Assembly (NCBI RefSeq): GCF_000221185.1
Contig: NC_015865.1
Span: 558,001 to 622,000, forward strand
Source of the DNA: Thermococcus sp. 4557
Lineage (GTDB): Archaea; Methanobacteriota_B; Thermococci; Thermococcales; Thermococcaceae
Direction of reading: 5' to 3'
Length of the DNA stretch: 64,000 bases
The notes beneath the pieces are model-generated. The model made no database searches, was not told the origin of the DNA, and was given only the letters and a program-made list of their open reading frames with translations. Shown here piece by piece: positions 1 to 64,000 of this stretch (the stretch's first letter is position 1; the number at the start of each line of letters is the position of its first letter). The translations under genes were made by a program, and so were the position numbers.

Positions 1-77
1 CCGAGAACAGGGGCTACCACGAGTTCGAGTTCCACCTGAAGCTCAGCAGGAAGCTGATGGAAATAATGGGGGGATAA
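1..77 (+). CDS. C-terminal end of an unidentified protein (partial)
   Basis: Reading from base 3 gives an open frame of 24 codons ending in TAA at 75-77. The visible tail is charged (ENRGYHEFEF, then HLKLSRKLMEIMGG). The rest of the gene lies upstream of the window, so no function can be given. Its stop abuts the stop of the convergent membrane-protein gene, which supports both ends being real. Confidence 0.6.
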   Translation, partial: ENRGYHEFEFHLKLSRKLMEIMGG

Positions 78-365
78 CTAAGCCCCCATCTTGAATTTAA
101 TAAAGAGGGCCGTCATCACAAGGATAAAGATAAAGAGGGCCAGTATTTCGGCGATTGCCTCATGCAGGGGCAGAAGCAGGATGGACATGGAGACGCCGAG
201 TGCAACCAGCTCTTCCCCTTCTTTGCTTTCTCCCCCGTACCTGTACTCCAGGGCGAAGGTTAGCCAGTTGAGGGCCACTATTATCAGCGGCGTTTCCCGG
301 AAATCCACGAAGAGATACAGGACTCCGAGTATAAGAAATGGAAGGGCAAGAAGGAGGCGCCTCAT
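78..365 (-). CDS. small membrane protein, unknown function
   Basis: A 95-residue protein made mostly of hydrophobic segments: one near residues 3-20, a second around 25-40, and two more between about 52 and 90, separated by a short charged loop (GGESKEGEE). It has no conserved catalytic residues that I recognise. The start ATG at 365 is preceded by a GGGTGGT ribosome site. It lies downstream of the TIP49-like gene on the same strand, about 60 bp away, and ends back to back with the partial gene at the window edge. Probably a lineage-specific integral membrane protein. Confidence 0.6.
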   Translation of the reverse strand: MRRLLLALPFLILGVLYLFVDFRETPLIIVALNWLTFALEYRYGGESKEGEELVALGVSMSILLLPLHEAIAEILALFIFILVMTALFIKFKMGA

Positions 366-425
366 AATACCACCCAGCGTGTTTTCGGTCCCCTGAATGA
401 AAGTTGGAAAAAGAGTTTAAGAGCT

Positions 426-1751
426 TTACTGAAGCATGCCCTCCAGCTTCTCCACGAACTCCATGCTCCTCCGGAGGTCCGCGAAGTACTCCTTCGCCCT
501 CTCGATGTGCTCCTTCTCCACCCTTCCGCCCCTTGCCAGGACGCTGGCCGGAGCCAGGAGCTGCACCGCGTAGCGCAGGCTGGTCTTCTCGCCGAGCTCC
601 GCGAGGTACTCTATCGCCTCCTCGCTCACCTCAATCCTCTCCTCCCTCGCGCGAATCTTGACTATCTCTCTGATTTCCTCCTTCCTGTAGGGCTCGGTGT
701 TGATTATGAGCAGCCTGTCGAGCATGTCGATGGGTATCCCGTGCGGGGCTTCGAGGTCGGTGCCCCTTATCTTCGTCCTTCCGCGGTTCGTCGCGAGGAT
801 GAGAATCGGCGCCAGCTCGCTCTCCATCGCCCTCGCGAGGAAGGAGAACGCCTCGATGTCGAGCATGTGGACCTCGTCTATGAAGAGAACCCCCGGCACG
901 AGGCTGGCCTTCCCTTCCTCGATCCACTTCTTGACGGTCTCATCAACGCGCCCCCTTATCTCGTCGCTTATCTCCGCCCCAGTGCTGAAGAGCAGGCCGA
1001 AGATGTTGCCCCTTGCATTGGCAACGTCGAGGTCGTGGAGAGTGACGGTGTAGGTGAACTCCTTGATCTTGAGAACCGGTCCGCTCGGTAGGTTCACCTT
1101 GCGCTTGAAGAACAGCCCCTCTTCCTCCTTCGTTGTGCCTATCTTCGAAATCCTGCCGGTCTCGGCGTCAATCTGTATGACGTCGCCCTCCTCAACGCCC
1201 ATCTCCATGAGCTGATAGGCTATCTCCCTGCCGGCCCTGATGGTCTTCTGGTCATCCTTGGTGCGGAGGGTTATGACGACGCTCTCGGGGATCTCGACGT
1301 AGGGGTTGAACGGATGCCTGGTGCGGTTTATGCTTATCTCCCTGACCTCGCCCTCGTAGACCTTCCTCTCCTCGCTTATCCTAACGCCTATCGCCCTCCT
1401 GAGGGCCTCCTTCAGGAACTCGGTCTTCTTGACCTCGGCGGAATAAATCTCACTGCCCGCTATCTGGACGAAGGGCACGTCCTCACCGAGTTCCCTCGCT
1501 ATGCCCATAGCTATGGCCGTTTTACCGCTTCCCGTCGGGCCGACGAGAAGGATTCCCTTTCCGGCGAGCTTGCCGCGCTTGATGAGTTCAACCGCTATTC
1601 CCGCCGCTTCCCTAGCCTTAACCTGTCCGACCATTCCGTCGGCCATGAACTTCGCCTTTCCATTCTCGTCGAGACCAAGGCCCTTGATGTGAGAGTGGCT
1701 TCCAATCCTCTCGAAGCTCCTCGGTGCGGTCACTTCCTCTATAACTGGCAT
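426..1751 (-). CDS. TIP49/RuvB-like AAA+ ATPase
   Basis: A 441-residue archaeal member of the RuvBL/TIP49 family, AAA+ ATPases related to the eukaryotic RUVBL1/2 subunits of chromatin-remodelling and snoRNP-assembly complexes. The Walker A motif GPTGSGKT lies at residues 71-78 and Walker B LFIDEVH at about 289-295. Between them is the long insert (about 120-250) that marks TIP49 against bacterial RuvB and forms an OB-fold domain in the family. The start at 1751 follows a GGTGGGG ribosome site. A TATA-like TTTTTAAATC lies near 1796-1805, some 25 bp before the expected transcript start. Its role in archaea is unsettled; the neighbouring C/D guide RNA candidate is notable because eukaryotic TIP49 helps assemble C/D snoRNPs. 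Confidence 0.93.
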   Translation of the reverse strand: MPVIEEVTAPRSFERIGSHSHIKGLGLDENGKAKFMADGMVGQVKAREAAGIAVELIKRGKLAGKGILLVGPTGSGKTAIAMGIARELGEDVPFVQIAGSEIYSAEVKKTEFLKEALRRAIGVRISEERKVYEGEVREISINRTRHPFNPYVEIPESVVITLRTKDDQKTIRAGREIAYQLMEMGVEEGDVIQIDAETGRISKIGTTKEEEGLFFKRKVNLPSGPVLKIKEFTYTVTLHDLDVANARGNIFGLLFSTGAEISDEIRGRVDETVKKWIEEGKASLVPGVLFIDEVHMLDIEAFSFLARAMESELAPILILATNRGRTKIRGTDLEAPHGIPIDMLDRLLIINTEPYRKEEIREIVKIRAREERIEVSEEAIEYLAELGEKTSLRYAVQLLAPASVLARGGRVEKEHIERAKEYFADLRRSMEFVEKLEGMLQ

Positions 1752-1815
1752 GGCCCCACCCCCTTAATCTTTCCGGGGGTTACTAAAAGAGGGGAGATTT
1801 AAAAATTTGACGGCA

Positions 1816-1874
1816 CGGCTCAGGCCGTCGATCCCGGGCATCGTTCACCCCAAAGGCCAATGTCATCATCGCCG
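1816..1874 (-). ncRNA. putative C/D box guide sRNA
   Basis: On the minus strand a box C ATGATGA (1863-1869) and a box D CTGA (1820-1823) are 50 nt apart end to end. They are flanked by a complementary terminal stem, CGGC at 1871-1874 with GCCG at 1816-1819, which is the layout of archaeal C/D sRNAs guiding 2'-O-methylation. Internal boxes are weak: GTGA as D' followed by ACGATG as C'. A TATA-like TTTTTAAG on the minus strand at 1894-1901 would start transcription within a few bases of the stem. The stretch is intergenic between queE and the TIP49 gene. The rRNA or tRNA target was not determined. Confidence 0.62.
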
Positions 1875-1906
1875 GAAAAAGTTATGACGGACCCTTAAAA
1901 ACCCTC

Positions 1907-2668
1907 TCAAAGCACGTGGAGGTACTTATGAACCTGGAAGCTCAGGCCGACGTTCTTCCGCCCCATGATGAGCGAAGCCTCGCGGTAGAGCTCCATGAGC
2001 CTCTCCTGGCTTATCTCAATCGGCTCCCTCGGCTGGATTACGAGTGGGGCCAGGCCCGTCAGCAGCTCCGCGTACCAGCGGACGTTCTCGATTTTTGTCT
2101 CCGACGTAACGACGAGCTTGGCGTAAACTCTGGCCCCAGCTTCCTTCAGAATCCTTATGCTCTCCACCTCGCGGAGAACCAATGACCTCCAGTCGTCAGT
2201 CGCTTTAGCGGTCTCGTCCTTTATGTCAACGCTCGCGTAATCGGTGAGCGGGGCGACCTTCCTTATGAGCTCAGGAAGGCCGCCGTGGGTTTCAAGGAAG
2301 TTGTCGAAGCCGAGGCTCTCCATCTCCTCCATGAGGGCTTTGAGCGGTTTTGTCTGGAGCGTCGGCTCGCCGCCGGTGTAGCTTACCGAGTGTATATCGC
2401 CGGTATCGAGGCGCAGGATGGCATCAACGACGTCGCCGAGCTCCGCTGGATTAGGTCGGTACTCGAACTTCCCGGTGAACGGCTCCACCTCATAGCGCCA
2501 GCGTGAAACCCGGGAGGCGTCTATGTACTCCCTGGAGTCGCACCAGACGCAGTTAAGGTCGCAGCCGGCGAAGCGGACGAAAATCTGCCTCCTGCCGAAG
2601 GCAGAGCCCTCGACGCTTCCCCCCTCCCCCTGCCAGCTGTTGAAGACTTCGGCCATTACGAGCTTCAT
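1907..2668 (-). CDS. queE: 7-carboxy-7-deazaguanine synthase QueE (radical SAM)
   Basis: QueE converts 6-carboxytetrahydropterin to 7-carboxy-7-deazaguanine, the step leading to archaeosine in archaeal tRNA. The 253-residue protein has the QueE N-terminus (FNSWQGEGG...GRRQIFVRFAGC), the radical SAM cluster motif CX3CX2C at Cys36, Cys40 and Cys43, and the TGGEPTLQ motif near residue 100. I chose ATG 2668 over GTG 2677 because it lies at a proper distance from GGGTAGTG. It is a stand-alone gene ending just before the putative C/D sRNA promoter. Confidence 0.92.
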   Translation of the reverse strand: MKLVMAEVFNSWQGEGGSVEGSAFGRRQIFVRFAGCDLNCVWCDSREYIDASRVSRWRYEVEPFTGKFEYRPNPAELGDVVDAILRLDTGDIHSVSYTGGEPTLQTKPLKALMEEMESLGFDNFLETHGGLPELIRKVAPLTDYASVDIKDETAKATDDWRSLVLREVESIRILKEAGARVYAKLVVTSETKIENVRWYAELLTGLAPLVIQPREPIEISQERLMELYREASLIMGRKNVGLSFQVHKYLHVL

Positions 2669-2707
2669 GTCAGACACTACCCAGGGACAGTTTTAAGGAT
2701 TTGGCTC

Positions 2708-3031
2708 TCAGTCACCCACTTGGAGTTGACCTTTAACGCTCCTCAGGATTTCTCCGATGCATGGAACATCGGTCCGCGTTCGGTAGTACTTCCTCACTAT
2801 CATGCGCTTTTCGTCCAGTTCTACCCGATACTCAAGGAGTCCCGCGTTCAGGAGTTTTCTGAGGTGCGAGATGAGCAGGGGCTTCGATATTCCCAGCGCC
2901 TCCCTGAGTTCCCTACTGGTTTTCTCTTCCTCCATGCACAGCACCAGTATCCTGAGCCGGGTTGGACTCGAGAGGGCCTTGAACGTCTCGGAAAGCCTCT
3001 GGATGTCCCCGTCAACGTCCCTCTCATACAT
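2708..3031 (-). CDS. ArsR-family winged-helix transcriptional regulator
   Basis: A 107-residue regulator with the ArsR-type winged helix over residues 10-75 (FKALSSPTRLRIL..., TSRELREALGISKPLLISHLRKL), followed by a beta wing with VELDEKRMIVRKYYR. It has no cysteine pair of the classic metal-sensing ArsR site; the single pair of cysteines (LCMEEE and PCIGE) is far apart, so the signal is unknown. The start ATG 3031 follows GGAGTGATGG. It is the second gene of a two-gene transcript, only 7 bp after the membrane-protein gene, and the palindrome at the shared promoter is its likely operator. Confidence 0.85.
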   Translation of the reverse strand: MYERDVDGDIQRLSETFKALSSPTRLRILVLCMEEEKTSRELREALGISKPLLISHLRKLLNAGLLEYRVELDEKRMIVRKYYRTRTDVPCIGEILRSVKGQLQVGD

Positions 3032-3038
3032 CAGTCCA

Positions 3039-3257
3039 TCACTCCTTGAGTTCCTCCCTGAGTTCCCGAATCTCTTCCCTGAGGAGCCTTATCTCCTCAA
3101 GCAGGGCGGACATAGAATCCTCCATGCCAGGGTTTGCAGGCTTTGAGGTCTCCGAGGAGCCGGAACAGCGGACTATGAGGAAAACTATCCCCGCCACAAC
3201 GGCCAAGAGCAGGAGCCAGCCCAGGAATTCGGTTCCCGGGGGCATAGGCGCGGGCAT
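3039..3257 (-). CDS. small single-pass membrane protein with coiled-coil tail
   Basis: A 72-residue protein with a hydrophobic segment at about 10-30 (LGWLLLLAVVAGIVFLIV), one cysteine, a short linker, and a charged heptad-like C-terminus (MSALLEEIRLLREEIREL...) that should form a coiled coil in the cytoplasm or at the surface. A strong GGAGG ribosome site lies before ATG 3257. It is the promoter-proximal gene of the operon with the ArsR regulator. The combination suggests an envelope or signalling partner controlled by that regulator, but the function is not known. Confidence 0.7.
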   Translation of the reverse strand: MPAPMPPGTEFLGWLLLLAVVAGIVFLIVRCSGSSETSKPANPGMEDSMSALLEEIRLLREEIRELREELKE

Positions 3258-3305
3258 CTTTCATTCCTCCTTTCGGTTTTCATTACAGTCAACATTAATT
3301 CTACC

Positions 3306-3336
3306 GGGTAAACATTTGTTTACCCTATATATAAAC
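3306..3336. promoter_or_regulatory. promoter with palindromic operator for the membrane protein-ArsR operon
   Basis: A perfect inverted repeat GGGTAAAC-ATTT-GTTTACCC fills 3306-3325. It directly abuts an A/T-rich TATA element (GTTTATATATA on the minus strand, 3326-3336). For transcription leftward the palindrome would cover the start-site region, about 50-70 bp before ATG 3257, which is the position of a repressor operator. The downstream ArsR-family gene is the obvious candidate regulator. Confidence 0.65.
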
Positions 3337-3375
3337 ATTTCCATTGGGTCCATTGAGAAGAGATGAGACAAGGAT

Positions 3376-3627
3376 TCAGAGCTCGACGCCCTTCACGTGC
3401 TCGCTCACGTAGCCCTCGAGAATCTCCACCCTTACACTCCTGTCCTCGCCGGTCATATCGGCCATAAGCTGAACTCCCCTCGCGTAGTCCCAGAGGCGCC
3501 TCTTTGCCCCGTCCGTGACCCTCTCCGCCATGATGATTATCTCCCTCTCGTCGGGCCTCTCGCTCACGATCTCGATGACCTTTCTAGCGTCCTCCTCGGT
3601 GAAGATTCCTCTCTTCTTGAAAAGCAC
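3376..3627 (-). CDS. conserved hypothetical protein, about 83 aa
   Basis: A short, charged, soluble protein (VLFKKRGIFTEEDARKVIEIV..., ending SEHVKGVEL). It looks mixed alpha/beta, with alternating helices and a strand EIIIMAERV. I chose GTG 3627 because GGAGGTG lies 7 bases before it; GTG 3633 and 3636 are alternatives. It does not match a family I can name. It is transcribed in the same direction as the next upstream gene with a gap of about 50 bp that contains an A/T-rich element, so it may have its own promoter. Confidence 0.6.
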   Translation of the reverse strand: MLFKKRGIFTEEDARKVIEIVSERPDEREIIIMAERVTDGAKRRLWDYARGVQLMADMTGEDRSVRVEILEGYVSEHVKGVEL

Positions 3628-3680
3628 GACCACCACCTCCAGCTTTAATTAAATAATCCCGTAATTCGGTGATTACATAA

Positions 3681-4181
3681 TCAGAGGTATCTCATCAGCA
3701 GTTCAACGGCTTCCTCGAATATCTCCCTGTCCCTCCCATCGAGAACGCTCTCCAGATAGTGAAGGTTCACAATGTTAATGATTATGTAGGCGGTGTTCCT
3801 GTCCAGGCCGAGGTCGTAGGCTTCGTAGTAGACGATTTCCCTGCCCAGGGCGTCGTTGAGCATCTCCACGAAGTAGGCGATGTCCTCCACGCGGAGCTCG
3901 TCCCACTTGCTCTCCATCTCGTCGAAGTAGCGCTCCATAACTCTGAGCGTTTCAAGGTCAACCTTCAACGTTCCCTCAAAGTAGGGGAACTCGCCCACAC
4001 GGAAAATCTTGACGCCCTCCTCGTCCTGAACGCCTATGTAGTCCCACAGGAGAACGCCTTCAACTGGATTGTGGCCGTATTTGCTCGCCAGATAGGAGAA
4101 GCGCTCCATTATCTCGGTCATGTCATCGAGAAACTCCTCTTCGTCGCGGAAGTGTATTATCTTGCTTATCGTTCCGGCCAT
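3681..4181 (-). CDS. conserved hypothetical protein, about 166 aa
   Basis: A soluble acidic protein of about 166 residues starting MAGTISKIIHFRDEEEF. It is predicted to be mainly helical, with many aromatic residues (YFVEMLNDALGREIVYYEAY, then a final helix ending LLMRYL). I prefer ATG 4181 to GTG 4190 because GGTGC is spaced correctly for it. No catalytic motif is visible and I do not recognise the family. It is the last gene before the 600-bp intergenic repeat region. Confidence 0.6.
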   Translation of the reverse strand: MAGTISKIIHFRDEEEFLDDMTEIMERFSYLASKYGHNPVEGVLLWDYIGVQDEEGVKIFRVGEFPYFEGTLKVDLETLRVMERYFDEMESKWDELRVEDIAYFVEMLNDALGREIVYYEAYDLGLDRNTAYIIINIVNLHYLESVLDGRDREIFEEAVELLMRYL

Positions 4182-4214
4182 GTTCTGCACCTATGGGTGA
4201 GTTGGCCCAACCGT

Positions 4215-4700
4215 TATAAGGTTTTGTGCATAGGAAGAACTGCCCGACGAGTATTGGGTTGCGATGACGTCGGGACCCCCAGGGGGGCGACATCTTCACT
4301 GCCCCCCTTACAAACTTTTCTGGTGAAAAGTTTGATCAAATAATTCTGACTGTTCATGAGGCGGGTTTTATAGTCTGTGCACTTTAAGGCAGGTAAGTTT
4401 TGTTGTTGGTTTGTTTTACAATTACGATTTAACAGTGGTTCACTCTCAAGAAAGGCGTCCGTTGGACGCCAGAATGGGAGTGAACCCTTGTAAAAAGTCC
4501 AGCTTAATGTTAAACATCCTTTTCCTATAGCAAATTTTAGAGCGCACGCATTATCCTCTGCCAGTTCGACAGGAAAAGAACTTTTTGGTGAAACTTTGCC
4601 CGGCAAAGTTTCAACGCTCAGATAAATTTTATAAGGGAATCTCCTATCAACCGGCGGGTTTAAAGGAACCGCGAACTTTGATGAAACTTTGCCATGCAAA
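4215..4700. repeat. intergenic inverted-repeat-rich element without a convincing gene
   Basis: About 600 bp separate the hypothetical gene ending at 4181 from the L37Ae gene. The stretch has lower GC than its surroundings and several inverted repeats: CAAACTTTTCTGG-TGAAAAGTTTG near 4310-4334, TGAAACTTTGCC-CGGCAAAGTTTCA near 4589-4613, a relaxed copy near 4680-4705, and the long hairpin at 4437-4486. A 161-codon open frame runs through it on the minus strand (4214-4699), but its composition (many S, P, C, N, no domain) differs from the neighbouring genes. My recollection, unverified, is that similar frames recur in other Thermococcus genomes, which would make this a dispersed element. Confidence 0.45.
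4437..4486. repeat. long interrupted hairpin
   Basis: Outer arms GGTTCACTC (4437-4445) and GAGTGAACC (4478-4486) are perfectly complementary. Inside, after a 6/5-nt internal loop, is a second perfect stem GGCGTCC (4454-4460) with GGACGCC (4464-4470), closed by a GTT loop. A transcript of either strand would fold into one stable rod of about 50 nt. It does not match tRNA, C/D or H/ACA layouts that I can recognise. Confidence 0.6.
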
Positions 4701-4780
4701 GCTTCCGGGCAAAGGTTTATAAAACGTCCCCGGAAACACTCTCCAGTCGTGAAAACCGTTGATAATTAGGGGTGATGCTC

Positions 4781-5041
4781 ATGGGAAGGACTACTAAGGT
4801 TGGTTCAGCTGGAAGGTACGGTCCCAGGTACGGTCTCAAGATCAGGAGAAGAGTTGCCGCCGTTGAGGCCAAGATGAAGCAGAAGCACGTCTGCCCGGTC
4901 TGCGGAAGGAAGGCCGTCAGGAGGATTAGCACGGGCATATGGCAGTGCCAGAAGTGCGGCGCCACCTTCGCCGGCGGTGCCTACCTGCCGACCACTCCTG
5001 CCGGAAAGGTCGCCAAGCGTGTCACGGCCTCCAAGGCCTGA
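4781..5041 (+). CDS. rpl37ae: large-subunit ribosomal protein L37Ae (eL43)
   Basis: An 86-residue zinc-ribbon ribosomal protein of the 50S subunit. The N-terminus ([18 protein letters not shown]) and the paired CX2C motifs (CPVCGRK and [13 protein letters not shown]) are the eL43 signature. ATG 4781 is chosen over GTG 4772 and ATG 4775 because AGGGGTGAT at 4768-4775 is the ribosome site. A TATA-like TTTATAAAA precedes it near 4717. It opens the conserved L37Ae-RpoP-Brix-Pcc1 cluster; the next gene starts about 30 bp later. Confidence 0.95.
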
Positions 5042-5074
5042 CCCCTTTCCTTTGCTTAGTTTAGGGTGATAACC

Positions 5075-5224
5075 ATGGTGATGGCCGTTTACCGCTGCGC
5101 AAAATGTGGAAAGGAGGTCGAGCTCGACCTCGAAAACACCAGGGAAGTCCGCTGCCCCTACTGCGGCAGCAAGATACTCTACAAGCCCAGGCCGAGGGTG
5201 GCCAGGCGCGTAAAGGCGATCTGA
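5075..5224 (+). CDS. rpoP: DNA-directed RNA polymerase subunit P (Rpb12-like)
   Basis: A 49-residue zinc-ribbon subunit of archaeal RNA polymerase, equivalent to eukaryotic Rpb12. The protein begins MVMAVYRCAKCGKEVEL and carries the second pair as RCPYCGSKILYK, giving CX2C...CX2C. The basic tail VARRVKAI is typical. ATG 5075 is preceded by GGGTGAT; ATG 5081 is an alternative. It lies about 30 bp after L37Ae and is probably in the same transcript, linking ribosome and polymerase subunit supply. Confidence 0.95.
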   Translation: MVMAVYRCAKCGKEVELDLENTREVRCPYCGSKILYKPRPRVARRVKAI

Positions 5225-5279
5225 TTCTTTCGTTTCGAAAGCCTTTTATCGCTTAAACGAATTTTGAGTGAGGGCTATG

Positions 5280-5909
5280 ATGCTGATAACGACTTCCCAC
5301 AGACCCACGAGGAGGACGAGGAGCTTCGGCCACGACCTAGAGAAGGTCTTCCCCAACTCCCTCTACCTGACCAGGGGAAAGAAGACGGTCCAGGACCTGC
5401 TCATGGAGGCCTACGACAGGAACTACGAGAGGCTCTTGATAGTCAACGTCTGGAAGGGGAACCCGCTCAAGATGACCTTTATCAAAGTTGACCCCGAGGA
5501 CTGGGGCTACCTCGGCTACATGTACCTCCACGGCATCAAGCTCCAGCGCGAGATCGGTTTTAGGGATATAAGGCCAATACGCGAGGAGATGCCGCTTGTT
5601 GTGACCACCGCAAAGCGCGTCGGACTCGACCACGTTGCCTTTGCCCAGGTTTTCGCCGAGCTGACCGGCGGAAAGTTCGTCCCGAGAAAGGAGCGCTCGC
5701 TCCTCGGGATAGCCGACAGGTACAACACCGACGTTCTGAGCGTCATCGAGAGGCACCCACGCGGAATGGCGGTCAACTTCTACCGCCTGGACGTCAATAA
5801 GGAGAAGGCCGTTGGTCCTCTCATAAGCGTCAAGATATGGATAATGGAGGACGGGCGGAGATGGGACTACAAGGAAGCGATTCTGAAGCGTGGCCCATCG
5901 AAGGAGTGA
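5280..5909 (+). CDS. Brix-domain rRNA-processing protein (Imp4-like)
   Basis: Archaeal Brix-domain proteins are the homologues of Imp4/Rpf factors that bind pre-rRNA during ribosome assembly. The 209-residue product opens MLITTSHRPTRRTRSFGHDL, the typical Brix start, and continues through the duplicated alpha/beta fold to a basic end. ATG 5280 and ATG 5277 are both possible; GTGAGG just upstream fits 5280 better. A TATA-like CCTTTTATC near 5242 may add a promoter inside the cluster. The gene overlaps the start region of the Pcc1 gene. Confidence 0.88.
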   Translation: MLITTSHRPTRRTRSFGHDLEKVFPNSLYLTRGKKTVQDLLMEAYDRNYERLLIVNVWKGNPLKMTFIKVDPEDWGYLGYMYLHGIKLQREIGFRDIRPIREEMPLVVTTAKRVGLDHVAFAQVFAELTGGKFVPRKERSLLGIADRYNTDVLSVIERHPRGMAVNFYRLDVNKEKAVGPLISVKIWIMEDGRRWDYKEAILKRGPSKE

Positions 5910-6130
5910 TCGAGCTCTCCCTTCCCGATGAGGAGACGGCCAAGATAGTTTATGAGAGCGTCCTCTACGAGCACGAGAGCGTGCCCTATCGGAGGAGCAG
6001 AATAGAGTTCCTCCGCGAGGGGAACAGGGTAATAATCAGGTTCCTCGCCCGGGACAACTCCGCCCTGAGGGGCACGCTGAACTCCTATCTGAGATGGATT
6101 AAGGTCGCCATCGATGCCATAGAACCTTGA
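5861..6130 (+). CDS. pcc1: KEOPS complex subunit Pcc1
   Basis: Pcc1 is the dimerisation subunit of KEOPS, which makes the t6A37 modification of ANN-decoding tRNAs with Kae1, Bud32 and Cgi121. The conserved core runs from VIELSLPDEETAKIVYESV to the hallmark SALRGTLNSYLRWIKVAIDAI. The start is uncertain. GTG 5906 overlaps the Brix stop (GTGA) but would trim the first strand slightly, so I give ATG 5861, which overlaps the Brix gene by about 49 bp. The family is about 80 residues, between these two choices. Confidence 0.88.
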   Translation: MGLQGSDSEAWPIEGVIELSLPDEETAKIVYESVLYEHESVPYRRSRIEFLREGNRVIIRFLARDNSALRGTLNSYLRWIKVAIDAIEP

Positions 6131-6231
6131 TTCTAGACGACCTTGATGGTTGAATTTTCCTGCAGCCGAGGGGCAGGTTTATATAATTCCAAAGCGCAGA
6201 TTGAATTAGTACAGACGATGAAGGTGTCAAC

Positions 6232-7017
6232 ATGAAGTTTAGCAAAAACTTCGAACTCCCAGTGTTTTTCCTGTTGACGTTCGCTTGGTCGTGGGGCTTC
6301 TGGAGTTTGGGAGGATACACCAAAATAGCCCTCCTTCTGGCACCTTTCGGACCCACACTCATGGCTTTCCTCCTCACATACCTCACGTCCGGAAAAGGAG
6401 GCGTAAAGGACCTTCTGAGAAAGGGTCTTAGTCTCAAATTTCCCAAGGTTTGGCTGATCCCGGCACTCCTCCTGATGCCGGCCATAATCGGGCTGTCGCT
6501 GTTGATTGCAGTTATGAGTGGAGAGCCCCTTCCCGAGACGCCACTTACTGGGAATCCCCTAACGCTTATTGCGGCGTTTTTCTATATCCTAGTCCTGGGA
6601 GGCCCCCTTGCGGAGGAGTTCGGGTGGAGAGGCTTTGCCCTCGGGAGACTGCAGACAAAGTACAGCGCTCTTGTGGCGAGTCTGATTCTAGGGGTGATAT
6701 GGGGACTGTGGCATCTTCCATTATTCTACGCCGCCAATGAACTATACAAGAACGTTCCTTTCCCAGGCTTCGTCGCGGGGACAATCCTCTTTTCAATGCT
6801 CTTCACATGGATATTCAACAACACCAACGGAAGCGTTTTGACCGCAATACTGCTCCACACCAGTGGGAACTGGGGCCACTTCGCCTTTCCAATAACGGCA
6901 ACCCAGTGGGGAAGCCTGTACTCCTTGATAATAAACTTCGCCGTGGTTCTTGTGATCCTCGCGGTGGGGGGAACGAAAAGCATGAAGCGAGAATCTACCC
7001 CTAGCGCAGGCCCATAA
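6232..7017 (+). CDS. CPBP-family intramembrane metalloprotease (CAAX protease-like)
   Basis: A 261-residue polytopic membrane protein of the CPBP/Abi family, glutamic intramembrane proteases related to Rce1 CAAX proteases. The motifs are in order: EEFGWRG at 128-134 (EExxxR), WGLWHLPLF around 157-165, and HTSGNW near 209. About eight hydrophobic segments surround them. It has its own promoter, TATA TTTATATAA at 6178-6186, and a GGTGT ribosome site. The substrate is unknown. The gene separates Pcc1 from prefoldin beta in an otherwise conserved cluster and looks like an insertion. Confidence 0.88.
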   Translation: MKFSKNFELPVFFLLTFAWSWGFWSLGGYTKIALLLAPFGPTLMAFLLTYLTSGKGGVKDLLRKGLSLKFPKVWLIPALLLMPAIIGLSLLIAVMSGEPLPETPLTGNPLTLIAAFFYILVLGGPLAEEFGWRGFALGRLQTKYSALVASLILGVIWGLWHLPLFYAANELYKNVPFPGFVAGTILFSMLFTWIFNNTNGSVLTAILLHTSGNWGHFAFPITATQWGSLYSLIINFAVVLVILAVGGTKSMKRESTPSAGP

Positions 7018-7075
7018 CCTTCTTAAACTCCCCCCCTTATTCTAACCCGGCATTACGATTACGGAGGTGTGTGTC

Positions 7076-7426
7076 ATGCAGAACATTCCGCCCCAGGTTC
7101 AGGCCATGCTCGGCCAGCTTGAGAGCTACCAGCAGCAGCTCCAGCTCGTCATCCAGCAGAAGCAGAAAGTTCAGCTCGAGCTCACCGAGGCAAAGAAGGC
7201 CCTGGAAGAGCTTGAGAAGGTCGAGGATGGAACGGTTATCTATAAGACCGTCGGAACGCTCATCGTCAAGACCGACAAGGCCAAGGCCGTCGAGGAGCTG
7301 AAGGAGAAGGTCGAGACCCTTGAGGTCCGCCTGAACGCCCTCGAGAGGCAGGAGAAGAAGCTCAACGAGAAGCTCAAGGAGCTCACCACGAAGATACAGT
7401 CCGCCCTCAGGCCCACAGCGGGCTGA
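7076..7426 (+). CDS. pfdB: prefoldin beta subunit
   Basis: Prefoldin is the hexameric (two alpha, four beta) jellyfish-shaped chaperone that passes unfolded proteins to the thermosome. The 116-residue product shows the beta-subunit plan: N-terminal coiled coil (IPPQVQAMLGQLESYQQQL to about 50), a short beta hairpin (GTVIYKTVGTLIVKT), and a second coiled coil ending KIQSALRP. ATG 7076 is set by GGAGGTGT at 7063-7070; an in-frame GTG upstream lies within the ribosome site. It is followed 30 bp later by the DUF3194 gene. Confidence 0.95.
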   Translation: MQNIPPQVQAMLGQLESYQQQLQLVIQQKQKVQLELTEAKKALEELEKVEDGTVIYKTVGTLIVKTDKAKAVEELKEKVETLEVRLNALERQEKKLNEKLKELTTKIQSALRPTAG

Positions 7427-7455
7427 CCTCTTCTCTTTCATTTGGGGTGGTAGCG

Positions 7456-7776
7456 ATGGACGATGGTGCCAGCGGGAGAAGGGTTATCCACATCGGTCTG
7501 CCGGAGCTGAGCGAGGAGCAGCTCATTGAGGTTGGCGAGCTTGCGCAGGAGACGATAATCAAGCACGTCTTCGACGTCCTCAACAGGAGCGACGTGAAGG
7601 ATATAGAGGTCACGATGAGGATAAACCGCGACGAGACTCTCGACCTCGAGGTTGAGGTCTACCTGGAGGTTCCAATCTTCGTGAAGGTGGACGTTGAGAG
7701 ACTCATAGACGAGGCTGTTGAGGAGGCCTACGCGGCCGTTGAGAGAAAGCTGAGGGAGATTGCGGGTAAGGATTAA
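7456..7776 (+). CDS. DUF3194 family protein
   Basis: A 106-residue acidic alpha/beta protein (RRVIHIGLPELSEEQLIEVGEL..., with strands VTMRINRDETLDLEVEVYLEVP) of a family regularly found directly after prefoldin beta in archaea. Its job is not known; constant linkage suggests a role in ribosome or protein-folding metabolism. ATG 7456 follows GGGGTGG at the right distance, while the in-frame GTG 7447 is inside that site. Confidence 0.8.
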   Translation: MDDGASGRRVIHIGLPELSEEQLIEVGELAQETIIKHVFDVLNRSDVKDIEVTMRINRDETLDLEVEVYLEVPIFVKVDVERLIDEAVEEAYAAVERKLREIAGKD

Positions 7777-7809
7777 ATCTAGTTTGACACAGGGTGAACC
7801 GGTGGGAGT

Positions 7810-8130
7810 ATGGAACACAGAGAAATCGCGGAGGCCTTTGCAAGGGACGTTCGGAAGCTGCTGGGGGATAACCTTGTGGAGATAATACTCTTTGGTTCAG
7901 TGGCCAGGGGAGAGCAGAGCGAGGAAAGTGATGTGGATATTCTTGTGGTTGTAAGAAACAATCCCTGGAAAGCCCAGAAAAAGCTCGCTGACCTCGTGGT
8001 GGATTATCTGCTAGAATACGGCATTTATGTCTCCCCGAAAGCCATTAGCCTTGAGGAGTTCGAATTCATGAAGCGCATAAATTCTGCCTTTTACATCAAC
8101 ATAAGCCGGGAGGGAATACCTGTTGGTTAG
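7810..8130 (+). CDS. MNT-type nucleotidyltransferase antitoxin (MntA-like)
   Basis: A 106-residue minimal nucleotidyltransferase. The active-site motif GSX10DXD is complete: Gly29-Ser30 followed by Asp41 and Asp43 (GSVARGEQSEESDVDIL). In HEPN/MNT modules such proteins neutralise the HEPN RNase, in studied cases by adding AMP units to a tyrosine. It starts at ATG 7810 after GGTGGGAG and overlaps the HEPN gene by 8 bp, so the pair is translationally coupled. Confidence 0.88.
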   Translation: MEHREIAEAFARDVRKLLGDNLVEIILFGSVARGEQSEESDVDILVVVRNNPWKAQKKLADLVVDYLLEYGIYVSPKAISLEEFEFMKRINSAFYINISREGIPVG

Positions 8131-8509
8131 CGAGGAAGTTCAGATTCTGCTGAAGGATGCCCATGAATCACTTGATGCCGCCAAGATACTCTTGGAGAGA
8201 GGTTTTTATAGAGATGCCATAAGCAGGGCGTACTATGCAATGTTTTACGCTGCCAGTGCGCTCCTCAGGGCGAGGGGGATAGTAACGAAAAGCCACAGGG
8301 GAGTCATTGCGAAATTTGGTCTTGAGTTTGTGAACACCGGTGTCGTTGAGAAATACTATGCAAAAGCCCTATCCCTGGCTGAGACCAGCAGAGAAAAGGC
8401 GGATTATGACCCAACTTACCGCCCAAGTGAAGAAGAAGCGGAGTCCATTGTCGAAGATGCCGAACACTTCATAGAGCGCATAGAAAAGGCCCTGGAGGAG
8501 ATGAAATGA
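8123..8509 (+). CDS. HEPN-domain toxin (HepT-like RNase)
   Basis: A 128-residue helical HEPN protein. The first helix pair includes SRAYYAMFYAASALL (35-48), followed by KSHRG at 56-60. The conserved R-x3-DY motif is at Arg90-Asp94-Tyr95 (REKADYDPTY), the sub-family form typical of HEPN proteins encoded beside MNT antitoxins. The start is TTG 8123, inside the antitoxin end, with GGGAGG upstream. The stop overlaps the ATG of the DHH gene (ATGA), so toxin and phosphoesterase are also coupled. RNase activity is inferred from the family. Confidence 0.85.
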   Translation: MVSEEVQILLKDAHESLDAAKILLERGFYRDAISRAYYAMFYAASALLRARGIVTKSHRGVIAKFGLEFVNTGVVEKYYAKALSLAETSREKADYDPTYRPSEEEAESIVEDAEHFIERIEKALEEMK

Positions 8510-9489
8510 AAGGGAGACTCAAGCTTAAGCGCTTCCTTCAGCGCTCACGGGATAAATCTTTCCTTCTCCTCTGCCACCACAACGCCGACCCCGATTCCCT
8601 CGGCTCGGCGATAGCCTTTGCCCTCTACCTCAAATCAATCGGCGTTGAAAACGTGAGAATAGGCGTCGCCCAGAGCGTCTCCTCCTACGCCAAGAGACTG
8701 CTCACCCTCTCACCCGTTCCCGTTGAGAGAAATCCGATAGTTGAAGAGAACATCGTGGTAATCTTCGACACCTCTTCCCTCGAACAGCTCGAACCAATCG
8801 AGATCCCGCGCGGTAAGACCGTTATCGTCATAGACCACCATACTGAGAAGGAAAAACCCATCAGGGCGGATATATCTGTCGTTGATTCCTCACGCACCTC
8901 CACGGCCGAGATAATCTGGGAACTGTTCAAATACCTCGACTTCTACGATGAGAAAGCCGTTAAGGCTCTCTTGGCTGGAATAGTCACCGACACGGCAAAC
9001 TTCCGCTTCGCGAACTCGAAGACATTCAAGGCTGTAAGTGAGATGCTGGAGCGCTTTCCAATTCAGATGGGGGAGATTTTCCAGCTCGTGGCCCCCGTCA
9101 GCGACGAGAACATCGATCAGGCGAAGCGCACTGCCATCCTCAAGGCCTGCCAGAGGATGGAGATAAGGAAGTTCAGGAGGTACATCATAGCGGTCTCCAA
9201 GGTTTCCGCCTACGAGTCCCTCGCCTGCAAGACGTTCCTGAACCTCGGCGCGGACATAGCCGTCGTGGGAAGCGAGAAGAAGGGCGTCCGTATCTCAGCG
9301 AGGGCAAAGGAGAACCTCGTGAAAAGGGGCCTGCACCTCGGCAAGATCATGGAGAAGGTCGGGCCGGTCATAGACGGCTCGGGCGGAGGTCACGCCGGCG
9401 CCGCCGGGGCGAACGGAAAGAAGAACCTCGACGAGGCGATAAAGCTCATCCTGAAGGAGATTGAGAGGTTTTTGAGGGAGGTTGATTGA
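8506..9489 (+). CDS. DHH-family phosphoesterase (NrnA/RecJ-like)
   Basis: A 327-residue two-domain DHH/DHHA1 phosphoesterase. The DHH domain carries HHNADPDSLGSA, an FDTS segment, the DHH motif itself (IVIDHHTEKE) and GIVTDTANFRFAN. The C-terminal DHHA1 domain has the glycine-rich GSGGGHAGAAG motif that binds the nucleic-acid or nucleotide end. The size and order fit oligoribonuclease/pAp phosphatase-type (NrnA) or short RecJ-like enzymes acting on short RNA, DNA or cyclic dinucleotide products. It starts on ATG 8506 overlapping the toxin stop, and the Zn-ribbon gene follows directly. Confidence 0.88.
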   Translation: MKGRLKLKRFLQRSRDKSFLLLCHHNADPDSLGSAIAFALYLKSIGVENVRIGVAQSVSSYAKRLLTLSPVPVERNPIVEENIVVIFDTSSLEQLEPIEIPRGKTVIVIDHHTEKEKPIRADISVVDSSRTSTAEIIWELFKYLDFYDEKAVKALLAGIVTDTANFRFANSKTFKAVSEMLERFPIQMGEIFQLVAPVSDENIDQAKRTAILKACQRMEIRKFRRYIIAVSKVSAYESLACKTFLNLGADIAVVGSEKKGVRISARAKENLVKRGLHLGKIMEKVGPVIDGSGGGHAGAAGANGKKNLDEAIKLILKEIERFLREVD

Positions 9490-9490
9490 G

Positions 9491-9826
9491 ATGGCAAAGT
9501 GCCCGCTCTGCGGCTCGCCGCTCGACTGGGCAGGACTCATAGAACAGATGCTCGTCATTGAGAACGCAAAGGAGATTTTCCGGGACCGCAAAAAGTTCAT
9601 GGAGGCCTTTGAAGGCTTCGTCTTCAAGTGCCCCCACTGCGGCGAGGAGTTCTACGGAAGGAACCTTCCGGCGAAGGAGGCCGAGAAGGTGTTTGAGCTG
9701 CTCAACGAGTTCAAGGGCTCCATAGACTGGGAGAACCGGAAGGTTCGCCTGAGGCTCAACAGCCTTCTGGCGCTCGACACTATGCTCGAGAACTGGGATA
9801 AGAAGGTGACGCGAGGAGCACCGTAA
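9491..9826 (+). CDS. small zinc-ribbon protein, unknown function
   Basis: A 111-residue protein with two CX2C pairs, CPLCGSPLDW at the N-terminus and CPHCGEEFYG near residue 48, split by a helix. This is the pattern of a zinc ribbon with an inserted helix. A charged helical tail follows. ATG 9491 sits about 6 bases after GGAGGTT, which lies within the end of the DHH gene, so the two are co-transcribed and coupled. It may be a nucleic-acid or protein-binding adaptor; I do not recognise a named family. Confidence 0.75.
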   Translation: MAKCPLCGSPLDWAGLIEQMLVIENAKEIFRDRKKFMEAFEGFVFKCPHCGEEFYGRNLPAKEAEKVFELLNEFKGSIDWENRKVRLRLNSLLALDTMLENWDKKVTRGAP

Positions 9827-9951
9827 GAAGCACCTTTAATTTTCATATCTTGAAACCGAATGTGAGTTTTAAAGCATATATTTGCACTAGATGGGCAAAT
9901 ATTCCGAAAACTTAATATGATTGTTCTGCCGAGATTCTACCCGGTGGTACC

Positions 9952-11128
9952 ATGAAGAAAGTAATTCCCGCAGTGCTCATGATAGGTTTGGTTTTTTTCT
10001 GGCTTTTTCGTAACGGCGAGTGATGTACAGGTGCCGTATTTCAGAAACATAGCAAGTGTGAACATCCAGAACGCCGGAGAAGCGCACGTCTTTGTTTCGG
10101 CCCTGTATCCAGAGGGATTTAAGCAGATCGCCGAATATGACGTTAAAAATAACGGTAGACTCGTGCTGAACCTGGGCAACCTCAGGAAGGCTTGGGAAGA
10201 CGAGTACAGGAAAAATAAAAGGCTATCGCAGCCGCTGATTCTTCTAACGATAGTCACAAAGGATGGAAAAGTCTCCATCGAGACCATAAGTTTTAACTGG
10301 GACAAAATGCCCCAGTCCAAAGCGGTAACCCCTAAGTTCAAGGCATTGAAAAACACCGTAAAGACTTCCTCCGAGCAGACAAACGATGTGCAGCCCCTCT
10401 ACTATTACAGCCGCACGCTGGTGGACTCCTACGAGTGGACGGCACCGACCATAGTGGCCCAAGTAACCCCCGATAGTTCAACCAAAGGGTACATCTCATA
10501 CACATACTTCATTAACAAGAAAGTTGGGTTCAGCATCAACGCGTTCGTGGACACCGACTGGACCCGGCTGGCTTCATACAACATAATCCAGAAGGAAGAG
10601 AGTGGCAAGCACGCTAGTGGCTTTGCGGAGGGTAGCTCATACTACATCTGGATGAACGTCAAGTACCGCTACGAGAAATGGAGGGTTTACAGTGCGGGCT
10701 GGGTATGGTATGAAGAGTATGTCTATGTCAAGGACTTTTATCCCAGCACAATAAATGGAGGAACGTCGAAACCGTCGAATGCCCAGGTCCCGCCTATCGA
10801 CAGATGGATAGATGAAGGAGTCCACTCCTCCACAGGACGCGAACCTTATTATAATTATTCTATGTGGAACCTAGACACGAGCAATTTTGCGGTGGATGCA
10901 CTGAAGTTCATCGACATTCTAGAACTCATGGGAAAGATAAGTGAGTCCGCGGCTCAGAAGGCCACTTTAATCGGCCTCTTTATTGATGTCGGATTTGAAT
11001 ATGATAACATGAAAGCCTTTGACTTTGACCTTTCTTTGGACTCCGACATACAGGCAACCCACCATGTCTGGAGGGGGGAGAGCACGGACATGACCACGGT
11101 TCCGGTTTTGTATTTTGACGTTGATTAA
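9952..11128 (+). pseudogene. secreted protein gene with a frameshift in its signal peptide
   Basis: ATG 9952 follows a good GGTGG ribosome site and begins a signal peptide (MKKVIPAVLMIGLVF), but the frame stops at a TGA around 10021 after 23 codons. The long frame continues one base out of step. Dropping one T from the run of seven T at 9992-9998 joins them to give a normal signal sequence ending ...FVTAS before DVQVPYFRN. The mature part is about 365 residues, rich in Y, W, S and T, without cysteines or membrane segments, and unlike any family I know. TATA candidates lie at about 9874-9883. Either a sequencing error, a phase-variable tract, or a recent inactivation. Confidence 0.75.
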
Positions 11129-11239
11129 CACTTCCCTTTCAATTTTCATCCTGAAAGATTGAACAGCCACTGCACAGTTGCTACCGTGGCGATAGCCTTT
11201 TTTACTTTCGTCCCCTATTTCTAGCGGTTGGTGGTTCTC

Positions 11240-12472
11240 GTGGAGGCCGTGGAGCTTTACCTATCAAAAGGGGATTATAAAAACGCATTGAATAACGCAC
11301 TGGTGATAGACGACCCCATTAGACGCCTCTTAGCACTCACGGAGGTTCTAACGGCCTTCCCAAGGGAGGAAGTCCTCGCCCACATGCTCGACACCTTGGA
11401 ATCAATAAGCGGAACGCCCGAGAATGCGCTGGCCTACTCAATACTCGGAAGAGCGCTCTACGTCCTTGACAGGGACAGGGACGCCGAGGCTTACTTTGAA
11501 AACGCCATAGACATCGCCGGGAGCATAGACTCACCGAGGGTCAGGGGGGAGGTGCTGGCAGGGATAGCAAGGAACCTTGTCCTCTCGGACCGTTATAAGG
11601 ACGGATTGGAGCTTTTCAAAGAGGCCGTCGAGCTCCTCCAGGCCTCGCGGGGGCTGTCATCGGCGGCAACGTCATCGCTCATAAAGGTCGCCCGATTGAT
11701 CGAGAAGAGCGCCGACGAGATACCCAACGAGAGGGCCCTGGACTTCTACGAACTGGCCAGGGACGTTTACGCCTCGATATTCTTCAAGCTCCAGGCAAAG
11801 TACATTGAGGAGAAGATGGAGCTGGTGAGGGACGTCCTGAAGAGGGGCAAAGCGGCGGTGGAGGAGCTCCTCGAGAAGGGGGATGTCGAGCCCGCGATTT
11901 CAATGATGCGCTTCCTCCCGCTGGAAGGAAGGGCTATAACCATGCTTGAGCTGGCCTACTGGCTCTACCTCCACGAGCAGCCGAGGCTCGGACGGAGGGT
12001 ATTCGACGACGCCCTCGAGATAATCTTCGTGGGCAAGTTCAGGCCGACCGACAGGGAGCTGGAGGGGATAGCTGGGCGTTTCCTCCGTATAGGCTTCCTG
12101 GAGGAGCCGCTGATTCTGGCAGGGGTTATCCGGGACGACAGGATAGCGTCGGAGCTCCTCGGGGAGGTGGCTCTGGCCCATGCCCGCTGGGGCGATAAAG
12201 CCAGGGCCCGTTCGATAGCCGAGGGGATAAGGGACGAAAGCGTTAAGAACCGCGTTTTAGAGGCACTAGAGGGTGAGAATTATGTGGGACACGAGCAAGG
12301 ATTACCGCTTACTGGTGGCGGAGAAGAGCGTGGAGCTGTTCCTGAAGACGGTGGAGCACGCGAAGTTCAAGGGGAAGTGGAACAAGAAGGGGGCACAGCA
12401 GTTAGCGAAGGAGATGATTCCGGAGATACAGGCGATGAGGTACAGCTACGTGGAGCCGAAGGAGCTGATTGA
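11240..12472 (+). CDS. TPR-repeat protein with an out-of-place C-terminal extension
   Basis: Helical-repeat protein of about 410 residues. Repeated antiparallel helices resembling tetratricopeptide repeats run from the start to about residue 345 ([56 protein letters not shown]). From about residue 350 the composition changes abruptly to G/E/D-rich low complexity. That part is read from the same DNA as the tRNA-binding gene in another frame, giving an overlap of 190 bp. One extra G in GAGGGTGA near 12271 would place a TGA exactly where the repeat ends, so the extension is probably not native. GTG 11240 is a likely start; TTG 11228 and GTG 11231 are alternatives. Confidence 0.75.
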
Positions 12473-13007
12473 GACACCGCAGATGAAGGCGCTGAAGGAG
12501 AAGGCCAGCGGCATAATCGAGGCTCTGGGTGGAGAGGACTGGCACCACAAGTTCATCAGCTTGGCCGATAAGAGCGAGCGCGAGAAGGTCGAGGAGCAGG
12601 TCGCGAAGGTCAGGTTCTTCCTGAACACAATCCTCGGCCTTGACAGGAGACTGGCCCTCGGAAAGATAAACGACCCGGTCATAGCAGTTGATATAAAGGT
12701 CGGCGAGGTCATGAGCGTCGGCAAGCACCCGAACGCCGACAGGCTTCTCGTCACCAACGTTAACCTTGGCGACAGGGCGATAACCGTCGTCACCAACGAC
12801 CTGAGTGTTAAGGAAGGAAACCGTGTTGCCGTTGCCCTGCTCCCGCCGGCCAGCTTCCGCGGAATCGTCAGCGAGGGAATGTTCCTCGGCGCTGGAGAGG
12901 GAGTCCTCAAGGACGTGAAAGGAGAAATAGGCGGCCTTCCGAAGGGAGTTCCTCTCGAGGCCTTCAACGAGACGAGGAACCTGGTGGAGGCGTTCTTGAA
13001 GGGATGA
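12282..13007 (+). CDS. tRNA-binding domain protein (EMAP/MetRS-C-like)
   Basis: A 241-residue protein with a helical N-terminal half (to about 125) and a C-terminal OB-fold tRNA-binding domain of the EMAP-II/Arc1p/CsaA type. The latter starts at [20 protein letters not shown] and includes [21 protein letters not shown] and [15 protein letters not shown]. Such domains raise tRNA affinity of synthetases in trans. ATG 12282 follows GAGGGTGAG at a proper distance. Its 5' part is overlapped by the TPR frame. Partner synthetase unknown. Confidence 0.85.
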
Positions 13008-13123
13008 GTTTGGTTTGTTTCTTCTTCAATCTATCACCTCCACTTTCGTCTTAGGAGTAGAAAAAGTTATAACCTAAAGGGCATATTTTATTTTGATTCC
13101 TGCCGATAGTTGGGGGGTGTTTA

Positions 13124-14080
13124 ATGTCACGCAGGGGAACCGTCCTTCTGATTATTGCAGTGGGAATTCTTGTGGGGGCGTTGGTCGCTCTGAGGGCCTC
13201 AACCCCAACCAACACGCCTGAAAACGTGGTGTCCTCAGGATGCTTCATACCCTACTCCAGTTCACTGGACGGGCATCCACTCTTTAAGAACCCCGACGGT
13301 TCTGAAGTTTACAATACCCCCTGCGGATACGTCATTAAGCGTGGGGACTCAGCATACATCATCAACGCGAGCAAAGCCTTCTTCTTTGACTGGGGGTTTA
13401 TTGCAGTTGGGAATACGACCACGAAGAGAACTGTACCCATTGTTTTGTATCAGATCGATGCCAACAGCGTTGTAAACATAAGTGTTCGCAGCGTTACATC
13501 CGATGTCAGTGTAAAGGTTCTTACGGGATGCACCTACGATGGAAAACAGCTCTGGATCATGGAATTCGACCCATACCTCTGGAGTTACAGCGATGCAAGA
13601 AGAAACAGGGTCACTAATGGAACAGCATATCCGGAGCTTCTCTTCACTCAAGCAAACGGCTACCTCTATCTCCTTGCATATCAGACCTCTTCTTCAGACG
13701 TCCAGGATTTCAGGACGTACGCACCAAACGATTATTTTTACATCATTGGAGAAAACGGGACTGTTGAGAAGTTCGACCTTGGTGGGAGTACCGTTCCAAT
13801 CAGGAACACTTTCCTTGTCTCCAATGGCAGCTACGTGCTGATGGGGTTTGAGAAACCTCAGCTTGACGGTTCGCCCCGGTCGGGTTACGTCATGATTCTA
13901 AACGGAACCGAAGTCTTATTCCGGCGCTCCTTCCAAATGAACGACCCAACCTGCCTTTGCCACGTTATTCCCGGCTGGGGCAGGATCGACGAGAAAGGCT
14001 GTGCGGTTTTCGGCCTCTACACAGGGGAAGGCAGATACTGCAACGGGGAGTTCACCTACGTTGCCAACTCAACGGGGTGA
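13124..14080 (+). CDS. membrane-anchored extracellular protein, unknown function
   Basis: A 318-residue protein with an N-terminal hydrophobic segment (about 6-23, VLLIIAVGILVGALVAL) that could be an uncleaved anchor or a signal peptide. The exterior part is beta-rich and has about ten N-x-S/T sequons (NAS, NTT, NIS, NGT, NST) and several cysteines (near 40, 67, the LTGC, and the paired CLCH), consistent with an N-glycosylated, disulfide-bonded surface protein. Upstream A/T-rich sequence near 13070-13090 may hold the promoter. It is followed with near overlap by a small membrane protein and has a lower GC content than housekeeping neighbours. Confidence 0.7.
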   Translation: MSRRGTVLLIIAVGILVGALVALRASTPTNTPENVVSSGCFIPYSSSLDGHPLFKNPDGSEVYNTPCGYVIKRGDSAYIINASKAFFFDWGFIAVGNTTTKRTVPIVLYQIDANSVVNISVRSVTSDVSVKVLTGCTYDGKQLWIMEFDPYLWSYSDARRNRVTNGTAYPELLFTQANGYLYLLAYQTSSSDVQDFRTYAPNDYFYIIGENGTVEKFDLGGSTVPIRNTFLVSNGSYVLMGFEKPQLDGSPRSGYVMILNGTEVLFRRSFQMNDPTCLCHVIPGWGRIDEKGCAVFGLYTGEGRYCNGEFTYVANSTG

Positions 14081-14085
14081 AGCGC

Positions 14086-14391
14086 GTGAAGGCCAGAGAT
14101 ACCACCATCGCGGTCCTCTACGGGATGTTTCTCCTCCTCGCTTCCCCTTTCCTGCACTCCTGGAGTTCGGCAGTCATTGACACACTCGGTATTGACAGGC
14201 ACTTACCTTCCGAAGTGACACCCTTTCTCGTGATCGGCATGGCGTCGCTGTTGTTTACGGTCCTCGCTTTGATGCCGCTAGTTGTCCTCAAAGGGCGAAG
14301 CGGTCTCAAAAGGCCGGCTATTGTGTTCTTCTCTCTTAGTTTTGCCTTTGATCTGCTCCTCCTCTGGCTCGGATTTATGAGCACAAAATAA
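14086..14391 (+). CDS. small three-pass membrane protein, unknown function
   Basis: About 101 residues with three hydrophobic segments (TIAVLYGMFLLLASPFL, VTPFLVIGMASLLFTVLALMPLVVL, IVFFSLSFAFDLLLLWLGF). The start is taken as GTG 14086, spaced from GGGGTGA; GTG 14077 overlapping the previous stop is the alternative. Co-transcribed with the preceding surface protein, so the two probably act together in the envelope. No family recognised. Confidence 0.65.
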   Translation: MKARDTTIAVLYGMFLLLASPFLHSWSSAVIDTLGIDRHLPSEVTPFLVIGMASLLFTVLALMPLVVLKGRSGLKRPAIVFFSLSFAFDLLLLWLGFMSTK

Positions 14392-14408
14392 ATATGGTGA
14401 GAAAAGCC

Positions 14409-16268
14409 TCACTCCAGGTTCATCCTCTTCTTCACGACTTCCAACGCCCTCTCCGCATCATCCTTGAACTCAGGATAGCCGAGCTCCTCCATCGTCTCCG
14501 GCAACGGAACGCCGAGCTCCTCGTGCCAGCCCCTCAGCAGGTAGAATTCTTTCCTCGCTTCAAGGAAGTCGTTGTAGTCTATGAACGCCGCGTTGCCCTC
14601 CGCAGGCCCGTCCGGCTCGGGCTCCCACCAGCGTTGTGGAATCGTGTCGTCGAGCGGTGGGGTGACCCAGTCGAGGGCGTCGTGTATCCTTGCTATGCTC
14701 TCAACTGCCTGCGCGACCTTCCTGAGCTTCTCTACCGTCCACTCCTCGCCGGTTGCTAGGGAGTAGAGCCTCGCCAGGTCCTCCATCTTGTAGGAAACGA
14801 ACTTGCACGTTCCGAGCATGTCCGTTATGTAGCTCTCGTCCCTGCCCTCTATCAGCGACGGGATGAGTTCCTTAGCAGGCCCCTGGTTGGGCAGCTGGTG
14901 CGGCCTCGGCCAGCCCCTCAGGTGACTCGCCCCAACGTCGGCGGTGGCGTAGCTGAGGGCGTAGGTCCTCCTTCCGCGAGGGTCCCAGGCGGGGCTCTCC
15001 ATGCCCTTCACGTGCACTGCGAACTCGCAACCCCTACCCAAGCGCTCGCAGGCCCTCTTAACGCCGTCCGCTATTATAGCCCCAAAGCCCTTCCTCTCGG
15101 CCATGAGCTTGATGAGCCTCTCCTCAGCTTCCTCGTCGCCGAAGCCTTTAACCGGGAAGCCTACCTCCTCCTCGGTGAGCAGGCCCCTCTCGACCATCTC
15201 AAAGACCCAGCCTATCGTCGCTCCCGTCGCTATGCTGTCCAGGCCGAGGTCGTTGACGAGCCAGTTGAAGTACGCCACCGCTGGAAAGTTGAAAACGCCA
15301 GTTGCCGCTCCGAGCATCGCTATGCTCTCGTACTCGGGCTTAACGCGGATTTTCCTGCCCTTGTACTCGACCTCTACGTAGCGAGCGCACTTAATCGGAC
15401 AGCTCTTGCCGTGGACGAACCACTCCGGCTCGACCTCGTACTTCTTGACCTCGTCGCCCGCCAGCTTGCTCGCAAGCTCGTCCGGGATGTAGGGCCGTGA
15501 GAAGTTGTAGGCCGGACTCATTCCGAGGGAGGCCGAGCTCCTAAGCGCATCACTGGTCCCGTAGTTCCTTGTGTGCTCGTACTTCGGATCTGTTGCGAAG
15601 TGGTCGTAGAACTCCTGCCACAGCTTCTGGAACTCCTCGGGGTTGGCAACTTTGGGCTTCTCGCCGGGCTCAACGACCACCGCTTTGACCTTCTTGCTCC
15701 CGAGGACCGCTCCAAGGCCGCCCCTCCCGCTCGCGCGCTCGGTGTCATAGATGACGTTGGCAATCCTGCTCAGCTTTTCGCCGGCCGGGCCGATGAGCGC
15801 CATGCTCGCAGTTGGGTGCTCCATCCAGAGTTCTTTAGCTACCTCGTAGTTGCCCCTGCCCCAGAGGTGCTTTGCATCCCTGATTTCCACCTCCCCGTCG
15901 TGGACGTAGAGGTAGACGGGCTCCTCGGCCTTACCCTCGATGATGAGCGCATCGAAGTGTCCCTTGAGCTTTGGACCGAAGGCGTCTCCACCGCTGGAGT
16001 CGCTTATAAGCCCCGTCTCCGGGCTCTTGCTGACCGCTATGACCTTGCTCGAACCGGGTATGAGGCCCGTCAGTCCACCCGGCGCGAAGACGAACTTGTT
16101 GGCCGGGCTTAGCGGGTCGGTTCCCGGTGGCACTTCCCTGTAAATCAGGTAGTAGCCGAGGCCCTTCCCGCCGACGAACTTCCTAATCACCTCGTCGGGC
16201 AGTTCCTCGTAGGTCACCCTTCCAGTACTCAGGTTAACCCGGGCTATCCTGTTATGGTAGCCGTACAT
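14409..16268 (-). CDS. tungsten aldehyde:ferredoxin oxidoreductase family enzyme (WOR4-like)
   Basis: A 619-residue AOR-family enzyme: an N-terminal tungstopterin-binding domain (MYGYHNRIARVNLSTG, GRGGLGAVLGSKKVKAV near 181-197), then the Fe-S region and pterin motifs (EYESIAMLGAATG, DPRGRRTYALSYAT). Of the four cysteines that hold the cluster in AOR (CX2CX3C...C), only Cys290, Cys294 and Cys488 are present; the first position is Gly287. That would suit a 3Fe-4S cluster. I recall such a cluster reported for Pyrococcus furiosus WOR4, whose gene also lies next to an AKR-type dehydrogenase and apgM. ATG 16268 overlaps the upstream stop as TGATG. The aldehyde substrate is unknown. Confidence 0.88.
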   Translation of the reverse strand: MYGYHNRIARVNLSTGRVTYEELPDEVIRKFVGGKGLGYYLIYREVPPGTDPLSPANKFVFAPGGLTGLIPGSSKVIAVSKSPETGLISDSSGGDAFGPKLKGHFDALIIEGKAEEPVYLYVHDGEVEIRDAKHLWGRGNYEVAKELWMEHPTASMALIGPAGEKLSRIANVIYDTERASGRGGLGAVLGSKKVKAVVVEPGEKPKVANPEEFQKLWQEFYDHFATDPKYEHTRNYGTSDALRSSASLGMSPAYNFSRPYIPDELASKLAGDEVKKYEVEPEWFVHGKSCPIKCARYVEVEYKGRKIRVKPEYESIAMLGAATGVFNFPAVAYFNWLVNDLGLDSIATGATIGWVFEMVERGLLTEEEVGFPVKGFGDEEAEERLIKLMAERKGFGAIIADGVKRACERLGRGCEFAVHVKGMESPAWDPRGRRTYALSYATADVGASHLRGWPRPHQLPNQGPAKELIPSLIEGRDESYITDMLGTCKFVSYKMEDLARLYSLATGEEWTVEKLRKVAQAVESIARIHDALDWVTPPLDDTIPQRWWEPEPDGPAEGNAAFIDYNDFLEARKEFYLLRGWHEELGVPLPETMEELGYPEFKDDAERALEVVKKRMNLE

Positions 16269-17092
16269 CAGATGCACCCCCTCGCCTTCTCCCTATCATC
16301 CTTCGTGAGCCTCCAGCCTATCGCACCGGCGTTCTCTTTGAGATGGGCCTTGCTGCCCGCCTTAGGAATGGCTACAACGTTGTCCTCCCAGATGAGGTAG
16401 TTCAAAGCCACCTGCGCTGCGGTTTTGTCGTAGGATTTTCCAATCTCGGCCACACATTGGTTTCTCGCGAGGGAACCTTTCTCCAGCGGGGTGTAGGCTA
16501 TCAGCGCAATCTTCTCGCGCTTCATGTAGTCGAGCAGGCCGCTCGTCTCGGGCCAGCGGTCGCGGAGCGAGTACTTCACCTCGTTGGCGACTATCTCGTA
16601 CTTCCTCATCGCCTCCTGCGAGCGCTTGAGGAGCTCAAGGTCGAAGTTGCTGACGCCTATGTAGCGAATGAGTCCCTCATCCACAAGCTCCTCCAAGGCG
16701 TGAAGCGTTTCCTCAATTCGCCCCCACTCTGTGCCGGGCCAGTGGAGAAGGTAGAGGTCTATGTACGTGCCGAGCCTCTTCGCACTCGCCCTTGCGGCCC
16801 TCTTCGCACTTTCATAGCCAAAGTGGGTTGGCCACACCTTGCTGATTATGAAGAGCCCCTCCCTGTCGAAGCCCCTGATGGCCTCCCCGACTAGCTCCTC
16901 GGAATGGCCCGCCCCGTAGAACTCGGCGGTGTCAATTAGGTTTATTCCGAGCTCCAGGCCGTATCTGAGGGCCTCAACGCTCTCCCTGTCGCGCGAGTAG
17001 TCGGGGCTCTCGTAGCCCCCTATGCCCCACGTGCCCATACCAATGGCGGTGACCTTATCAGAACCGATAAGCTTCAAATCCTCAGGCACCAT
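16268..17092 (-). CDS. aldo/keto reductase (AdhD-like)
   Basis: A 274-residue NAD(P)-dependent AKR with a TIM-barrel fold. The tetrad is visible: Asp and Tyr in NLIDTAEFYGAGHSEE, Lys in FIISKVWP, His in YLLHWPG. The family interconverts aldehydes or ketones with alcohols; the P. furiosus homologue AdhD acts on secondary alcohols and ketones. ATG 17092 follows GGTGATAGG. The gene overlaps the tungsten oxidoreductase (TGATG), so alcohol/aldehyde and aldehyde/acid steps may be paired. An inverted repeat centred on the promoter lies just upstream. Confidence 0.9.
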   Translation of the reverse strand: MVPEDLKLIGSDKVTAIGMGTWGIGGYESPDYSRDRESVEALRYGLELGINLIDTAEFYGAGHSEELVGEAIRGFDREGLFIISKVWPTHFGYESAKRAARASAKRLGTYIDLYLLHWPGTEWGRIEETLHALEELVDEGLIRYIGVSNFDLELLKRSQEAMRKYEIVANEVKYSLRDRWPETSGLLDYMKREKIALIAYTPLEKGSLARNQCVAEIGKSYDKTAAQVALNYLIWEDNVVAIPKAGSKAHLKENAGAIGWRLTKDDREKARGCI

Positions 17093-17118
17093 AACCTATC
17101 ACCACGTCGGTAGAATTA

Positions 17119-17144
17119 GGAAACCAAACTTAATTAAGGTTTCC
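17119..17144. promoter_or_regulatory. inverted repeat spanning the promoter of the AKR-tungsten enzyme operon
   Basis: Perfect arms GGAAACC (17119-17125) and GGTTTCC (17138-17144) enclose AAACTTAATTAA, which contains the self-complementary TTAATTAA, a plausible TATA element for leftward transcription starting about 17107. An operator that encloses the TATA box would block TBP binding. The gene start is at 17092. Confidence 0.55.
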
Positions 17145-17182
17145 ATCTGAACGCTAAGATAAAGGGACAAAAATGGGGAACG

Positions 17183-18418
17183 CTAAGCCCCAAACTTCTC
17201 GCTCCGGTTCATGAGGTCCATCATTACTGGCACTATGTCGTGGCCCTTTATCCTGCCGAGGCCGCCGCGCATGCACTCGCGCTCGCCGAATGCCTCGGTG
17301 TGGTCCGGCCTAACGCCACCGCCGGCTATGAGGAGCGGAACCGGGTCGCCGCTGTGGTTCATGACCTCGCACGGCGTGCTGTGGTCGCCGGTTATGGCGA
17401 TGACGACGTCCTCGAGGTCGATGCTGTCGATGATGTAGCCTATCATCCTGTCGGCCTTCTCAATCATCTCGGCCTTGAGCTTCGGGTTGCTGTCGTGGCC
17501 TGCGGCGTCGGTCGGCTTGAAGTGGAGGAACACGAAGTCGTAGTCCTTGAGGAGCTCGACGACCTTCTTCGCCTTGGCCATCTCGTCGGTGTTGTACTCG
17601 CCGGTGGCCCCCTCGGGGGTGTAGACGTCAAAGCCTATGGCCCTGGCAACGCCCTTAACGAGAGAGACCGCTATAACGGCCGCGGCCTTGACCTTCCACT
17701 GCTCCGTGAACTTCATCGGGATGCCCGGGTAGGTTCCGGCGCCGCGGATGAGCAGGTAGTTGGCGACGGGCTTCCCCTCCTTCCTGCGCCTCTCGTTTAT
17801 CGGGTGCCTGTCCAGAACTTCGTGGGCCTTTCTTGCGAACTCTTCAAGGATTTCCGCAACGCGTTTGCTCTCCTCATCCTCCCAGGTGAACCTGTGGGGC
17901 GGCTTGCCGGCCTCGTGGGGGTCGTTCTCCCCGACGCGGTATCCGGAAGCCATGCCCTTGAGAACCAGAACCGCCCTGTGGCCGGTGGCACCGACGAATA
18001 TGAAGTCAACGGGGAGCTTGACGTTCTCCTGGATTGCTTTCGCGAGCTCGTGGGCCTCCTCGGTGCTTATCCTGCCCGCGCGCCTGTCGGTGATGATTCC
18101 GTTCTCGATGGTGGCGAAGTTCACCCGGAATGCCAGGTCGTCCTCGCTGAGGTCGAGGCCAACACCCATGGCCTCAAGGTAGCCCCTGCCGCGGTAAACC
18201 TTGTAGGGGTCGTAGCCGAAGATGCTCAGGTGGGCAGTATCGCTTCCCGCCGGCTGGCCGGGCTTTATGGGGTCCTGCTGGCCGAGAATCCCCATCTTAG
18301 CCAGTCTGTCCATGTTCGGAGTGTCAGCGTACTCCAGAGGGGTCTTTCCCCCGAACTCCTCTATCGGCCTGTCCCCGAGGCCATCGAGGATTATAAGAAG
18401 TCCCTTCCTCTGCTTCAT
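17183..18418 (-). CDS. apgM: 2,3-bisphosphoglycerate-independent phosphoglycerate mutase (archaeal)
   Basis: Archaeal iPGM interconverts 3- and 2-phosphoglycerate in glycolysis and gluconeogenesis. The 411-residue protein belongs to the alkaline-phosphatase superfamily: GLLIILDGLGDRP at the N-terminus with the first metal Asp, the phosphorylated Ser in AGSDTAHLSIFGYDP, then HFKPTDAAGHDSN and ITGDHSTPCEVMNHSGDPVP for the remaining metal ligands. ATG 18418 is chosen over GTG 18427 because GGTGAT precedes it. It has its own promoter (minus-strand AGCTTTTAACT near 18449-18461) and a glycolytic-motif-like palindrome downstream of that TATA. Confidence 0.95.
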   Translation of the reverse strand: MKQRKGLLIILDGLGDRPIEEFGGKTPLEYADTPNMDRLAKMGILGQQDPIKPGQPAGSDTAHLSIFGYDPYKVYRGRGYLEAMGVGLDLSEDDLAFRVNFATIENGIITDRRAGRISTEEAHELAKAIQENVKLPVDFIFVGATGHRAVLVLKGMASGYRVGENDPHEAGKPPHRFTWEDEESKRVAEILEEFARKAHEVLDRHPINERRRKEGKPVANYLLIRGAGTYPGIPMKFTEQWKVKAAAVIAVSLVKGVARAIGFDVYTPEGATGEYNTDEMAKAKKVVELLKDYDFVFLHFKPTDAAGHDSNPKLKAEMIEKADRMIGYIIDSIDLEDVVIAITGDHSTPCEVMNHSGDPVPLLIAGGGVRPDHTEAFGERECMRGGLGRIKGHDIVPVMMDLMNRSEKFGA

Positions 18419-18421
18419 ATC

Positions 18422-18439
18422 TATCACCTGGGGTGAGTA
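18422..18439. promoter_or_regulatory. possible Thermococcales glycolytic motif (TGM-like)
   Basis: TATCAC-CTGGG-GTGAGTA resembles the TGM consensus TATCAC-N5-GTGATA bound by the sugar-responsive regulator TrmBL1/Tgr. It lies between the TATA box and the start codon of apgM, the position of repression sites. Half of it doubles as the ribosome-binding site, so chance is possible. Confidence 0.4.
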
Positions 18440-18537
18440 GAAGGGTGGAGTTAAAAGCTTTGTTGGATGACCATGCCCCCTATCTCACCCAAAAAAGCTT
18501 TTAACCTACCCCCGTTTCTCCCACTGGAGGTGAGGTT

Positions 18538-19038
18538 ATGAAAACCCTTTGGGCCCCATGGAGGATTGAGTACATACGCTCACCCAAACACGATGGCTGC
18601 ATTTTCTGCGACTTCCCGAAGGAAAACCGCGACAGGGAGAGGCTCATTCTCTACCGCGGGAAGCACTGCTTCATAATCATGAACAACTACCCGTACAACC
18701 CGGGGCACGTCATGATAGCCCCCTACAGGCACGTTGGAAAGTGGGAAGACCTGACAGAGGAGGAGCTTCTTGAAATGATGAAGCTCTCCCAGCTCATGAT
18801 AAAGGCCCTAAAGAGAACCATGAACCCCCACGGCTTCAACATGGGCGTGAACCTTGGCCGCGTTGCCGGCGCCGGAATAGACGACCACGTGCACCTCCAC
18901 ATAGTGCCGAGGTGGAACGGGGACACGAACTTCATGCCGGTTATAGCGGACACCAAGGTAATCCCCGAGTCGCTTGAGGAAGCCTACGACGAGCTGAAGA
19001 AGGCCATAGATGAAATAGCGGGAGAGGTCGGGCATTAA
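18538..19038 (+). CDS. HIT-family nucleotide hydrolase/transferase
   Basis: A 166-residue histidine-triad protein. The catalytic triad is HVHLHIV at 117-123, just after a GIDD segment. An N-terminal CIFC pair with later H and C residues suggests a structural zinc site as in many archaeal HITs. The N-terminus LWAPWRIEYI is typical of the Ap4A-phosphorylase-like (COG0537) branch, enzymes acting on dinucleoside polyphosphates or nucleoside phosphoramidates. Promoter TATA AAGCTTTTAACC near 18496-18505, ribosome site GGAGGTGAGG. Divergent from apgM; its end overlaps the convergent next gene by 4 bp. Confidence 0.9.
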   Translation: MKTLWAPWRIEYIRSPKHDGCIFCDFPKENRDRERLILYRGKHCFIIMNNYPYNPGHVMIAPYRHVGKWEDLTEEELLEMMKLSQLMIKALKRTMNPHGFNMGVNLGRVAGAGIDDHVHLHIVPRWNGDTNFMPVIADTKVIPESLEEAYDELKKAIDEIAGEVGH

Positions 19039-19730
19039 GCCCTCTTAATTTCTATTGTGAACTCCCTGTTGAGGGGCAGCCCCTCAAAGAGGTCGCTTCC
19101 CAGCTCCAGCACGGGGATATCAGCCTCGATAATGCTCTTTTTGCCCCCGGGATCCATAACAGTGAGCCGGGTGAGCTTTCCTCCACGGACAGCGGCGGAT
19201 AAAAACGTTCCATCCCCCGCCCGCCCTTCCAGAATAAAGTCCTCCCCCTTGAGCTCCCACGAGACCCGTTTTATCAGAGCCGGGGCGGTTTCTGGAGTTA
19301 TCCTCTCAACGACGCCCCTGCCGTTCTGTATCTTCGCCACGGGACAGCTTGCCTGGGCGTTGCAGAAGTCCCTAATGGCCTCCGCTATCCCCCTTGCAAA
19401 GTTATCCAGCGGCCTGCCCATCAGCGCCTCGCCGAACCCTGCCCAGCTCGCAGAGACCCTCAGCCTTCCATCGACCACCTCAAAGGTTATTGTGAGTATC
19501 CCCCTGTCCCCGGTGAACGTGTAAACGGCACGGTGCTCCTGGAATCCCACGGTTAGCTTGAACTCGTAGCCGAAGTTGAAGATGAAGCGGGGCACTTTGA
19601 ATCGAACCCTGTCGCCCTGAATATCCTCGAAGTACGGGAAGAACGGAAGGGTTTTTTCAGGCTCGCTGAGGACAACCTGAAGGCTTTCCCACGGGTGAGA
19701 GATTTCAACTTCCCAGCTCTTTGTTTTCAC
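19035..19730 (-). CDS. hypothetical protein, possible SRPBCC-like fold
   Basis: A 231-residue soluble, beta-rich protein. The first 145 residues alternate long strands (RVRFKVPRFIFNFGYEFKLTV, AVYTFTGDRGILTITFEVV) and end in a long helix (LDNFARGIAEAIRDF), the order of a helix-grip (SRPBCC/START) domain. The second part has another set of strands. This fold guess is inference only. A minus-strand TATA-like GCTTTTTATGC lies near 19762-19772. Overlaps the HIT gene end by 4 bp in convergent orientation. Confidence 0.6.
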   Translation of the reverse strand: MKTKSWEVEISHPWESLQVVLSEPEKTLPFFPYFEDIQGDRVRFKVPRFIFNFGYEFKLTVGFQEHRAVYTFTGDRGILTITFEVVDGRLRVSASWAGFGEALMGRPLDNFARGIAEAIRDFCNAQASCPVAKIQNGRGVVERITPETAPALIKRVSWELKGEDFILEGRAGDGTFLSAAVRGGKLTRLTVMDPGGKKSIIEADIPVLELGSDLFEGLPLNREFTIEIKRA

Positions 19731-19823
19731 TTCTATCCCCCACAGAAACCATAGAAAGGAGCATAAAAAGCGTTTCTTAAACCGTTGGTTTGGAACCCTG
19801 TGCGAAAGGAAAGAAAAAAGAAA

Positions 19824-21452
19824 TCAATCCTCAACAGTGTAGAGATGGACCCTACCGTGCGGGATTCCGGTTCTTTTGCCGTACCATTCGCTGAGGAGGC
19901 GGTGAAGCATAACGAGCAGCGGTACCGCGATGGCGAGCAGTACCCAGCCGTTCCTCAGGCCCGCGGCGAAGAGCAGGAGCATGAGGGCGCCAACGAAGCC
20001 CGCGGTGAGGGCATAGGGTATCTGGGTGTTCACGTGGTCGATGTGGTCGCAGCCCGAGAACATGGAGCTCATGATGGTCGTATCGCTGATTGGAGAGCAA
20101 TGGTCCCCGAAGACTCCTCCCGCGAAGACCGAGGCGATGCTGGCGTAGACGACCGGTCCAAAGCTTCCGCTGAGTCCGTAGGAGAGGGGAACGGCTATCG
20201 GCATCATTATCGCGAAGGTTCCCCAGCTCGTCCCCGTCGTGAAGGAGATGAAAGCCGCCACCACGAAGACCACGAGGGGAACCAATCCCGGCGAAAGGAC
20301 GTTCGATGCGACGCTGACTATGTAGTCGGCCGTGCCAACCGCGTCGCAGGCGCTCTTGATGCTCCACGCGAGGATGAGTATCATCATGGCGAAGTGCATC
20401 TGCTTCATTCCGGCAACAAGGGTATGCTCAACATCCTCGAGGCTCATTATCTTCATCGCCAGAACGAGAACCATCGCGACGATGACCATGGAGAAAGAAC
20501 CCCAGACGAGCGCCCACGTTGAGTCCGCGTTGGACAGGACCTCCTGGAAGCCGCCCTTGGCGTAAGCGGCGCCGCCCCCGCCGGTAACCCACAGGCCGAG
20601 GAACGTCACGAAGACGAGGGCCGCAACGGGCAGTATAAACACCCAGACGCTTTCCTTGCCCTCCACGGGCATTCCAACGTCCACCTCCGTTGTCATCATC
20701 GGCTGCGCCCCGTCACGCATCACCTTGCCCTCGGTCCTGGCGCGGTACTCTGCGTGGAGCATCGGGCCGTAGTGCCTGTGGGTGGCGGCAACGAGGTAAA
20801 CGAGGATGACCGCCAGGATGGGGTAGAACCTGTAGGACCAGCTGGCAAACCACGCGGAGTAAGCGCTTATATCCGCACCGACGCTCGCTATTGCGTCCTT
20901 AAGAAGGCCAAGCTCGTAGCCAATCCAGGTGGAGACGACCGCCAGAACCGCCACAGGGGCGGCGGTGGAATCGTCGGCGTAAGCTAAGAACTCTCTTGAA
21001 ACCCTCGCCCTGTCGGTTATTGGCCTCATGGTGTTGCCGACTATGATGGTGTTGGTGTAATCGTCGAAGAATATTATCGTCCCGAAGATGGCCGCCATGA
21101 GGGAAGCGGCGCGGCTGGTTTTAATCTTCCGCGTTACCGCCTTCGCTATGGCGTTCATGCCGCCGGCCTTGTATATCAGCGCTACCCCGGCGCCGATGAG
21201 TGCATCGAAGAGGAGAATCCTCGTGTTCCACAGGTCAGTGACGATCTGCCCGTTCTCCTCCCAGGCGGACGCTATGTTGAAGGCTATCCACTTTAGGGTC
21301 TCAGTCGTGGCCCCTATGGGGTTTCCTCCCGCCACCAGCAGTCCACCAACCCACACTCCAAAGAACAGGGCAAAGAGAACCCTCTTGGTCAGGATGGCGA
21401 GACCGATGGCCACCAGAGGGGGCAGGAGTGAGAGTACTCCAAAGTCCGACAT
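19824..21452 (-). CDS. NhaC-family Na+/H+ antiporter-like transporter
   Basis: A 542-residue polytopic membrane protein with about 12 segments, of the NhaC/arsenite-antiporter-like superfamily. Characteristic stretches are IFFDDYTNTIIVGNTMRPI near residue 120 and FAGGVFGDHCSPISDTTIMSS near 430, the latter being the highly conserved GDHxSPISDTT loop. Substrate could be Na+/H+ or an amino acid/organic anion with Na+. ATG 21452 is chosen over upstream starts because GGGAGG precedes it. It lies downstream of an ACT-domain regulator on the same strand, which may tie it to amino-acid levels. Confidence 0.88.
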   Translation of the reverse strand: MSDFGVLSLLPPLVAIGLAILTKRVLFALFFGVWVGGLLVAGGNPIGATTETLKWIAFNIASAWEENGQIVTDLWNTRILLFDALIGAGVALIYKAGGMNAIAKAVTRKIKTSRAASLMAAIFGTIIFFDDYTNTIIVGNTMRPITDRARVSREFLAYADDSTAAPVAVLAVVSTWIGYELGLLKDAIASVGADISAYSAWFASWSYRFYPILAVILVYLVAATHRHYGPMLHAEYRARTEGKVMRDGAQPMMTTEVDVGMPVEGKESVWVFILPVAALVFVTFLGLWVTGGGGAAYAKGGFQEVLSNADSTWALVWGSFSMVIVAMVLVLAMKIMSLEDVEHTLVAGMKQMHFAMMILILAWSIKSACDAVGTADYIVSVASNVLSPGLVPLVVFVVAAFISFTTGTSWGTFAIMMPIAVPLSYGLSGSFGPVVYASIASVFAGGVFGDHCSPISDTTIMSSMFSGCDHIDHVNTQIPYALTAGFVGALMLLLFAAGLRNGWVLLAIAVPLLVMLHRLLSEWYGKRTGIPHGRVHLYTVED

Positions 21453-21594
21453 GATTCCGATCCCTCCCATCTTTTGGCAAATTTCGTTTGATGTGCCAGA
21501 TAAGCGGCACCGGTGTGGGCTAACAAAAAACATTTTTATTACTTTTGTAACAGATATATCAAAAAAGCAGAAACCTGTTTCATTTGGAACAGAA

Positions 21595-22251
21595 TTACCT
21601 CATCCCGCGTATGATCCTTTCCAGGACCTGGTACGCCCTCGGCGCTTCTTCCCGGCCAATAACGAAAATCGTGTCCTTGTGGCAGGAGATCACCTGGGTT
21701 ATGTTTATCCCGTTCGCGGCCAGCGCCGAGGTCATGAACACGACAACCCCGGGGGTTTCAATTATGGCCTCGGGGCTGACCACAGTCAGGGCGGTCTGGT
21801 CCCGCAGTATGCCAACGACCTCCTTCACAAGGCCAAGAACCTTCGCCTCGTCCTCACTCGCGATGACGATTGTGAACGTGTCCCGGGTCTGGGTCAGCTG
21901 GAAGAACCTCGATTTGCTCATTATTTCCAGCAGATCCTTCACGGCCCTGACAAGGTGCTCCTTCGAGACGGTTATCACGCTGACATCGGATTGGAGCTCT
22001 ATGATGCTGTTTCCAACGACGCTCCTCACCCGCTCCTCCAGAAGGGACCTCTCGTCCCTGAGCTCCTCCCCGAGGCGGATCAGGGCCATCTTGACCGCGG
22101 GGATGGACGTGTCCAGGCCGGCGTCGGCTACGAGTATTCTCGCAAGGGCACTGTAGTTAACGATGCCGAGGCGCATGCACTCCCGCACAAAGGGCCGCCT
22201 CATTATCTCGTCCCGCACAATCTCGGCTATACTGGGTTTTCCGGGGTTCAT
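21595..22251 (-). CDS. ACT-domain regulator of amino-acid metabolism (COG2150-like)
   Basis: A 218-residue protein with an N-terminal helical part (SIAEIVRDEIMRRPFVREC...NYSALARILVADAG) that looks like a DNA-binding helical domain, and a C-terminal ACT domain pair ending around IIETPGVVVFMTSALAANGINITQVISCHKDTIFVIGREE. ACT domains bind amino acids, so it probably senses one and regulates transport or synthesis genes. Start ATG 22251 after AGGAGG. TATA-like ATGGTATAATCC lies near 22273-22283. The NhaC-type transporter follows, making it the prime candidate target. Confidence 0.8.
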   Translation of the reverse strand: MNPGKPSIAEIVRDEIMRRPFVRECMRLGIVNYSALARILVADAGLDTSIPAVKMALIRLGEELRDERSLLEERVRSVVGNSIIELQSDVSVITVSKEHLVRAVKDLLEIMSKSRFFQLTQTRDTFTIVIASEDEAKVLGLVKEVVGILRDQTALTVVSPEAIIETPGVVVFMTSALAANGINITQVISCHKDTIFVIGREEAPRAYQVLERIIRGMR

Positions 22252-22290
22252 CGTCTGTCCTCCTAGGACTGAATGGATTATACCATGAGA

Positions 22291-23028
22291 TTATATCCCA
22301 GCAATTCTCTTCCATCTCTCCTTCGTCCTCTTCCAGCAGCCCGGCGGCATGAGCTCGCCCTCTGGACAGTAGCCGAGCTGAACGCACCTGGGCCCGAGCT
22401 TTGCCCACTTGATAATCGGCCTCAGGTCATCGTTCCTTGCCATCTCCTCCAGCATCTTCCAGGCCACTTCCCTTATCTCCCACTGGGCCCTCTCGCACGC
22501 CCTCAGGCCGAGGAAGTGCTTGAGCTCGCGGAGGTTCATCGTTACGACAATTTTTGTTCTGACCGCCTGGGGCAGGATGAAGCGCGCGTCCTCCTGGTGC
22601 TGGCCGCGCTCGATGCTCTTCTTGTACAGCTCTATCGAACGCTTCATGAGCTCCTTCCACTCCGCGAGGAGTTCGGGGTCTTCCTTTATTCTATCTGGGA
22701 TCACGAAGGTCTCCTCGACGTCCTCCGGGTTCAGAACGATGTATCGCTGGCTCTGCTGGGTGTAGCTGGCCAACCTGTGGCGGACGAGCTGGTGACTACA
22801 TACGCGGGAACAGCCCTCTATCGCGAAGGTTAGCGTCGCGTGCTCCAGAATCGACTCGTGGCCGTAGCCGAGCACCCTTGGAAGGTGCATCTCGACGTCC
22901 TTCTCACCCATCCTCTCGAATGCTCCCGTTTCCCACTCGTCCCAGTAGCTTATGAGGGCCGCCCATGTGACGGTTTCGAGAGGTTTTTTCGTATAATTGA
23001 CAAGCTTTACCTTGATTCCATCCCTCAT
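22291..23028 (-). CDS. thyX: FAD-dependent thymidylate synthase
   Basis: ThyX methylates dUMP to dTMP using methylenetetrahydropterin and FAD. The 245-residue protein has the ThyX signature RHRLASYTQQSQRY at 83-96 and the conserved LRELKHFLGLR and AQWEIREVAWKM helices. ATG 23028 after GGTGG matches the usual N-terminus (KVKLVNYTKKPLE). The frame stays open to an ATG at 23136, and a TATA GGGTATATAGCG at about 23159-23170 would start a transcript close to that codon, so a 36-residue N-terminal extension cannot be excluded. Confidence 0.93.
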   Translation of the reverse strand: MRDGIKVKLVNYTKKPLETVTWAALISYWDEWETGAFERMGEKDVEMHLPRVLGYGHESILEHATLTFAIEGCSRVCSHQLVRHRLASYTQQSQRYIVLNPEDVEETFVIPDRIKEDPELLAEWKELMKRSIELYKKSIERGQHQEDARFILPQAVRTKIVVTMNLRELKHFLGLRACERAQWEIREVAWKMLEEMARNDDLRPIIKWAKLGPRCVQLGYCPEGELMPPGCWKRTKERWKRIAGI

Positions 23029-23208
23029 TCGCGCCACCGGAGATAGAAGAGGCCCGGGTTTATTAGGTTTACCTTCAAAACCGCCCTTCAAGGGGTCTGC
23101 AGTAACGAACCCGCAAACCAACTGCCAAAAAGTCATAGGAAGTTGAAGGATGAAGAACGCTATATACCCAACAGGGCGAAAATCGAAAAAGGAAATGGGA
23201 ACAAAAAA

Positions 23209-23724
23209 CTAAACAGGTGCTGGTTCTTCAACGGGCTTGGATATCTCGTCGGGCAGTGAGAAGAACGCGATTATCTCGAGGATTGCCGCTATGACGATAA
23301 GCAGCCCACCGATCAGGACTATCATCAGGATTGCACCGACAATGTACAGCAGTGCAACCGTGTGGAACATGCCCACACCGGTCTCCTCGGATATCATGTC
23401 ATAGCTCTGCTTCATGAACCACACACCGACTATCATGAGAACCACTGCGATAATGCCGCCGGCGCCCATCATGCCCAGACCCAGCTCCGGTGAATTCGAG
23501 GCGCCCAGTATCGAGCCCCACATGGTTCCAACGAGTATCAAGCTGGCCACTATGTTCAGTATGGCGGCCCAGAGGTACTTGCTGAATATCTCGCCCCTGC
23601 CGGTAGCCTCGGCGATGTTCTTGACGGCCAAGAGCTTCAGGATGAACCCTATGAAGCCCAGGCCCACAACGGTCAGGATGGCTCCGATGCCACCCATCAT
23701 TTTGGCATTTTTCAAATCACCCAC
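23209..23724 (-). CDS. DUF996 family membrane protein
   Basis: A 171-residue protein with four to five hydrophobic segments (MMGGIGAILTVVGLGFIGFIL, YLWAAILNIVASLILVG, GAGGIIAVVLMIVGVWFM, ALLYIVGAILMIVLIGGLLIVIAAILEIIAFF) and a short proline/acid tail. This is the DUF996 pattern seen in archaea; function unknown. GTG 23724 is preferred over TTG 23730 because GAGGTGAT is correctly spaced. The promoter may be the minus-strand ACTTTTATAGCC at about 23782-23793. Confidence 0.75.
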   Translation of the reverse strand: MGDLKNAKMMGGIGAILTVVGLGFIGFILKLLAVKNIAEATGRGEIFSKYLWAAILNIVASLILVGTMWGSILGASNSPELGLGMMGAGGIIAVVLMIVGVWFMKQSYDMISEETGVGMFHTVALLYIVGAILMIVLIGGLLIVIAAILEIIAFFSLPDEISKPVEEPAPV

Positions 23725-23958
23725 GGGCAATCACCTCGAAAATAAATGTCTTCATAATCATTTAAAAGGTTTTCCACCCATGGCTATAAAAGTATGACAC
23801 ATCCATATTGGAAGTACTGCAAGAGGCAAGGAATACGGCGGCGTTCATTACGTTTGGAAAGCCATCGTGCATCGGTGCTCAAAAGATTTCAGTCATATCC
23901 CCCTTTCTCCGACGAAAGGGTTATTAAAACCGGGCCCCAGCTTTAGACGGTGATGCAC

Positions 23959-24906
23959 ATGGTGGTTAGCCTTGCCGGAAGGGATGTTCTCTGCCTTCAG
24001 GACTTTACGAGGGAGGAGATCGAGACTATTCTCAAGACGGCCGAGATGATGAAGATATGGAACAAAATAGGCAAGCCGCACCGCGTTCTCGAGGGTAAAA
24101 CCCTGGCCATGATTTTCCAGAAGCCCTCGACCAGAACGAGGATCTCCTTCGAGGTTGGAATCTATCAGCTCGGCGGCTACGGCCTCTACCTCAACGCCAA
24201 CGACCTCCAGCTCAGGCGCGGTGAGACAATAGCCGACACCGCCCGCGTTCTCAGCAGGTACGTGGACGGAATGATGGCGAGGGTTTACGCCCACAAGGAC
24301 GTCGAGGACCTCGCCAAGTACGCCAGCGTCCCGGTCATCAACGGTCTGAGCGACTTCTCCCACCCGTGCCAGGCTCTGGCCGACTACCAAACCATTCTCG
24401 AGAAGAAGGGCCGCATAGCCGGCCTCAAGATAGTCTACGTCGGTGACGGAAACAACGTCGCCCACTCCCTCATGATAGCCGGAACCAAGCTCGGAGCGAA
24501 CGTCGTCGTTGCAACCCCAGAAGGCTTCGAGCCTGACGAGAAGGTCATCAAGTGGGCGGAGCAGAACGCGGCCGAAAGCGGCGGCAGCTTCGAGCTCCTC
24601 CACGACCCAGTCAAGGCCGTCAAGGACGCCGACGTCATCTACACCGACGTCTGGGCGAGCATGGGTCAGGAGGCCGAGGCCGAGGAGAGGAGGAAGATAT
24701 TCCAGCCGTTCCAGGTCAACAGGGACCTCGTCAAGCACGCCAAGCCAGACTACATCTTCATGCACTGCCTCCCAGCCCACAGGGGAGAGGAGGTCACCGA
24801 CGACGTCGTTGACTCCCCGAACAGCGTCGTCTTCGACGAGGCCGAGAACAGGCTCCACGCCCAGAAGGCGGTTATGGCCCTCGTCATGGGCGGGATAAAG
24901 GTTTGA
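23959..24906 (+). CDS. argF: ornithine carbamoyltransferase
   Basis: OTCase joins carbamoyl phosphate and ornithine to citrulline. The 315-residue protein has the carbamoyl-phosphate loop STRTR at 57-61, the SHPCQALADYQTI segment, and the HCLP motif near 273 (MHCLPAHRGEEV). ATG 23959 gives MVVSLAGRDVLC, the usual Thermococcales start, with GGTGATG upstream; GTG 23950 lies within that site. TATA-like GTTATTAAAACC near 23921-23932. In Thermococcales the enzyme may serve arginine synthesis or citrulline use; no other arg genes are adjacent. Confidence 0.95.
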   Translation: MVVSLAGRDVLCLQDFTREEIETILKTAEMMKIWNKIGKPHRVLEGKTLAMIFQKPSTRTRISFEVGIYQLGGYGLYLNANDLQLRRGETIADTARVLSRYVDGMMARVYAHKDVEDLAKYASVPVINGLSDFSHPCQALADYQTILEKKGRIAGLKIVYVGDGNNVAHSLMIAGTKLGANVVVATPEGFEPDEKVIKWAEQNAAESGGSFELLHDPVKAVKDADVIYTDVWASMGQEAEAEERRKIFQPFQVNRDLVKHAKPDYIFMHCLPAHRGEEVTDDVVDSPNSVVFDEAENRLHAQKAVMALVMGGIKV

Positions 24907-24949
24907 GGCCCTTTCCCTCCTTTTTCTATCGAACGGTTTTTGCCCGTTG

Positions 24950-25029
24950 TGAAAGCGGGCTTTCATAAAATGTGCAATCTATGAAAGTGCACTTTCATAA
25001 AAGGTGCAGTTTGTGAAAGTCGGGTTTCA
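24950..25029. repeat. three 32-bp-spaced palindromes between argF and an RNA methyltransferase gene
   Basis: Three copies of a TGAAAG-N4-CTTTCA-like palindrome start at 24950, 24982 and 25014, exactly 32 bp apart (three helical turns). The middle one is a perfect 16-bp palindrome, TGAAAGTGCACTTTCA. The outer ones have spacers CGGG and TCGG; the last arm is GTTTCA. Each is followed by ATAAA, and the first two by AxGTGCAxT. They end about 13 bp before the TATA (CTTTTAAAC, 25042-25050) of the next gene, an activator-like position. Confidence 0.7.
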
Positions 25030-25070
25030 TAAACGAAGAACCTTTTAAACCCCTCTCTCTATCTCCCACC

Positions 25071-26000
25071 ATGCTCGAAAGGTTGTTTTCCCTCGGCTAC
25101 TCCAAGACCTTCGCGGAGCGCTATTACGAACTCTGGGGCGAGAGGGCATTGGCGATTGCCGAGGCTATGGAGAGGCCCCTGCCGAGGTGCTTCCGCGTAA
25201 ACACGCTCAGAATAGAGGTTCCCAAGCTCACCAAGCTCCTCAACAAGAAGGGCTTCCAGTTTAAACGAGTCCCCTGGGCGAGGGAGGGCTTCTGCCTGAC
25301 GAGGGAGCCATTCTCGATAACCTCCACGCCGGAATACCTGAGCGGTCTCCTCTACATCCAGGAGGCCAGTTCGATGTACCCGCCGGTGGCGCTCGAACCG
25401 AAGCCCGGCGAAACCGTTGCAGACATGGCGGCGGCACCGGGCGGAAAGACTAGCTACCTCGCCCAGCTGATGGAGAACGAGGGAATAATCTACGCCTTCG
25501 ACGTCGGGGAGGAGCGGCTGAAGGAAACTCGGCTCAACCTATCGCGCCTCGGGGTTACCAACACCGTCCTAATCCACAGCTCATCGCTCCACATCGAAGA
25601 ACTCGGAGTCGAGTTCGATAGAATCCTCCTCGACGCGCCGTGCACGGGCTCCGGAACGATACACAAGAACCCCGAGAGGAAGGCCAACCGCACGATGGAG
25701 GATGTAAAGTTCTGCCAGAACCTCCAGATGCAGCTCATCGAAAAGGCCCTCGAGGTTCTGAAGCCTGGAGGGGTTCTGGTTTACTCTACCTGCTCCCTCG
25801 AGCCGGAGGAGAACGAGTTCGTGGTTCAGTGGGTTCTTGAGAACTTCGACGTTGAACTGCTCCCGCTCCGCTACGGCGAGCCTGCTTTGACGAGCCCCTT
25901 CGGAATCGAGCTCAGCGAGGAGATAAGGAAGACAAGGCGCTTTTACCCCGACAGGCACGGGACGAGCGGCTTCTTCGTTGCGAAGATTAAGAAACTCTGA
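25071..26000 (+). CDS. RsmB/NOP2/Sun-family RNA m5C methyltransferase
   Basis: A 309-residue SAM-dependent RNA cytosine-5 methyltransferase. N-terminal RNA-binding part (PLPRCFRVNTLRI, LYIQEASSMYPPVAL), then the Rossmann domain with motif I VADMAAAPGGKTSYLAQL, motif IV DAPCTGSGTIHKNPE with the first catalytic Cys region and motif VI YSTCSLEPEENEFVV with the second. Size fits archaeal Trm4-like tRNA enzymes, but an rRNA substrate is possible. ATG 25071 is close to the expected transcript start from TATA at 25042-25050, so the mRNA is nearly leaderless. Confidence 0.9.
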   Translation: MLERLFSLGYSKTFAERYYELWGERALAIAEAMERPLPRCFRVNTLRIEVPKLTKLLNKKGFQFKRVPWAREGFCLTREPFSITSTPEYLSGLLYIQEASSMYPPVALEPKPGETVADMAAAPGGKTSYLAQLMENEGIIYAFDVGEERLKETRLNLSRLGVTNTVLIHSSSLHIEELGVEFDRILLDAPCTGSGTIHKNPERKANRTMEDVKFCQNLQMQLIEKALEVLKPGGVLVYSTCSLEPEENEFVVQWVLENFDVELLPLRYGEPALTSPFGIELSEEIRKTRRFYPDRHGTSGFFVAKIKKL

Positions 26001-26011
26001 GCACCCCAGAT

Positions 26012-26986
26012 TCAATCCTCCGAGTCCGGCGCGAGCTTCTCGTCGAGCTCCCTCAGCCTTTCAATGACGTCCTCGCTGAGGTTCTTCTCCAGCTCCTCCC
26101 GCGCGGCCTTGGCCAGCTCGAACTTCGAGTCGTACTTTCCGAGGGCAGTCCAGTGAATCTTCTTCCCCTCAACGAAAACGTCTATGTCGCAGAGGCGCTT
26201 GTAGCCGTGGTACTCGATGCCTTTGAGCAGGAACTTAACGCGCACCGGGTCTTCCCACGTCAGCAGCTTGAGCTTGTAAACCGGAACGCGCATGAACGGC
26301 CTCGGATAGTCCCAGTCCCAGCCCTCTCCAACGACGAAGCCAATGTCAAGGTCCTCAATCACCATCATGAGGCGCTCTATGTTCTCCTCGTAGCGCTTAT
26401 CGGTGTCGTAGATTTTAATCGTAATCTCGTTCCACTCTGGCATCAGCCTTAGCAGAAGGACTGGAAGGTCAACACTCAGCTCCCTGTAGACCCCAAGGAA
26501 GCCCCTGCGGACTAGAACGGCACCGTCGATGTCCTCCGGCCCGATTGGAGAGTTGAGCTTCTTCCTGGTTACGCCGATTATCGTGTCCCCCGCCTCGCCC
26601 TCGTCGAAGGCCGTTCTGATGTCCATGATTTCGCCCCCGTACTTCTCGGCCAGCAGCTTGAGCCCATCCTCAACGTTGGTGGGTATCCTCAGGAGGATTA
26701 GGGTGCTCTCAACGTGCACCTTCTCCACGGGGAGGTTTCGGTTGACGACCTCACTGAGAACAACCGGGGCGTGGGAACTCACGAGAAAGGCCGTCTCCGG
26801 CGGGATTGTCTCCTTCTTCCACTCCTCAGTCACGAATACTATCGTCTCAAACTCGCTGCTCCTCTTAATCGCCTCGTCGGTTGGAATCTCCTCAACGCCA
26901 AAGATACCCGATATGGCCTCCCTGACGGCGTCTCCATGGGAAGTCCGGAGGAAAATAATGGACGGTCCAAATCGGAGAACCTTCAT
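26012..26986 (-). CDS. conserved hypothetical protein, about 324 aa
   Basis: A soluble protein opening MKVLRFGPSIIFLRTSHGDAV with alternating helices and strands and a charged C-terminal helix (LSEDVIERLRELDEKL). No catalytic motif stands out. The start ATG 26986 overlaps the stop of the phosphoesterase gene as TGATG, with GGAGGGG ahead of it, so the two are translated together. Function unknown; coupling suggests a shared pathway with the phosphoesterase. Confidence 0.65.
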   Translation of the reverse strand: MKVLRFGPSIIFLRTSHGDAVREAISGIFGVEEIPTDEAIKRSSEFETIVFVTEEWKKETIPPETAFLVSSHAPVVLSEVVNRNLPVEKVHVESTLILLRIPTNVEDGLKLLAEKYGGEIMDIRTAFDEGEAGDTIIGVTRKKLNSPIGPEDIDGAVLVRRGFLGVYRELSVDLPVLLLRLMPEWNEITIKIYDTDKRYEENIERLMMVIEDLDIGFVVGEGWDWDYPRPFMRVPVYKLKLLTWEDPVRVKFLLKGIEYHGYKRLCDIDVFVEGKKIHWTALGKYDSKFELAKAAREELEKNLSEDVIERLRELDEKLAPDSED

Positions 26987-27564
26987 CACATACCCCTCCA
27001 CATCTTGTATCCCCTATCAAAATCCGTCCCGCCGGGGTACTTCACCCGGTAGGTCTTCCCGCTCGGGAGAAGAACGAAGTTGACACCGAGGACGCCGTTC
27101 AGACCCCTGTCTATCAGCTTGAAGTTGTGGCCGTAAAGTCTGAAATCGGCGTCCAGGCCGGCCACCTCCCTCCACGTGTGGCCGAGGGCGAACCTCTTCC
27201 CTTCTATCTCAACGATGGTCCCTGGCTCGACGACGCTTTCCCCGAAGAACTCCCTGACTACCTCGGGCTCATCCTCGTTGCCGGGAACCACGTAGAGTTC
27301 CGTCCCGGGGTTCTTGAGGACGCGGGCCAGCTTCCTCACCGCCCCAACGTAGAGCGGCTTCATGTCGGGTCTCCGCTCAAGCTTTATGTTGTCCGCGAGG
27401 TCGCCGGTGTGGATGATGTAATCCGGGTCAGTTTTCTCTATGAGCTCACCTATGAAGCGGTAGGCGCTCTCTGGGGTGTCGCTGATGTGCATGACCTTCG
27501 TTTCGTCGGTGGATGACAGCAACTCCAGGACTTTTTTCCGGAAGAGCGGGAGTTTTATCGGCAT
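26986..27564 (-). CDS. metallophosphoesterase (MJ0936/YfcE-like)
   Basis: A 192-residue calcineurin-like phosphoesterase. Metal motifs are VMHISDTPES (first Asp), IIHTGDLADN (GD), VVPGNEDEP where the usual GNH reads GNE, GHTW and YGHNF. The His-to-Glu change at the GNH site means the proton donor or metal ligand differs. The family hydrolyses cyclic nucleotides or phosphodiesters; substrate unknown. A shared divergent promoter region with TATA CTTATATATACC at about 27583-27594 separates it from the dehydrogenase gene. Confidence 0.85.
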   Translation of the reverse strand: MPIKLPLFRKKVLELLSSTDETKVMHISDTPESAYRFIGELIEKTDPDYIIHTGDLADNIKLERRPDMKPLYVGAVRKLARVLKNPGTELYVVPGNEDEPEVVREFFGESVVEPGTIVEIEGKRFALGHTWREVAGLDADFRLYGHNFKLIDRGLNGVLGVNFVLLPSGKTYRVKYPGGTDFDRGYKMWRGM

Positions 27565-27622
27565 TAAAGGAAATAGGAGCAGGGCTTATATATACCTTCG
27601 CCAAGTTACTAGGGGTGTTACC

Positions 27623-29348
<1,726 letters not shown>

Positions 29349-29451
29349 AAAAAGCGAAAAAGCTACATAATGTTTTTATATTTTGTCTATGCTTAATTTT
29401 TTTGGCACTTGGAAATAAGGCCACAAAGGCAACCTATGGGGGTGTCAGTCC

Positions 29452-30831
29452 ATGCGAAAAATAAGCTTCCTGATGGCGTTCTTAATCGCCGGATACGTCC
29501 TTGGAATATGGAACTTCCTGGTTCTGCCGAAGTACTACATAACCTTCGGGCTCAAAGGGTTCCTGATTTCACTCCTCCCGATGCTGGTGGCAATGTTCCT
29601 GATATACAGCGAGGCTGAGAGCACCAAGAAGACCCGCTACCTCATATACGAGCTGTTCTTTAAGATATCCAGGACTCCCGCGCTGATATTCAGCCTGCTG
29701 ATGTTCCTGATGATAATGCTCGGCGTCACCACCTACTACTCCTCCTACGGCCTCGCCCTCATCTTCGGGATGGGCTCGAGGTACATCCCCATCCTGGCCG
29801 TTGGAACGATTCTGCTCTCCGTTCTGATGCTCGTAATGGCAAAGGGCAGAACCCTCGAGTTCATCTCGGTCATCTCGATACTCTTCGTTCTTTTCGCCCT
29901 CGCTTCGGCGTTCATGATCAGGAACCAAGCGCTCAGCATGGTCACCGCGCCGCAGGCGGTCCAGTACATGGAGGGTGCGGTATCCTCGATAACGTCCTTT
30001 GATCTGCCCCTGACCACGAGGGGAGTCCTCTTCATGGTCGTTTCAGTCTTCATATCCCTCGGCCTTGGCGCGGGGGTTTACTACGTCCTGGGCAGCTTCA
30101 CCCCGGAGGAGCTCGACCTGAGGAAAGTTCTCGCGGCGGTTTTCGTTCTCCAGATAATCCTCAGCTTCGCCGCGGCTTTCACCGTCGCCTACTCCCTGGG
30201 CGCCGCCTACCAGGCCTACGGCGAGGCGTTCCAGAACCCGAACATCCCCGCAGATGAATCAATGAAGCTTTTCATGAAGTTCAACGACCTCAAGGACTAC
30301 GCCACCAACAGCGATAAGAGTCCGATGGACTCGATAGAGGTCTTCTACTCGATACCCGCCGTCCTGAGGGGCAACGTGCCCAACGACACGACCCTCATAG
30401 CGCTCCTGATGCTGTCCCTCTATCTCGCCGGCCTCACGACCATAATCATCCTCATCGAGATGGGCAGCCAGATGCTCTCCGAGGTTATGCAGCTTGGAAG
30501 AAACCAGAGCCTGGGGTTCGTGGGCATCATCGGCATGATAGTGGCCGGCGCCATGGTGGTGGGCGACGTCAGGACGATGTTCGTCGTTGTGCCGTTTGCC
30601 GTGGCGGCGCTCATGGCCGCGGTCGAGAGCTACCCGCTGCTTTCCTCCGAGCTGACGCACAATAAGGCGGTAGTCTCAGCCGTGATGCTGCTCCTCTTCG
30701 CCAGCGGGCTGGCGACCCTCTACTACTCGCTCACCGCCCCGAAGATGCCGGTGAAGATCGGCGCGGTGCTGGGTCTCGTGCTCCTCGTGCCGGTGCTCAT
30801 GAACGGCATGCTCTTGAAGGCCCGCCGCTGA
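29452..30831 (+). CDS. polytopic membrane transporter-like protein
   Basis: A 459-residue integral membrane protein with about 11-12 hydrophobic segments and one larger loop (residues about 260-305, with PADESMKLFMKFNDLKDY). The layout and glycine-rich segment GLGAGVYYVLGSF resemble secondary transporters of the LeuT-fold/sodium symporter type, but I cannot see a diagnostic motif. TATA-like GTTTTTATATTTTG near 29371-29385; start ATG 29452 with GGGGGTGTC upstream. Monocistronic between Nep1 and aIF5A. Confidence 0.65.
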   Translation: MRKISFLMAFLIAGYVLGIWNFLVLPKYYITFGLKGFLISLLPMLVAMFLIYSEAESTKKTRYLIYELFFKISRTPALIFSLLMFLMIMLGVTTYYSSYGLALIFGMGSRYIPILAVGTILLSVLMLVMAKGRTLEFISVISILFVLFALASAFMIRNQALSMVTAPQAVQYMEGAVSSITSFDLPLTTRGVLFMVVSVFISLGLGAGVYYVLGSFTPEELDLRKVLAAVFVLQIILSFAAAFTVAYSLGAAYQAYGEAFQNPNIPADESMKLFMKFNDLKDYATNSDKSPMDSIEVFYSIPAVLRGNVPNDTTLIALLMLSLYLAGLTTIIILIEMGSQMLSEVMQLGRNQSLGFVGIIGMIVAGAMVVGDVRTMFVVVPFAVAALMAAVESYPLLSSELTHNKAVVSAVMLLLFASGLATLYYSLTAPKMPVKIGAVLGLVLLVPVLMNGMLLKARR

Positions 30832-30905
30832 ACATTTCCCCTTTTCAAAAATTTTTTAAAGACCCTTCCCAATCGGTTTTAGAACGCTTATGGGAGGTCT
30901 GAAAA

Positions 30906-31316
30906 ATGGGAGACAAGACCAAGGTTCAGGTTAGCAAGCTCAAGCCCGGAAGGTACATCCTTATCGACGGTGAGCCCTGCAGGATCGGCAACATAACCGT
31001 TTCCTCACCAGGTAAGCACGGTTCAGCCAAGGCCAGGATCGAGGCCGTTGGAATCTTCGACGGCAAGGTCAGGAGCATCGTCAAGCCCACCAGCGCGGAG
31101 GTTGACGTTCCGATCATCGACAAGAGAACCGCTCAGGTCATCGCCATGACCCCGGACACCGTCCAGATCATGGACATGGAGACCTACGAGCTCTTCGACA
31201 TCCCGATCGAGGGCGGCGTCGCCGACGAAGTCAAGGACCAGCTCAAGGAAGGCATCAACGTCGAGTACTGGGAGACCCTCGGCAGGATCAAGATCATGAG
31301 GCTCAAGGGCGAGTGA
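30906..31316 (+). CDS. eif5A: translation initiation factor aIF5A
   Basis: aIF5A (EF-P homologue) relieves ribosome stalling and needs deoxyhypusine/hypusine made from spermidine. The 136-residue protein has the SH3-like N-domain with the modified lysine at position 37 in [10 protein letters not shown], and an OB-fold C-domain ([19 protein letters not shown]). TATA-like TTTTTTAAAG at 30851-30860, ribosome site GGAGGTCT. The polyamine-pathway gene agmatinase follows 73 bp later with its own TATA, an apt neighbour. Confidence 0.96.
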
Positions 31317-31389
31317 GCCCTCTATTCTATTTAACCCCTTTTCTGAAACCTTTTAAGGAGTCTTCTTCAATCCCCTTGGAGGTGGGAGT

Positions 31390-32256
31390 ATGGACTTCCT
31401 CTACACTTACGAGACTCTCAAGCTCGAGTTCCCGCTCGTCGAGCCGGAAGAGGCGGCCTTCACGATCCTCGGCGTCCCCTTCGACGGCACGACGAGCTTC
31501 AAGGCAGGGGCACGCTTTGGACCGACGCTCATCAGGCACGCGACGCTCAACCTGGAGAGCTACGTGCTCGACTACGGCATCGACATTGCCGAACTCCCGA
31601 TAGCGGACATCGGGGACGTCGCGGTTGTCGCAGGGGACCCAAAGAAGACGACCGACAGGGTTAGGGAGACGGTTGAGGAACTGAAAAAGGCGAATCCAAA
31701 GACCATTCCGATACTCCTCGGCGGTGAGCACTCCCAGACGCTTGGAGCGGTCGAGGCACTGAAACCGAAGAGCTACGTCGTCTTCGATGCCCACCTTGAC
31801 CTTCGCGAGAGTTACGAGGACAACCCATACAACCACGCCTGCGTGGCTAGGAGGATAGGCGAGCTGGGAGTCAGGGAAGCCATGTTCGGGATAAGGAGCG
31901 GCACGAGGGAGGAGGTGGAGTACGCGGAGAGGGAAGGTATAGCGTGGGTGCACGCGAGGGACTACGACTTCGATGCCTTCGTCGAGCTGGTGAAGCCCCT
32001 CCCTGAGCCGGTTTACCTCTCGGTCGATATCGACGCGTTCGACCTTTCCCTGGTTCCCTCAACCGGAACCCCCGAAGCAGGGGGTTTGAGGTTCTGGGAC
32101 GTTGTCGAAGCCGTGGAGTGGCTAGTGGAGAACAAGAGAATAGCAGGCTTTGACATAATGGAGGTCGCGGGGAGCGAGCTTGGTGACGTTACCGCGCTGA
32201 CGGCGGCAAAGCTGCTGTTCTATTTCATAGGGGCGATGGGAACGAGAAGGCCCTGA
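31390..32256 (+). CDS. speB: agmatinase (ureohydrolase)
   Basis: A 288-residue arginase-superfamily enzyme that removes urea from agmatine or an aminopropyl derivative on the route to spermidine. Manganese-site motifs are GGEHSQTLG, FDAHLDLRE, NHAC and SVDIDAFD, followed by GTPEAGG. GGAGGTGGG precedes ATG 31390, and TATA CCTTTTAAGG lies near 31348-31357. In Thermococcus the true substrate is reported to be N1-aminopropylagmatine; sequence alone cannot tell. Neighbour of aIF5A, whose modification consumes its product pathway. Confidence 0.93.
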   Translation: MDFLYTYETLKLEFPLVEPEEAAFTILGVPFDGTTSFKAGARFGPTLIRHATLNLESYVLDYGIDIAELPIADIGDVAVVAGDPKKTTDRVRETVEELKKANPKTIPILLGGEHSQTLGAVEALKPKSYVVFDAHLDLRESYEDNPYNHACVARRIGELGVREAMFGIRSGTREEVEYAEREGIAWVHARDYDFDAFVELVKPLPEPVYLSVDIDAFDLSLVPSTGTPEAGGLRFWDVVEAVEWLVENKRIAGFDIMEVAGSELGDVTALTAAKLLFYFIGAMGTRRP

Positions 32257-32262
32257 GCTCTT

Positions 32263-32952
32263 TCATTCTTTCACGTGGTCCGGCTGGGGAAGTATATCAA
32301 CGGACGTGGCTCCAAACTGCACGGGGGCGTTTTCGAGGGGCTTCTTCATGGAGTATGGATATTCCAGCTTGAAGACCATGAGTATTCCGGTTCCAAAGCC
32401 GAGAAGCTCCATAACGACGTCCTGCGTCTTGTTGCTCATGCTCTCGTAGAGCCAGGGCATGTCCGGCTGGAGGGCCACCTCAAAGAACTCCCACGCAATC
32501 CCAACGAGAACGAGGGCGAAGAGGCTTATGGAAACTATCTTCAGCGGGCTCCAGTGGAGGTTGTATGTCCTCGACGATTCCAGGACGACCTCGTTGAATA
32601 TAACCCACGTCACGAGGCCGCCCAGGTAGTGGCTCGGGACGTCGGCGCCCTTCCAGACCTGGTTGTAAAGGTCAAGATGAAGGAATGGGACGTTGAGAAA
32701 AGTTATGTGGGCCGCCATGAATATCGCGAAGAGTGCGTAGATGCTGTCGTTGTAGAAGGGGCTGACCCACGGCCAGATTCTTCTGCTGGGGCGGGGGTAT
32801 ATCTTCCGGACGATGCTTGGAACGAAGAGGGCGAATAGACCCGCGGCAGCGCTGAGAATCTGGTCAAACTTTCCGTACATGAGGGTGCTGATAAGGCCGA
32901 AGAAAACGATGGCCCTGGCGATCATAATTATTCCCTTTTCCCAAGTCCGCAT
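32263..32952 (-). CDS. DUF2238-like (YjdF-type) membrane protein
   Basis: A 229-residue protein with about six hydrophobic segments. Features of the DUF2238 group are visible: SHYLGGLVTWVIFNEVV, GIAWEFFEVAL with a membrane-buried acid pair, and KTQDVVMELLGFGTG. The ends are charged. ATG 32952 follows GGTGAT. Promoter TATA AAGTATATAAGG on the minus strand near 32998-33009. Convergent with speB with a 6-bp gap. Function unknown. Confidence 0.72.
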   Translation of the reverse strand: MRTWEKGIIMIARAIVFFGLISTLMYGKFDQILSAAAGLFALFVPSIVRKIYPRPSRRIWPWVSPFYNDSIYALFAIFMAAHITFLNVPFLHLDLYNQVWKGADVPSHYLGGLVTWVIFNEVVLESSRTYNLHWSPLKIVSISLFALVLVGIAWEFFEVALQPDMPWLYESMSNKTQDVVMELLGFGTGILMVFKLEYPYSMKKPLENAPVQFGATSVDILPQPDHVKE

Positions 32953-33248
32953 TCAAATCACCTTCCCCTCCCACGTAATTCCATAATCCGCCGAACCTTA
33001 TATACTTGTCGGCCAAAAATGGGCCTTATCCGAACTAAAACGAGCCGAAACAAAAACCAACTTGGTGATAAGCGTTGATGGAAGAATTGGAGAGACGCAT
33101 ATAATGCTCCTTATCTCCCTTTTGATTCCCTCATCTCGAGCAGGCTCCTATCGCTGCCCTTTTGGTACAATGTTCTAAACGTTGCCCCAGTGTCGCGTTC
33201 AGCCCACAAAGCCTTAAATAGAACTTTTTTCATCAGTCAGAATTGGTG
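32953..33248. other. divergent intergenic region, about 295 bp
   Basis: It holds the leftward promoter of the DUF2238-like gene (TATA at about 32998-33009) and, at the other end, TTAAATAGA at 33213-33221 for the CBS-domain gene. The 180 bp between contain another A/T-rich CATATAATG at about 33104-33112 and no open frame or structured RNA that I can support. It is longer than promoters alone require. Confidence 0.5.
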
Positions 33249-33749
33249 ATGGCCGTGGAAGTCGAGTCCGCCCTTGAGAGATTCCACTCACTCAAGCTGA
33301 CCGACATAATGCCGAGATTCGAAACGATGCCCGTGGTAACGGCAGATTCCGACCTCCTCAACGTCCTCAAGATACTCAGAACCAGACACCACGTTTGGGT
33401 GGTTGAGGGCAGGGAGAACATGAAGTTAGTGGGAGTCATCAGGTACATAGACGTCATAGACGTCCTTCTGCCGCCTGAGGCCCACAGGTTCAAGCTGGGA
33501 ATGACGAGCAAAACCATGCGCTCGATGCTCGGCGGCGCCACAAAGGCGGAGGACGTGGCCGAGAGGCACGTGCTGACAATTGATGAAGACGCGACAGTCC
33601 TTGACGCGCTGATGAAGATGCGCAAGTATAAGATTCAGGTGCTGGCGGTTGTAAAGGACGACAGGCTGGTTGGTGAGGTGAGCCTCCGCCTGCTGATAGA
33701 CGAGCTGCTTAGACTGCTGCGGGTGGGTGGTGCCCAATGGAGAGCGTGA
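33249..33749 (+). CDS. CBS-domain protein
   Basis: About 166 residues forming a tandem CBS pair (Bateman module): first repeat around KLTDIMPRFETMPVVTADSDLLNVLKILRTRHH, second around ERHVLTIDEDATVLDALMKMRKYKIQVLAVV. Such pairs bind adenosyl ligands and gate partner proteins. TATA at 33213-33221 puts the transcript start near 33240, so ATG 33249 would be almost leaderless; GTG 33255 with GGTGAT is the alternative. It overlaps the antiporter gene by 13 bp, so it is probably the regulatory subunit of that antiporter. Confidence 0.85.
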   Translation: MAVEVESALERFHSLKLTDIMPRFETMPVVTADSDLLNVLKILRTRHHVWVVEGRENMKLVGVIRYIDVIDVLLPPEAHRFKLGMTSKTMRSMLGGATKAEDVAERHVLTIDEDATVLDALMKMRKYKIQVLAVVKDDRLVGEVSLRLLIDELLRLLRVGGAQWRA

Positions 33750-35056
33750 CGTGGCTTCTCTTCGCCCTTGGACTCTCGCTAATCCTTGCGAAGATAGGGG
33801 ACAGCATCATCGAGCGCTACGAGCTCCCGGGAGTCCTTGGGGAGCTGCTGATGGGAATGATACTCGGGAACCTGGTCTACTTCGGCATAGTCGCGCCCCA
33901 GTACCTCCCGATAGTCAGCGGTGAGACCTTCACCACGGACATGACGGTGGTGGCCAACTTCCTCGCCAAGCTGGGCATAATATTTCTCCTGTTTCTCGGT
34001 GCCCTCGATGCGGACCTCGAACAGCTCAAGAAGACGGGCCTCACGGCCACAGTCTCGACGGTTCTCGGTGTCTTCGTCCCCCTAGTCCTCGGCTGGTTCG
34101 CCCTCATGGAGATGGGCTACCCGAGCAGGGAGGCCTTCGCGGGCGGCGTTCTCCTCACCGCGACCAGCATCGGCCTGACCGTCAGGGTGATGATGGATTT
34201 GGGGGTTCTCAAAAGTGAGGTTGGCGCGGCCTCCCTGAGTGCGAGCGTTATGGATGATTTTCTTGGTATAGCCCTTGTCATCTTTGCCGTTGGAACCGGG
34301 AGCCTGATAGAACTGAGTGTCAAGATAATCGCCTTCTTCTTGATAACCGGTGTCATCTGGTGGTTCCTCGTCGATTATTACATAAAGTTCGCCGAGAGGC
34401 TTCACGTTGAAAAGGGAATCCTCGGAGCGGTTCTCGGAATGACCTTCCTCTTCGCGGCTTTGGCTGAGGGCTGGTTCGCGGCCGCTATCGAAGGTGCGTT
34501 CATGATGGGCCTCGTCCTCTCAAAGCTCCCCGAAGGAAAGCGCATCATGGAGGACGTGAAGGCCATCGGCTACGGCCTGCTTATACCGTTCTTCTTCGTC
34601 CACACGGGGGCGATGCTCAACCTCACCGTCTTCGAGAACGCCAACGCCCTGATCCTTGCCGCCGTCCTAACCGCCGTTGCCGTTTTCGGAAAGGTGGCGG
34701 GAAGGGGGCTGGGAGCCTGGATAACCGCCTGGGGGCGCGGAAGGGACTTCCTCTTCACAAAGAAGAACTTCCAGATGTCGCTCCAGATGGGCATCGGTTC
34801 GGTTCCGAGGACTGAAGTTGCGCTCGTTGACCTGATGGTGGCAATTCACGGCGGCGCGATAAGTCCCGAGCACGCCCCGGAGTTCATAGCGGCGACCCTG
34901 ATATTCATAACGGTCTCCGTGCTGATAACCCCGCCGCTCCTCAAGTGGGCGTTCAGGGAGGAAATAGAGACAACGAGGGCGCAGAAGGCCAGCGCAAAGG
35001 TCGAGAGGATAGAGAACACGAAGAAGAGGATAAAAGAACTGAAGGGCTCCGGGTGA
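33737..35056 (+). CDS. CPA2-family cation/proton antiporter
   Basis: A 439-residue membrane protein with about 12 segments of the Kef/NapA-type (CPA2) family. Notable stretches: ERYELPGVLGELLMGMILGN, GIIFLLFLGALDADL, TATSIGLTVRVMMDLG, and SASVMDDFLGIALVIF carrying the DD pair typical of electrogenic exchangers. A short charged C-terminal tail (VERIENTKKRIKEL) is cytoplasmic. It lacks its own CBS or RCK domain, which the overlapping upstream CBS protein may supply in trans. Confidence 0.9.
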   Translation: MESVTWLLFALGLSLILAKIGDSIIERYELPGVLGELLMGMILGNLVYFGIVAPQYLPIVSGETFTTDMTVVANFLAKLGIIFLLFLGALDADLEQLKKTGLTATVSTVLGVFVPLVLGWFALMEMGYPSREAFAGGVLLTATSIGLTVRVMMDLGVLKSEVGAASLSASVMDDFLGIALVIFAVGTGSLIELSVKIIAFFLITGVIWWFLVDYYIKFAERLHVEKGILGAVLGMTFLFAALAEGWFAAAIEGAFMMGLVLSKLPEGKRIMEDVKAIGYGLLIPFFFVHTGAMLNLTVFENANALILAAVLTAVAVFGKVAGRGLGAWITAWGRGRDFLFTKKNFQMSLQMGIGSVPRTEVALVDLMVAIHGGAISPEHAPEFIAATLIFITVSVLITPPLLKWAFREEIETTRAQKASAKVERIENTKKRIKELKGSG

Positions 35057-35073
35057 GCCTTTCTCTTTTCCCA

Positions 35074-35544
35074 TCAGCCGAAAAAGGCCCCCATCATGTC
35101 CATCTGCTCCTCGCTCATGGACTTTATTTTGAACTCGGGCATCTCGGGGAGCAGTTTCTCGTATTCTTCCTTTGTAATCTCCTCGGCGTCTCCGTTCCTA
35201 ACGCGGTAGAAGACCCCGTACTCGGGGTCGCGGTACGCAACGAGGAACTCCTCGACCTCGATGTCGTCGAAGTCCACGAAGATGACGTTTCCGCCGGTGT
35301 AGGGGCGCCTGCACTTGAAGGGGAAGCTTGAGGAGTTGAGCATAGCATCGCCGAGGGCCTGGTTGGCCTTCTCGCCGTTTATCTCGGTCCAGAACCTCCT
35401 CCCCTCGAAGTCGCCCTCAACGACGATGAGAAACCTCTTCCCGTCGAGCTCGGCGACCGGGGCACCTTTCTCCGCGAGTATCTTGAACAGCTCGCCGATG
35501 GTCTCGGCGTTTCTAAGGGAAGCAACGAATCCTTCAACTTTCAT
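35074..35544 (-). CDS. conserved hypothetical protein, about 156 aa
   Basis: A soluble acidic protein starting MKVEGFVASLRNAETIGELF. It includes a possible redox or metal-free cysteine (KCRRPYTGGNVIFVDFDDIE) and methionine-rich C-terminus (MSEEQMDMMGAFFG). ATG 35544 after GGTGG; the longer in-frame start at 35616 would run through the promoter. No family recognised. Divergent from the ClC gene with a shared palindromic promoter. Confidence 0.62.
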   Translation of the reverse strand: MKVEGFVASLRNAETIGELFKILAEKGAPVAELDGKRFLIVVEGDFEGRRFWTEINGEKANQALGDAMLNSSSFPFKCRRPYTGGNVIFVDFDDIEVEEFLVAYRDPEYGVFYRVRNGDAEEITKEEYEKLLPEMPEFKIKSMSEEQMDMMGAFFG

Positions 35545-35575
35545 AGTTTCCACCGGTGGGGGTTCGGGAAGGAGG

Positions 35576-35596
35576 TATAAAAGCTTAAGCTTTTTA
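35576..35596. promoter_or_regulatory. overlapping divergent promoters with a 16-bp palindrome
   Basis: AAAAGCTTAAGCTTTT at 35579-35594 is a perfect palindrome. Its left edge makes TATAAAAG (35576-35583), the rightward TATA for the ClC gene (start about 35603, ATG 35620). Its right edge read leftward makes AAATAAAAAGC for the hypothetical gene (ATG 35544). One bound factor could therefore switch both directions. Confidence 0.5.
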
Positions 35597-35619
35597 TTTG
35601 GGACGCAAACCCCCATTTG

Positions 35620-37341
35620 ATGACCTCAGGAGACGGGGCGTACCTCAGGAAGTGGGGCATAGTGATGGCCTTCTCCATACTGGCCGGCCTAGTGGGCGGC
35701 TTAGGTGCGATAGTCTTCAGGGTGTTCATAGGCGTCGTTCACAGGTTTTTCTTCGAGTGGCTTCTCCCCCAGGTTTCCTACGAGGTGGGAGGCTTCAATC
35801 TCGGTTACCTGCTCCTACCCACGCTCGGCGCGTTCATCGTCGCGTTCTTCGTGATCAAGTGCCCCGAAATCAGGGGAAACGGCATCCCAGAGGTCATAGA
35901 GGCGGTCATATTCAAGGGCGGCAACATCCCCGGAAAGTTTGCCGTTCTGAAAACGATAGCCACCGCGATAACCATAGGCTCCGGAGGGAGCGTTGGACGC
36001 GAAGGGCCAATAGGATTCATAGGCGCGGCTTTAACGTCAATCCTCGCGCGCTGGTTCAGCCTATCAAAGGAGATGAAGAAGCTCCTGGTAACCTGCGGCC
36101 TCGCCGCGGGTATAGCCGGCACCTTCAACACCCCGCTCGCGGGGGCTATGTTCGCCCTGGAAGTCGTCTACATGGGCGCCTTCTCGATAAACCTCGTGCC
36201 CATATTCATAGCCGCCGTCACAGGGAACGCAGTCACCCTCGCCGTCCTCAAGGGGGCGGTGGAGATAGACATCCCCGGAAACATCGGCCACACACTTCCA
36301 GAGCTCCCCCTGTTCTTTCTCCTTGGGCTGAGCCTCGGCCTCCTGGCGGCGTTCTACGCGCGGTTCCTCTACCGCGTTGTTGACGGGTTCTCGAAGGCAA
36401 ACGTGCCCGAAATCATAAAGCCCGCGGTGGGCGGCTTTGGAGTCGGCGTTCTCGGAATGCTGTTCCCGGCGTACGGCATATTTGGAATAGGCTACGAGGG
36501 AATGAAGATGGCCTTCTACGGGGAGCTGGCGATGGGACTGCTCATAGTCCTGGGGCTGGTTAAGATGCTGGCCACCGCCCTGACCATAGGGTCAGGTCAG
36601 AGCGGCGGTGTCTTCGCCCCCAGCCTATACATAGGAACGATGTTCGGAGCTGCCTTTGGGGAGGCCGTGAGGCTCCTCTTCCCGGGTCTCGGCTCGAACC
36701 CCGCAGTCTACGCCCTGGCCGGAATGGCGGCCTTCTTCAGCGGCATGACCCAGGCCCCGATAACCCAGATACTGATGGTAACGGAGCTCACAAGGAGCTA
36801 CGCCGTTCTGCCCGCGGTGATGACCTCCGCCACCATAGGCTTCCTAACGGCCAGGTTCTTCCTCAAGGGGGAGTCCATCTACACCCTCAAACTCATCAGA
36901 AAGGGCTACCACGTGAAAACCGGAAAGCCAGTCATACTCGAGACGATATCCGTCGGCGAGATAATGACCCGCGAGCCGGTTTACGTCACCGAGAACCAGA
37001 CGCTCTTTGACGTGGAGCACCTGATAGGCGAAACCGGCCACGACTGCTTCCCCGTTGTCAACGAAAACATGGAGGTAGTGGGCATAGTCGGCATAAAGGA
37101 CATCCTGAAAAAACCCCCGGGCGTTAAGCGGATGCCGGTGAGGCGGTTCATCCACCGGGCCTACGGGGTAACCTACCCGACGGAGACGGCCGAGGACGCC
37201 TTCGAGAAGCTCATGGCCTACGACCAGAACCTTCTGCCCGTCCTGGAAAGCCCCGAGAGCAGGAGGCTCATCGGAGTCGTGACCAAAAGGGACATATACC
37301 GCGCCTACTACCGCGGTCTGGAGGGAATGTACATAGACTGA
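35620..37341 (+). CDS. ClC-family chloride channel/transporter with CBS domains
   Basis: A 573-residue ClC protein. The anion-pathway motifs are RGNGIPEVIEA (usually GSGIP, here Asn in place of Ser), GSGGSVGREGPIG with the gating Glu, and GSGQSGGVFAPSLYIG. A CBS pair occupies about residues 445-570 (VGEIMTREPVYVTENQTLFD and AEDAFEKLMAYDQNLLPVLE). It may be a Cl-/H+ exchanger or a channel. ATG 35620 lies about 17 bp after the predicted transcript start; TTG 35617 also fits. The next gene starts 10 bp after its stop. Confidence 0.92.
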   Translation: MTSGDGAYLRKWGIVMAFSILAGLVGGLGAIVFRVFIGVVHRFFFEWLLPQVSYEVGGFNLGYLLLPTLGAFIVAFFVIKCPEIRGNGIPEVIEAVIFKGGNIPGKFAVLKTIATAITIGSGGSVGREGPIGFIGAALTSILARWFSLSKEMKKLLVTCGLAAGIAGTFNTPLAGAMFALEVVYMGAFSINLVPIFIAAVTGNAVTLAVLKGAVEIDIPGNIGHTLPELPLFFLLGLSLGLLAAFYARFLYRVVDGFSKANVPEIIKPAVGGFGVGVLGMLFPAYGIFGIGYEGMKMAFYGELAMGLLIVLGLVKMLATALTIGSGQSGGVFAPSLYIGTMFGAAFGEAVRLLFPGLGSNPAVYALAGMAAFFSGMTQAPITQILMVTELTRSYAVLPAVMTSATIGFLTARFFLKGESIYTLKLIRKGYHVKTGKPVILETISVGEIMTREPVYVTENQTLFDVEHLIGETGHDCFPVVNENMEVVGIVGIKDILKKPPGVKRMPVRRFIHRAYGVTYPTETAEDAFEKLMAYDQNLLPVLESPESRRLIGVVTKRDIYRAYYRGLEGMYID

Positions 37342-37350
37342 GGTGGTTTC

Positions 37351-38625
37351 ATGCAGGTTGATGCCGACCTTCACATACACTCGCGCTACTCGAAGGCGGT
37401 CTCGAAAGCCATGACCATCCCCAACCTCGCCGAGAACGCGAGATTCAAGGGGCTCGGGATAGTCGGAACCGGCGATATACTCAACCCGAAGTGGGAGGAG
37501 GAGCTGCTCAGGTACACCGAGAAGGTGGAGGATGGGACCTACGAGAGAAATGGGATTCGCTTCCTCCCCACGGCCGAGGTGGAAGACAATCGGCGCGTTC
37601 ACCACGTCCTGATCTTCCCGAGCATCTCCACCGTTCGGGAGATGAGGGAGGAACTGAGGAAGTACTCGGGGGACATAGACACTGAAGGAAGGCCGAGGGT
37701 TAACCTTCCGGCGGCGGAGATAGCTGACCTTGCCAACGAGCTCGGCGTCTTGATAGGGCCGGCGCATGCCTTCACGCCCTGGACGGCTCTCTACAAGGAG
37801 TACGACAACCTCAGGGAGGCATACCAGGGAGCAAAGGTGCATTTTCTTGAGCTCGGCCTCTCGGCGGATTCGGAGATGGCGGACAGGATAAAGGCCCACC
37901 ACTCGCTGACCTACCTCAGCAACAGCGATGCCCATTCCCCGATGCCCCACCGCCTCGGAAGGGAGTTCAACCGCTTTGAAGTGAGGGAAGCCACCTTCGA
38001 GGAGATACGGAAGGCCATTCTGAAGAGGGGAGGTAGAAAAATCGTCCTCAACGCCGGCCTTGACCCCAGACTGGGTAAGTACCACCTCACGGCATGCTCA
38101 CGCTGTTACACAAAGTATTCGCCGGAGGAGGCGAGGGCGTTCAAGTGGAAGTGCCCGAAGTGCGGCGGCAGAATAAAGAAGGGCGTTCACGACAGAATCC
38201 TTGAGCTGGCAGACACTGAAGAGAGACCGAAGGACAGGCCGCCCTACCTCCGCCTAGCTCCCCTAGCTGAGATAATCGCAATGGTCATAGAGAAAGGAGT
38301 TGAGACGAAGGCCGTAAGGGTTATCTGGGAGCGGTTTTTGAAGGAGTTCGGGAGCGAGATAAGGGTTCTCGTCGATGTACCGCTTGAGGGTCTGGCGGAG
38401 GTCCACGAAGAGGTTGCGAAGGCCATCTGGGCCTACAGGGAGGGCAAGCTCATAGTGATTCCCGGCGGTGGCGGAAAATACGGAGAGATAAGACTGCCGG
38501 AGGAGATAAGAAGGGCCAGAATAGAGGACCTCGAAGCCCTTGAAGTCGAAGTTCCAAAGGAGGAATACCGGCCGAGGCAGACGAGCCTCATGAAGTTCCT
38601 TGGGGGAAGCCGCGGGGCTAAGTGA
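37351..38625 (+). CDS. PHP-domain phosphoesterase with zinc ribbon (COG1379-like)
   Basis: A 424-residue protein. The N-terminal PHP domain has DADLHIHSRYSKA, then IGPAHAFTPWTA and YLSNSDAHSP for metal binding. A zinc ribbon follows near residues 248-275 (CSRCYTKYSP...CPKCGGR). The C-terminal part contains a glycine loop (VIPGGGGKYGEI) and helical region that in the family resembles helix-hairpin-helix/UvrD-linked proteins. Probably a DNA- or nucleotide-processing phosphoesterase. Likely co-transcribed with the ClC gene; convergent overlap of 8 bp with galT. Confidence 0.85.
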   Translation: MQVDADLHIHSRYSKAVSKAMTIPNLAENARFKGLGIVGTGDILNPKWEEELLRYTEKVEDGTYERNGIRFLPTAEVEDNRRVHHVLIFPSISTVREMREELRKYSGDIDTEGRPRVNLPAAEIADLANELGVLIGPAHAFTPWTALYKEYDNLREAYQGAKVHFLELGLSADSEMADRIKAHHSLTYLSNSDAHSPMPHRLGREFNRFEVREATFEEIRKAILKRGGRKIVLNAGLDPRLGKYHLTACSRCYTKYSPEEARAFKWKCPKCGGRIKKGVHDRILELADTEERPKDRPPYLRLAPLAEIIAMVIEKGVETKAVRVIWERFLKEFGSEIRVLVDVPLEGLAEVHEEVAKAIWAYREGKLIVIPGGGGKYGEIRLPEEIRRARIEDLEALEVEVPKEEYRPRQTSLMKFLGGSRGAK

Positions 38626-39601
38626 AGCACCTTCCCTTCGCACCAATTCTTTTTATCACATTTCTGCAGGCACCCTTCAGCTTCTCTGCGTTCTCCTCGG
38701 GAATTCCATCATAGGTGAAGTCCCAGGTTCCCATCTCTATCCCCGCGGCGTACTTGATTCTGCCGTTCTCCCTCAGGATTGGGTAGAACTCGACGTGGAG
38801 GTGGTAGAAGCCGTAGGTTCCCTTGAACGGCGCTTGGTAGACCATCATCGTATATGGCATGTCCCTCTCCAAGACGGTATTGAGGGTTCCGGTCGCAGTT
38901 CTGAGCGCGTCGGCCAAATCCTTGAGCTCTTCCTCCGTCAGCTGGGTGAGCCACTGAACGTGCCTCTTCGGATAGACGTGAACCTCAAAGGGCCAGTTCG
39001 CGAAGAAGGGCATGAAGATTGCAAAGCTTCCGTTCTTGTATATCGCCCTCTCGCTCTCCAGCTCCTCGCGCAGAATCCTGCAAAAGAGGCACTCGCCGGT
39101 GCGTTTGAAGTATCCCCTCGAGTTCTCGAGCTTAAGGCGAACCTTGAGGGGTATAAAAGGTGTCGCGTAGAGCTGGCCGTGGGGGTGGGTCAGGCTAACG
39201 CCTATCTCCTTTCCCTTGTTCCTGAATATGGCCAGGTAGGCGACCCTCGGGTTTTTCTTTAATTCCTCAGTTATGTTTTTCCATAATGCAACAACTCTAG
39301 CCACGGCATCGGGGGAAAGCTCGTCGAGGTCTCCGAGGTCGTGCTCCGGCGTTTCAACTATCACGCTGCACTGGCCGAGCGCCCTTGCCTTTTTATAAAA
39401 CCCCTCTCGCTCGGGCCTGGGGGCATCAAAGGACAGCATGGGGAACCTGTTCGGGAGAAGGAGAACCTCCCAGCCGTAACCGGTCTCCTCGCTCCCGGGA
39501 CAGAAGGGGCAGAAGTCCCTAGGCCTCCAGGGGCGTTTCCTCCTCACAGCGGAGACCATGACCCACTGGCCGGTCAGGGGATTGTACCTCAGCTCCCGCA
39601 T
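38618..39601 (-). CDS. galT: galactose-1-phosphate uridylyltransferase
   Basis: GalT swaps UMP between UDP-glucose and galactose-1-phosphate (Leloir pathway); archaeal members may use other sugars. The 327-residue protein has the zinc-site FCPFCPG, the catalytic HPHGQ in VSLTHPHGQLYA and a second zinc-like pair GECLFC. The C-terminal half is the second HIT-like lobe (PFEVHVYPKRH, FYHLHVEFYP). ATG 39601 follows GGTGG. TATA AAGCTTTTATG on the minus strand near 39631-39641, divergent from thiL. Confidence 0.92.
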   Translation of the reverse strand: MRELRYNPLTGQWVMVSAVRRKRPWRPRDFCPFCPGSEETGYGWEVLLLPNRFPMLSFDAPRPEREGFYKKARALGQCSVIVETPEHDLGDLDELSPDAVARVVALWKNITEELKKNPRVAYLAIFRNKGKEIGVSLTHPHGQLYATPFIPLKVRLKLENSRGYFKRTGECLFCRILREELESERAIYKNGSFAIFMPFFANWPFEVHVYPKRHVQWLTQLTEEELKDLADALRTATGTLNTVLERDMPYTMMVYQAPFKGTYGFYHLHVEFYPILRENGRIKYAAGIEMGTWDFTYDGIPEENAEKLKGACRNVIKRIGAKGRCFT

Positions 39602-39689
39602 CTCCACCACTAACTTGGATTGACGGAGGAACATAAAAGCTTGGCGAAGGCTTTAAATCCCCCGCCCCAACTGGGAGTGAGGGATAAGG

Positions 39690-40655
39690 GTGGAGAGGGA
39701 GATAATCGAGCTCTTCAGAAGGCACCTCAAGCTCCAGGGCGACCTGCCGCTGGGGGACGATGCAGGCGCGATCCGACTCGGTGACGAATGGTTGGTCGCC
39801 ACCAACGACATGCTAGTGAGAAAAACGGACGTGCCGGATATAATGACGCCCGAGCAGGTTGGGTTTAAGGCCGTTACTATGAACGTGAGCGACGTCGCGG
39901 CTATGGGAGCGAGACCGGTGGGGTTTCTCTTCTCACTGGGCGTTCCGCGGGATATTGACATGGATTACCTCGAGGGAGTTGCGGAGGGGATAGGAAATGC
40001 CCTCAAGTTCTACGGGGTTCCCGTTCTCAGTGCCGACACTAACGAGGCGGACGATTTGATAATAGACGGAATCGCCCTTGGAAGGACGAAGAGACTCCTC
40101 ACCCGGAGCGGAGCGAGGCCGGGGGACCTGGTCTGCATTACCGGCGACATAGGGCGAGCTTTAGCGGGACTCCTCCTCTGGAAGCACGGCCTCGACATGC
40201 CGGAAAAGGCAAGAGAGGCCCTTTACGAGAAACTCCTCGAACCCAGAGCCAGAGTTCAAGAGGGAATCGAACTGAGCGGGATTGCGAACGCGGCAATCGA
40301 CGTAAGCGACGGCCCGAGCAAGGAACTTCACCTCCTGGCCGAGATGAGCGGGGTTAGGATTGAAGTCGATGCCCAAAAACTGCCGATTCGGGAGGAGGTA
40401 AGGGCAGTTGCTGAGGCCCTGGGGCTGGAGCCGATTGAGATGGCCCTCGCGAGCGGAGAAGAGTTCGAGCTGATTTTCACCATACCTGAAAGCCTGATGG
40501 ATGAATGTCCCGTGCGATGCACCGCCATTGGGAGGGTTCTCAAAGGAGCCGGGGTTTACATTACCATCGATGGAAAAAGACAGGAGATGCCCGTTCTGGG
40601 CTGGGAACACCTTAACCGGGGAGTAAAAGGGACGTATAGAGAGATGTTCCGATAA
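39690..40655 (+). CDS. thiL: thiamine-monophosphate kinase
   Basis: ThiL phosphorylates thiamine monophosphate to the diphosphate cofactor. A 321-residue PurM-fold ATP enzyme with the motifs LPLGDDAGAI, TNDMLVRKTDVP, VTMNVSDVAAMGARP, and VLSADTNEADD. GTG 39690 follows GTGAGGG; TATA GGCTTTAAATC at about 39649-39659 puts the start site some 10 bp before it. Stand-alone gene; the flippase operon starts 40 bp after its stop from a separate TATA. Confidence 0.92.
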   Translation: MEREIIELFRRHLKLQGDLPLGDDAGAIRLGDEWLVATNDMLVRKTDVPDIMTPEQVGFKAVTMNVSDVAAMGARPVGFLFSLGVPRDIDMDYLEGVAEGIGNALKFYGVPVLSADTNEADDLIIDGIALGRTKRLLTRSGARPGDLVCITGDIGRALAGLLLWKHGLDMPEKAREALYEKLLEPRARVQEGIELSGIANAAIDVSDGPSKELHLLAEMSGVRIEVDAQKLPIREEVRAVAEALGLEPIEMALASGEEFELIFTIPESLMDECPVRCTAIGRVLKGAGVYITIDGKRQEMPVLGWEHLNRGVKGTYREMFR

Positions 40656-40695
40656 CGTTTTAAAATCCTAGGCAGACTTAGGTTAGGTTGTGACT

Positions 40696-41577
40696 ATGCT
40701 GGAGAGCCTTACCACGTCAGCACAGCAGTATTTTTCAGTGGTCGTTAGCGCGTCCCTCAAGTACCTCATCTTAGCCTTTCTCACGTACTACGTAAGCGTC
40801 GTTCTCTACGGCATCCGCTGGAAGCTCGTTCTGAGGGGCGTTGGAAGGGATGCGCCGCTCAAGGAGCTCGTCAAGGCCATACTCGCCTCGATTTTCATGA
40901 ACAACGTCACCCCCATGAGCCGGAGCGGGGGAGAACTGCTCAGAATGGCGTGGGTTTCCAAGAAGGCCAACATCCCCACGGGAGTCTCCGCGGTCAGCAT
41001 AGTCTACGAGCGCATACTGGAGACCATCCCCATATTCGCCCTGTTCCTCGTGGGCATGATGTACTTCTCATCCGGGGAACCCCTTCCATTCGTGATCCTC
41101 GGCATAGCGGGGGTAGTTCTGATATGGATCAAGTGGGACGCCTTCGTGAGGCTCTCGCTCCGCGTCTTCCGAACCCCAGTGACGGATGACGAGATGAGAA
41201 AGATAACCGCACTCCGTGGCATGCACAGCCTCAACCTGGCTGCGGTCCTGCTCAGCTCCACAGTCTGGCTCCTCGACGTCGTCAGGCTGAAGCTCATAGC
41301 CCTCGCCTTTGGTCTCAACCTGGCGTGGAGCTTCATAGCGGTGATTTCAATAGCGAACCTCCTCTTCGGCCTCGTTGCCTTTACCCCTGGAGGGGTGGGC
41401 ATAATCGAGGGCGGCTTGGTGGGGACACTCACCTACTTCGGAATCCCCATGGCGCTCGCGGTTTCGATAACCCTCCTGGAGCGCTTTGTCTCGTACGTCG
41501 CCAGCAGTCTAGTGGGACTAGCGGTTCTCCTGACGTCCGGAGGGGTTGAAATATGGAAAGCCTTAAAATCGCAATAG
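40696..41577 (+). CDS. flippase-like (UPF0104/AglD-type) membrane protein
   Basis: A 293-residue protein with about seven hydrophobic segments, of the lysylphosphatidylglycerol synthetase-like transmembrane family. Typical elements are GIRWKLVLRG, MNNVTPMSRSGGELLRM (the conserved NxxxPxxxGGE-like loop), VYERILE and FTPGGVGIIEGG. Members are thought to move or transfer lipid-linked sugars. TATA GTTTTAAAATC near 40655-40665. It overlaps the glycosyltransferase gene by 25 bp, starting a three-gene envelope-sugar operon. Confidence 0.85.
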   Translation: MLESLTTSAQQYFSVVVSASLKYLILAFLTYYVSVVLYGIRWKLVLRGVGRDAPLKELVKAILASIFMNNVTPMSRSGGELLRMAWVSKKANIPTGVSAVSIVYERILETIPIFALFLVGMMYFSSGEPLPFVILGIAGVVLIWIKWDAFVRLSLRVFRTPVTDDEMRKITALRGMHSLNLAAVLLSSTVWLLDVVRLKLIALAFGLNLAWSFIAVISIANLLFGLVAFTPGGVGIIEGGLVGTLTYFGIPMALAVSITLLERFVSYVASSLVGLAVLLTSGGVEIWKALKSQ

Positions 41578-42776
41578 CAAGCGACTGGTTCTACCCGAAG
41601 ATAGGGGGAATAGAATCACACATCGATGAACTCGCCCGCAACCTCGTTCTCATGGGGCACGAGCCCTATGTCCTGACCCACGACTACAGGTACATGAAGC
41701 CGTATATCGACAGCTTCCCCTACCACGTTGTCAGATTCCCTGGAACATTCTACTTCAAGAAATACCACTCTAGCGTGGGATTTTCACAGTTCTGGAAGAT
41801 AAACGAGTTCTATAAGAAGACAGGATTCGACATAACCCACGTTCACAGCATATACTCGCCCCTGGCCGTTGCCGTGTCAAAGATATCGAGGGGAATTCGG
41901 AACGTCCCGGTGGTCGCCACCAACCACTCCTTCTACGGCAGGCCCTCCCTGGACTTCCTGATCGGCCCGTTCATCAGACACAACCTCAAGCGGATAGACA
42001 CCTTCGTGGCCGTCAGCACACCCGTCGCCGAGGACACCAGGAACCTGCTGGGGAATAAGCTCAACGGGCGTCCCGTCGTCGTGGTTCCCAACGGGATAGA
42101 CGTCAGGAAATGGCGTCCCCCAGAACCGGAGGAGAGGGAGAGGGCCAGAAGGGACATAGGGGTGAGGGACGAGATAGTCGTGCTCTACCTCGGAAGGATG
42201 ACCAAGCGCAAGCAGGCCCACAGGATACCGGTGATGGTGAAGGAGGCGCTGAAGCGGAGCGGAATTCCGAAAAGCAAGGTGAAGCTTATAATGGTTGGCA
42301 ACGGCCCCATGCGCCCGGTGCTGGAGAGAAACCTCCAGGAAACCGGCATCGGAGAGATAACAGAGCTGTACGACTTCATGGAGAGGGGAAGGCTTCTCCC
42401 GCTGTACTGGGCGGCAGACCTGGTTCTCATGCCCGGCATCCTCGAGGCGTTTCCCGTCGTGGGACTTGAGGCGATGGCAACTGGAAATCCTGTGATAGGA
42501 CGGAACGAGAGCGGCCTGTCGGACATGGTGGTTCACGGCATCACGGGCCTGCTCGCCGTGAGTGAGGAGGGAATGGCGGACAACCTGGCCAGGGTTTTCG
42601 AGGAACCGGAACTCCTTGTGGAGATGGGGGTGGCCGCCAGGGAGAGGGCAAGGAGGGATTTCTCCTGGGAAGTCATGCTCAGGAGACTCCTCCGGGTTTA
42701 CAGAATGACGATTGAAGTGGGTTCGGAAGTGGACAGGCTGTACCTGCTGTACAAGGCGATGAGGAGGCTGGGATGA
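41553..42776 (+). CDS. GT4-family glycosyltransferase
   Basis: A 407-residue GT-B retaining glycosyltransferase related to PIG-A-type enzymes. Acceptor loop DWFYPKIGGIESHIDELARNL, HVHSIYSPLA, then the donor domain with VVPNGIDVRKW, LYLGRMTKRKQ and the E-x7-E motif GILEAFPVVGLEAMATG. It probably acts on a membrane-bound acceptor with a UDP- or GDP-sugar. It overlaps the flippase-like gene by 25 bp and the deacetylase gene by ATGA, so all three are translated as a unit. Confidence 0.92.
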   Translation: MESLKIAIASDWFYPKIGGIESHIDELARNLVLMGHEPYVLTHDYRYMKPYIDSFPYHVVRFPGTFYFKKYHSSVGFSQFWKINEFYKKTGFDITHVHSIYSPLAVAVSKISRGIRNVPVVATNHSFYGRPSLDFLIGPFIRHNLKRIDTFVAVSTPVAEDTRNLLGNKLNGRPVVVVPNGIDVRKWRPPEPEERERARRDIGVRDEIVVLYLGRMTKRKQAHRIPVMVKEALKRSGIPKSKVKLIMVGNGPMRPVLERNLQETGIGEITELYDFMERGRLLPLYWAADLVLMPGILEAFPVVGLEAMATGNPVIGRNESGLSDMVVHGITGLLAVSEEGMADNLARVFEEPELLVEMGVAARERARRDFSWEVMLRRLLRVYRMTIEVGSEVDRLYLLYKAMRRLG

Positions 42777-43498
42777 TGCTCGTTTCAATAACGTTTGACG
42801 TTGAACACGACTGCCCGCCGTACCTGACAACGACGAGGGGAATGGAGGAGGGACTTCCGAAGCTGCTGGATTTGATGGCGGAGAAAAAAGTGCGGGCAAC
42901 GTTCTTCTTCACGGCGGAGATGGCCAGGCGCTTTCCGGGACTCGTGAGACGGGTCATCGATGAGGGGCACGAGCTGGGGAGCCACAACTACAACCACGAA
43001 CGGCTGGGCAAGCTCACCAGAACGGAGGGTGAAAAGGCCATCGTGAAGTCCCTGGAGGTGCTCCGGGAGTTCGGAGAGGTGGTTTCATTCCGCGCGCCCA
43101 ACCTGCAGTTTCCGGATTACTATTATGGTATACTGGAGAGGAACGGCATAGTGGTGGACTCCTCGAAGGCGACCTACAAGGGCTACCTCGGGGGCGTGAG
43201 ATTTTTCGGTGATGTTCTTGAGGTTCCAGCCTCGACGACCTCGTCCGTTATAAGGCTGCCCTGGAGGGTGCAGAAGCTCATCCATGCCCGCCTGAAGGAG
43301 CCCCGCGTCTACTTCGCCCACCCCTGGGAGTTCGTGCCGATGCAGAAGGAGAAGATAAGGTGGGACTGCAGGTTCAACACCGGGGACAGGGCCGTTGAGC
43401 TGCTTGGAATGCTGATAGACCACTACCGGCGCCAGGGAGCGGAGTTCCTGACGATGCGTGAGTACTACGAAAGGTACCAAAAACTTAAACGGGAGTGA
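42773..43498 (+). CDS. polysaccharide deacetylase (NodB-homology)
   Basis: A 241-residue CE4-type deacetylase. NodB-fold motifs are SITFDVEHD with the catalytic Asp and metal Asp, TFFFTAEMARRF, EGHELGSHNYNHERL with the metal His pair, and SFRAPNLQFPD. No signal peptide, so it acts in the cytoplasm or at the inner membrane face. The ATG overlaps the glycosyltransferase stop. Adding an N-acetylated sugar and then deacetylating it is the obvious joint reaction. Confidence 0.92.
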   Translation: MMLVSITFDVEHDCPPYLTTTRGMEEGLPKLLDLMAEKKVRATFFFTAEMARRFPGLVRRVIDEGHELGSHNYNHERLGKLTRTEGEKAIVKSLEVLREFGEVVSFRAPNLQFPDYYYGILERNGIVVDSSKATYKGYLGGVRFFGDVLEVPASTTSSVIRLPWRVQKLIHARLKEPRVYFAHPWEFVPMQKEKIRWDCRFNTGDRAVELLGMLIDHYRRQGAEFLTMREYYERYQKLKRE

Positions 43499-43522
43499 AC
43501 CTATTACAATTCGGTGAGAAGC

Positions 43523-44572
43523 ATGCGCGAGGCCATGTACTGGGAGCCGCTCGGGGGTGGAAGGGTTAAGTGCAGACTGTGCCCCCTCAACTGCATAATA
43601 AACGAGGGCCAGCGCGGCTCCTGCAGGGTGAGGAAGAACATCGGTGGGAAGATCTACACGCTCAACTACGGTAGGGTCTCGGCCATCGGGGCGGACCCGG
43701 TGGAGAAGAAGCCCCTCTTCCACTTCTGGCCCGGTTCCTGTGCCCTCTCGATAAGCACCGTTGGCTGCAACATGCACTGCAAGCACTGCCAGAACTGGGA
43801 GATAAGTCAATCGGATGAAAACTTCCCCTACCTCCACGAGATGAGCCCGGAGATGGTCGTCGCGGTAACGAAGCGCTACGGCTGCGAGAGCATAGCCTAC
43901 ACCTACAACGAGCCGGTGATCTGGTACGAGTTCGTGCTCGAAACAGCGAAGCTCGCTCGGAAGGAGGGAATATACAACCTCATGATAACCAACGGCTACA
44001 TCAACGAGGAGCCCTTCAGGGAGCTCGCGCCCTACATCGACGCGATGAACATCGACATCAAGGCCTTCAGCGATGAGTTCTACATGAAGATAGCGAGCGT
44101 CCCGAGCGGTGAGCCGAGCAGGAGGACTGCACTTATAGCGAAGAAGGAATACGGAATCCACGTCGAGCTGACGTACCTAATCATCCCGACGCTCAACGAT
44201 GGAGAGGAGGAGATTAGAACCTTCGCCAGATGGGTGGTCGAGAACCTCGGGGACGACACGCCGGTTCACTTCTCACGCTTCTTCCCGCACTACAAGCTGG
44301 CCCACCTCCCCCCAACGCCGGTTGAGACCGTCGAAGTGGCCTACCGCGTTGCCAGAGAGGAGGGACTGAAGTTCGTCTACATTGGCAACGTGCCCGGGCA
44401 CGAGGGGGAGACCACGTACTGCCCCAACTGCGGCAAACCTTTAATAGTCCGCTGGGGATTCAAAATCACAGAGTACAACATAACCGACGATGGGAAGTGT
44501 AAGTACTGCGGCGAACCTATCCCCGTGGTGGGAAGGTATCGAAAAAAGCGATATGATGGGATGTGGTGGTGA
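43523..44572 (+). CDS. AmmeMemoRadiSam-system radical SAM enzyme
   Basis: A 349-residue radical SAM protein. N-terminal cysteines (KCRLCPLNC...GSCRV) form a probable extra metal site, then the canonical CX3CX2C in VGCNMHCKHCQNWEIS, YTYNEPVIWYEF, and a C-terminal zinc ribbon (CPNCGKP...CKYCGEP). This is the pattern of the radical SAM partner of the AmmeMemoRadiSam system, whose product is unknown; MEMO and AMMECR1 partners are not in this window. ATG 43523 follows GGTGAG. It ends overlapping the next gene (GTGA). Confidence 0.88.
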   Translation: MREAMYWEPLGGGRVKCRLCPLNCIINEGQRGSCRVRKNIGGKIYTLNYGRVSAIGADPVEKKPLFHFWPGSCALSISTVGCNMHCKHCQNWEISQSDENFPYLHEMSPEMVVAVTKRYGCESIAYTYNEPVIWYEFVLETAKLARKEGIYNLMITNGYINEEPFRELAPYIDAMNIDIKAFSDEFYMKIASVPSGEPSRRTALIAKKEYGIHVELTYLIIPTLNDGEEEIRTFARWVVENLGDDTPVHFSRFFPHYKLAHLPPTPVETVEVAYRVAREEGLKFVYIGNVPGHEGETTYCPNCGKPLIVRWGFKITEYNITDDGKCKYCGEPIPVVGRYRKKRYDGMWW

Positions 44573-45399
44573 AATTGGAGAAGATTGAGGTTATTTTCTA
44601 CATCGAAGGATTGGGAAGCGACAAGAAAGTTTTAGAAAGGGCTATGAAGGAGACTGCAGAGAACCTCCGGAACGAAAAGAACGTCGAGGTAAAGTATGTG
44701 CGGGTCGAGGATGTGCTGGAAAACAGCGAAGAGGACATCCTCAAGTATTCCGGGGTTATCGAAGCCCAGCTGGTTGGCGACCTGGCCGATATAGTCCGCC
44801 TGACCCTTCGCTACTCGCCCGCGATAGTCGAAGTGCTCGGACCCGGAAAGCTTGAGATTGAATCGAAGGAGCTCATGAAAATCCTCGGGGAAGTCTCGCT
44901 CTTCATGGGCAAGCTCATGGAGAAGTTCGGAGGCCTCGCGGTTTATCCAAAACTCGACGACATCCCTACGCCCGACATTGGATACCCCAGGGAGGAGATA
45001 GAGAGCCTCATCGTCGATGACAGAAACATCCTCTACCGCTTCGTCATTGAGGTCTTTGGAGAGAACGAAGAGGGCATAAAAGAGACCATGGCAAAGGCCC
45101 TCTCGATCGAGGGGTGCAGGATAAACAAGCTCGCAGTCCAGGGGCAGGAGGAGGAAGGCAGGTTTAAAGGACTCCTGGCAGCGGAGCTCCTGTCACCGTT
45201 CGAAACGCTCTTCCAGCTGACCGGAAAGTACGCTCCCGTCGCAATTTCCATCATAGAGCCCGAAATAGTCGATATCACAGCCAACGAACTCCAGAACACC
45301 CTCACAGACCTCGGCGGCTTCGTGAATGAACTGGTCACGAGACCCGTCAAGAGGCAGATCCTGGAAAAGAAGAACACGGAGTTCAAACTTAACCCCTGA
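44569..45399 (+). CDS. conserved hypothetical protein, about 276 aa
   Basis: A soluble acidic protein (MVKLEKIEVIFYIEGLGSDKKVLERAMKE in its first part, given here only as a guide: an ACT-like alpha/beta unit) that seems to contain a duplicated domain. The second half repeats the pattern of a strand, a helix with MAKALS, and SPAIVEV/APVAISIIEPEIV. GTG 44569 overlaps the stop of the radical SAM gene; TTG 44575 is possible. Translational coupling suggests a function tied to that enzyme. No family recognised. Confidence 0.68.
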   Translation: MKLEKIEVIFYIEGLGSDKKVLERAMKETAENLRNEKNVEVKYVRVEDVLENSEEDILKYSGVIEAQLVGDLADIVRLTLRYSPAIVEVLGPGKLEIESKELMKILGEVSLFMGKLMEKFGGLAVYPKLDDIPTPDIGYPREEIESLIVDDRNILYRFVIEVFGENEEGIKETMAKALSIEGCRINKLAVQGQEEEGRFKGLLAAELLSPFETLFQLTGKYAPVAISIIEPEIVDITANELQNTLTDLGGFVNELVTRPVKRQILEKKNTEFKLNP

Positions 45400-45508
45400 T
45401 ATTATCGGCAAAAGGCGAAAGGCCTATAGGCATTTAATTAAGCTCCCTTTCATTTTTACGGCAATGAGCGAGCTTTTTTTAGGGAGAGAAAGGGTCTGAA
45501 AGCGAAAA

Positions 45509-45598
45509 GTATATATACCTGAAGTCGGTAGAAAGTCATTGACAACACATGTTAGACCATCCTAGGGCGTAAGCCCAAAGTTAAGGAGGTGTTGGGAA
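45509..45598 (+). promoter_or_regulatory. strong promoter and structured 5' leader of the S-layer gene
   Basis: TATA AGTATATATACC at 45509-45520 predicts a transcript start near 45540, leaving a leader of about 60 nt. The leader holds GGGC-GTAA-GCCC (45565-45576), a hairpin with a GNRA tetraloop, and then a near-perfect AAGGAGGTG ribosome site 8 bases before ATG 45599. This suits a very highly expressed, stable mRNA. Confidence 0.65.
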
Positions 45599-47386
45599 AT
45601 GAAAGTGAAAAAGATCGCGGCCCTCGCAGTTGGTGCCGCTATGGTTGGAGCCACCATGGGCTTTGCCAGCGCTCAGCCGACCGTCCCGAACATACCGAAG
45701 GACTTCTTCGTTAACGCCGATGGAACCCCGAACGTTAAAATCGTCGTTGGAAGTACCGCTGCTGCTATGGACGTTGCCAGCGCTGCTGACATAGCCGTTG
45801 CTCTCGGCAGCCTGCTCTACACCAAGGAGCAGGTCGACGTCCAGGGTGACTACGTCAAGATCAAGGCTGAGTACCCGCCCGAGGATGTTGGCGACTCCCC
45901 GTGGACCATCTACGCCTACTACAACGACACCATAAGGAACCAGACCGCCTGGGCCACCAAGTACACCGAGCTTCCGGGCGACTACTGGTACAACGGTGCC
46001 GGCGGCTACAACGTTGCCTACAGCGACTGGATGAGCAACTTCAAGGTCACCACCACCATAGAGGACAAGGACAAGATCGGTGACGAGCAGCTCGTTGACT
46101 GGCACATCACCCTCCAGAACATCCAGCTCAAGTCCAAGGACCCGAGCAACTGGGACAAGAGCAGGCCGCCCAAGGAGGCCGACCTCGTCGTTACCCCGGG
46201 CAACGTCACCGTCTTTGTTGACTACGTCCTCTACAACTACACCGTGACCGAGGAGAAGAAGGTCAGGGACGCCTACCCCGAGTGGGGTGTTCCGGCCGTT
46301 TACGAGAACGTCACCAGCTGGTACATCGGCGATGCTGCCCAGGGCACCGGCGGAACCATCTACAAGAAGGGTGTCAAGGCCGGTGAGACCTTCACCGTCT
46401 TCGGCGAGACCTACTACGTCCTCGAGGTTGGAAACGGCACCTTCACCGCCGGTCTCGACAAGCCGACCGCCTGGTACCAGGTCGGCGAGCCGCAGGCCAT
46501 CGAGGGCACCGACTGGGTCGTCACCGTCCTCGACATAAGCATCATCGACCAGAGGGCCCTTGCGGTCGTTAAGAACGCCGTCACCGGCAAGGAGAGCGAC
46601 CAGGTCATCCTCCAGAAGGACACCCCGGTCGACGTCTTCAACGACGGCGCCGTCATACTCACCCTCAAGGACACCTTCGTCGGTATTGACGGCCACCTCA
46701 TAGCCAGCATTGACGCCCAGGTTGACGTCAAGGACTACAAGAGCGGCGACACCATCACCTACGACGGCAAGAAGTGGAAGATGACCATCGCCACCGAGGG
46801 CGACTACATCAAGAACGTCACCCTCACCAACCTCGACAAGCTCGAGGGCAACCCGGTTGACATCTTCGGCACCTACGACCTCAAGTACAGGTTCGAGCTC
46901 AAGACCCTCAACGAGAAGAAGGTTGACTGGGACATCAACGGCGACGGCAAGAAGGAGGACAAGGACTTCGTTGTCGCCTACGCCTACATCTGCCTCAAGG
47001 AGAAGGAGGGCAAGGTCGTCGAGAAGGAGCTCGAGGTCGGCGACGACGTCCTCGACAGCGACTTCGTCGTCAGCGAGATCCACGCCACCGCTGACCAGAT
47101 CACCATCAAGCCGGTCAGCGAGCCGATAACCGTCATGGACTACGAGGTCAGCATGGAGGATCCGGGAGCCAACCTCATCCTCGTTGGCGGTCCGGTTGCC
47201 AACAGCCTCACCAAGTACCTCGTCGAGCAGAACATCAGCCAGGTTGACTGGGAGAACAGCCCAGGCGACATCGAGTACATCGAGGACGCCCTTGGCGGCT
47301 ACGACGTCGTCATCGTCGCTGGTGCCACCAGGAACGAGACCAAGGTCGCCGCCGAGGCCCTTATGGAGTACCTCGCTGGCCTCTGA
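45599..47386 (+). CDS. S-layer protein (MJ0822 family)
   Basis: A 595-residue cell-surface lattice protein. Signal peptide MKVKKIAALAVGAAMVGATM with cleavage after Ala25 (ASA before QPTVP). The N-terminal S-layer domain includes VKIVVGSTAAAMDVASAADIAVALG. Several N-x-S/T sequons occur in the middle. The C-terminal domain has LILVGGPVANSLTKYLVEQ and GYDVVIVAGATRNETKVAAEALMEYL, both S-layer family marks. Codon use is strikingly biased to C-ending codons (GAC, AAC, ACC, GTC), as in the most highly expressed genes. A pyrimidine-rich stretch after the stop probably ends transcription. Confidence 0.94.
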   Translation: MKVKKIAALAVGAAMVGATMGFASAQPTVPNIPKDFFVNADGTPNVKIVVGSTAAAMDVASAADIAVALGSLLYTKEQVDVQGDYVKIKAEYPPEDVGDSPWTIYAYYNDTIRNQTAWATKYTELPGDYWYNGAGGYNVAYSDWMSNFKVTTTIEDKDKIGDEQLVDWHITLQNIQLKSKDPSNWDKSRPPKEADLVVTPGNVTVFVDYVLYNYTVTEEKKVRDAYPEWGVPAVYENVTSWYIGDAAQGTGGTIYKKGVKAGETFTVFGETYYVLEVGNGTFTAGLDKPTAWYQVGEPQAIEGTDWVVTVLDISIIDQRALAVVKNAVTGKESDQVILQKDTPVDVFNDGAVILTLKDTFVGIDGHLIASIDAQVDVKDYKSGDTITYDGKKWKMTIATEGDYIKNVTLTNLDKLEGNPVDIFGTYDLKYRFELKTLNEKKVDWDINGDGKKEDKDFVVAYAYICLKEKEGKVVEKELEVGDDVLDSDFVVSEIHATADQITIKPVSEPITVMDYEVSMEDPGANLILVGGPVANSLTKYLVEQNISQVDWENSPGDIEYIEDALGGYDVVIVAGATRNETKVAAEALMEYLAGL

Positions 47387-47387
47387 A

Positions 47388-47418
47388 GGCCTTTCCTTCC
47401 CTTTTAATTCTCTCTTCT
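47388..47418 (+). terminator. probable T-rich terminator after the S-layer gene
   Basis: The S-layer stop codon is followed by CCTTTCCTTCCCTTTTAATT, an oligo-pyrimidine and T-rich tract of the kind that releases archaeal RNA polymerase. No stem-loop is needed. The next gene begins only about 45 bp later, so partial readthrough is possible. Confidence 0.4.
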
Positions 47419-47431
47419 GGGGGTTTTAACG

Positions 47432-48229
47432 TTGAATCAAAAGAAACTCGCAGTCATTCTCATTGTCATCGTTCTGGTCGTTGCTCCAATCAGTTACCTG
47501 GTGTATTCATACCACAACTTCAGCAGCCTGGTGAACCCAGGAACCCCCAAAGCGTCTGACAGATACATCCTCATTTACACCCCCTCAGCGCAGTTCTATG
47601 CCCTTACGGCAGAGGAATATCAAAAGCTCATAGAGGAAGGAAACTCACCCCCCGCGGGATCCAAACTCTTCAACGTCACCGTGGACAGTTACCTCACGGG
47701 AAGTCCAGGGGTTGATCTCAACATAACCCTGAGAAACCTCTACGAGCACTTCACAATCGTAATGGGCGATCCCTCTGTGCTCAACTGCAAAGACAACCCA
47801 CAGCTGTACATCGGAGACTGCAGATACAGAACCCTGACGGTTTCGGAAATATCAGGGGTCGTGGCCAGCATCTTCGCGGCAAACTACTACGTCCAGGGTA
47901 TTCAGATGGGGTACGATAACGCCACCGCCAGACAGTACGCATACAACCAGACGGAACTGAGATACAGGAAGACCTACCTCAACTTCTGGACAAAGGTGGA
48001 CCTAGGAAGGGGCAAGATCGGGAACCAGAACAGCCTCGCCGTTGTGCTGATAGGGCCCGCGGAAGGGGCAAAGGAGAACAGGATTTTTGTCCCCCGCAAA
48101 GGCGTGCTGGTGATTGAGGGAACGAGCGACGAGACCCTCAGGGCAGAAGTTGTGCTCATAGAAGACATCATAGCCTTTAAGTGGCCGCAGGGAAATGAAA
48201 CCAAGACCGTGAACATCACAGGCGGATGA
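47432..48229 (+). CDS. membrane-anchored surface protein, unknown function
   Basis: A 265-residue protein with an N-terminal hydrophobic segment (LAVILIVIVLVVAPISYLVY) and a long exterior part containing about seven N-x-S/T sequons and two cysteines (NCKDNP and DCRYR) likely paired in a disulfide. TTG 47432 appears to be the start, after GGGGG at poor spacing, so it is tentative. It follows the S-layer gene on the same strand and may be an envelope companion. Its end overlaps the convergent radical SAM gene by 14 bp. Confidence 0.68.
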   Translation: MNQKKLAVILIVIVLVVAPISYLVYSYHNFSSLVNPGTPKASDRYILIYTPSAQFYALTAEEYQKLIEEGNSPPAGSKLFNVTVDSYLTGSPGVDLNITLRNLYEHFTIVMGDPSVLNCKDNPQLYIGDCRYRTLTVSEISGVVASIFAANYYVQGIQMGYDNATARQYAYNQTELRYRKTYLNFWTKVDLGRGKIGNQNSLAVVLIGPAEGAKENRIFVPRKGVLVIEGTSDETLRAEVVLIEDIIAFKWPQGNETKTVNITGG

Positions 48230-49961
48230 CGTGCTCCAGGGTTTCCCTTTTCTCTTCCCCCACCACCCGGAAGAACTCGTCCTTGCTGCCGAAAGGCCTC
48301 TCCGCCAGCACCCTCACCGCGGTTTTCTTCCCGATTCCCGGCAGATACTGGAGAACTTTGGGGTTCTCGCGGTTGACGTTTATCGGGACCGGAACTCCCG
48401 TGATGCTCCGGTAGCCGTGTCCGACTATCAGGACATCGTAGAACCGGTTCAGGGGCACCTCCTTGGGCATACCAACGATAAGGGGATAGCTACCTATCTG
48501 CCTGCCGTAGGTCAGGCCGTTCTCAATAACCTCCGCACGGACATCGCGGAGGATGGTTCCCACGGGAACAACGCGCCTGAGCATCGGGAGGTCTATCTCG
48601 TGCCTTATCTTGTATTTGTAGTGCTGGATGAGCTTCTTGTGCTTCCCGGTTTTCACTTTATCCCTCATGTGCCACAGCGGAGTTCCAGGGAAGACGACCA
48701 CCTGTCTGATGTTTATCCTGCGGACCATCAGCCCATCGTCCAGGAGCCTCTTGAAAAACTGGAACGTCAGCTCGTAGCTCTTCTTGGTCTCTCCAGGAAG
48801 GCCAAAAATCACGTTTATCCCGGGCAGGAGCCAGGGCATGCCGTTGGGGCCCCTCTTTGCCCCCACCTCGTTGAGTATCCTCACCGCCTCGTAGGTCTCA
48901 TCTGCGGTGGCGTTCAGGTTGTTGAGCTTCGCAACCTTCGGGTCGGCGCTCTCTAAGCCAAAGGCAACGACGTTTCCGGGGGTTCCGTACTCCATCAGGG
49001 TCTTGGCTATCCTAACGCTCTCCTCGGGGTAGTTGGCTATGACCGCGGGGTTCGCGTTGTCCACGTGGAGGGTCTTAAGCCCCGGGGCAACGGAGCGAAT
49101 ACCCCTGAAAAGCTTTTCCAGGGCCTCAGGATTGGGCACTGGAACCCTTCCGTCCGGTTTGGCCATGTACGAAAAGATACAGCTCTGCCTGCCGACGCGG
49201 AAGTGCCTCACCCCCATGGAGTAGAGGGCCTCGACCTCCGCAACGACGTCCTCGATGGGTCTGTCCTCAACGTTTCTGTAGCGCACAGGCTCGGTGCAGA
49301 AGGAGCAGCCGCCTATGCCCATCGCCTTGGGACAGCCGCGCTGGGTTTCTATCTCAACTATTACGAAGTCCGGGAAGTCGGGAAACTGCCTGACCACCTC
49401 CGCCCCGAGCAGCGCGTAGTCCCTCAGCTCCCCGTAGGTCCTGAAGCGGAAGGGGTCTGCATCGGCTGGATTCACGAGGTAATCGTGCAGAAACGCCTCG
49501 AGGTCGCCGTAGACGATGTGGTCAAAGACGGACTGGGCAAGGAGAAGCTCGCGGGAGGTTATCCTCGTCCCGCCGGCATGGGCGGAGCCCATGAACGCCG
49601 GGCCGCCGAGGATTTTGACCCCCTGAAACGGCCGGAGGAACCTCGCCACCTCCTCAACCTGGGACGGGACGGCCGAGAGGTACTTGCCCGGGGTGTGCAG
49701 GCCCCCTATGTACACGAGAACGTCCGCCCTCTCGAGTATCTCACGGGTTTGGGGGAAGTTCGGGGTTTTGTTTTTAGTTGCCACCCCCCTTTCTCCCTCA
49801 AGGGCGGCCCTCAGGTCATCTATGGTCAGGTAGAAAACTCTGGCGTCTCTTCGGGCCTTTTTTACGGCGCCATAAGCATAACGCGGGTATATCCCAAGAT
49901 AAGGAGGAACACCAAGTCCCGCGGGCTCGTCGGTGTAGCCGTCGATAATGACAACTATCAT
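48216..49961 (-). CDS. radical SAM protein with helix-hairpin-helix (COG1031-like)
   Basis: A 581-residue protein of three parts. An N-terminal alpha/beta domain like B12-binding folds (IDGYTDEPAGLG, VYIGGLHTPGKY). The radical SAM barrel with Cys210, Cys219 and Cys222 in RGCPKAMGIGGCSFC, spacing CX8CX2C rather than the canonical CX3CX2C. A C-terminal helix-hairpin-helix (LPGIGKKTAVRVLAERPF, about 535-552) that should contact nucleic acid. This architecture is conserved in archaea, function unknown; an RNA or DNA substrate is likely. Monocistronic, ATG 49961. Confidence 0.85.
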   Translation of the reverse strand: MIVVIIDGYTDEPAGLGVPPYLGIYPRYAYGAVKKARRDARVFYLTIDDLRAALEGERGVATKNKTPNFPQTREILERADVLVYIGGLHTPGKYLSAVPSQVEEVARFLRPFQGVKILGGPAFMGSAHAGGTRITSRELLLAQSVFDHIVYGDLEAFLHDYLVNPADADPFRFRTYGELRDYALLGAEVVRQFPDFPDFVIVEIETQRGCPKAMGIGGCSFCTEPVRYRNVEDRPIEDVVAEVEALYSMGVRHFRVGRQSCIFSYMAKPDGRVPVPNPEALEKLFRGIRSVAPGLKTLHVDNANPAVIANYPEESVRIAKTLMEYGTPGNVVAFGLESADPKVAKLNNLNATADETYEAVRILNEVGAKRGPNGMPWLLPGINVIFGLPGETKKSYELTFQFFKRLLDDGLMVRRINIRQVVVFPGTPLWHMRDKVKTGKHKKLIQHYKYKIRHEIDLPMLRRVVPVGTILRDVRAEVIENGLTYGRQIGSYPLIVGMPKEVPLNRFYDVLIVGHGYRSITGVPVPINVNRENPKVLQYLPGIGKKTAVRVLAERPFGSKDEFFRVVGEEKRETLEHVIRL

Positions 49962-50049
49962 GGTTGAGAGTCAAGCCCCCCACTTAAAAATCAATCGATG
50001 ACAAAAAGTATAAACGGTCTTACCACAATAACTGTTACCGGGGGATAGC

Positions 50050-50589
50050 ATGAACAAGACCAACTATCAAACTGTGGAAAAGACGAGGTTCAAAAGGATC
50101 CTTGAGGAAATATCAAAGCTGGACTACAGGGAGCTGATGGCATATTGGATGGACCAGGAGGTAATGGAGGCCGAGATGTACCACAAGCTGTACCAGCTCA
50201 GCCGCGACGTCAACTGGGACGAGCGGGTCTCCAAGCTGTTCTTCCAGCTTTACAAAGAGAGCCTTGGACATGCAGAGGCGCTTCTCAAGATGTTCAGGGA
50301 GATGTTCCCCTGGGAGGAGCCCCCAAAGGTCAGCGTTGCTCCCCTCGAGGTGGAGCTGTCCGAGGAGCGCCTGAAAGACCTGGTGTATCACGGAAACCTT
50401 CGGGAGATCCTCGAATACCTGATGGGAACGGAGAAACTGGCCCACGACGTTTACCAGTACCTGGCGGAGAAGACGGAGGATGAAAACTCCAAAGCAACCC
50501 TTACGTGGCTCTCGAACATAGAGAACGGCCACTATCAGAAACTTAGAAACCTGTACGTAACACTTTTCGGAACGGAACCCGGGGAGTAA
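50050..50589 (+). CDS. ferritin-like/rubrerythrin-type diiron protein
   Basis: A 179-residue, almost all-helical protein. Carboxylate-histidine pairs suit a diiron four-helix bundle: EVMEAEMYHKLY, KESLGHAEALL, GTEKLAHDVYQYL and SNIENGHYQKL, that is E...ExxY/H and ExxH repeated twice. It lacks the C-terminal rubredoxin domain of classical rubrerythrin. It may detoxify peroxide or store iron. TATA AAGTATAAACGG near 50006-50018; ribosome site GGGGGATAG. Convergent with ksgA, sharing the stop boundary. Confidence 0.8.
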   Translation: MNKTNYQTVEKTRFKRILEEISKLDYRELMAYWMDQEVMEAEMYHKLYQLSRDVNWDERVSKLFFQLYKESLGHAEALLKMFREMFPWEEPPKVSVAPLEVELSEERLKDLVYHGNLREILEYLMGTEKLAHDVYQYLAEKTEDENSKATLTWLSNIENGHYQKLRNLYVTLFGTEPGE

Positions 50590-52028
<1,439 letters not shown>

Positions 52029-52097
52029 TGTCTCTCCCCCAGAAATTATACCCGTCCGGAGTTTTTATACTTTGTCTAAGAGAAAAGGAAAGGAGGG

Positions 52098-52466
52098 TCA
52101 CTCCTCGGGACGGTAGTCGTCGAGGAGCCTTATTATTTCCTCGGCCTCCTCCCTGGTGGGCATGTAGTCCTCCTTGGCGAAGAGGACGCGGATGTCGAAG
52201 TAGTCCTCGGGCATGAAGTCCACGAGCTTCACGGCGAGCCTCTCGTCTATCCAATCAAAGAGGCCGAGGAGCTTCTCCTTCAGCTCGGCGACCTGCTCGG
52301 GCTTGAGCTTGGCGAAGCGCTCGGCATGCTCGAGGCTAACCCTGGCCTCGTAGAACATGGGCTCCTCCGGGTTCTCCACCATGCCCTCAGCCTTGCGCCT
52401 CTCGAGGAGCTCCTTTGTCTCGGATATCGTGAGGTAGCGCTCCTCGAGCTTCTTCCTCCCTATCAT
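52098..52466 (-). CDS. rpoF: RNA polymerase subunit F (Rpb4-like)
   Basis: RpoF forms the polymerase stalk with RpoE and helps open complexes and RNA exit. The 122-residue protein begins MIGRKKLEERYLTISETKELLERR and has the Rpb4 HRDC-like helical end (ERLAVKLVDFMPEDYFDIRVLF). I use ATG 52466, which gives the usual N-terminus; ATG 52472 overlaps the L21e stop (ATGA). Co-transcribed with L21e upstream. Confidence 0.93.
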   Translation of the reverse strand: MIGRKKLEERYLTISETKELLERRKAEGMVENPEEPMFYEARVSLEHAERFAKLKPEQVAELKEKLLGLFDWIDERLAVKLVDFMPEDYFDIRVLFAKEDYMPTREEAEEIIRLLDDYRPEE

Positions 52467-52468
52467 GC

Positions 52469-52765
52469 TCATCCCTTCTGAGCCCTGAGGTGAACCGGGT
52501 GGATGAAGAAGGTCTTGACCTTGCCACCGTCCTTAACCTGGACGACGTAGGCATCGCCGCGCTTACCGACGACGGTTCCGGTTCTTCCGTGGAACCTCGG
52601 GTCCGGCATGCCCCTGTGGTAGCTCGGCTCTATGACGATGTGAACCCTCTGTCCAGCCTCGAACTCCTGGAGGAACCTGGTGAGGGGCGGGAGACCTCTC
52701 CTCCTCGGCTTCTTGCTGAGCTTGCCGCGGGTCTTCCTTCTGAAGCTGTGTGCTTTCTTAACCAT
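52469..52765 (-). CDS. rpl21e: large-subunit ribosomal protein L21e (eL21)
   Basis: A 98-residue basic 50S protein. [23 protein letters not shown] at its start (quoted here in part: [12 protein letters not shown]) and the SH3-like [19 protein letters not shown] are the eL21 signature. ATG 52765 is favoured over the in-frame ATG 52774 because GAGGTGATT lies just before it. The gene leads the L21e-RpoF-DUF655-KsgA cluster and has a leader of about 100 nt from TATA at 52888-52899. Confidence 0.95.
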
Positions 52766-52901
52766 TCCAATCACCTCGCAGGGTTTTACTCATCGCGCAA
52801 CAGACGCAAATTCATTTTTCAGAGTTTCACGCCTCTTCGGCGTATGGACTAAGCCTGTTATGGCTCCGCTATCCAATCGGCGGGAACCGTTTATAAAGTT
52901 T
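52766..52901 (-). promoter_or_regulatory. promoter and long 5' leader of the L21e operon
   Basis: On the minus strand CTTTATAAACGG at about 52888-52899 is a good TATA, giving a start near 52866 and a leader of about 100 nt, long for Thermococcus. The leader contains a short hairpin ACGCC-GAAGA-GGCGT near 52828-52842. Ribosomal-protein leaders are common sites of autoregulation, but no known binding element is recognisable. Confidence 0.5.
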
Positions 52902-54062
52902 TCACTCATCAAGAATGTTCATGACGTCAAGCCTCTCGCACCAGGCGGGTTTTCCAAGCAGGTCGCTGACAGAAGGCTTCGTGCGCCCCTTATCGCCGGA
53001 TATGAGTTCCTTAATGTAGAGGCCCCCATCGGTGACGAGGCGGAGCTCGAAGTGCTTCCCGTCGAGCCATCTCGCTTCCGCTTCGTGAACCCTCCGGACG
53101 CGAACTTTATCGGCCCTCGCCTTCCTCACGCGCCAGGGGGTTCTCTGGCGAATCTCAAGCCCCTTGAGCTTTCTGGCAGCTTCCTCGGCCTCCTCGGGGG
53201 TTACCCCCTCCTCGACCAGAACCAGCGCGAGGTATTCTTTGCGGTGATTCCGTGTGAGGACTTCCTCGGCTTCCTTCGCCGAGACAAAGTGCAGGCCCAG
53301 CACCTCGACCTTTCCGCTTGCGTTTATCTTCCCCGCTATCTCGTCGAGGTCGAGCTTCCGTTTTTTGGGCCGCTTTATCTCAACGATAAAGGGCCTGCCG
53401 TTTCCGAGCATGCGAACGTCAACGTCCTCCCTTCCGGCCCCTTTGAAGACGCACTTCCCTCCGCTCGCCCTGGAGAACGCCCTGCAGATGATCGAGGCAA
53501 CGCTCTCCTCAAAGTCAGGGAGGGGCGTCTGGGGAATGCCCCTCACGAGCTTTCTGTAGCGGCCGTAGATGTAGAGGGGGTTTATCTGAAGCTCTATTCT
53601 GTCGGAATAAGGCTCAACGATGAAAACCACGTCGGGGTTTTTGGCGGTATCCTTTCCCGTTGCCTTCCCAAAGGCCTTACCGAGCTCACGGTTGAACTCG
53701 CGGTTTATGGGCTCGGCGGTCCCTATGCCGAACTCCTCCCAGAGGGCTTTCTCGTTCTCCCGAACCTCCTCGGGGAAGCGGGAGCCGACGAGGAAAGTCT
53801 CGAACTCGACGCCAGCCGCGGCCTCCTCCATCCTTCCGGTGAGTTCGGAAATCCTTTCGAAAACGTTGCCGCACAGCTCGCACGTTTCGGGTGCTTCAAC
53901 CGGGGGCAGGCCTCTGGCGGAGCGCTCCATGTTGAGGACGAACCTCACCGCCTTCCCGCGCTCCTCGTTGGTGCCCTTCCCAAGCCCCGCGAACAGTCTG
54001 CCCAGACAGTGGTCGCAGAGTTCGTGAGATTCAAGAACCTCAGCGGCCTTTTCAGTTATCAT
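52902..54062 (-). CDS. pus10: tRNA pseudouridine synthase Pus10
   Basis: Archaeal Pus10 makes pseudouridine 54 and 55 in the tRNA T arm. The 386-residue protein has N-terminal zinc cysteines (LCDHCLGRL and TCELCGNVF), a THUMP-like accessory region, and the C-terminal catalytic domain with GREDVDVRMLGNGRPFIVEI carrying the catalytic Asp, and RTPWRVRKARADKVRVRRV near the end. ATG 54062. It is divergent from a small HTH/Zn-ribbon gene; about 45 bp separate the two start codons. Confidence 0.92.
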   Translation of the reverse strand: MITEKAAEVLESHELCDHCLGRLFAGLGKGTNEERGKAVRFVLNMERSARGLPPVEAPETCELCGNVFERISELTGRMEEAAAGVEFETFLVGSRFPEEVRENEKALWEEFGIGTAEPINREFNRELGKAFGKATGKDTAKNPDVVFIVEPYSDRIELQINPLYIYGRYRKLVRGIPQTPLPDFEESVASIICRAFSRASGGKCVFKGAGREDVDVRMLGNGRPFIVEIKRPKKRKLDLDEIAGKINASGKVEVLGLHFVSAKEAEEVLTRNHRKEYLALVLVEEGVTPEEAEEAARKLKGLEIRQRTPWRVRKARADKVRVRRVHEAEARWLDGKHFELRLVTDGGLYIKELISGDKGRTKPSVSDLLGKPAWCERLDVMNILDE

Positions 54063-54107
54063 GCTCTCACCCTAAGATTTATATCCCAAAGCTCAAAGCT
54101 TCTCGCG

Positions 54108-54401
54108 ATGATGACTCGCAGGCAGAGAATAATAAAGCTTTTGGAAGAGCGGGACTACTCACCAAGCGAGCTGGTACTGGCCCTTGAGCTCCGCGGCAGG
54201 GGTGCAAAGAAAACCGTGCTGGAGGACCTGAAGGCCATCCAGAAGACCCTCAAGCGCGAGGGAAAGGTGCTCCTCATAAAGCCCGCGGAGTGCAGGAAGT
54301 GCGGCTTCGTCTTCCGGCCGGAGATAAACATACCCTCCCGCTGTCCGAAGTGCCGGTCGGAGTGGATAGAGGAACCCAGGTTTAAGATCGAGGCCAGATA
54401 G
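54108..54401 (+). CDS. HTH plus zinc-ribbon putative transcription regulator (COG3357-like)
   Basis: A 97-residue protein. The N-terminal winged helix (RQRIIKLLEERDYSPSELVLALEL) is followed by a zinc ribbon with CRKCGFVFRP and CPKCRSEW. Such fusions are taken as archaeal transcription regulators. TATA TTTATAT at 54078-54084 puts the transcript start within a few bases of ATG 54108, so the mRNA is probably leaderless, which fits the lack of a ribosome site. The targets are unknown; divergent from pus10. Confidence 0.85.
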   Translation: MMTRRQRIIKLLEERDYSPSELVLALELRGRGAKKTVLEDLKAIQKTLKREGKVLLIKPAECRKCGFVFRPEINIPSRCPKCRSEWIEEPRFKIEAR

Positions 54402-54506
54402 TTGTCATTTCGACGAAGCTTACCGATAATTGCGGCCGGTTTTTGTCACTTGTCCAGCCCGAAGGTTTATATTGGGTTTGTATCAGCTTAGGGCGGAGGG
54501 AGAGTT

Positions 54507-55826
54507 ATGCGGAAAGTTGAGAGGTTTATGAAGGAGAAAGGCCTCGAAGTCGGAGATTACGTTCGGATAATCGAAAAGGAGAATGGAAACACGAGCGTCT
54601 ATGAGGGCGTTGTCATGAACCCCTACGAGCTGTCCAGCGGCGAAACCCTCACGCTGAAGCTCGACAACGGGTACAACGTCGGAATACTGGTGGATCAAAT
54701 CCTGGAGGTCGAGGTGATCGAGAAGGCCGCCCCCAGGGAGGAGCTGAAGTTCGAGGAGGTCTTCCCCAAGAAGCCGGGCCTTCCAAGCGTCGCGATAATA
54801 GGAACCGGCGGAACCATAGCGAGCAGGATTGACTACAAGACGGGCGCCGTTCACGCGGCCTTCACCGCCGAGGAGCTCGCCAAGGCAGTTCCGGAGATAT
54901 TCGACATAGCGAACATAACACCGAAGCTGCTCTTCAACATAATGAGTGAGGACATGCGCCCGGAGTACTGGATTAAAATAGCCCACGAGGTAGCCGAAAT
55001 GCTGAACAACGGGGAAGATGGCGTCGTTATCGCCCACGGAACGGACACGATGGCCTACACCGCCTCGGCGCTCAGCTTCATGCTCCGCGATCTCGGAAAG
55101 CCGGTCATCCTCGTGGGTTCCCAGAGGAGCTCAGACAGGCCGAGCAGCGACGCGGCGATGAACCTCATCTGCTCCGTCCGGATGGCGACCGCCGACTTCG
55201 GTGAGGTGGCCATCGTCATGCACGGCGAGACCAGCGACACCTACTGCCTCGCCCACCGCGGGACCAAGGCCAGGAAGATGCACACGAGCAGGAGGGACGC
55301 GTTCAGGAGCATAAACGACATTCCCCTCGCAAGGATATGGCCGGAAGGTAAGATCGAGTTCCTCAGGAACGACTACCGCAGGAGAACCGAGAGCGAGGTC
55401 TGGGTGGACGACGAGATGGAGGAGAAGGTGGCCATCATCAAGGCCTTCCCGGGAATCCAGCCGGAGATAATAGATTTCTTCGTCGACAGGGGATACAAGG
55501 GACTGGTCATCGAAGGAACGGGTCTCGGCCACGTACCCACCTACGTCATCGATTCGATAAAGCGCGCCACGGAGGAAGGCGTCGCCGTCTGCATGACGAG
55601 CCAGTGCCTCTACGGCAGGGTGAACCTCAACGTCTACTCAACCGGAAGGAGGCTCCTAAAGGCCGGCGTGATTCCGTGCGAGGACATGCTCCCGGAGACG
55701 GCCTACGTCAAGCTCATGTGGGTTCTCGGCCACACCGACGACCCGAAGGAAGTGCGCGAGATGATGCTGACGAACTACGCCGGAGAGATAACGCCGTACA
55801 CGAGGTTTGACACGTTCCTGAGGTGA
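54507..55826 (+). CDS. gatD: glutamyl-tRNA(Gln) amidotransferase subunit D
   Basis: GatD is the asparaginase-like subunit of the archaeal GatDE that turns Glu-tRNA(Gln) into Gln-tRNA(Gln). The 439-residue protein has an N-terminal beta-barrel (to about 80), then the amidohydrolase with IGTGGTIASRIDY carrying one catalytic Thr, and IAHGTDTMAYTAS with the Thr-Asp pair. TATA AGGTTTATATTG near 54465-54476, ribosome site GGAGGGAGAG. Its partner gatE is separated by a two-gene toxin-antitoxin insertion on the same transcript. Confidence 0.96.
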   Translation: MRKVERFMKEKGLEVGDYVRIIEKENGNTSVYEGVVMNPYELSSGETLTLKLDNGYNVGILVDQILEVEVIEKAAPREELKFEEVFPKKPGLPSVAIIGTGGTIASRIDYKTGAVHAAFTAEELAKAVPEIFDIANITPKLLFNIMSEDMRPEYWIKIAHEVAEMLNNGEDGVVIAHGTDTMAYTASALSFMLRDLGKPVILVGSQRSSDRPSSDAAMNLICSVRMATADFGEVAIVMHGETSDTYCLAHRGTKARKMHTSRRDAFRSINDIPLARIWPEGKIEFLRNDYRRRTESEVWVDDEMEEKVAIIKAFPGIQPEIIDFFVDRGYKGLVIEGTGLGHVPTYVIDSIKRATEEGVAVCMTSQCLYGRVNLNVYSTGRRLLKAGVIPCEDMLPETAYVKLMWVLGHTDDPKEVREMMLTNYAGEITPYTRFDTFLR

Positions 55827-55831
55827 TAGAG

Positions 55832-56044
55832 GTGGGAATTCGGGCCGTCTACAAGGATGGGGTGTTTAAGCCCCTCAACAATGTTAAGCTTCCAGAGGGA
55901 ACGGAGGTAGAGATTGTAATAGCGAATCCAAGGGAGGCCATCAGGAGGTACGCGGGAGCACTTAGGGAGCTGAAGGATGTCGGAAACATAGACTGGGAGG
56001 AGGCATACCATGAGCACATTCTCAAGAGAGCCGGTGATGGTTGA
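55832..56044 (+). CDS. DUF104-family antitoxin (AF2212-like)
   Basis: About 70 residues. The small beta-barrel N-terminus GIRAVYKDGVFKPLNNVKL followed by PEGTEVEIVI is the DUF104 pattern, a family of antitoxins for PIN-domain toxins. The C-terminus is a helical toxin-binding region (EAIRRYAGALRELKDVGNIDW). GTG 55832 is chosen, with GGTGATAG ahead; GTG 55823 overlaps the gatD stop (GTGA). It overlaps the toxin gene by 35 bp. This family shares the AbrB-like double-psi role of binding its promoter. Confidence 0.85.
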   Translation: MGIRAVYKDGVFKPLNNVKLPEGTEVEIVIANPREAIRRYAGALRELKDVGNIDWEEAYHEHILKRAGDG

Positions 56045-56483
56045 TTCAAACGTCTGGATAGACTACCTGCTCGGGGAGAAACGCGGAACTGAACTAATGG
56101 AGAGCCTGGCCAGTGAGTACCTCCTCGCGGTGACCCCAACGATATACGGGGAGGTTGCTTTTCAGTTGCTTGCAAGGAACTATACGAAACTAACCGGAAG
56201 CTACAAGTTCTACTCGCTTAGAAAGGAGCTCGCCAAGAATCCCGAACTCTACAAGCCCGTGGAGACCTTTGATGAACTCCTTGATTCCCTTTTTGCCTCG
56301 AATGTTTTGATTTTTCTCGACGAGAACTGGGAGATAATGCACATCTCCCGGGATATCCGCAAAAAATTTGGCCTGCTTCCAAACGATTCCCTGATCGTAT
56401 CCGCCTGTGAGTATTATGGGATAAGCAAGATTGCAACCTTTGATGACGACTTTTTGAGAACCCCTCTGGAGGTGTTAAGATGA
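56010..56483 (+). CDS. PIN-domain toxin (VapC-like RNase)
   Basis: A 157-residue PIN ribonuclease. The acidic active-site set is complete: Asp12 in [11 protein letters not shown], Glu48 in TIYGEVAF, Asp126 in [11 protein letters not shown] and Asp144-146 in ATFDDDF. VapC toxins usually cut tRNA or rRNA. ATG 56010 lies within the antitoxin gene, and ATG 56037 is a shorter alternative. Its stop overlaps the gatE start as ATGA, so toxin output is chained to amidotransferase translation. Confidence 0.88.
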
Positions 56484-58366
56484 CCGAGAAGTTCAACTAC
56501 GAGGAGCTTGGCCTCAAGGTGGGCCTTGAGATACACAGGCAGCTCGACACGAAGAGGCTGTTCTCCCCGGTCCCCAGCGAGATGAGCGACGAGGTGGACT
56601 TCACGTTCCAGCGCAGGCTCAGGCCGACGATAAGCGAGCTGGGTGAAATCGACCCGGCCGCCCTTGAGGAGTTCAAGAAGGGAAAAACCTACATCTACGA
56701 GGGCAACTACAGGCTGGCGGACCTCGTTTACATGGATGAGGAGCCTCCCCACATGCCGGACGAGGAGGCGCTCAGGGTTTCCCTCCAGATAAGCTACCTC
56801 CTCAACGCAACCCCCGTTGACGAGGTTCACTTCATGCGCAAGATAGTCATAGACGGCTCCAACGTCTCCGGCTTCCAGAGAACCGCGATAATAGCCATGA
56901 ACGGAAAGGTGGACACCCCCTGGGGAAGCGTCGGCATTCCGACGATCTGCCTTGAGGAGGACGCGTGCCGCATCGTCGAGAGGGGAGAGAAGGAGGTCAT
57001 CTACCGCCTCGACCGCTTAGGCATTCCGCTGGTGGAGATAAGCACCACCCCGGATATACACCACCCGGAGCAGGCAAAGGTCGTCGCGAAGTACATCGGC
57101 GACGCGCTCAGGGCCACCAGAAAGGTCAAACGCGGTCTCGGAACCATCAGGCAGGACCTGAACGTTTCCATCAGGGGCGGGGCAAGGGTTGAGATCAAAG
57201 GTGTCCAGGAGCTGGACATGATTCCCCTCATCATCGAGCGCGAGATAGAGAGACAGGTGAACCTGCTCAAAATACGCGAGGAGCTGAGGAATCGCGGGGT
57301 CAGGCCAGATGACATAACGGAGGAGTTCCACGACGTCACAGAGATATTCCAGAACACCGGCTCGAAGATAATCGCCCGCACCGTAAAGAAGGGCGGAAAG
57401 GTTCTCGCCGTTAAGCTCCCCAAGTTCCGCGGCCTGATCGGGAAGGAGATACAGCCCGGCAGGCGCCTGGGCACCGAGATGGCGGACAGGGCCAAGAAGT
57501 ACGTAAAGGGAATCTTCCACATCGATGAACTGCCTAACTATGGAATTACAGAATTAGAGGTTAATGCAGTTATCGAAAAACTTGGTCTCGGAGAGAAGGA
57601 TGCCTTCGTTCTCGTCGCGGCCGAGGAGGAGACCGCGAAGAACGCCCTCCGGGAGGTTCTCCAGCGCGCGAGGGAGGCCATCGAGGGCGTTCCTGAGGAG
57701 ACCAGGAGGGCCCTGCCGGACGGCAACACCCAGTACATGCGCCCGCTCCCGGGCAAGGCTAGGATGTATCCGGAAACGGACATACCGCCCATACTGATAA
57801 CCGGCGAGATGAAGGACGATGTACTGGCGAACCTGCCCGAGCTCCCGCAGGAGCGCGTCGAGCGCTATGTGAAGGAGTATAGGATAGACAAAAGCTTAGC
57901 AGAAACCCTGGTGAACGACGAGCGCGACGAGCTCTTCGAGGAGCTGATAGCTAGGGGCGTCAAGCCCTCCATGGCCGCCTCAATCCTCGTGGTGGTCCTC
58001 AAGGGACTCAAGAAGGAGGCACCCATCGAGAACATCACAGATGACCACATCAGGGGGGCCTTTGACCTCTACCTCAGCGGAAAGATAGCCAAGGAGGCCT
58101 TCGAGGAGATATTCAAGGAGCTGGCGAAGAGTCCGGAGAAGAGCGCCGCCCAGGTGGCCGAGGAGAAGGGCCTCACCCTCCTCAGCGAGGAAGAGGTCGA
58201 GAGGATAATAGACGAGGTCGTTCAGGCGAACATCGAAGTCATCAAGGCCAAGGGAATGGGCGCGATGGGAATGGTCATGGGCAGGGCAATGGCGAAGCTC
58301 CGCGGAAGGGCGGACGGAAAGCTCGTCAGCTCGCTCGTGAGGAAGAAGATTCAGGAGCTGAGCTGA
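56480..58366 (+). CDS. gatE: glutamyl-tRNA(Gln) amidotransferase subunit E
   Basis: GatE is the tRNA-recognising kinase and transamidase subunit of archaeal GatDE. The 628-residue protein has the GatB/E-type N-terminus ([19 protein letters not shown]), an AspRS-like insert near residues 270-400 special to GatE, and the C-terminal helical tail domain with the GatB/YqeY-like end ([20 protein letters not shown]). ATG 56480 overlaps the PIN toxin stop. In most archaea gatD and gatE are separate or adjacent; the insertion here is notable. Confidence 0.95.
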
Positions 58367-58412
58367 GGGTTAAGTTTTTAACCTCCTTTTCTTACTTCCC
58401 TTTGTGGGAAGC

Positions 58413-58931
58413 ATGGCCCAGAAGATCAAAATCGTCTACTACCTCTATGAGGTTAAAGACGAGCCCCTCGGGAACTACGCGAAGGCCGTTGAATCGAAGC
58501 TCGGCCGCTTCGTCCGGCTGGTGAATCCGGACGAGTACACCCTCATGACGAATTTTAAAAGCATCCTCGGAACCTCAAAGGAGGCCCACGTGATCGAGAT
58601 TAGAAACGACATCAGCAGATGGTTCTACCTGACGAAGGGCGTGAATGACCTGGAAACGCCCAAAGCAGCCTACGAGTATGAGATTGGGAAGGAGGAGGCA
58701 CTTGAAGCAGTATTCCGAGAAATAGCCGAGGGGTCCGCACATGGGAAGCTCGGCGTGGATAAATTCTCCGCGATGCTACAACTCCTGCTCTGGGGAGGAT
58801 TCCTCTTCCTGAGCTATCTGGGCTACAAAAACGACGAGCTGGAGTGGATCAACAGCCTCCTGCCCCTTGTGCTGCTGCTATCCGGTCTCATAGAGGGGTT
58901 CAGGAGGGGCTACAAAAAGAGGAAAAAGTGA
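58413..58931 (+). CDS. membrane protein, tandem paralogue A
   Basis: About 172 residues. A soluble N-terminal alpha/beta part (KIKIVYYLYEVKDEPLGNYAKAVE; RFVRLVNPDEYTLM; VIEIRNDISRWFYLT) is followed by two C-terminal hydrophobic segments (MLQLLLWGGFLFLSYLGY and WINSLLPLVLLLSGLI) and a basic end RRGYKKRKK. No family recognised. It is similar in order and motifs to the next gene. ATG 58413 is preferred to GTG 58404; TTTTTAACC near 58374 may be the promoter. Confidence 0.68.
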   Translation: MAQKIKIVYYLYEVKDEPLGNYAKAVESKLGRFVRLVNPDEYTLMTNFKSILGTSKEAHVIEIRNDISRWFYLTKGVNDLETPKAAYEYEIGKEEALEAVFREIAEGSAHGKLGVDKFSAMLQLLLWGGFLFLSYLGYKNDELEWINSLLPLVLLLSGLIEGFRRGYKKRKK

Positions 58932-58972
58932 GTACAGCGGTCACCGGCCGTCGGGAGAAAGCGGGTGATGGT

Positions 58973-59623
58973 ATGGAGCTCAAAGCGAAGGTTGGAGGCA
59001 TCATCGCCGGCTGGATGGACGGAAAGAGGTGCACCTACGCGCGCGTTAGATGCGAGATTCTCTCGAACTGCACACGGCCCGTGGAGAGGGCCCTCAGATC
59101 CATGGGGCTGAGATTCATCCGCCTGACTGACCCCGACCCGTACCTGCTGGTGTCGTCGGGTGAGGACCTCTACGACCGCGGGAAGTTTCTGACGGTGATA
59201 GAGCTAACCGATGGACTGGGCCGTCTTTTCTATCTAACCGCGTCAGACGTGCCCGTGAGCCTCAAAGAGCTTCCCCGCCCGGAGTTCGTCCTTGCGTTTC
59301 GCGTGAAGAGAAAGGAAGGATTCCGCGCCCTCCTCGATGTCATAGGGAAAAAGAGAATCGGGGGCATCAGACACAAACACCGCTCCCTGCTGAGCTTTCT
59401 GATCAGCTTCGCGGGAAGTCTCTTGCTCTCAAGCACAGTAAACATCGAGGGCTACTGGGGCCAGGCCACCCTCATGCTCCTTCTGGCCCTGATCATTTTT
59501 ATCGTCCTTGATTACCCGTTCTCCATGCTGTACGTCAAGGGCGTAGAGGTCATCCAGAACCCGGAGCCTTCCACGAAGGTCTTCATCATCAAGGTCAAAG
59601 GGGCGGAAAAGAAGGGAAGTTAA
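58973..59623 (+). CDS. membrane protein, tandem paralogue B
   Basis: About 216 residues, homologous by eye to the preceding gene: RFIRLTDPDPYLLV matches RFVRLVNPDEYTLM, and VIELTDGLGRLFYLT matches VIEIRNDISRWFYLT, both followed by a paired-transmembrane C-terminus (SLLSFLISFAGSLLLSS and TLMLLLALIIFIVLDYPF). It has a longer N-terminus with cysteines and a C-terminal strand segment. ATG 58973 follows GGGTGATG. Its end overlaps hmgA by 4 bp in convergent orientation. Function unknown. Confidence 0.7.
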   Translation: MELKAKVGGIIAGWMDGKRCTYARVRCEILSNCTRPVERALRSMGLRFIRLTDPDPYLLVSSGEDLYDRGKFLTVIELTDGLGRLFYLTASDVPVSLKELPRPEFVLAFRVKRKEGFRALLDVIGKKRIGGIRHKHRSLLSFLISFAGSLLLSSTVNIEGYWGQATLMLLLALIIFIVLDYPFSMLYVKGVEVIQNPEPSTKVFIIKVKGAEKKGS

Positions 59624-60846
59624 CGCCCCAGCTCGGCGTGGGCCTTTGCCAGGTGCTTCGCCGCTATTGCCGCCAAGAGGGAGAGTTCCCCTGCGAGGAC
59701 GGCGCCCGCTATTATCTCCGCGAACTTCTTGGCGTTGGTTCCAGGCGGGTCTCCTCCACCGGCAACGCCCATTATGCTCAGGGCTTCCCTCTGGGTCGGA
59801 ACGCGCGTTCCTCCGCCGACGGTTCCAATCTCAAGGCTCGGCATGGTGACGCTTATGTAGAGGTCACCCTCCGAGGTAACCTCTGCCAGGGTTATGCCGT
59901 GCGAGCCCTCGGTGATCTGGGCCTCGTCCTGCCCGGTGGCAAGGAAAATAGCACCGACTATGTTGGCAAAGTGGGCGTTGAAGCCGTAGGAACCGGCCTG
60001 AGCCGAACCGACGAGGTTCTTCCGGTAGTTGACCTCAGCTATGAGCTCCGGGGTCGTCTTCAGCTTCTTCTCAACTATCTCGCGCGGGATTATAGCCTCG
60101 GCAATGACAGTCTTTCCGCGGCCGTTGATGAAGTTCATAGCGTTTGGCTTCTTGTCCACACACAGGTTGCCCGAGAGGGCGAGGTACCTAACGTCCGGAA
60201 AGTGCTCCTCGATGACCTTCATTATCTCCTCGCTCGATATCGTCACCATGTTCATGCCCATGGCATCGCCGGTCTCGAACTCAAACCTAAGGTAGAGGTT
60301 GTTGCCGACGATGTAGGGTTTAACGTCCCTCAGCTTCCCGTGTCTGGTGACCTTGCTGACGGCCTTCTCCTGGAGGTAGTCGATGTTGGCCTTGACCCAC
60401 TCGGCAACTTCCCTGGCGCGCCTCGCGTCGGGGCACTTGAGGAGCGGCGCGCGGGTCATCTTGTCGTCGATTATGGTGGTCTTAACGCCTCCAGCGGCGG
60501 TGAGGGCCGAACAGCCGCGGTTGACGCTCGCAACGAGCGCTCCCTCCGTGGTGGCGAGTGGGATGTAGAATTCACCCTTCGCGTACTCGCCGTTGATTTT
60601 GAGCGGTCCAGCAACGCCCATCGGTATCTGAACGACGCCTATCATGTTCTCGATGTTCTTTCCTATGACCCTCTCGGGGTCTATCGAGTAGTGCCCTATG
60701 TTCTCAAGGCTCACACCGAACTTCTTCTCCAGAGCGCGGCGCCTTATCTCCGTGGCAAGCCTCTTATCGCCGTTTGTATACTTCTCGACCTGGTGGAGCT
60801 TTATCTCTCCGCTGGCTACTTTCTCCACAAGTTCCTCCACGTTCAT
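59620..60846 (-). CDS. hmgA: HMG-CoA reductase
   Basis: HMG-CoA reductase makes mevalonate for archaeal isoprenoid lipids. The 408-residue class I enzyme has ATTEGALVASVNRG with catalytic Glu, TGDAMGMNMVT for the NADP side, IFLATGQDEAQ with the Asp and LAAIAAKHLAKAH with the C-terminal His. ATG 60846 follows GGAGGTG; the longer in-frame start is inside the intergenic region. It lies 17 bp after the MinD-like gene, with which it shares a transcript. Confidence 0.96.
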   Translation of the reverse strand: MNVEELVEKVASGEIKLHQVEKYTNGDKRLATEIRRRALEKKFGVSLENIGHYSIDPERVIGKNIENMIGVVQIPMGVAGPLKINGEYAKGEFYIPLATTEGALVASVNRGCSALTAAGGVKTTIIDDKMTRAPLLKCPDARRAREVAEWVKANIDYLQEKAVSKVTRHGKLRDVKPYIVGNNLYLRFEFETGDAMGMNMVTISSEEIMKVIEEHFPDVRYLALSGNLCVDKKPNAMNFINGRGKTVIAEAIIPREIVEKKLKTTPELIAEVNYRKNLVGSAQAGSYGFNAHFANIVGAIFLATGQDEAQITEGSHGITLAEVTSEGDLYISVTMPSLEIGTVGGGTRVPTQREALSIMGVAGGGDPPGTNAKKFAEIIAGAVLAGELSLLAAIAAKHLAKAHAELGR

Positions 60847-60863
60847 GTCGACACCTCCAGAAA

Positions 60864-61607
60864 TCAGCCGAATATCCACTCCTCAAGCACCTCTCCGGCT
60901 TCCCGGAATGCTATCGAGGCATCGCTATCAGGGTCATACTTAACTATGGGCACTCCAACGTTGATGGACTCAGGGACGTTGTAGTCAAAGGGTATCCACC
61001 CGAGAACCGGGACATCAAGATCCTCCTCGACCGCCTCAACGATTTTATCCACAACGTCCGCGGACTCACGAACCTTGTTCAAGATCACACCGATATTGAG
61101 ACCGTACCTCTCGCCGAGTGCCTTCAGCTTCTCTATCTCGTTCTCAACCATCGTTTCGAAGGAGTATATGGGCGAGCGCTCTATCTCGACAACTATGAGC
61201 TGATAGTTTGCGACCTCAAAAGTCGGGAGGGTATCGAACGGTATGCCCGTGGGCGAATCAACGAAGACAACGCCGAACTTATACTTCACCCTGTCCAGAA
61301 TGTCCACAAGTCTCCTCGGGGAGATGCCCAGAACGTCCTGGAGCTGGGTGCTTCCAGGGAGCACATGAACTCCGGTGTGGGGATGCCGGTAAATCGCCCA
61401 TTCGGGGTCTATATCTGGGTTCTTCAGGAGCGAGTGAAGGGTATACCTAACCGTGTCAAGGGCAAAGTGGAAGCCAAGGTTGGGGAGATACAGGTCGCCG
61501 TCAACCGCTAGAACGCGATACTCTCGCATGGCAAGAAACGTACTGAGATTTGCCGTTGTCATGGTTTTTCCGGCACCGCCCCTGCCGGTCACTACTATGA
61601 GCGCCAT
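60864..61607 (-). CDS. MinD/ParA-like P-loop ATPase with altered Walker A
   Basis: A 247-residue deviant-Walker ATPase. The P-loop reads GRGGAGKT at 8-15, so the signature Lys of KGGxGKT is Arg9. Walker B is FVDSPTGIPF, plus LAVDGDLYLPNLG and a switch region near NKVRES. In MinD/ParA proteins that first Lys contacts ATP across the dimer, so Arg may keep or weaken it. It may position or count membrane or DNA cargo. ATG 61607 with GGGGG nearby. Co-transcribed with hmgA, an unexpected partner. Confidence 0.85.
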   Translation of the reverse strand: MALIVVTGRGGAGKTMTTANLSTFLAMREYRVLAVDGDLYLPNLGFHFALDTVRYTLHSLLKNPDIDPEWAIYRHPHTGVHVLPGSTQLQDVLGISPRRLVDILDRVKYKFGVVFVDSPTGIPFDTLPTFEVANYQLIVVEIERSPIYSFETMVENEIEKLKALGERYGLNIGVILNKVRESADVVDKIVEAVEEDLDVPVLGWIPFDYNVPESINVGVPIVKYDPDSDASIAFREAGEVLEEWIFG

Positions 61608-61756
61608 CTCTAAACCCCCTTCACAGGGGACATACTCAAAAGGGGATATAAGGTTTCCGATGGGGATAGGGAACACTCAACCCCCAATTGCCGCCGCAAA
61701 AGGTTTATATCGTCCCCCGTTCAGATATCCATGTAAATGCTAAGGAGATGATTGCC

Positions 61757-62809
61757 ATGGCTGAAAAGATGCCGGCTATCATGAAAACGAAGCCCGCTTA
61801 CGGTGCTGAGCTCGTTGAGGTTGATGTTCCCAAGCCAGGGCCGGGCGAAGTCCTCATCAAAGTTCTCGCCACCAGCATATGCGGAACCGACCTCCACATC
61901 TACGAGTGGAACGAGTGGGCCCAGAGCAGGATCAAGCCGCCCCAAATCATGGGTCACGAGGTCGCCGGAGAGGTCATCGAAGTCGGACCCGGCGTTGACA
62001 CCCTCGAGGTCGGCGACTACATAAGCGCCGAGACCCACATCGTCTGCGGAAAGTGCTACGCCTGCAGGCACAACCGCTACCACGTCTGCCAGAACACCAA
62101 GATATTCGGCGTTGACATGGACGGTGTTTTCGCCGAGTACGCGATAGTTCCCGCCCAGAACGCCTGGAAGAACCCGAAGGACATGCCCCCTGAGTACGCG
62201 GCGCTCCAGGAGCCGCTCGGCAACGCCGTCGATACTGTTCTGGCGGGACCGATAGCCGGAAGGAGCACCCTCATAACCGGTGCCGGCCCGCTCGGACTCC
62301 TTGGAATTGCCGTCGCAAAGGCATCCGGAGCGTACCCGGTTATCGTGAGCGAGCCGAGCGAGTTCAGGCGCGAGCTGGCCAAGAAGGTCGGTGCCGACTA
62401 CGTCATCAACCCCTTCGAGGAGGATCCTGTCAAAGCTGTCATGGACATAACCGACGGCGCCGGTGTTGAGGTCTTCCTTGAGTTCAGCGGAGCGCCGAAG
62501 GCTCTGGAGCAGGGCCTGGCTGCCACCACCCCGGGGGGAAGGGTTTCCCTACTCGGCCTCTTCCCGAGGGACGTTACGGTGGACTTCAACAACTTGATCA
62601 TCTTCAAGGCCCTCGAGATACACGGCATCACCGGAAGGCACCTCTGGGAGACCTGGTACACGGTCTCAAGCCTCATCCAGAGCGGCAGGCTCAACCTCGA
62701 CCCGGTCATCACCCACAAGTACAAGGGCTTCGAGAAGTTCGAGGAAGCCTTTGAGCTGATGAGGGCAGGCAAGACCGGTAAGGTCGTGTTCTTCCCGCAC
62801 AAGGGTTGA
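61757..62809 (+). CDS. tdh: L-threonine 3-dehydrogenase
   Basis: TDH oxidises threonine to 2-amino-3-ketobutyrate with NAD. The 350-residue zinc-containing MDR enzyme has [14 protein letters not shown] around the catalytic zinc site, the structural-zinc loop [15 protein letters not shown], the catalytic Cys in TSICGTDLH, and the Rossmann loop [12 protein letters not shown] 61757 follows GGAGATGATT and gives the usual N-terminus. TATA AGGTTTATATC near 61701-61711. Next comes pheS on a separate promoter. Confidence 0.95.
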
Positions 62810-62880
62810 ACTACTTCCCCTTTTCTTTCACCGCAATTCTTAAGTAACTCCTCTCAAACTCACCCCAAGGAGGTGGCACT

Positions 62881-64000
62881 ATGGAGCTAAGCTACCAGGA
62901 GAAACTCACGCTCATAAAGCTCAGCGAAGTTGAAAAGATTAAATTCGAAGAGCTCGTCAAGAGAACCGGCCTTGATCAGGTTGCTGTTATGCGAGCGGTT
63001 CTCGGCCTTCAGAGCAAGGGGCTGGCGAAGCTCCACGAGAAAAGTGAGAGGGTTGTCAAGCTCACCGAGACCGGAAGAAAGTACGCGGAGATAGGCCTCC
63101 CTGAGTGGAGGGCGCTGGCGGTTTTGAAGGAAAAGAAAAAGGTAACCCTGGATGACCTGCGGGACGTTCTCAGCGAGGATGAGCTGAAACCAATAGTCGG
63201 CCTTCTGAGGAAGGAGGGCTGGGCGAGCGTTAGGAAGGAGGACGGGAAGTTAGTCCTCGAAATCACCGAGAAGGGGCTCGGCGCGGAAGAGAGGCCCATC
63301 GATGCCGCCCTCAAGCTCCTCACGGAGAAGGAGACCGTACCTCTAGGCGAGATTGAGAGACTCATTCCCGTTAAAGAGCTTAAGAGGAGGAAGATCGCGG
63401 AGGAAGATTCCGTTACCGAGAGGCTCGTCGAGATATCCCCCGAGGGAGCGGAGCTCGTGAAGGGGGGCATCGAGCTGAAGGAAGAGGTCTCCAACCTGAC
63501 CCCCGAGCTGATAAAGTCCGGAAAATGGCGCGAGGTCGAGTTCAAGCGCTTCAACATCTCGGCCCCGGTTCGGAGGATTTACCCGGGCAAGAAGCAGCCG
63601 TACAGGGCCTTCCTCGACAAGATAAGGAGGAGACTTATCGAGATGGGATTCATCGAGATGGTCTCCGACAGCCTCATCGAGACCCAGTTCTGGAACTTTG
63701 ACGCGCTCTTCCAGCCCCAGAACCACCCCGCCAGGGACTGGACCGATACCTACCAGCTCAAATACCCGAAGAGCGGCCACCTGCCCATGGAGGAACTCGT
63801 CGCCAGCGTCAAGGCCGCCCACGAGCACGGCGGCGATACGGGTTCCCGCGGCTGGGGCTACGTCTGGTCCCCGGAGAGGGCCATGCTCCTCATGCCGAGG
63901 GCACACGGTACCGCCCTGAGCGGCAGACAGCTCGCCAGGGGCGTTGAGATACCAGGCAAGTACTTCACGATACAGCGCGTCTTCCGCCCGGACGTCCTCG
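62881..64000 (+). CDS. pheS: phenylalanyl-tRNA synthetase alpha subunit (partial)
   Basis: The gene runs off the window after about 373 codons. N-terminal winged-helix DNA-binding-like repeats ([19 protein letters not shown]...), then the class II catalytic core beginning with HPLDKIR-like region [36 protein letters not shown] for motif 1-2 and [21 protein letters not shown]. The archaeal/eukaryotic type is clear from the long N-terminal HTH part. ATG 62881 follows AAGGAGGTG, a strong ribosome site. Confidence 0.95.

What the first reader, a model, noticed from the sequence alone, without database searches (positions are those of the whole stretch)
24950..25029. Three palindromes with exact 32-bp spacing before an RNA m5C methyltransferase gene
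The repeats TGAAAG-N4-CTTTCA are on one helix face at three-turn spacing and lie just upstream of the TATA. This is the geometry of cooperative regulator binding, as for activator sites. No matching archaeal motif comes to mind. They also follow argF, so a terminator-like or dual role is possible.
Basis: seen in the sequence. Interest (0 to 1): 0.62.

Follow-up and report, generated by a model that had tools for sequence, protein, structure and literature searches.

The report
Orphaned operator array of ATPase gene
The three evenly spaced palindromes are the control switch of a candidate virus-defence ATPase gene that this archaeon no longer has, and they led to what looks like a general rule: genes of this ATPase family, in archaea and some bacteria, carry their own pair of palindromes about three DNA turns apart at the promoter.

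Summary
In detail: 16-bp palindromes start at 24950, 24982 and 25014, exactly 32 bp apart. The first two are perfect and the third has one mismatch. The 32-bp unit is itself repeated, and no other array exists in the 2.01-Mb genome.

The array does not belong primarily to argF or the m5C methyltransferase. In Thermococcaceae it travels with one AAA_14/DUF4143 ATPase family (best PADLOC match PDC-S01, a phage-defence candidate). All 14 close homologues with readable upstream DNA, including five at unlinked places in three other genera, carry the palindrome at start-relative -19, -51 and -83, and ten also at -115. They bracket the ATPase TATA box. The window's genome lacks this ATPase; a relative shows it as a pseudogene at this locus.

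Seven other families of these ATPases show the same geometry with different palindromes. Of 117 genes, 67 pass a score that none of 585 shuffles reached, and every spacing is 32-35 bp although 20-50 was allowed. Relatives in other archaea and some bacteria show it too.

Best reading: each ATPase, through its winged-helix domain, represses its own gene by cooperative binding at a fixed three-turn spacing. The window holds an orphaned operator. Binding and repression are inferred, not shown.

The parts
24950..24965 (.). palindrome 1, TGAAAGCGGGCTTTCA (extended inverted repeat 24947-24968); equivalent to the -115 site of the ATPase operator
   Evidence: equivalence by alignment with L126-L139
24982..24997 (.). 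palindrome 2, TGAAAGTGCACTTTCA; equivalent to the -83 site
25014..25029 (.). palindrome 3, TGAAAGTCGGGTTTCA (one mismatch); equivalent to the -51 site, directly upstream of the promoter
24947..25033 (.). 32-bp tandem unit (about 2.7 copies): the whole orphan operator array
25042..25049 (+). TATA box (CTTTTAAA) of the methyltransferase promoter; ATPase-bearing genomes have the ATPase TATA, a fourth palindrome and the ATPase gene inserted between palindrome 3 and this element
25071..26000 (+). NOL1/NOP2/sun-family RNA m5C methyltransferase gene (TIGR00446), probably leaderless
23950..24906 (+). argF, ornithine carbamoyltransferase, upstream neighbour
24907..24943 (+). T-rich tract after the argF stop codon, likely argF terminator
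   Evidence: the same kind of tract follows argF in genomes without the array

Best explanation
The three palindromes are the upstream part of the operator array of a mobile AAA_14/DUF4143 ATPase gene (PDC-S01-like: P-loop ATPase, winged helix, PD-(D/E)XK-like domain). In genomes that keep the ATPase, the palindromes sit at -115, -83, -51 and -19 relative to its start, 32 bp apart, and bracket its TATA box. The ATPase most likely binds them as dimers through its winged helix, side by side on one DNA face, and represses its own promoter until a trigger (perhaps an invading element, via the ATPase state) releases it. In the window's genome the ATPase gene, its TATA box and the -19 site are gone, leaving an orphan operator in front of the methyltransferase promoter. 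Shown here: association, positions, spacing, absence of the ATPase, generality. Inferred: that the ATPase is the binder, repression, and the trigger.
For: (1) All 14 close homologues (74-100% identity, L126-L139) have sites at -19 (13 perfect, 1 with one mismatch), -51 and -83; ten also have -115. Five of these (G061, G068, G069, G082, G083) are at other places in three other genera, so the array follows the ATPase, not argF or the methyltransferase. (2) G000 has no such ATPase; G042 has it as a broken pseudogene at the argF-methyltransferase site. (3) Seven further ATPase families have the same arrangement with different palindromes: S>=23 in 67 of 117 genes, 0 of 585 shuffles, spacing always 32-35 although 20-50 was allowed; a TATA-like element lies between the sites in 45 and just downstream in 17; 0 of 300 control Thermococcus promoters reach S>=24. 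(4) Two other DUF4143 genes of the window's own genome show it by eye: TTGGTACGGTACAGCGTACCAA-TATA-TTGGTACAGTATATCGTACCA, 35 bp, and three TTTGCA-type palindromes 33-34 bp apart. (5) Outside the family: 15 of 47 relatives reach S>=24 against 4 of 123 control genes, 12 of the 15 at 32-34 bp. (6) The model has a winged helix at about 246-318, with Foldseek hits to MarR/SlyA/MepR repressors. The recognition-helix segment and the palindrome are constant within a family and differ between families.
Against: No binding or expression data. 50 of 117 Thermococcaceae ATPase genes fall below the score; mechanical start choice and operon-internal genes explain some, not necessarily all. A closely linked separate regulator is not formally excluded. 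Within the orphan clade G000/G032/G049 the arms did not change (0/36 columns, others 7/44, p=0.015), which hints that the orphan array is still under selection and may have a job without the ATPase.
Confidence: 0.76

Rival explanations
1. The array is a live control element of the m5C methyltransferase (and the ATPase was inserted behind it), bound by a regulator that is still in the genome.
For: Palindrome arms are invariant among three orphan-array relatives while neighbouring positions vary; eight orphan arrays keep 32-bp register (4/36 arm against 29/44 other columns vary); the array abuts the methyltransferase promoter in all intact orphans; in most ATPase-bearing genomes at this site the methyltransferase follows the ATPase by 28 bp.
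Against: The array occurs with the ATPase and without the methyltransferase in other genera; many genomes have the methyltransferase without array; there is no second copy in the genome for a core regulator; several orphans are decaying (G004, G015, G025, G047, G055, G057, G048).
Confidence: 0.12
2. The array is a recombination or attachment site that recruits variable cassettes (the locus is an insertion hot spot).
For: The argF-methyltransferase gap is 60 bp to 7 kb with very different inserts; presence states are patchy on the tree, 18 changes.
Against: Inserts also occur at this spot in genomes without the array; site positions are fixed relative to the ATPase TATA and start, as for an operator; no recombinase gene or flanking target duplication was seen.
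Confidence: 0.06
3. Intrinsic terminator or RNA hairpins after argF.
For: Each palindrome could form a hairpin in RNA.
Against: No Rfam match of note; argF has its own T-rich tract and the same ending without the array; the array is found away from argF.
Confidence: 0.02

Closest known systems
PDC-S01 (PADLOC phage-defence candidate; ATPase fused to PD-(D/E)XK; PMC12988326)
   Same: The cognate ATPase of the array matches seven PDC-S01 models (best E 1e-35) and has the same domain order.
   Different: The paper text searched describes ATPase and nuclease-like parts and does not mention a winged helix; I found no description of operators. The window itself holds no such gene at this place.
STAND-type P-loop ATPases with winged helix (MNS-like archaeal ATPases, AAA_14 PF13173 + DUF4143 PF13635)
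   Same: Pfam AAA_14 and DUF4143 hits; Foldseek resemblance to apoptosome, Cdc6 and NLR cores.
   Different: Clade placement recalled from memory, not tested here.
Archaeal autorepressors such as Lrp-type or TrmB-like regulators
   Same: Palindromic sites at or around TATA and start; repeated sites in helical phase (general knowledge, not tested here).
   Different: Here the presumed binder is a 440-aa ATPase with a nuclease-like domain, the spacing is fixed at 32-35 bp, and the sequence is specific to each ATPase family.

Membership tests
Operator of the AAA_14/DUF4143 (PDC-S01-like) ATPase family | two or more similar palindromes 32-35 bp apart | tested here: met
Operator of the AAA_14/DUF4143 (PDC-S01-like) ATPase family | same palindrome sequence as in front of the cognate ATPase gene | tested here: met
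Operator of the AAA_14/DUF4143 (PDC-S01-like) ATPase family | cognate ATPase gene directly downstream in this genome | tested here: not met
   G000 has no match at E<=1e-30; hence 'orphan'
Operator of the AAA_14/DUF4143 (PDC-S01-like) ATPase family | binding by the ATPase | not testable with these tools
   needs DNA-binding assay
PDC-S01 | match of the cognate ATPase to PADLOC PDC-S01 models | tested here: met
   E 1.1e-35; this concerns the ATPase of relatives, not a gene in the window
PDC-S01 | anti-phage activity | not testable with these tools
Methyltransferase-specific operator | array present wherever the methyltransferase is, absent elsewhere | tested here: not met
Intrinsic terminator | needed after argF, found in relatives' argF ends | tested here: not met

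The most novel reading that the evidence does not exclude
AAA_14/DUF4143 (PDC-S01-like) ATPases, among the commonest candidate defence genes of prokaryotes, are a class of ATPase-repressors that read family-specific palindromes set at a fixed three-turn (sometimes two-turn) spacing at their own promoters across archaea and bacteria. Their operators can outlive the gene as orphan arrays that still control neighbours or mark the strain for re-acquisition.
Probability: 0.5. Interest if true: 0.75.

Novelty: new variant of a known kind. Interest (0 to 1): 0.6.

Why it matters
PDC-S01 is reported as the fourth most common defence gene in prokaryotes, and I found no account of how it is switched on. 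Palindromes with family-specific sequence and one conserved spacing give a direct handle: each ATPase predicts its own operator, so binding, self-repression and induction by infection can be tested in genetically tractable Thermococcus. The window shows that such operators can survive the loss of the gene, a caution when reading regulatory motifs from sequence alone.

Tried and rejected
Genome-wide regulon: no other arrays in G000; one-mismatch hits are intragenic. Rfam: only chance hits. First score with too narrow start windows undercounted operators, so it was widened. A phylum search of PF13635 mostly repeated the family. The array pair was not found in viral contigs, and plasmids held only distant ATPase relatives. 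PHROGs gave nothing for the variable upstream genes. Solved-structure sequence search gave no relative. Literature: only one paper in the held library contains 'DUF4143' and none described such operators; subscription journals are not covered. Single perfect palindromes elsewhere in the genus were mostly intragenic or chance.

Full report
Observation. The window carries three palindromes at 24950, 24982 and 25014, exactly 32 bp apart; the third has one mismatch. Their flanks repeat too, so the unit is a 32-bp tandem repeat, the highest-scoring one in the window. Exact copies of TGAAAGN4CTTTCA occur nowhere else in the 2.01-Mb genome. The neighbours are argF and a NOL1/NOP2/sun RNA m5C methyltransferase. 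The methyltransferase TATA box lies at 25042-25049, about 21 bp before its ATG.

Conservation. In 61 genomes of the genus the exact motif is found in 35, frequently in arrays with 32- or 64-bp spacing. About 18 kb around the methyltransferase from 60 Thermococcaceae genomes showed that the array, where it is near the methyltransferase, lies between argF and that gene, but often with up to 7 kb of other genes on either side. In nine genomes (eight at this site, and G061 about 9 kb away) the gene starting directly at the array's end is of one kind: a 439-aa AAA_14/DUF4143 ATPase (Pfam; PADLOC PDC-S01).

The array belongs to the ATPase. A search of 94 Thermococcaceae genomes found close relatives (74-100%) in 15; G000 has none. 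Fourteen have readable upstream DNA. All carry the palindrome at start-relative -19, -51 and -83, and ten also at -115. The -19 site is perfect in 13 of 14 and follows a CTTATAAG-type TATA box. In G061, G068, G069, G082 and G083, from three other genera, the ATPase and array stand at other genome places without the methyltransferase. G042 holds the ATPase as a fragmented pseudogene at the argF-methyltransferase site, with its array almost gone. On a tree of methyltransferase plus a neighbour gene, ATPase-bearing, solo-array and empty states are intermixed (18 changes); the window's nearest relatives G032 and G004 are also solo. This is the turnover expected of a gained and lost defence-like gene.

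The general rule. Paralogous ATPase families have other palindromes in the same geometry. I scored the region around the start of 117 DUF4143 genes (8 families at 45% identity) for any pair of similar palindromes at any spacing from 20 to 50 bp. 67 reach S>=23, none of 585 dinucleotide shuffles does, and all 67 spacings are 32, 33, 34 or 35. In 45 a TATA-like element lies between the two sites and in 17 just downstream. Control promoters of 300 other Thermococcus genes: none at S>=24. Examples: TTGGTAATN3ATTACCAA (34), TTGATAN6TATCAA (34), TTACCAGYATRRTGGTAA (34), TGTATTAGTAATACA (34), TGGTACGGTATAGTGTACCA (35), TGAAAGN4CTTTCA (32). Two of the four DUF4143 genes of the window's own genome show it clearly. 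Genes within a family are not independent samples, but eight families agree.

Beyond Thermococcaceae. Of 47 relatives, nearly all from other archaea and bacteria (one is Thermococcaceae), 15 reach S>=24, against 4 of 123 control genes in the same loci. Twelve of the 15 are spaced 32-34 bp and three 22-23 bp, two turns. Cases include Bathyarchaeota L247 (32), Nitrososphaerales L248 (34), Methanococcoides L249 (34), Pacearchaeota L266 (33), Paludibacteraceae L272 (33) and Bacteroidales L322 (32). AT-rich sequence raises the chance level here (shuffles 0.9% at S>=24), so single cases need checking.

Mechanism. The AlphaFold model (pLDDT 79) shows a P-loop ATPase, a winged helix at about 246-318 that resembles MarR, SlyA and MepR repressors, and a C-terminal part with weak hits to Can2/Cdn1-type nucleases (the E-values are modest). 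Recognition-helix segment and palindrome are constant within a family and differ between families. The simplest account is autorepression by dimers on adjacent sites three turns apart, covering TATA and start. ATPase state or ligand binding would relieve it. Binding, repression and trigger are inferred.

Is the orphan alive? Among G000, G032 and G049, none with the ATPase, arms show 0/36 variable columns and other positions 7/44 (p=0.015); over eight orphan arrays 4/36 against 29/44 (p=8e-7). The second figure partly reflects selection before the loss. The first is weak evidence for selection after it. Other orphans are decaying. A present role on the methyltransferase promoter is possible but secondary.

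Literature. PMC12988326 calls PDC-S01 the fourth most common defence system across prokaryotes and describes it as ATPase fused to PD-(D/E)XK, with validation pending for most such candidates. No paper in the held library described such operators; subscription papers are not covered, so novelty is provisional.

Noticed in passing
L102, L088, L106, L085, L101 (between argF and array): Genes directly upstream of the array share a roughly 70-aa C-terminal domain (LEVLSILQALEFADYS...LLKLGLYAYALELV...) fused to unrelated N-terminal parts, sometimes in tandem; no Pfam, PADLOC or PHROGs match of note. They look like a swappable partner of the ATPase.
   Followed up: partly
L021 about 1501-1545 (G029): A single perfect palindrome TATGAAAGTCTACTTTCATA sits between TATA and ATG of a small HTH regulator gene (MGAKEDVYKKLEGILRVMGLKKGELKIYRLL), in a genome without the argF array.
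   Followed up: partly
argF-methyltransferase gap in Thermococcus genomes (L066-L106): Insertion hot spot: gap from 60 bp to 7 kb holding several ATPase families, a PH-like protein gene, lipoprotein-like genes and others.
   Followed up: partly
G000:296317 (L330): DUF4143 ATPase gene with three TTTGCA-type palindromes 33-34 bp apart interleaved with two TATA-like elements, suggesting two alternative promoters under one operator.
   Followed up: no
L290, L306, L311: Bacterial DUF4143 genes with palindrome pairs 22-23 bp apart (two turns) instead of 32-35.
   Followed up: no
L156-L159, L166-L172, L178: Several members of a DUF4143 subfamily (MSREETIAQ...) in this range have 33-bp direct repeats upstream (GTTAAGT..GGAGGGAAA) that are not palindromic.
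   Followed up: no
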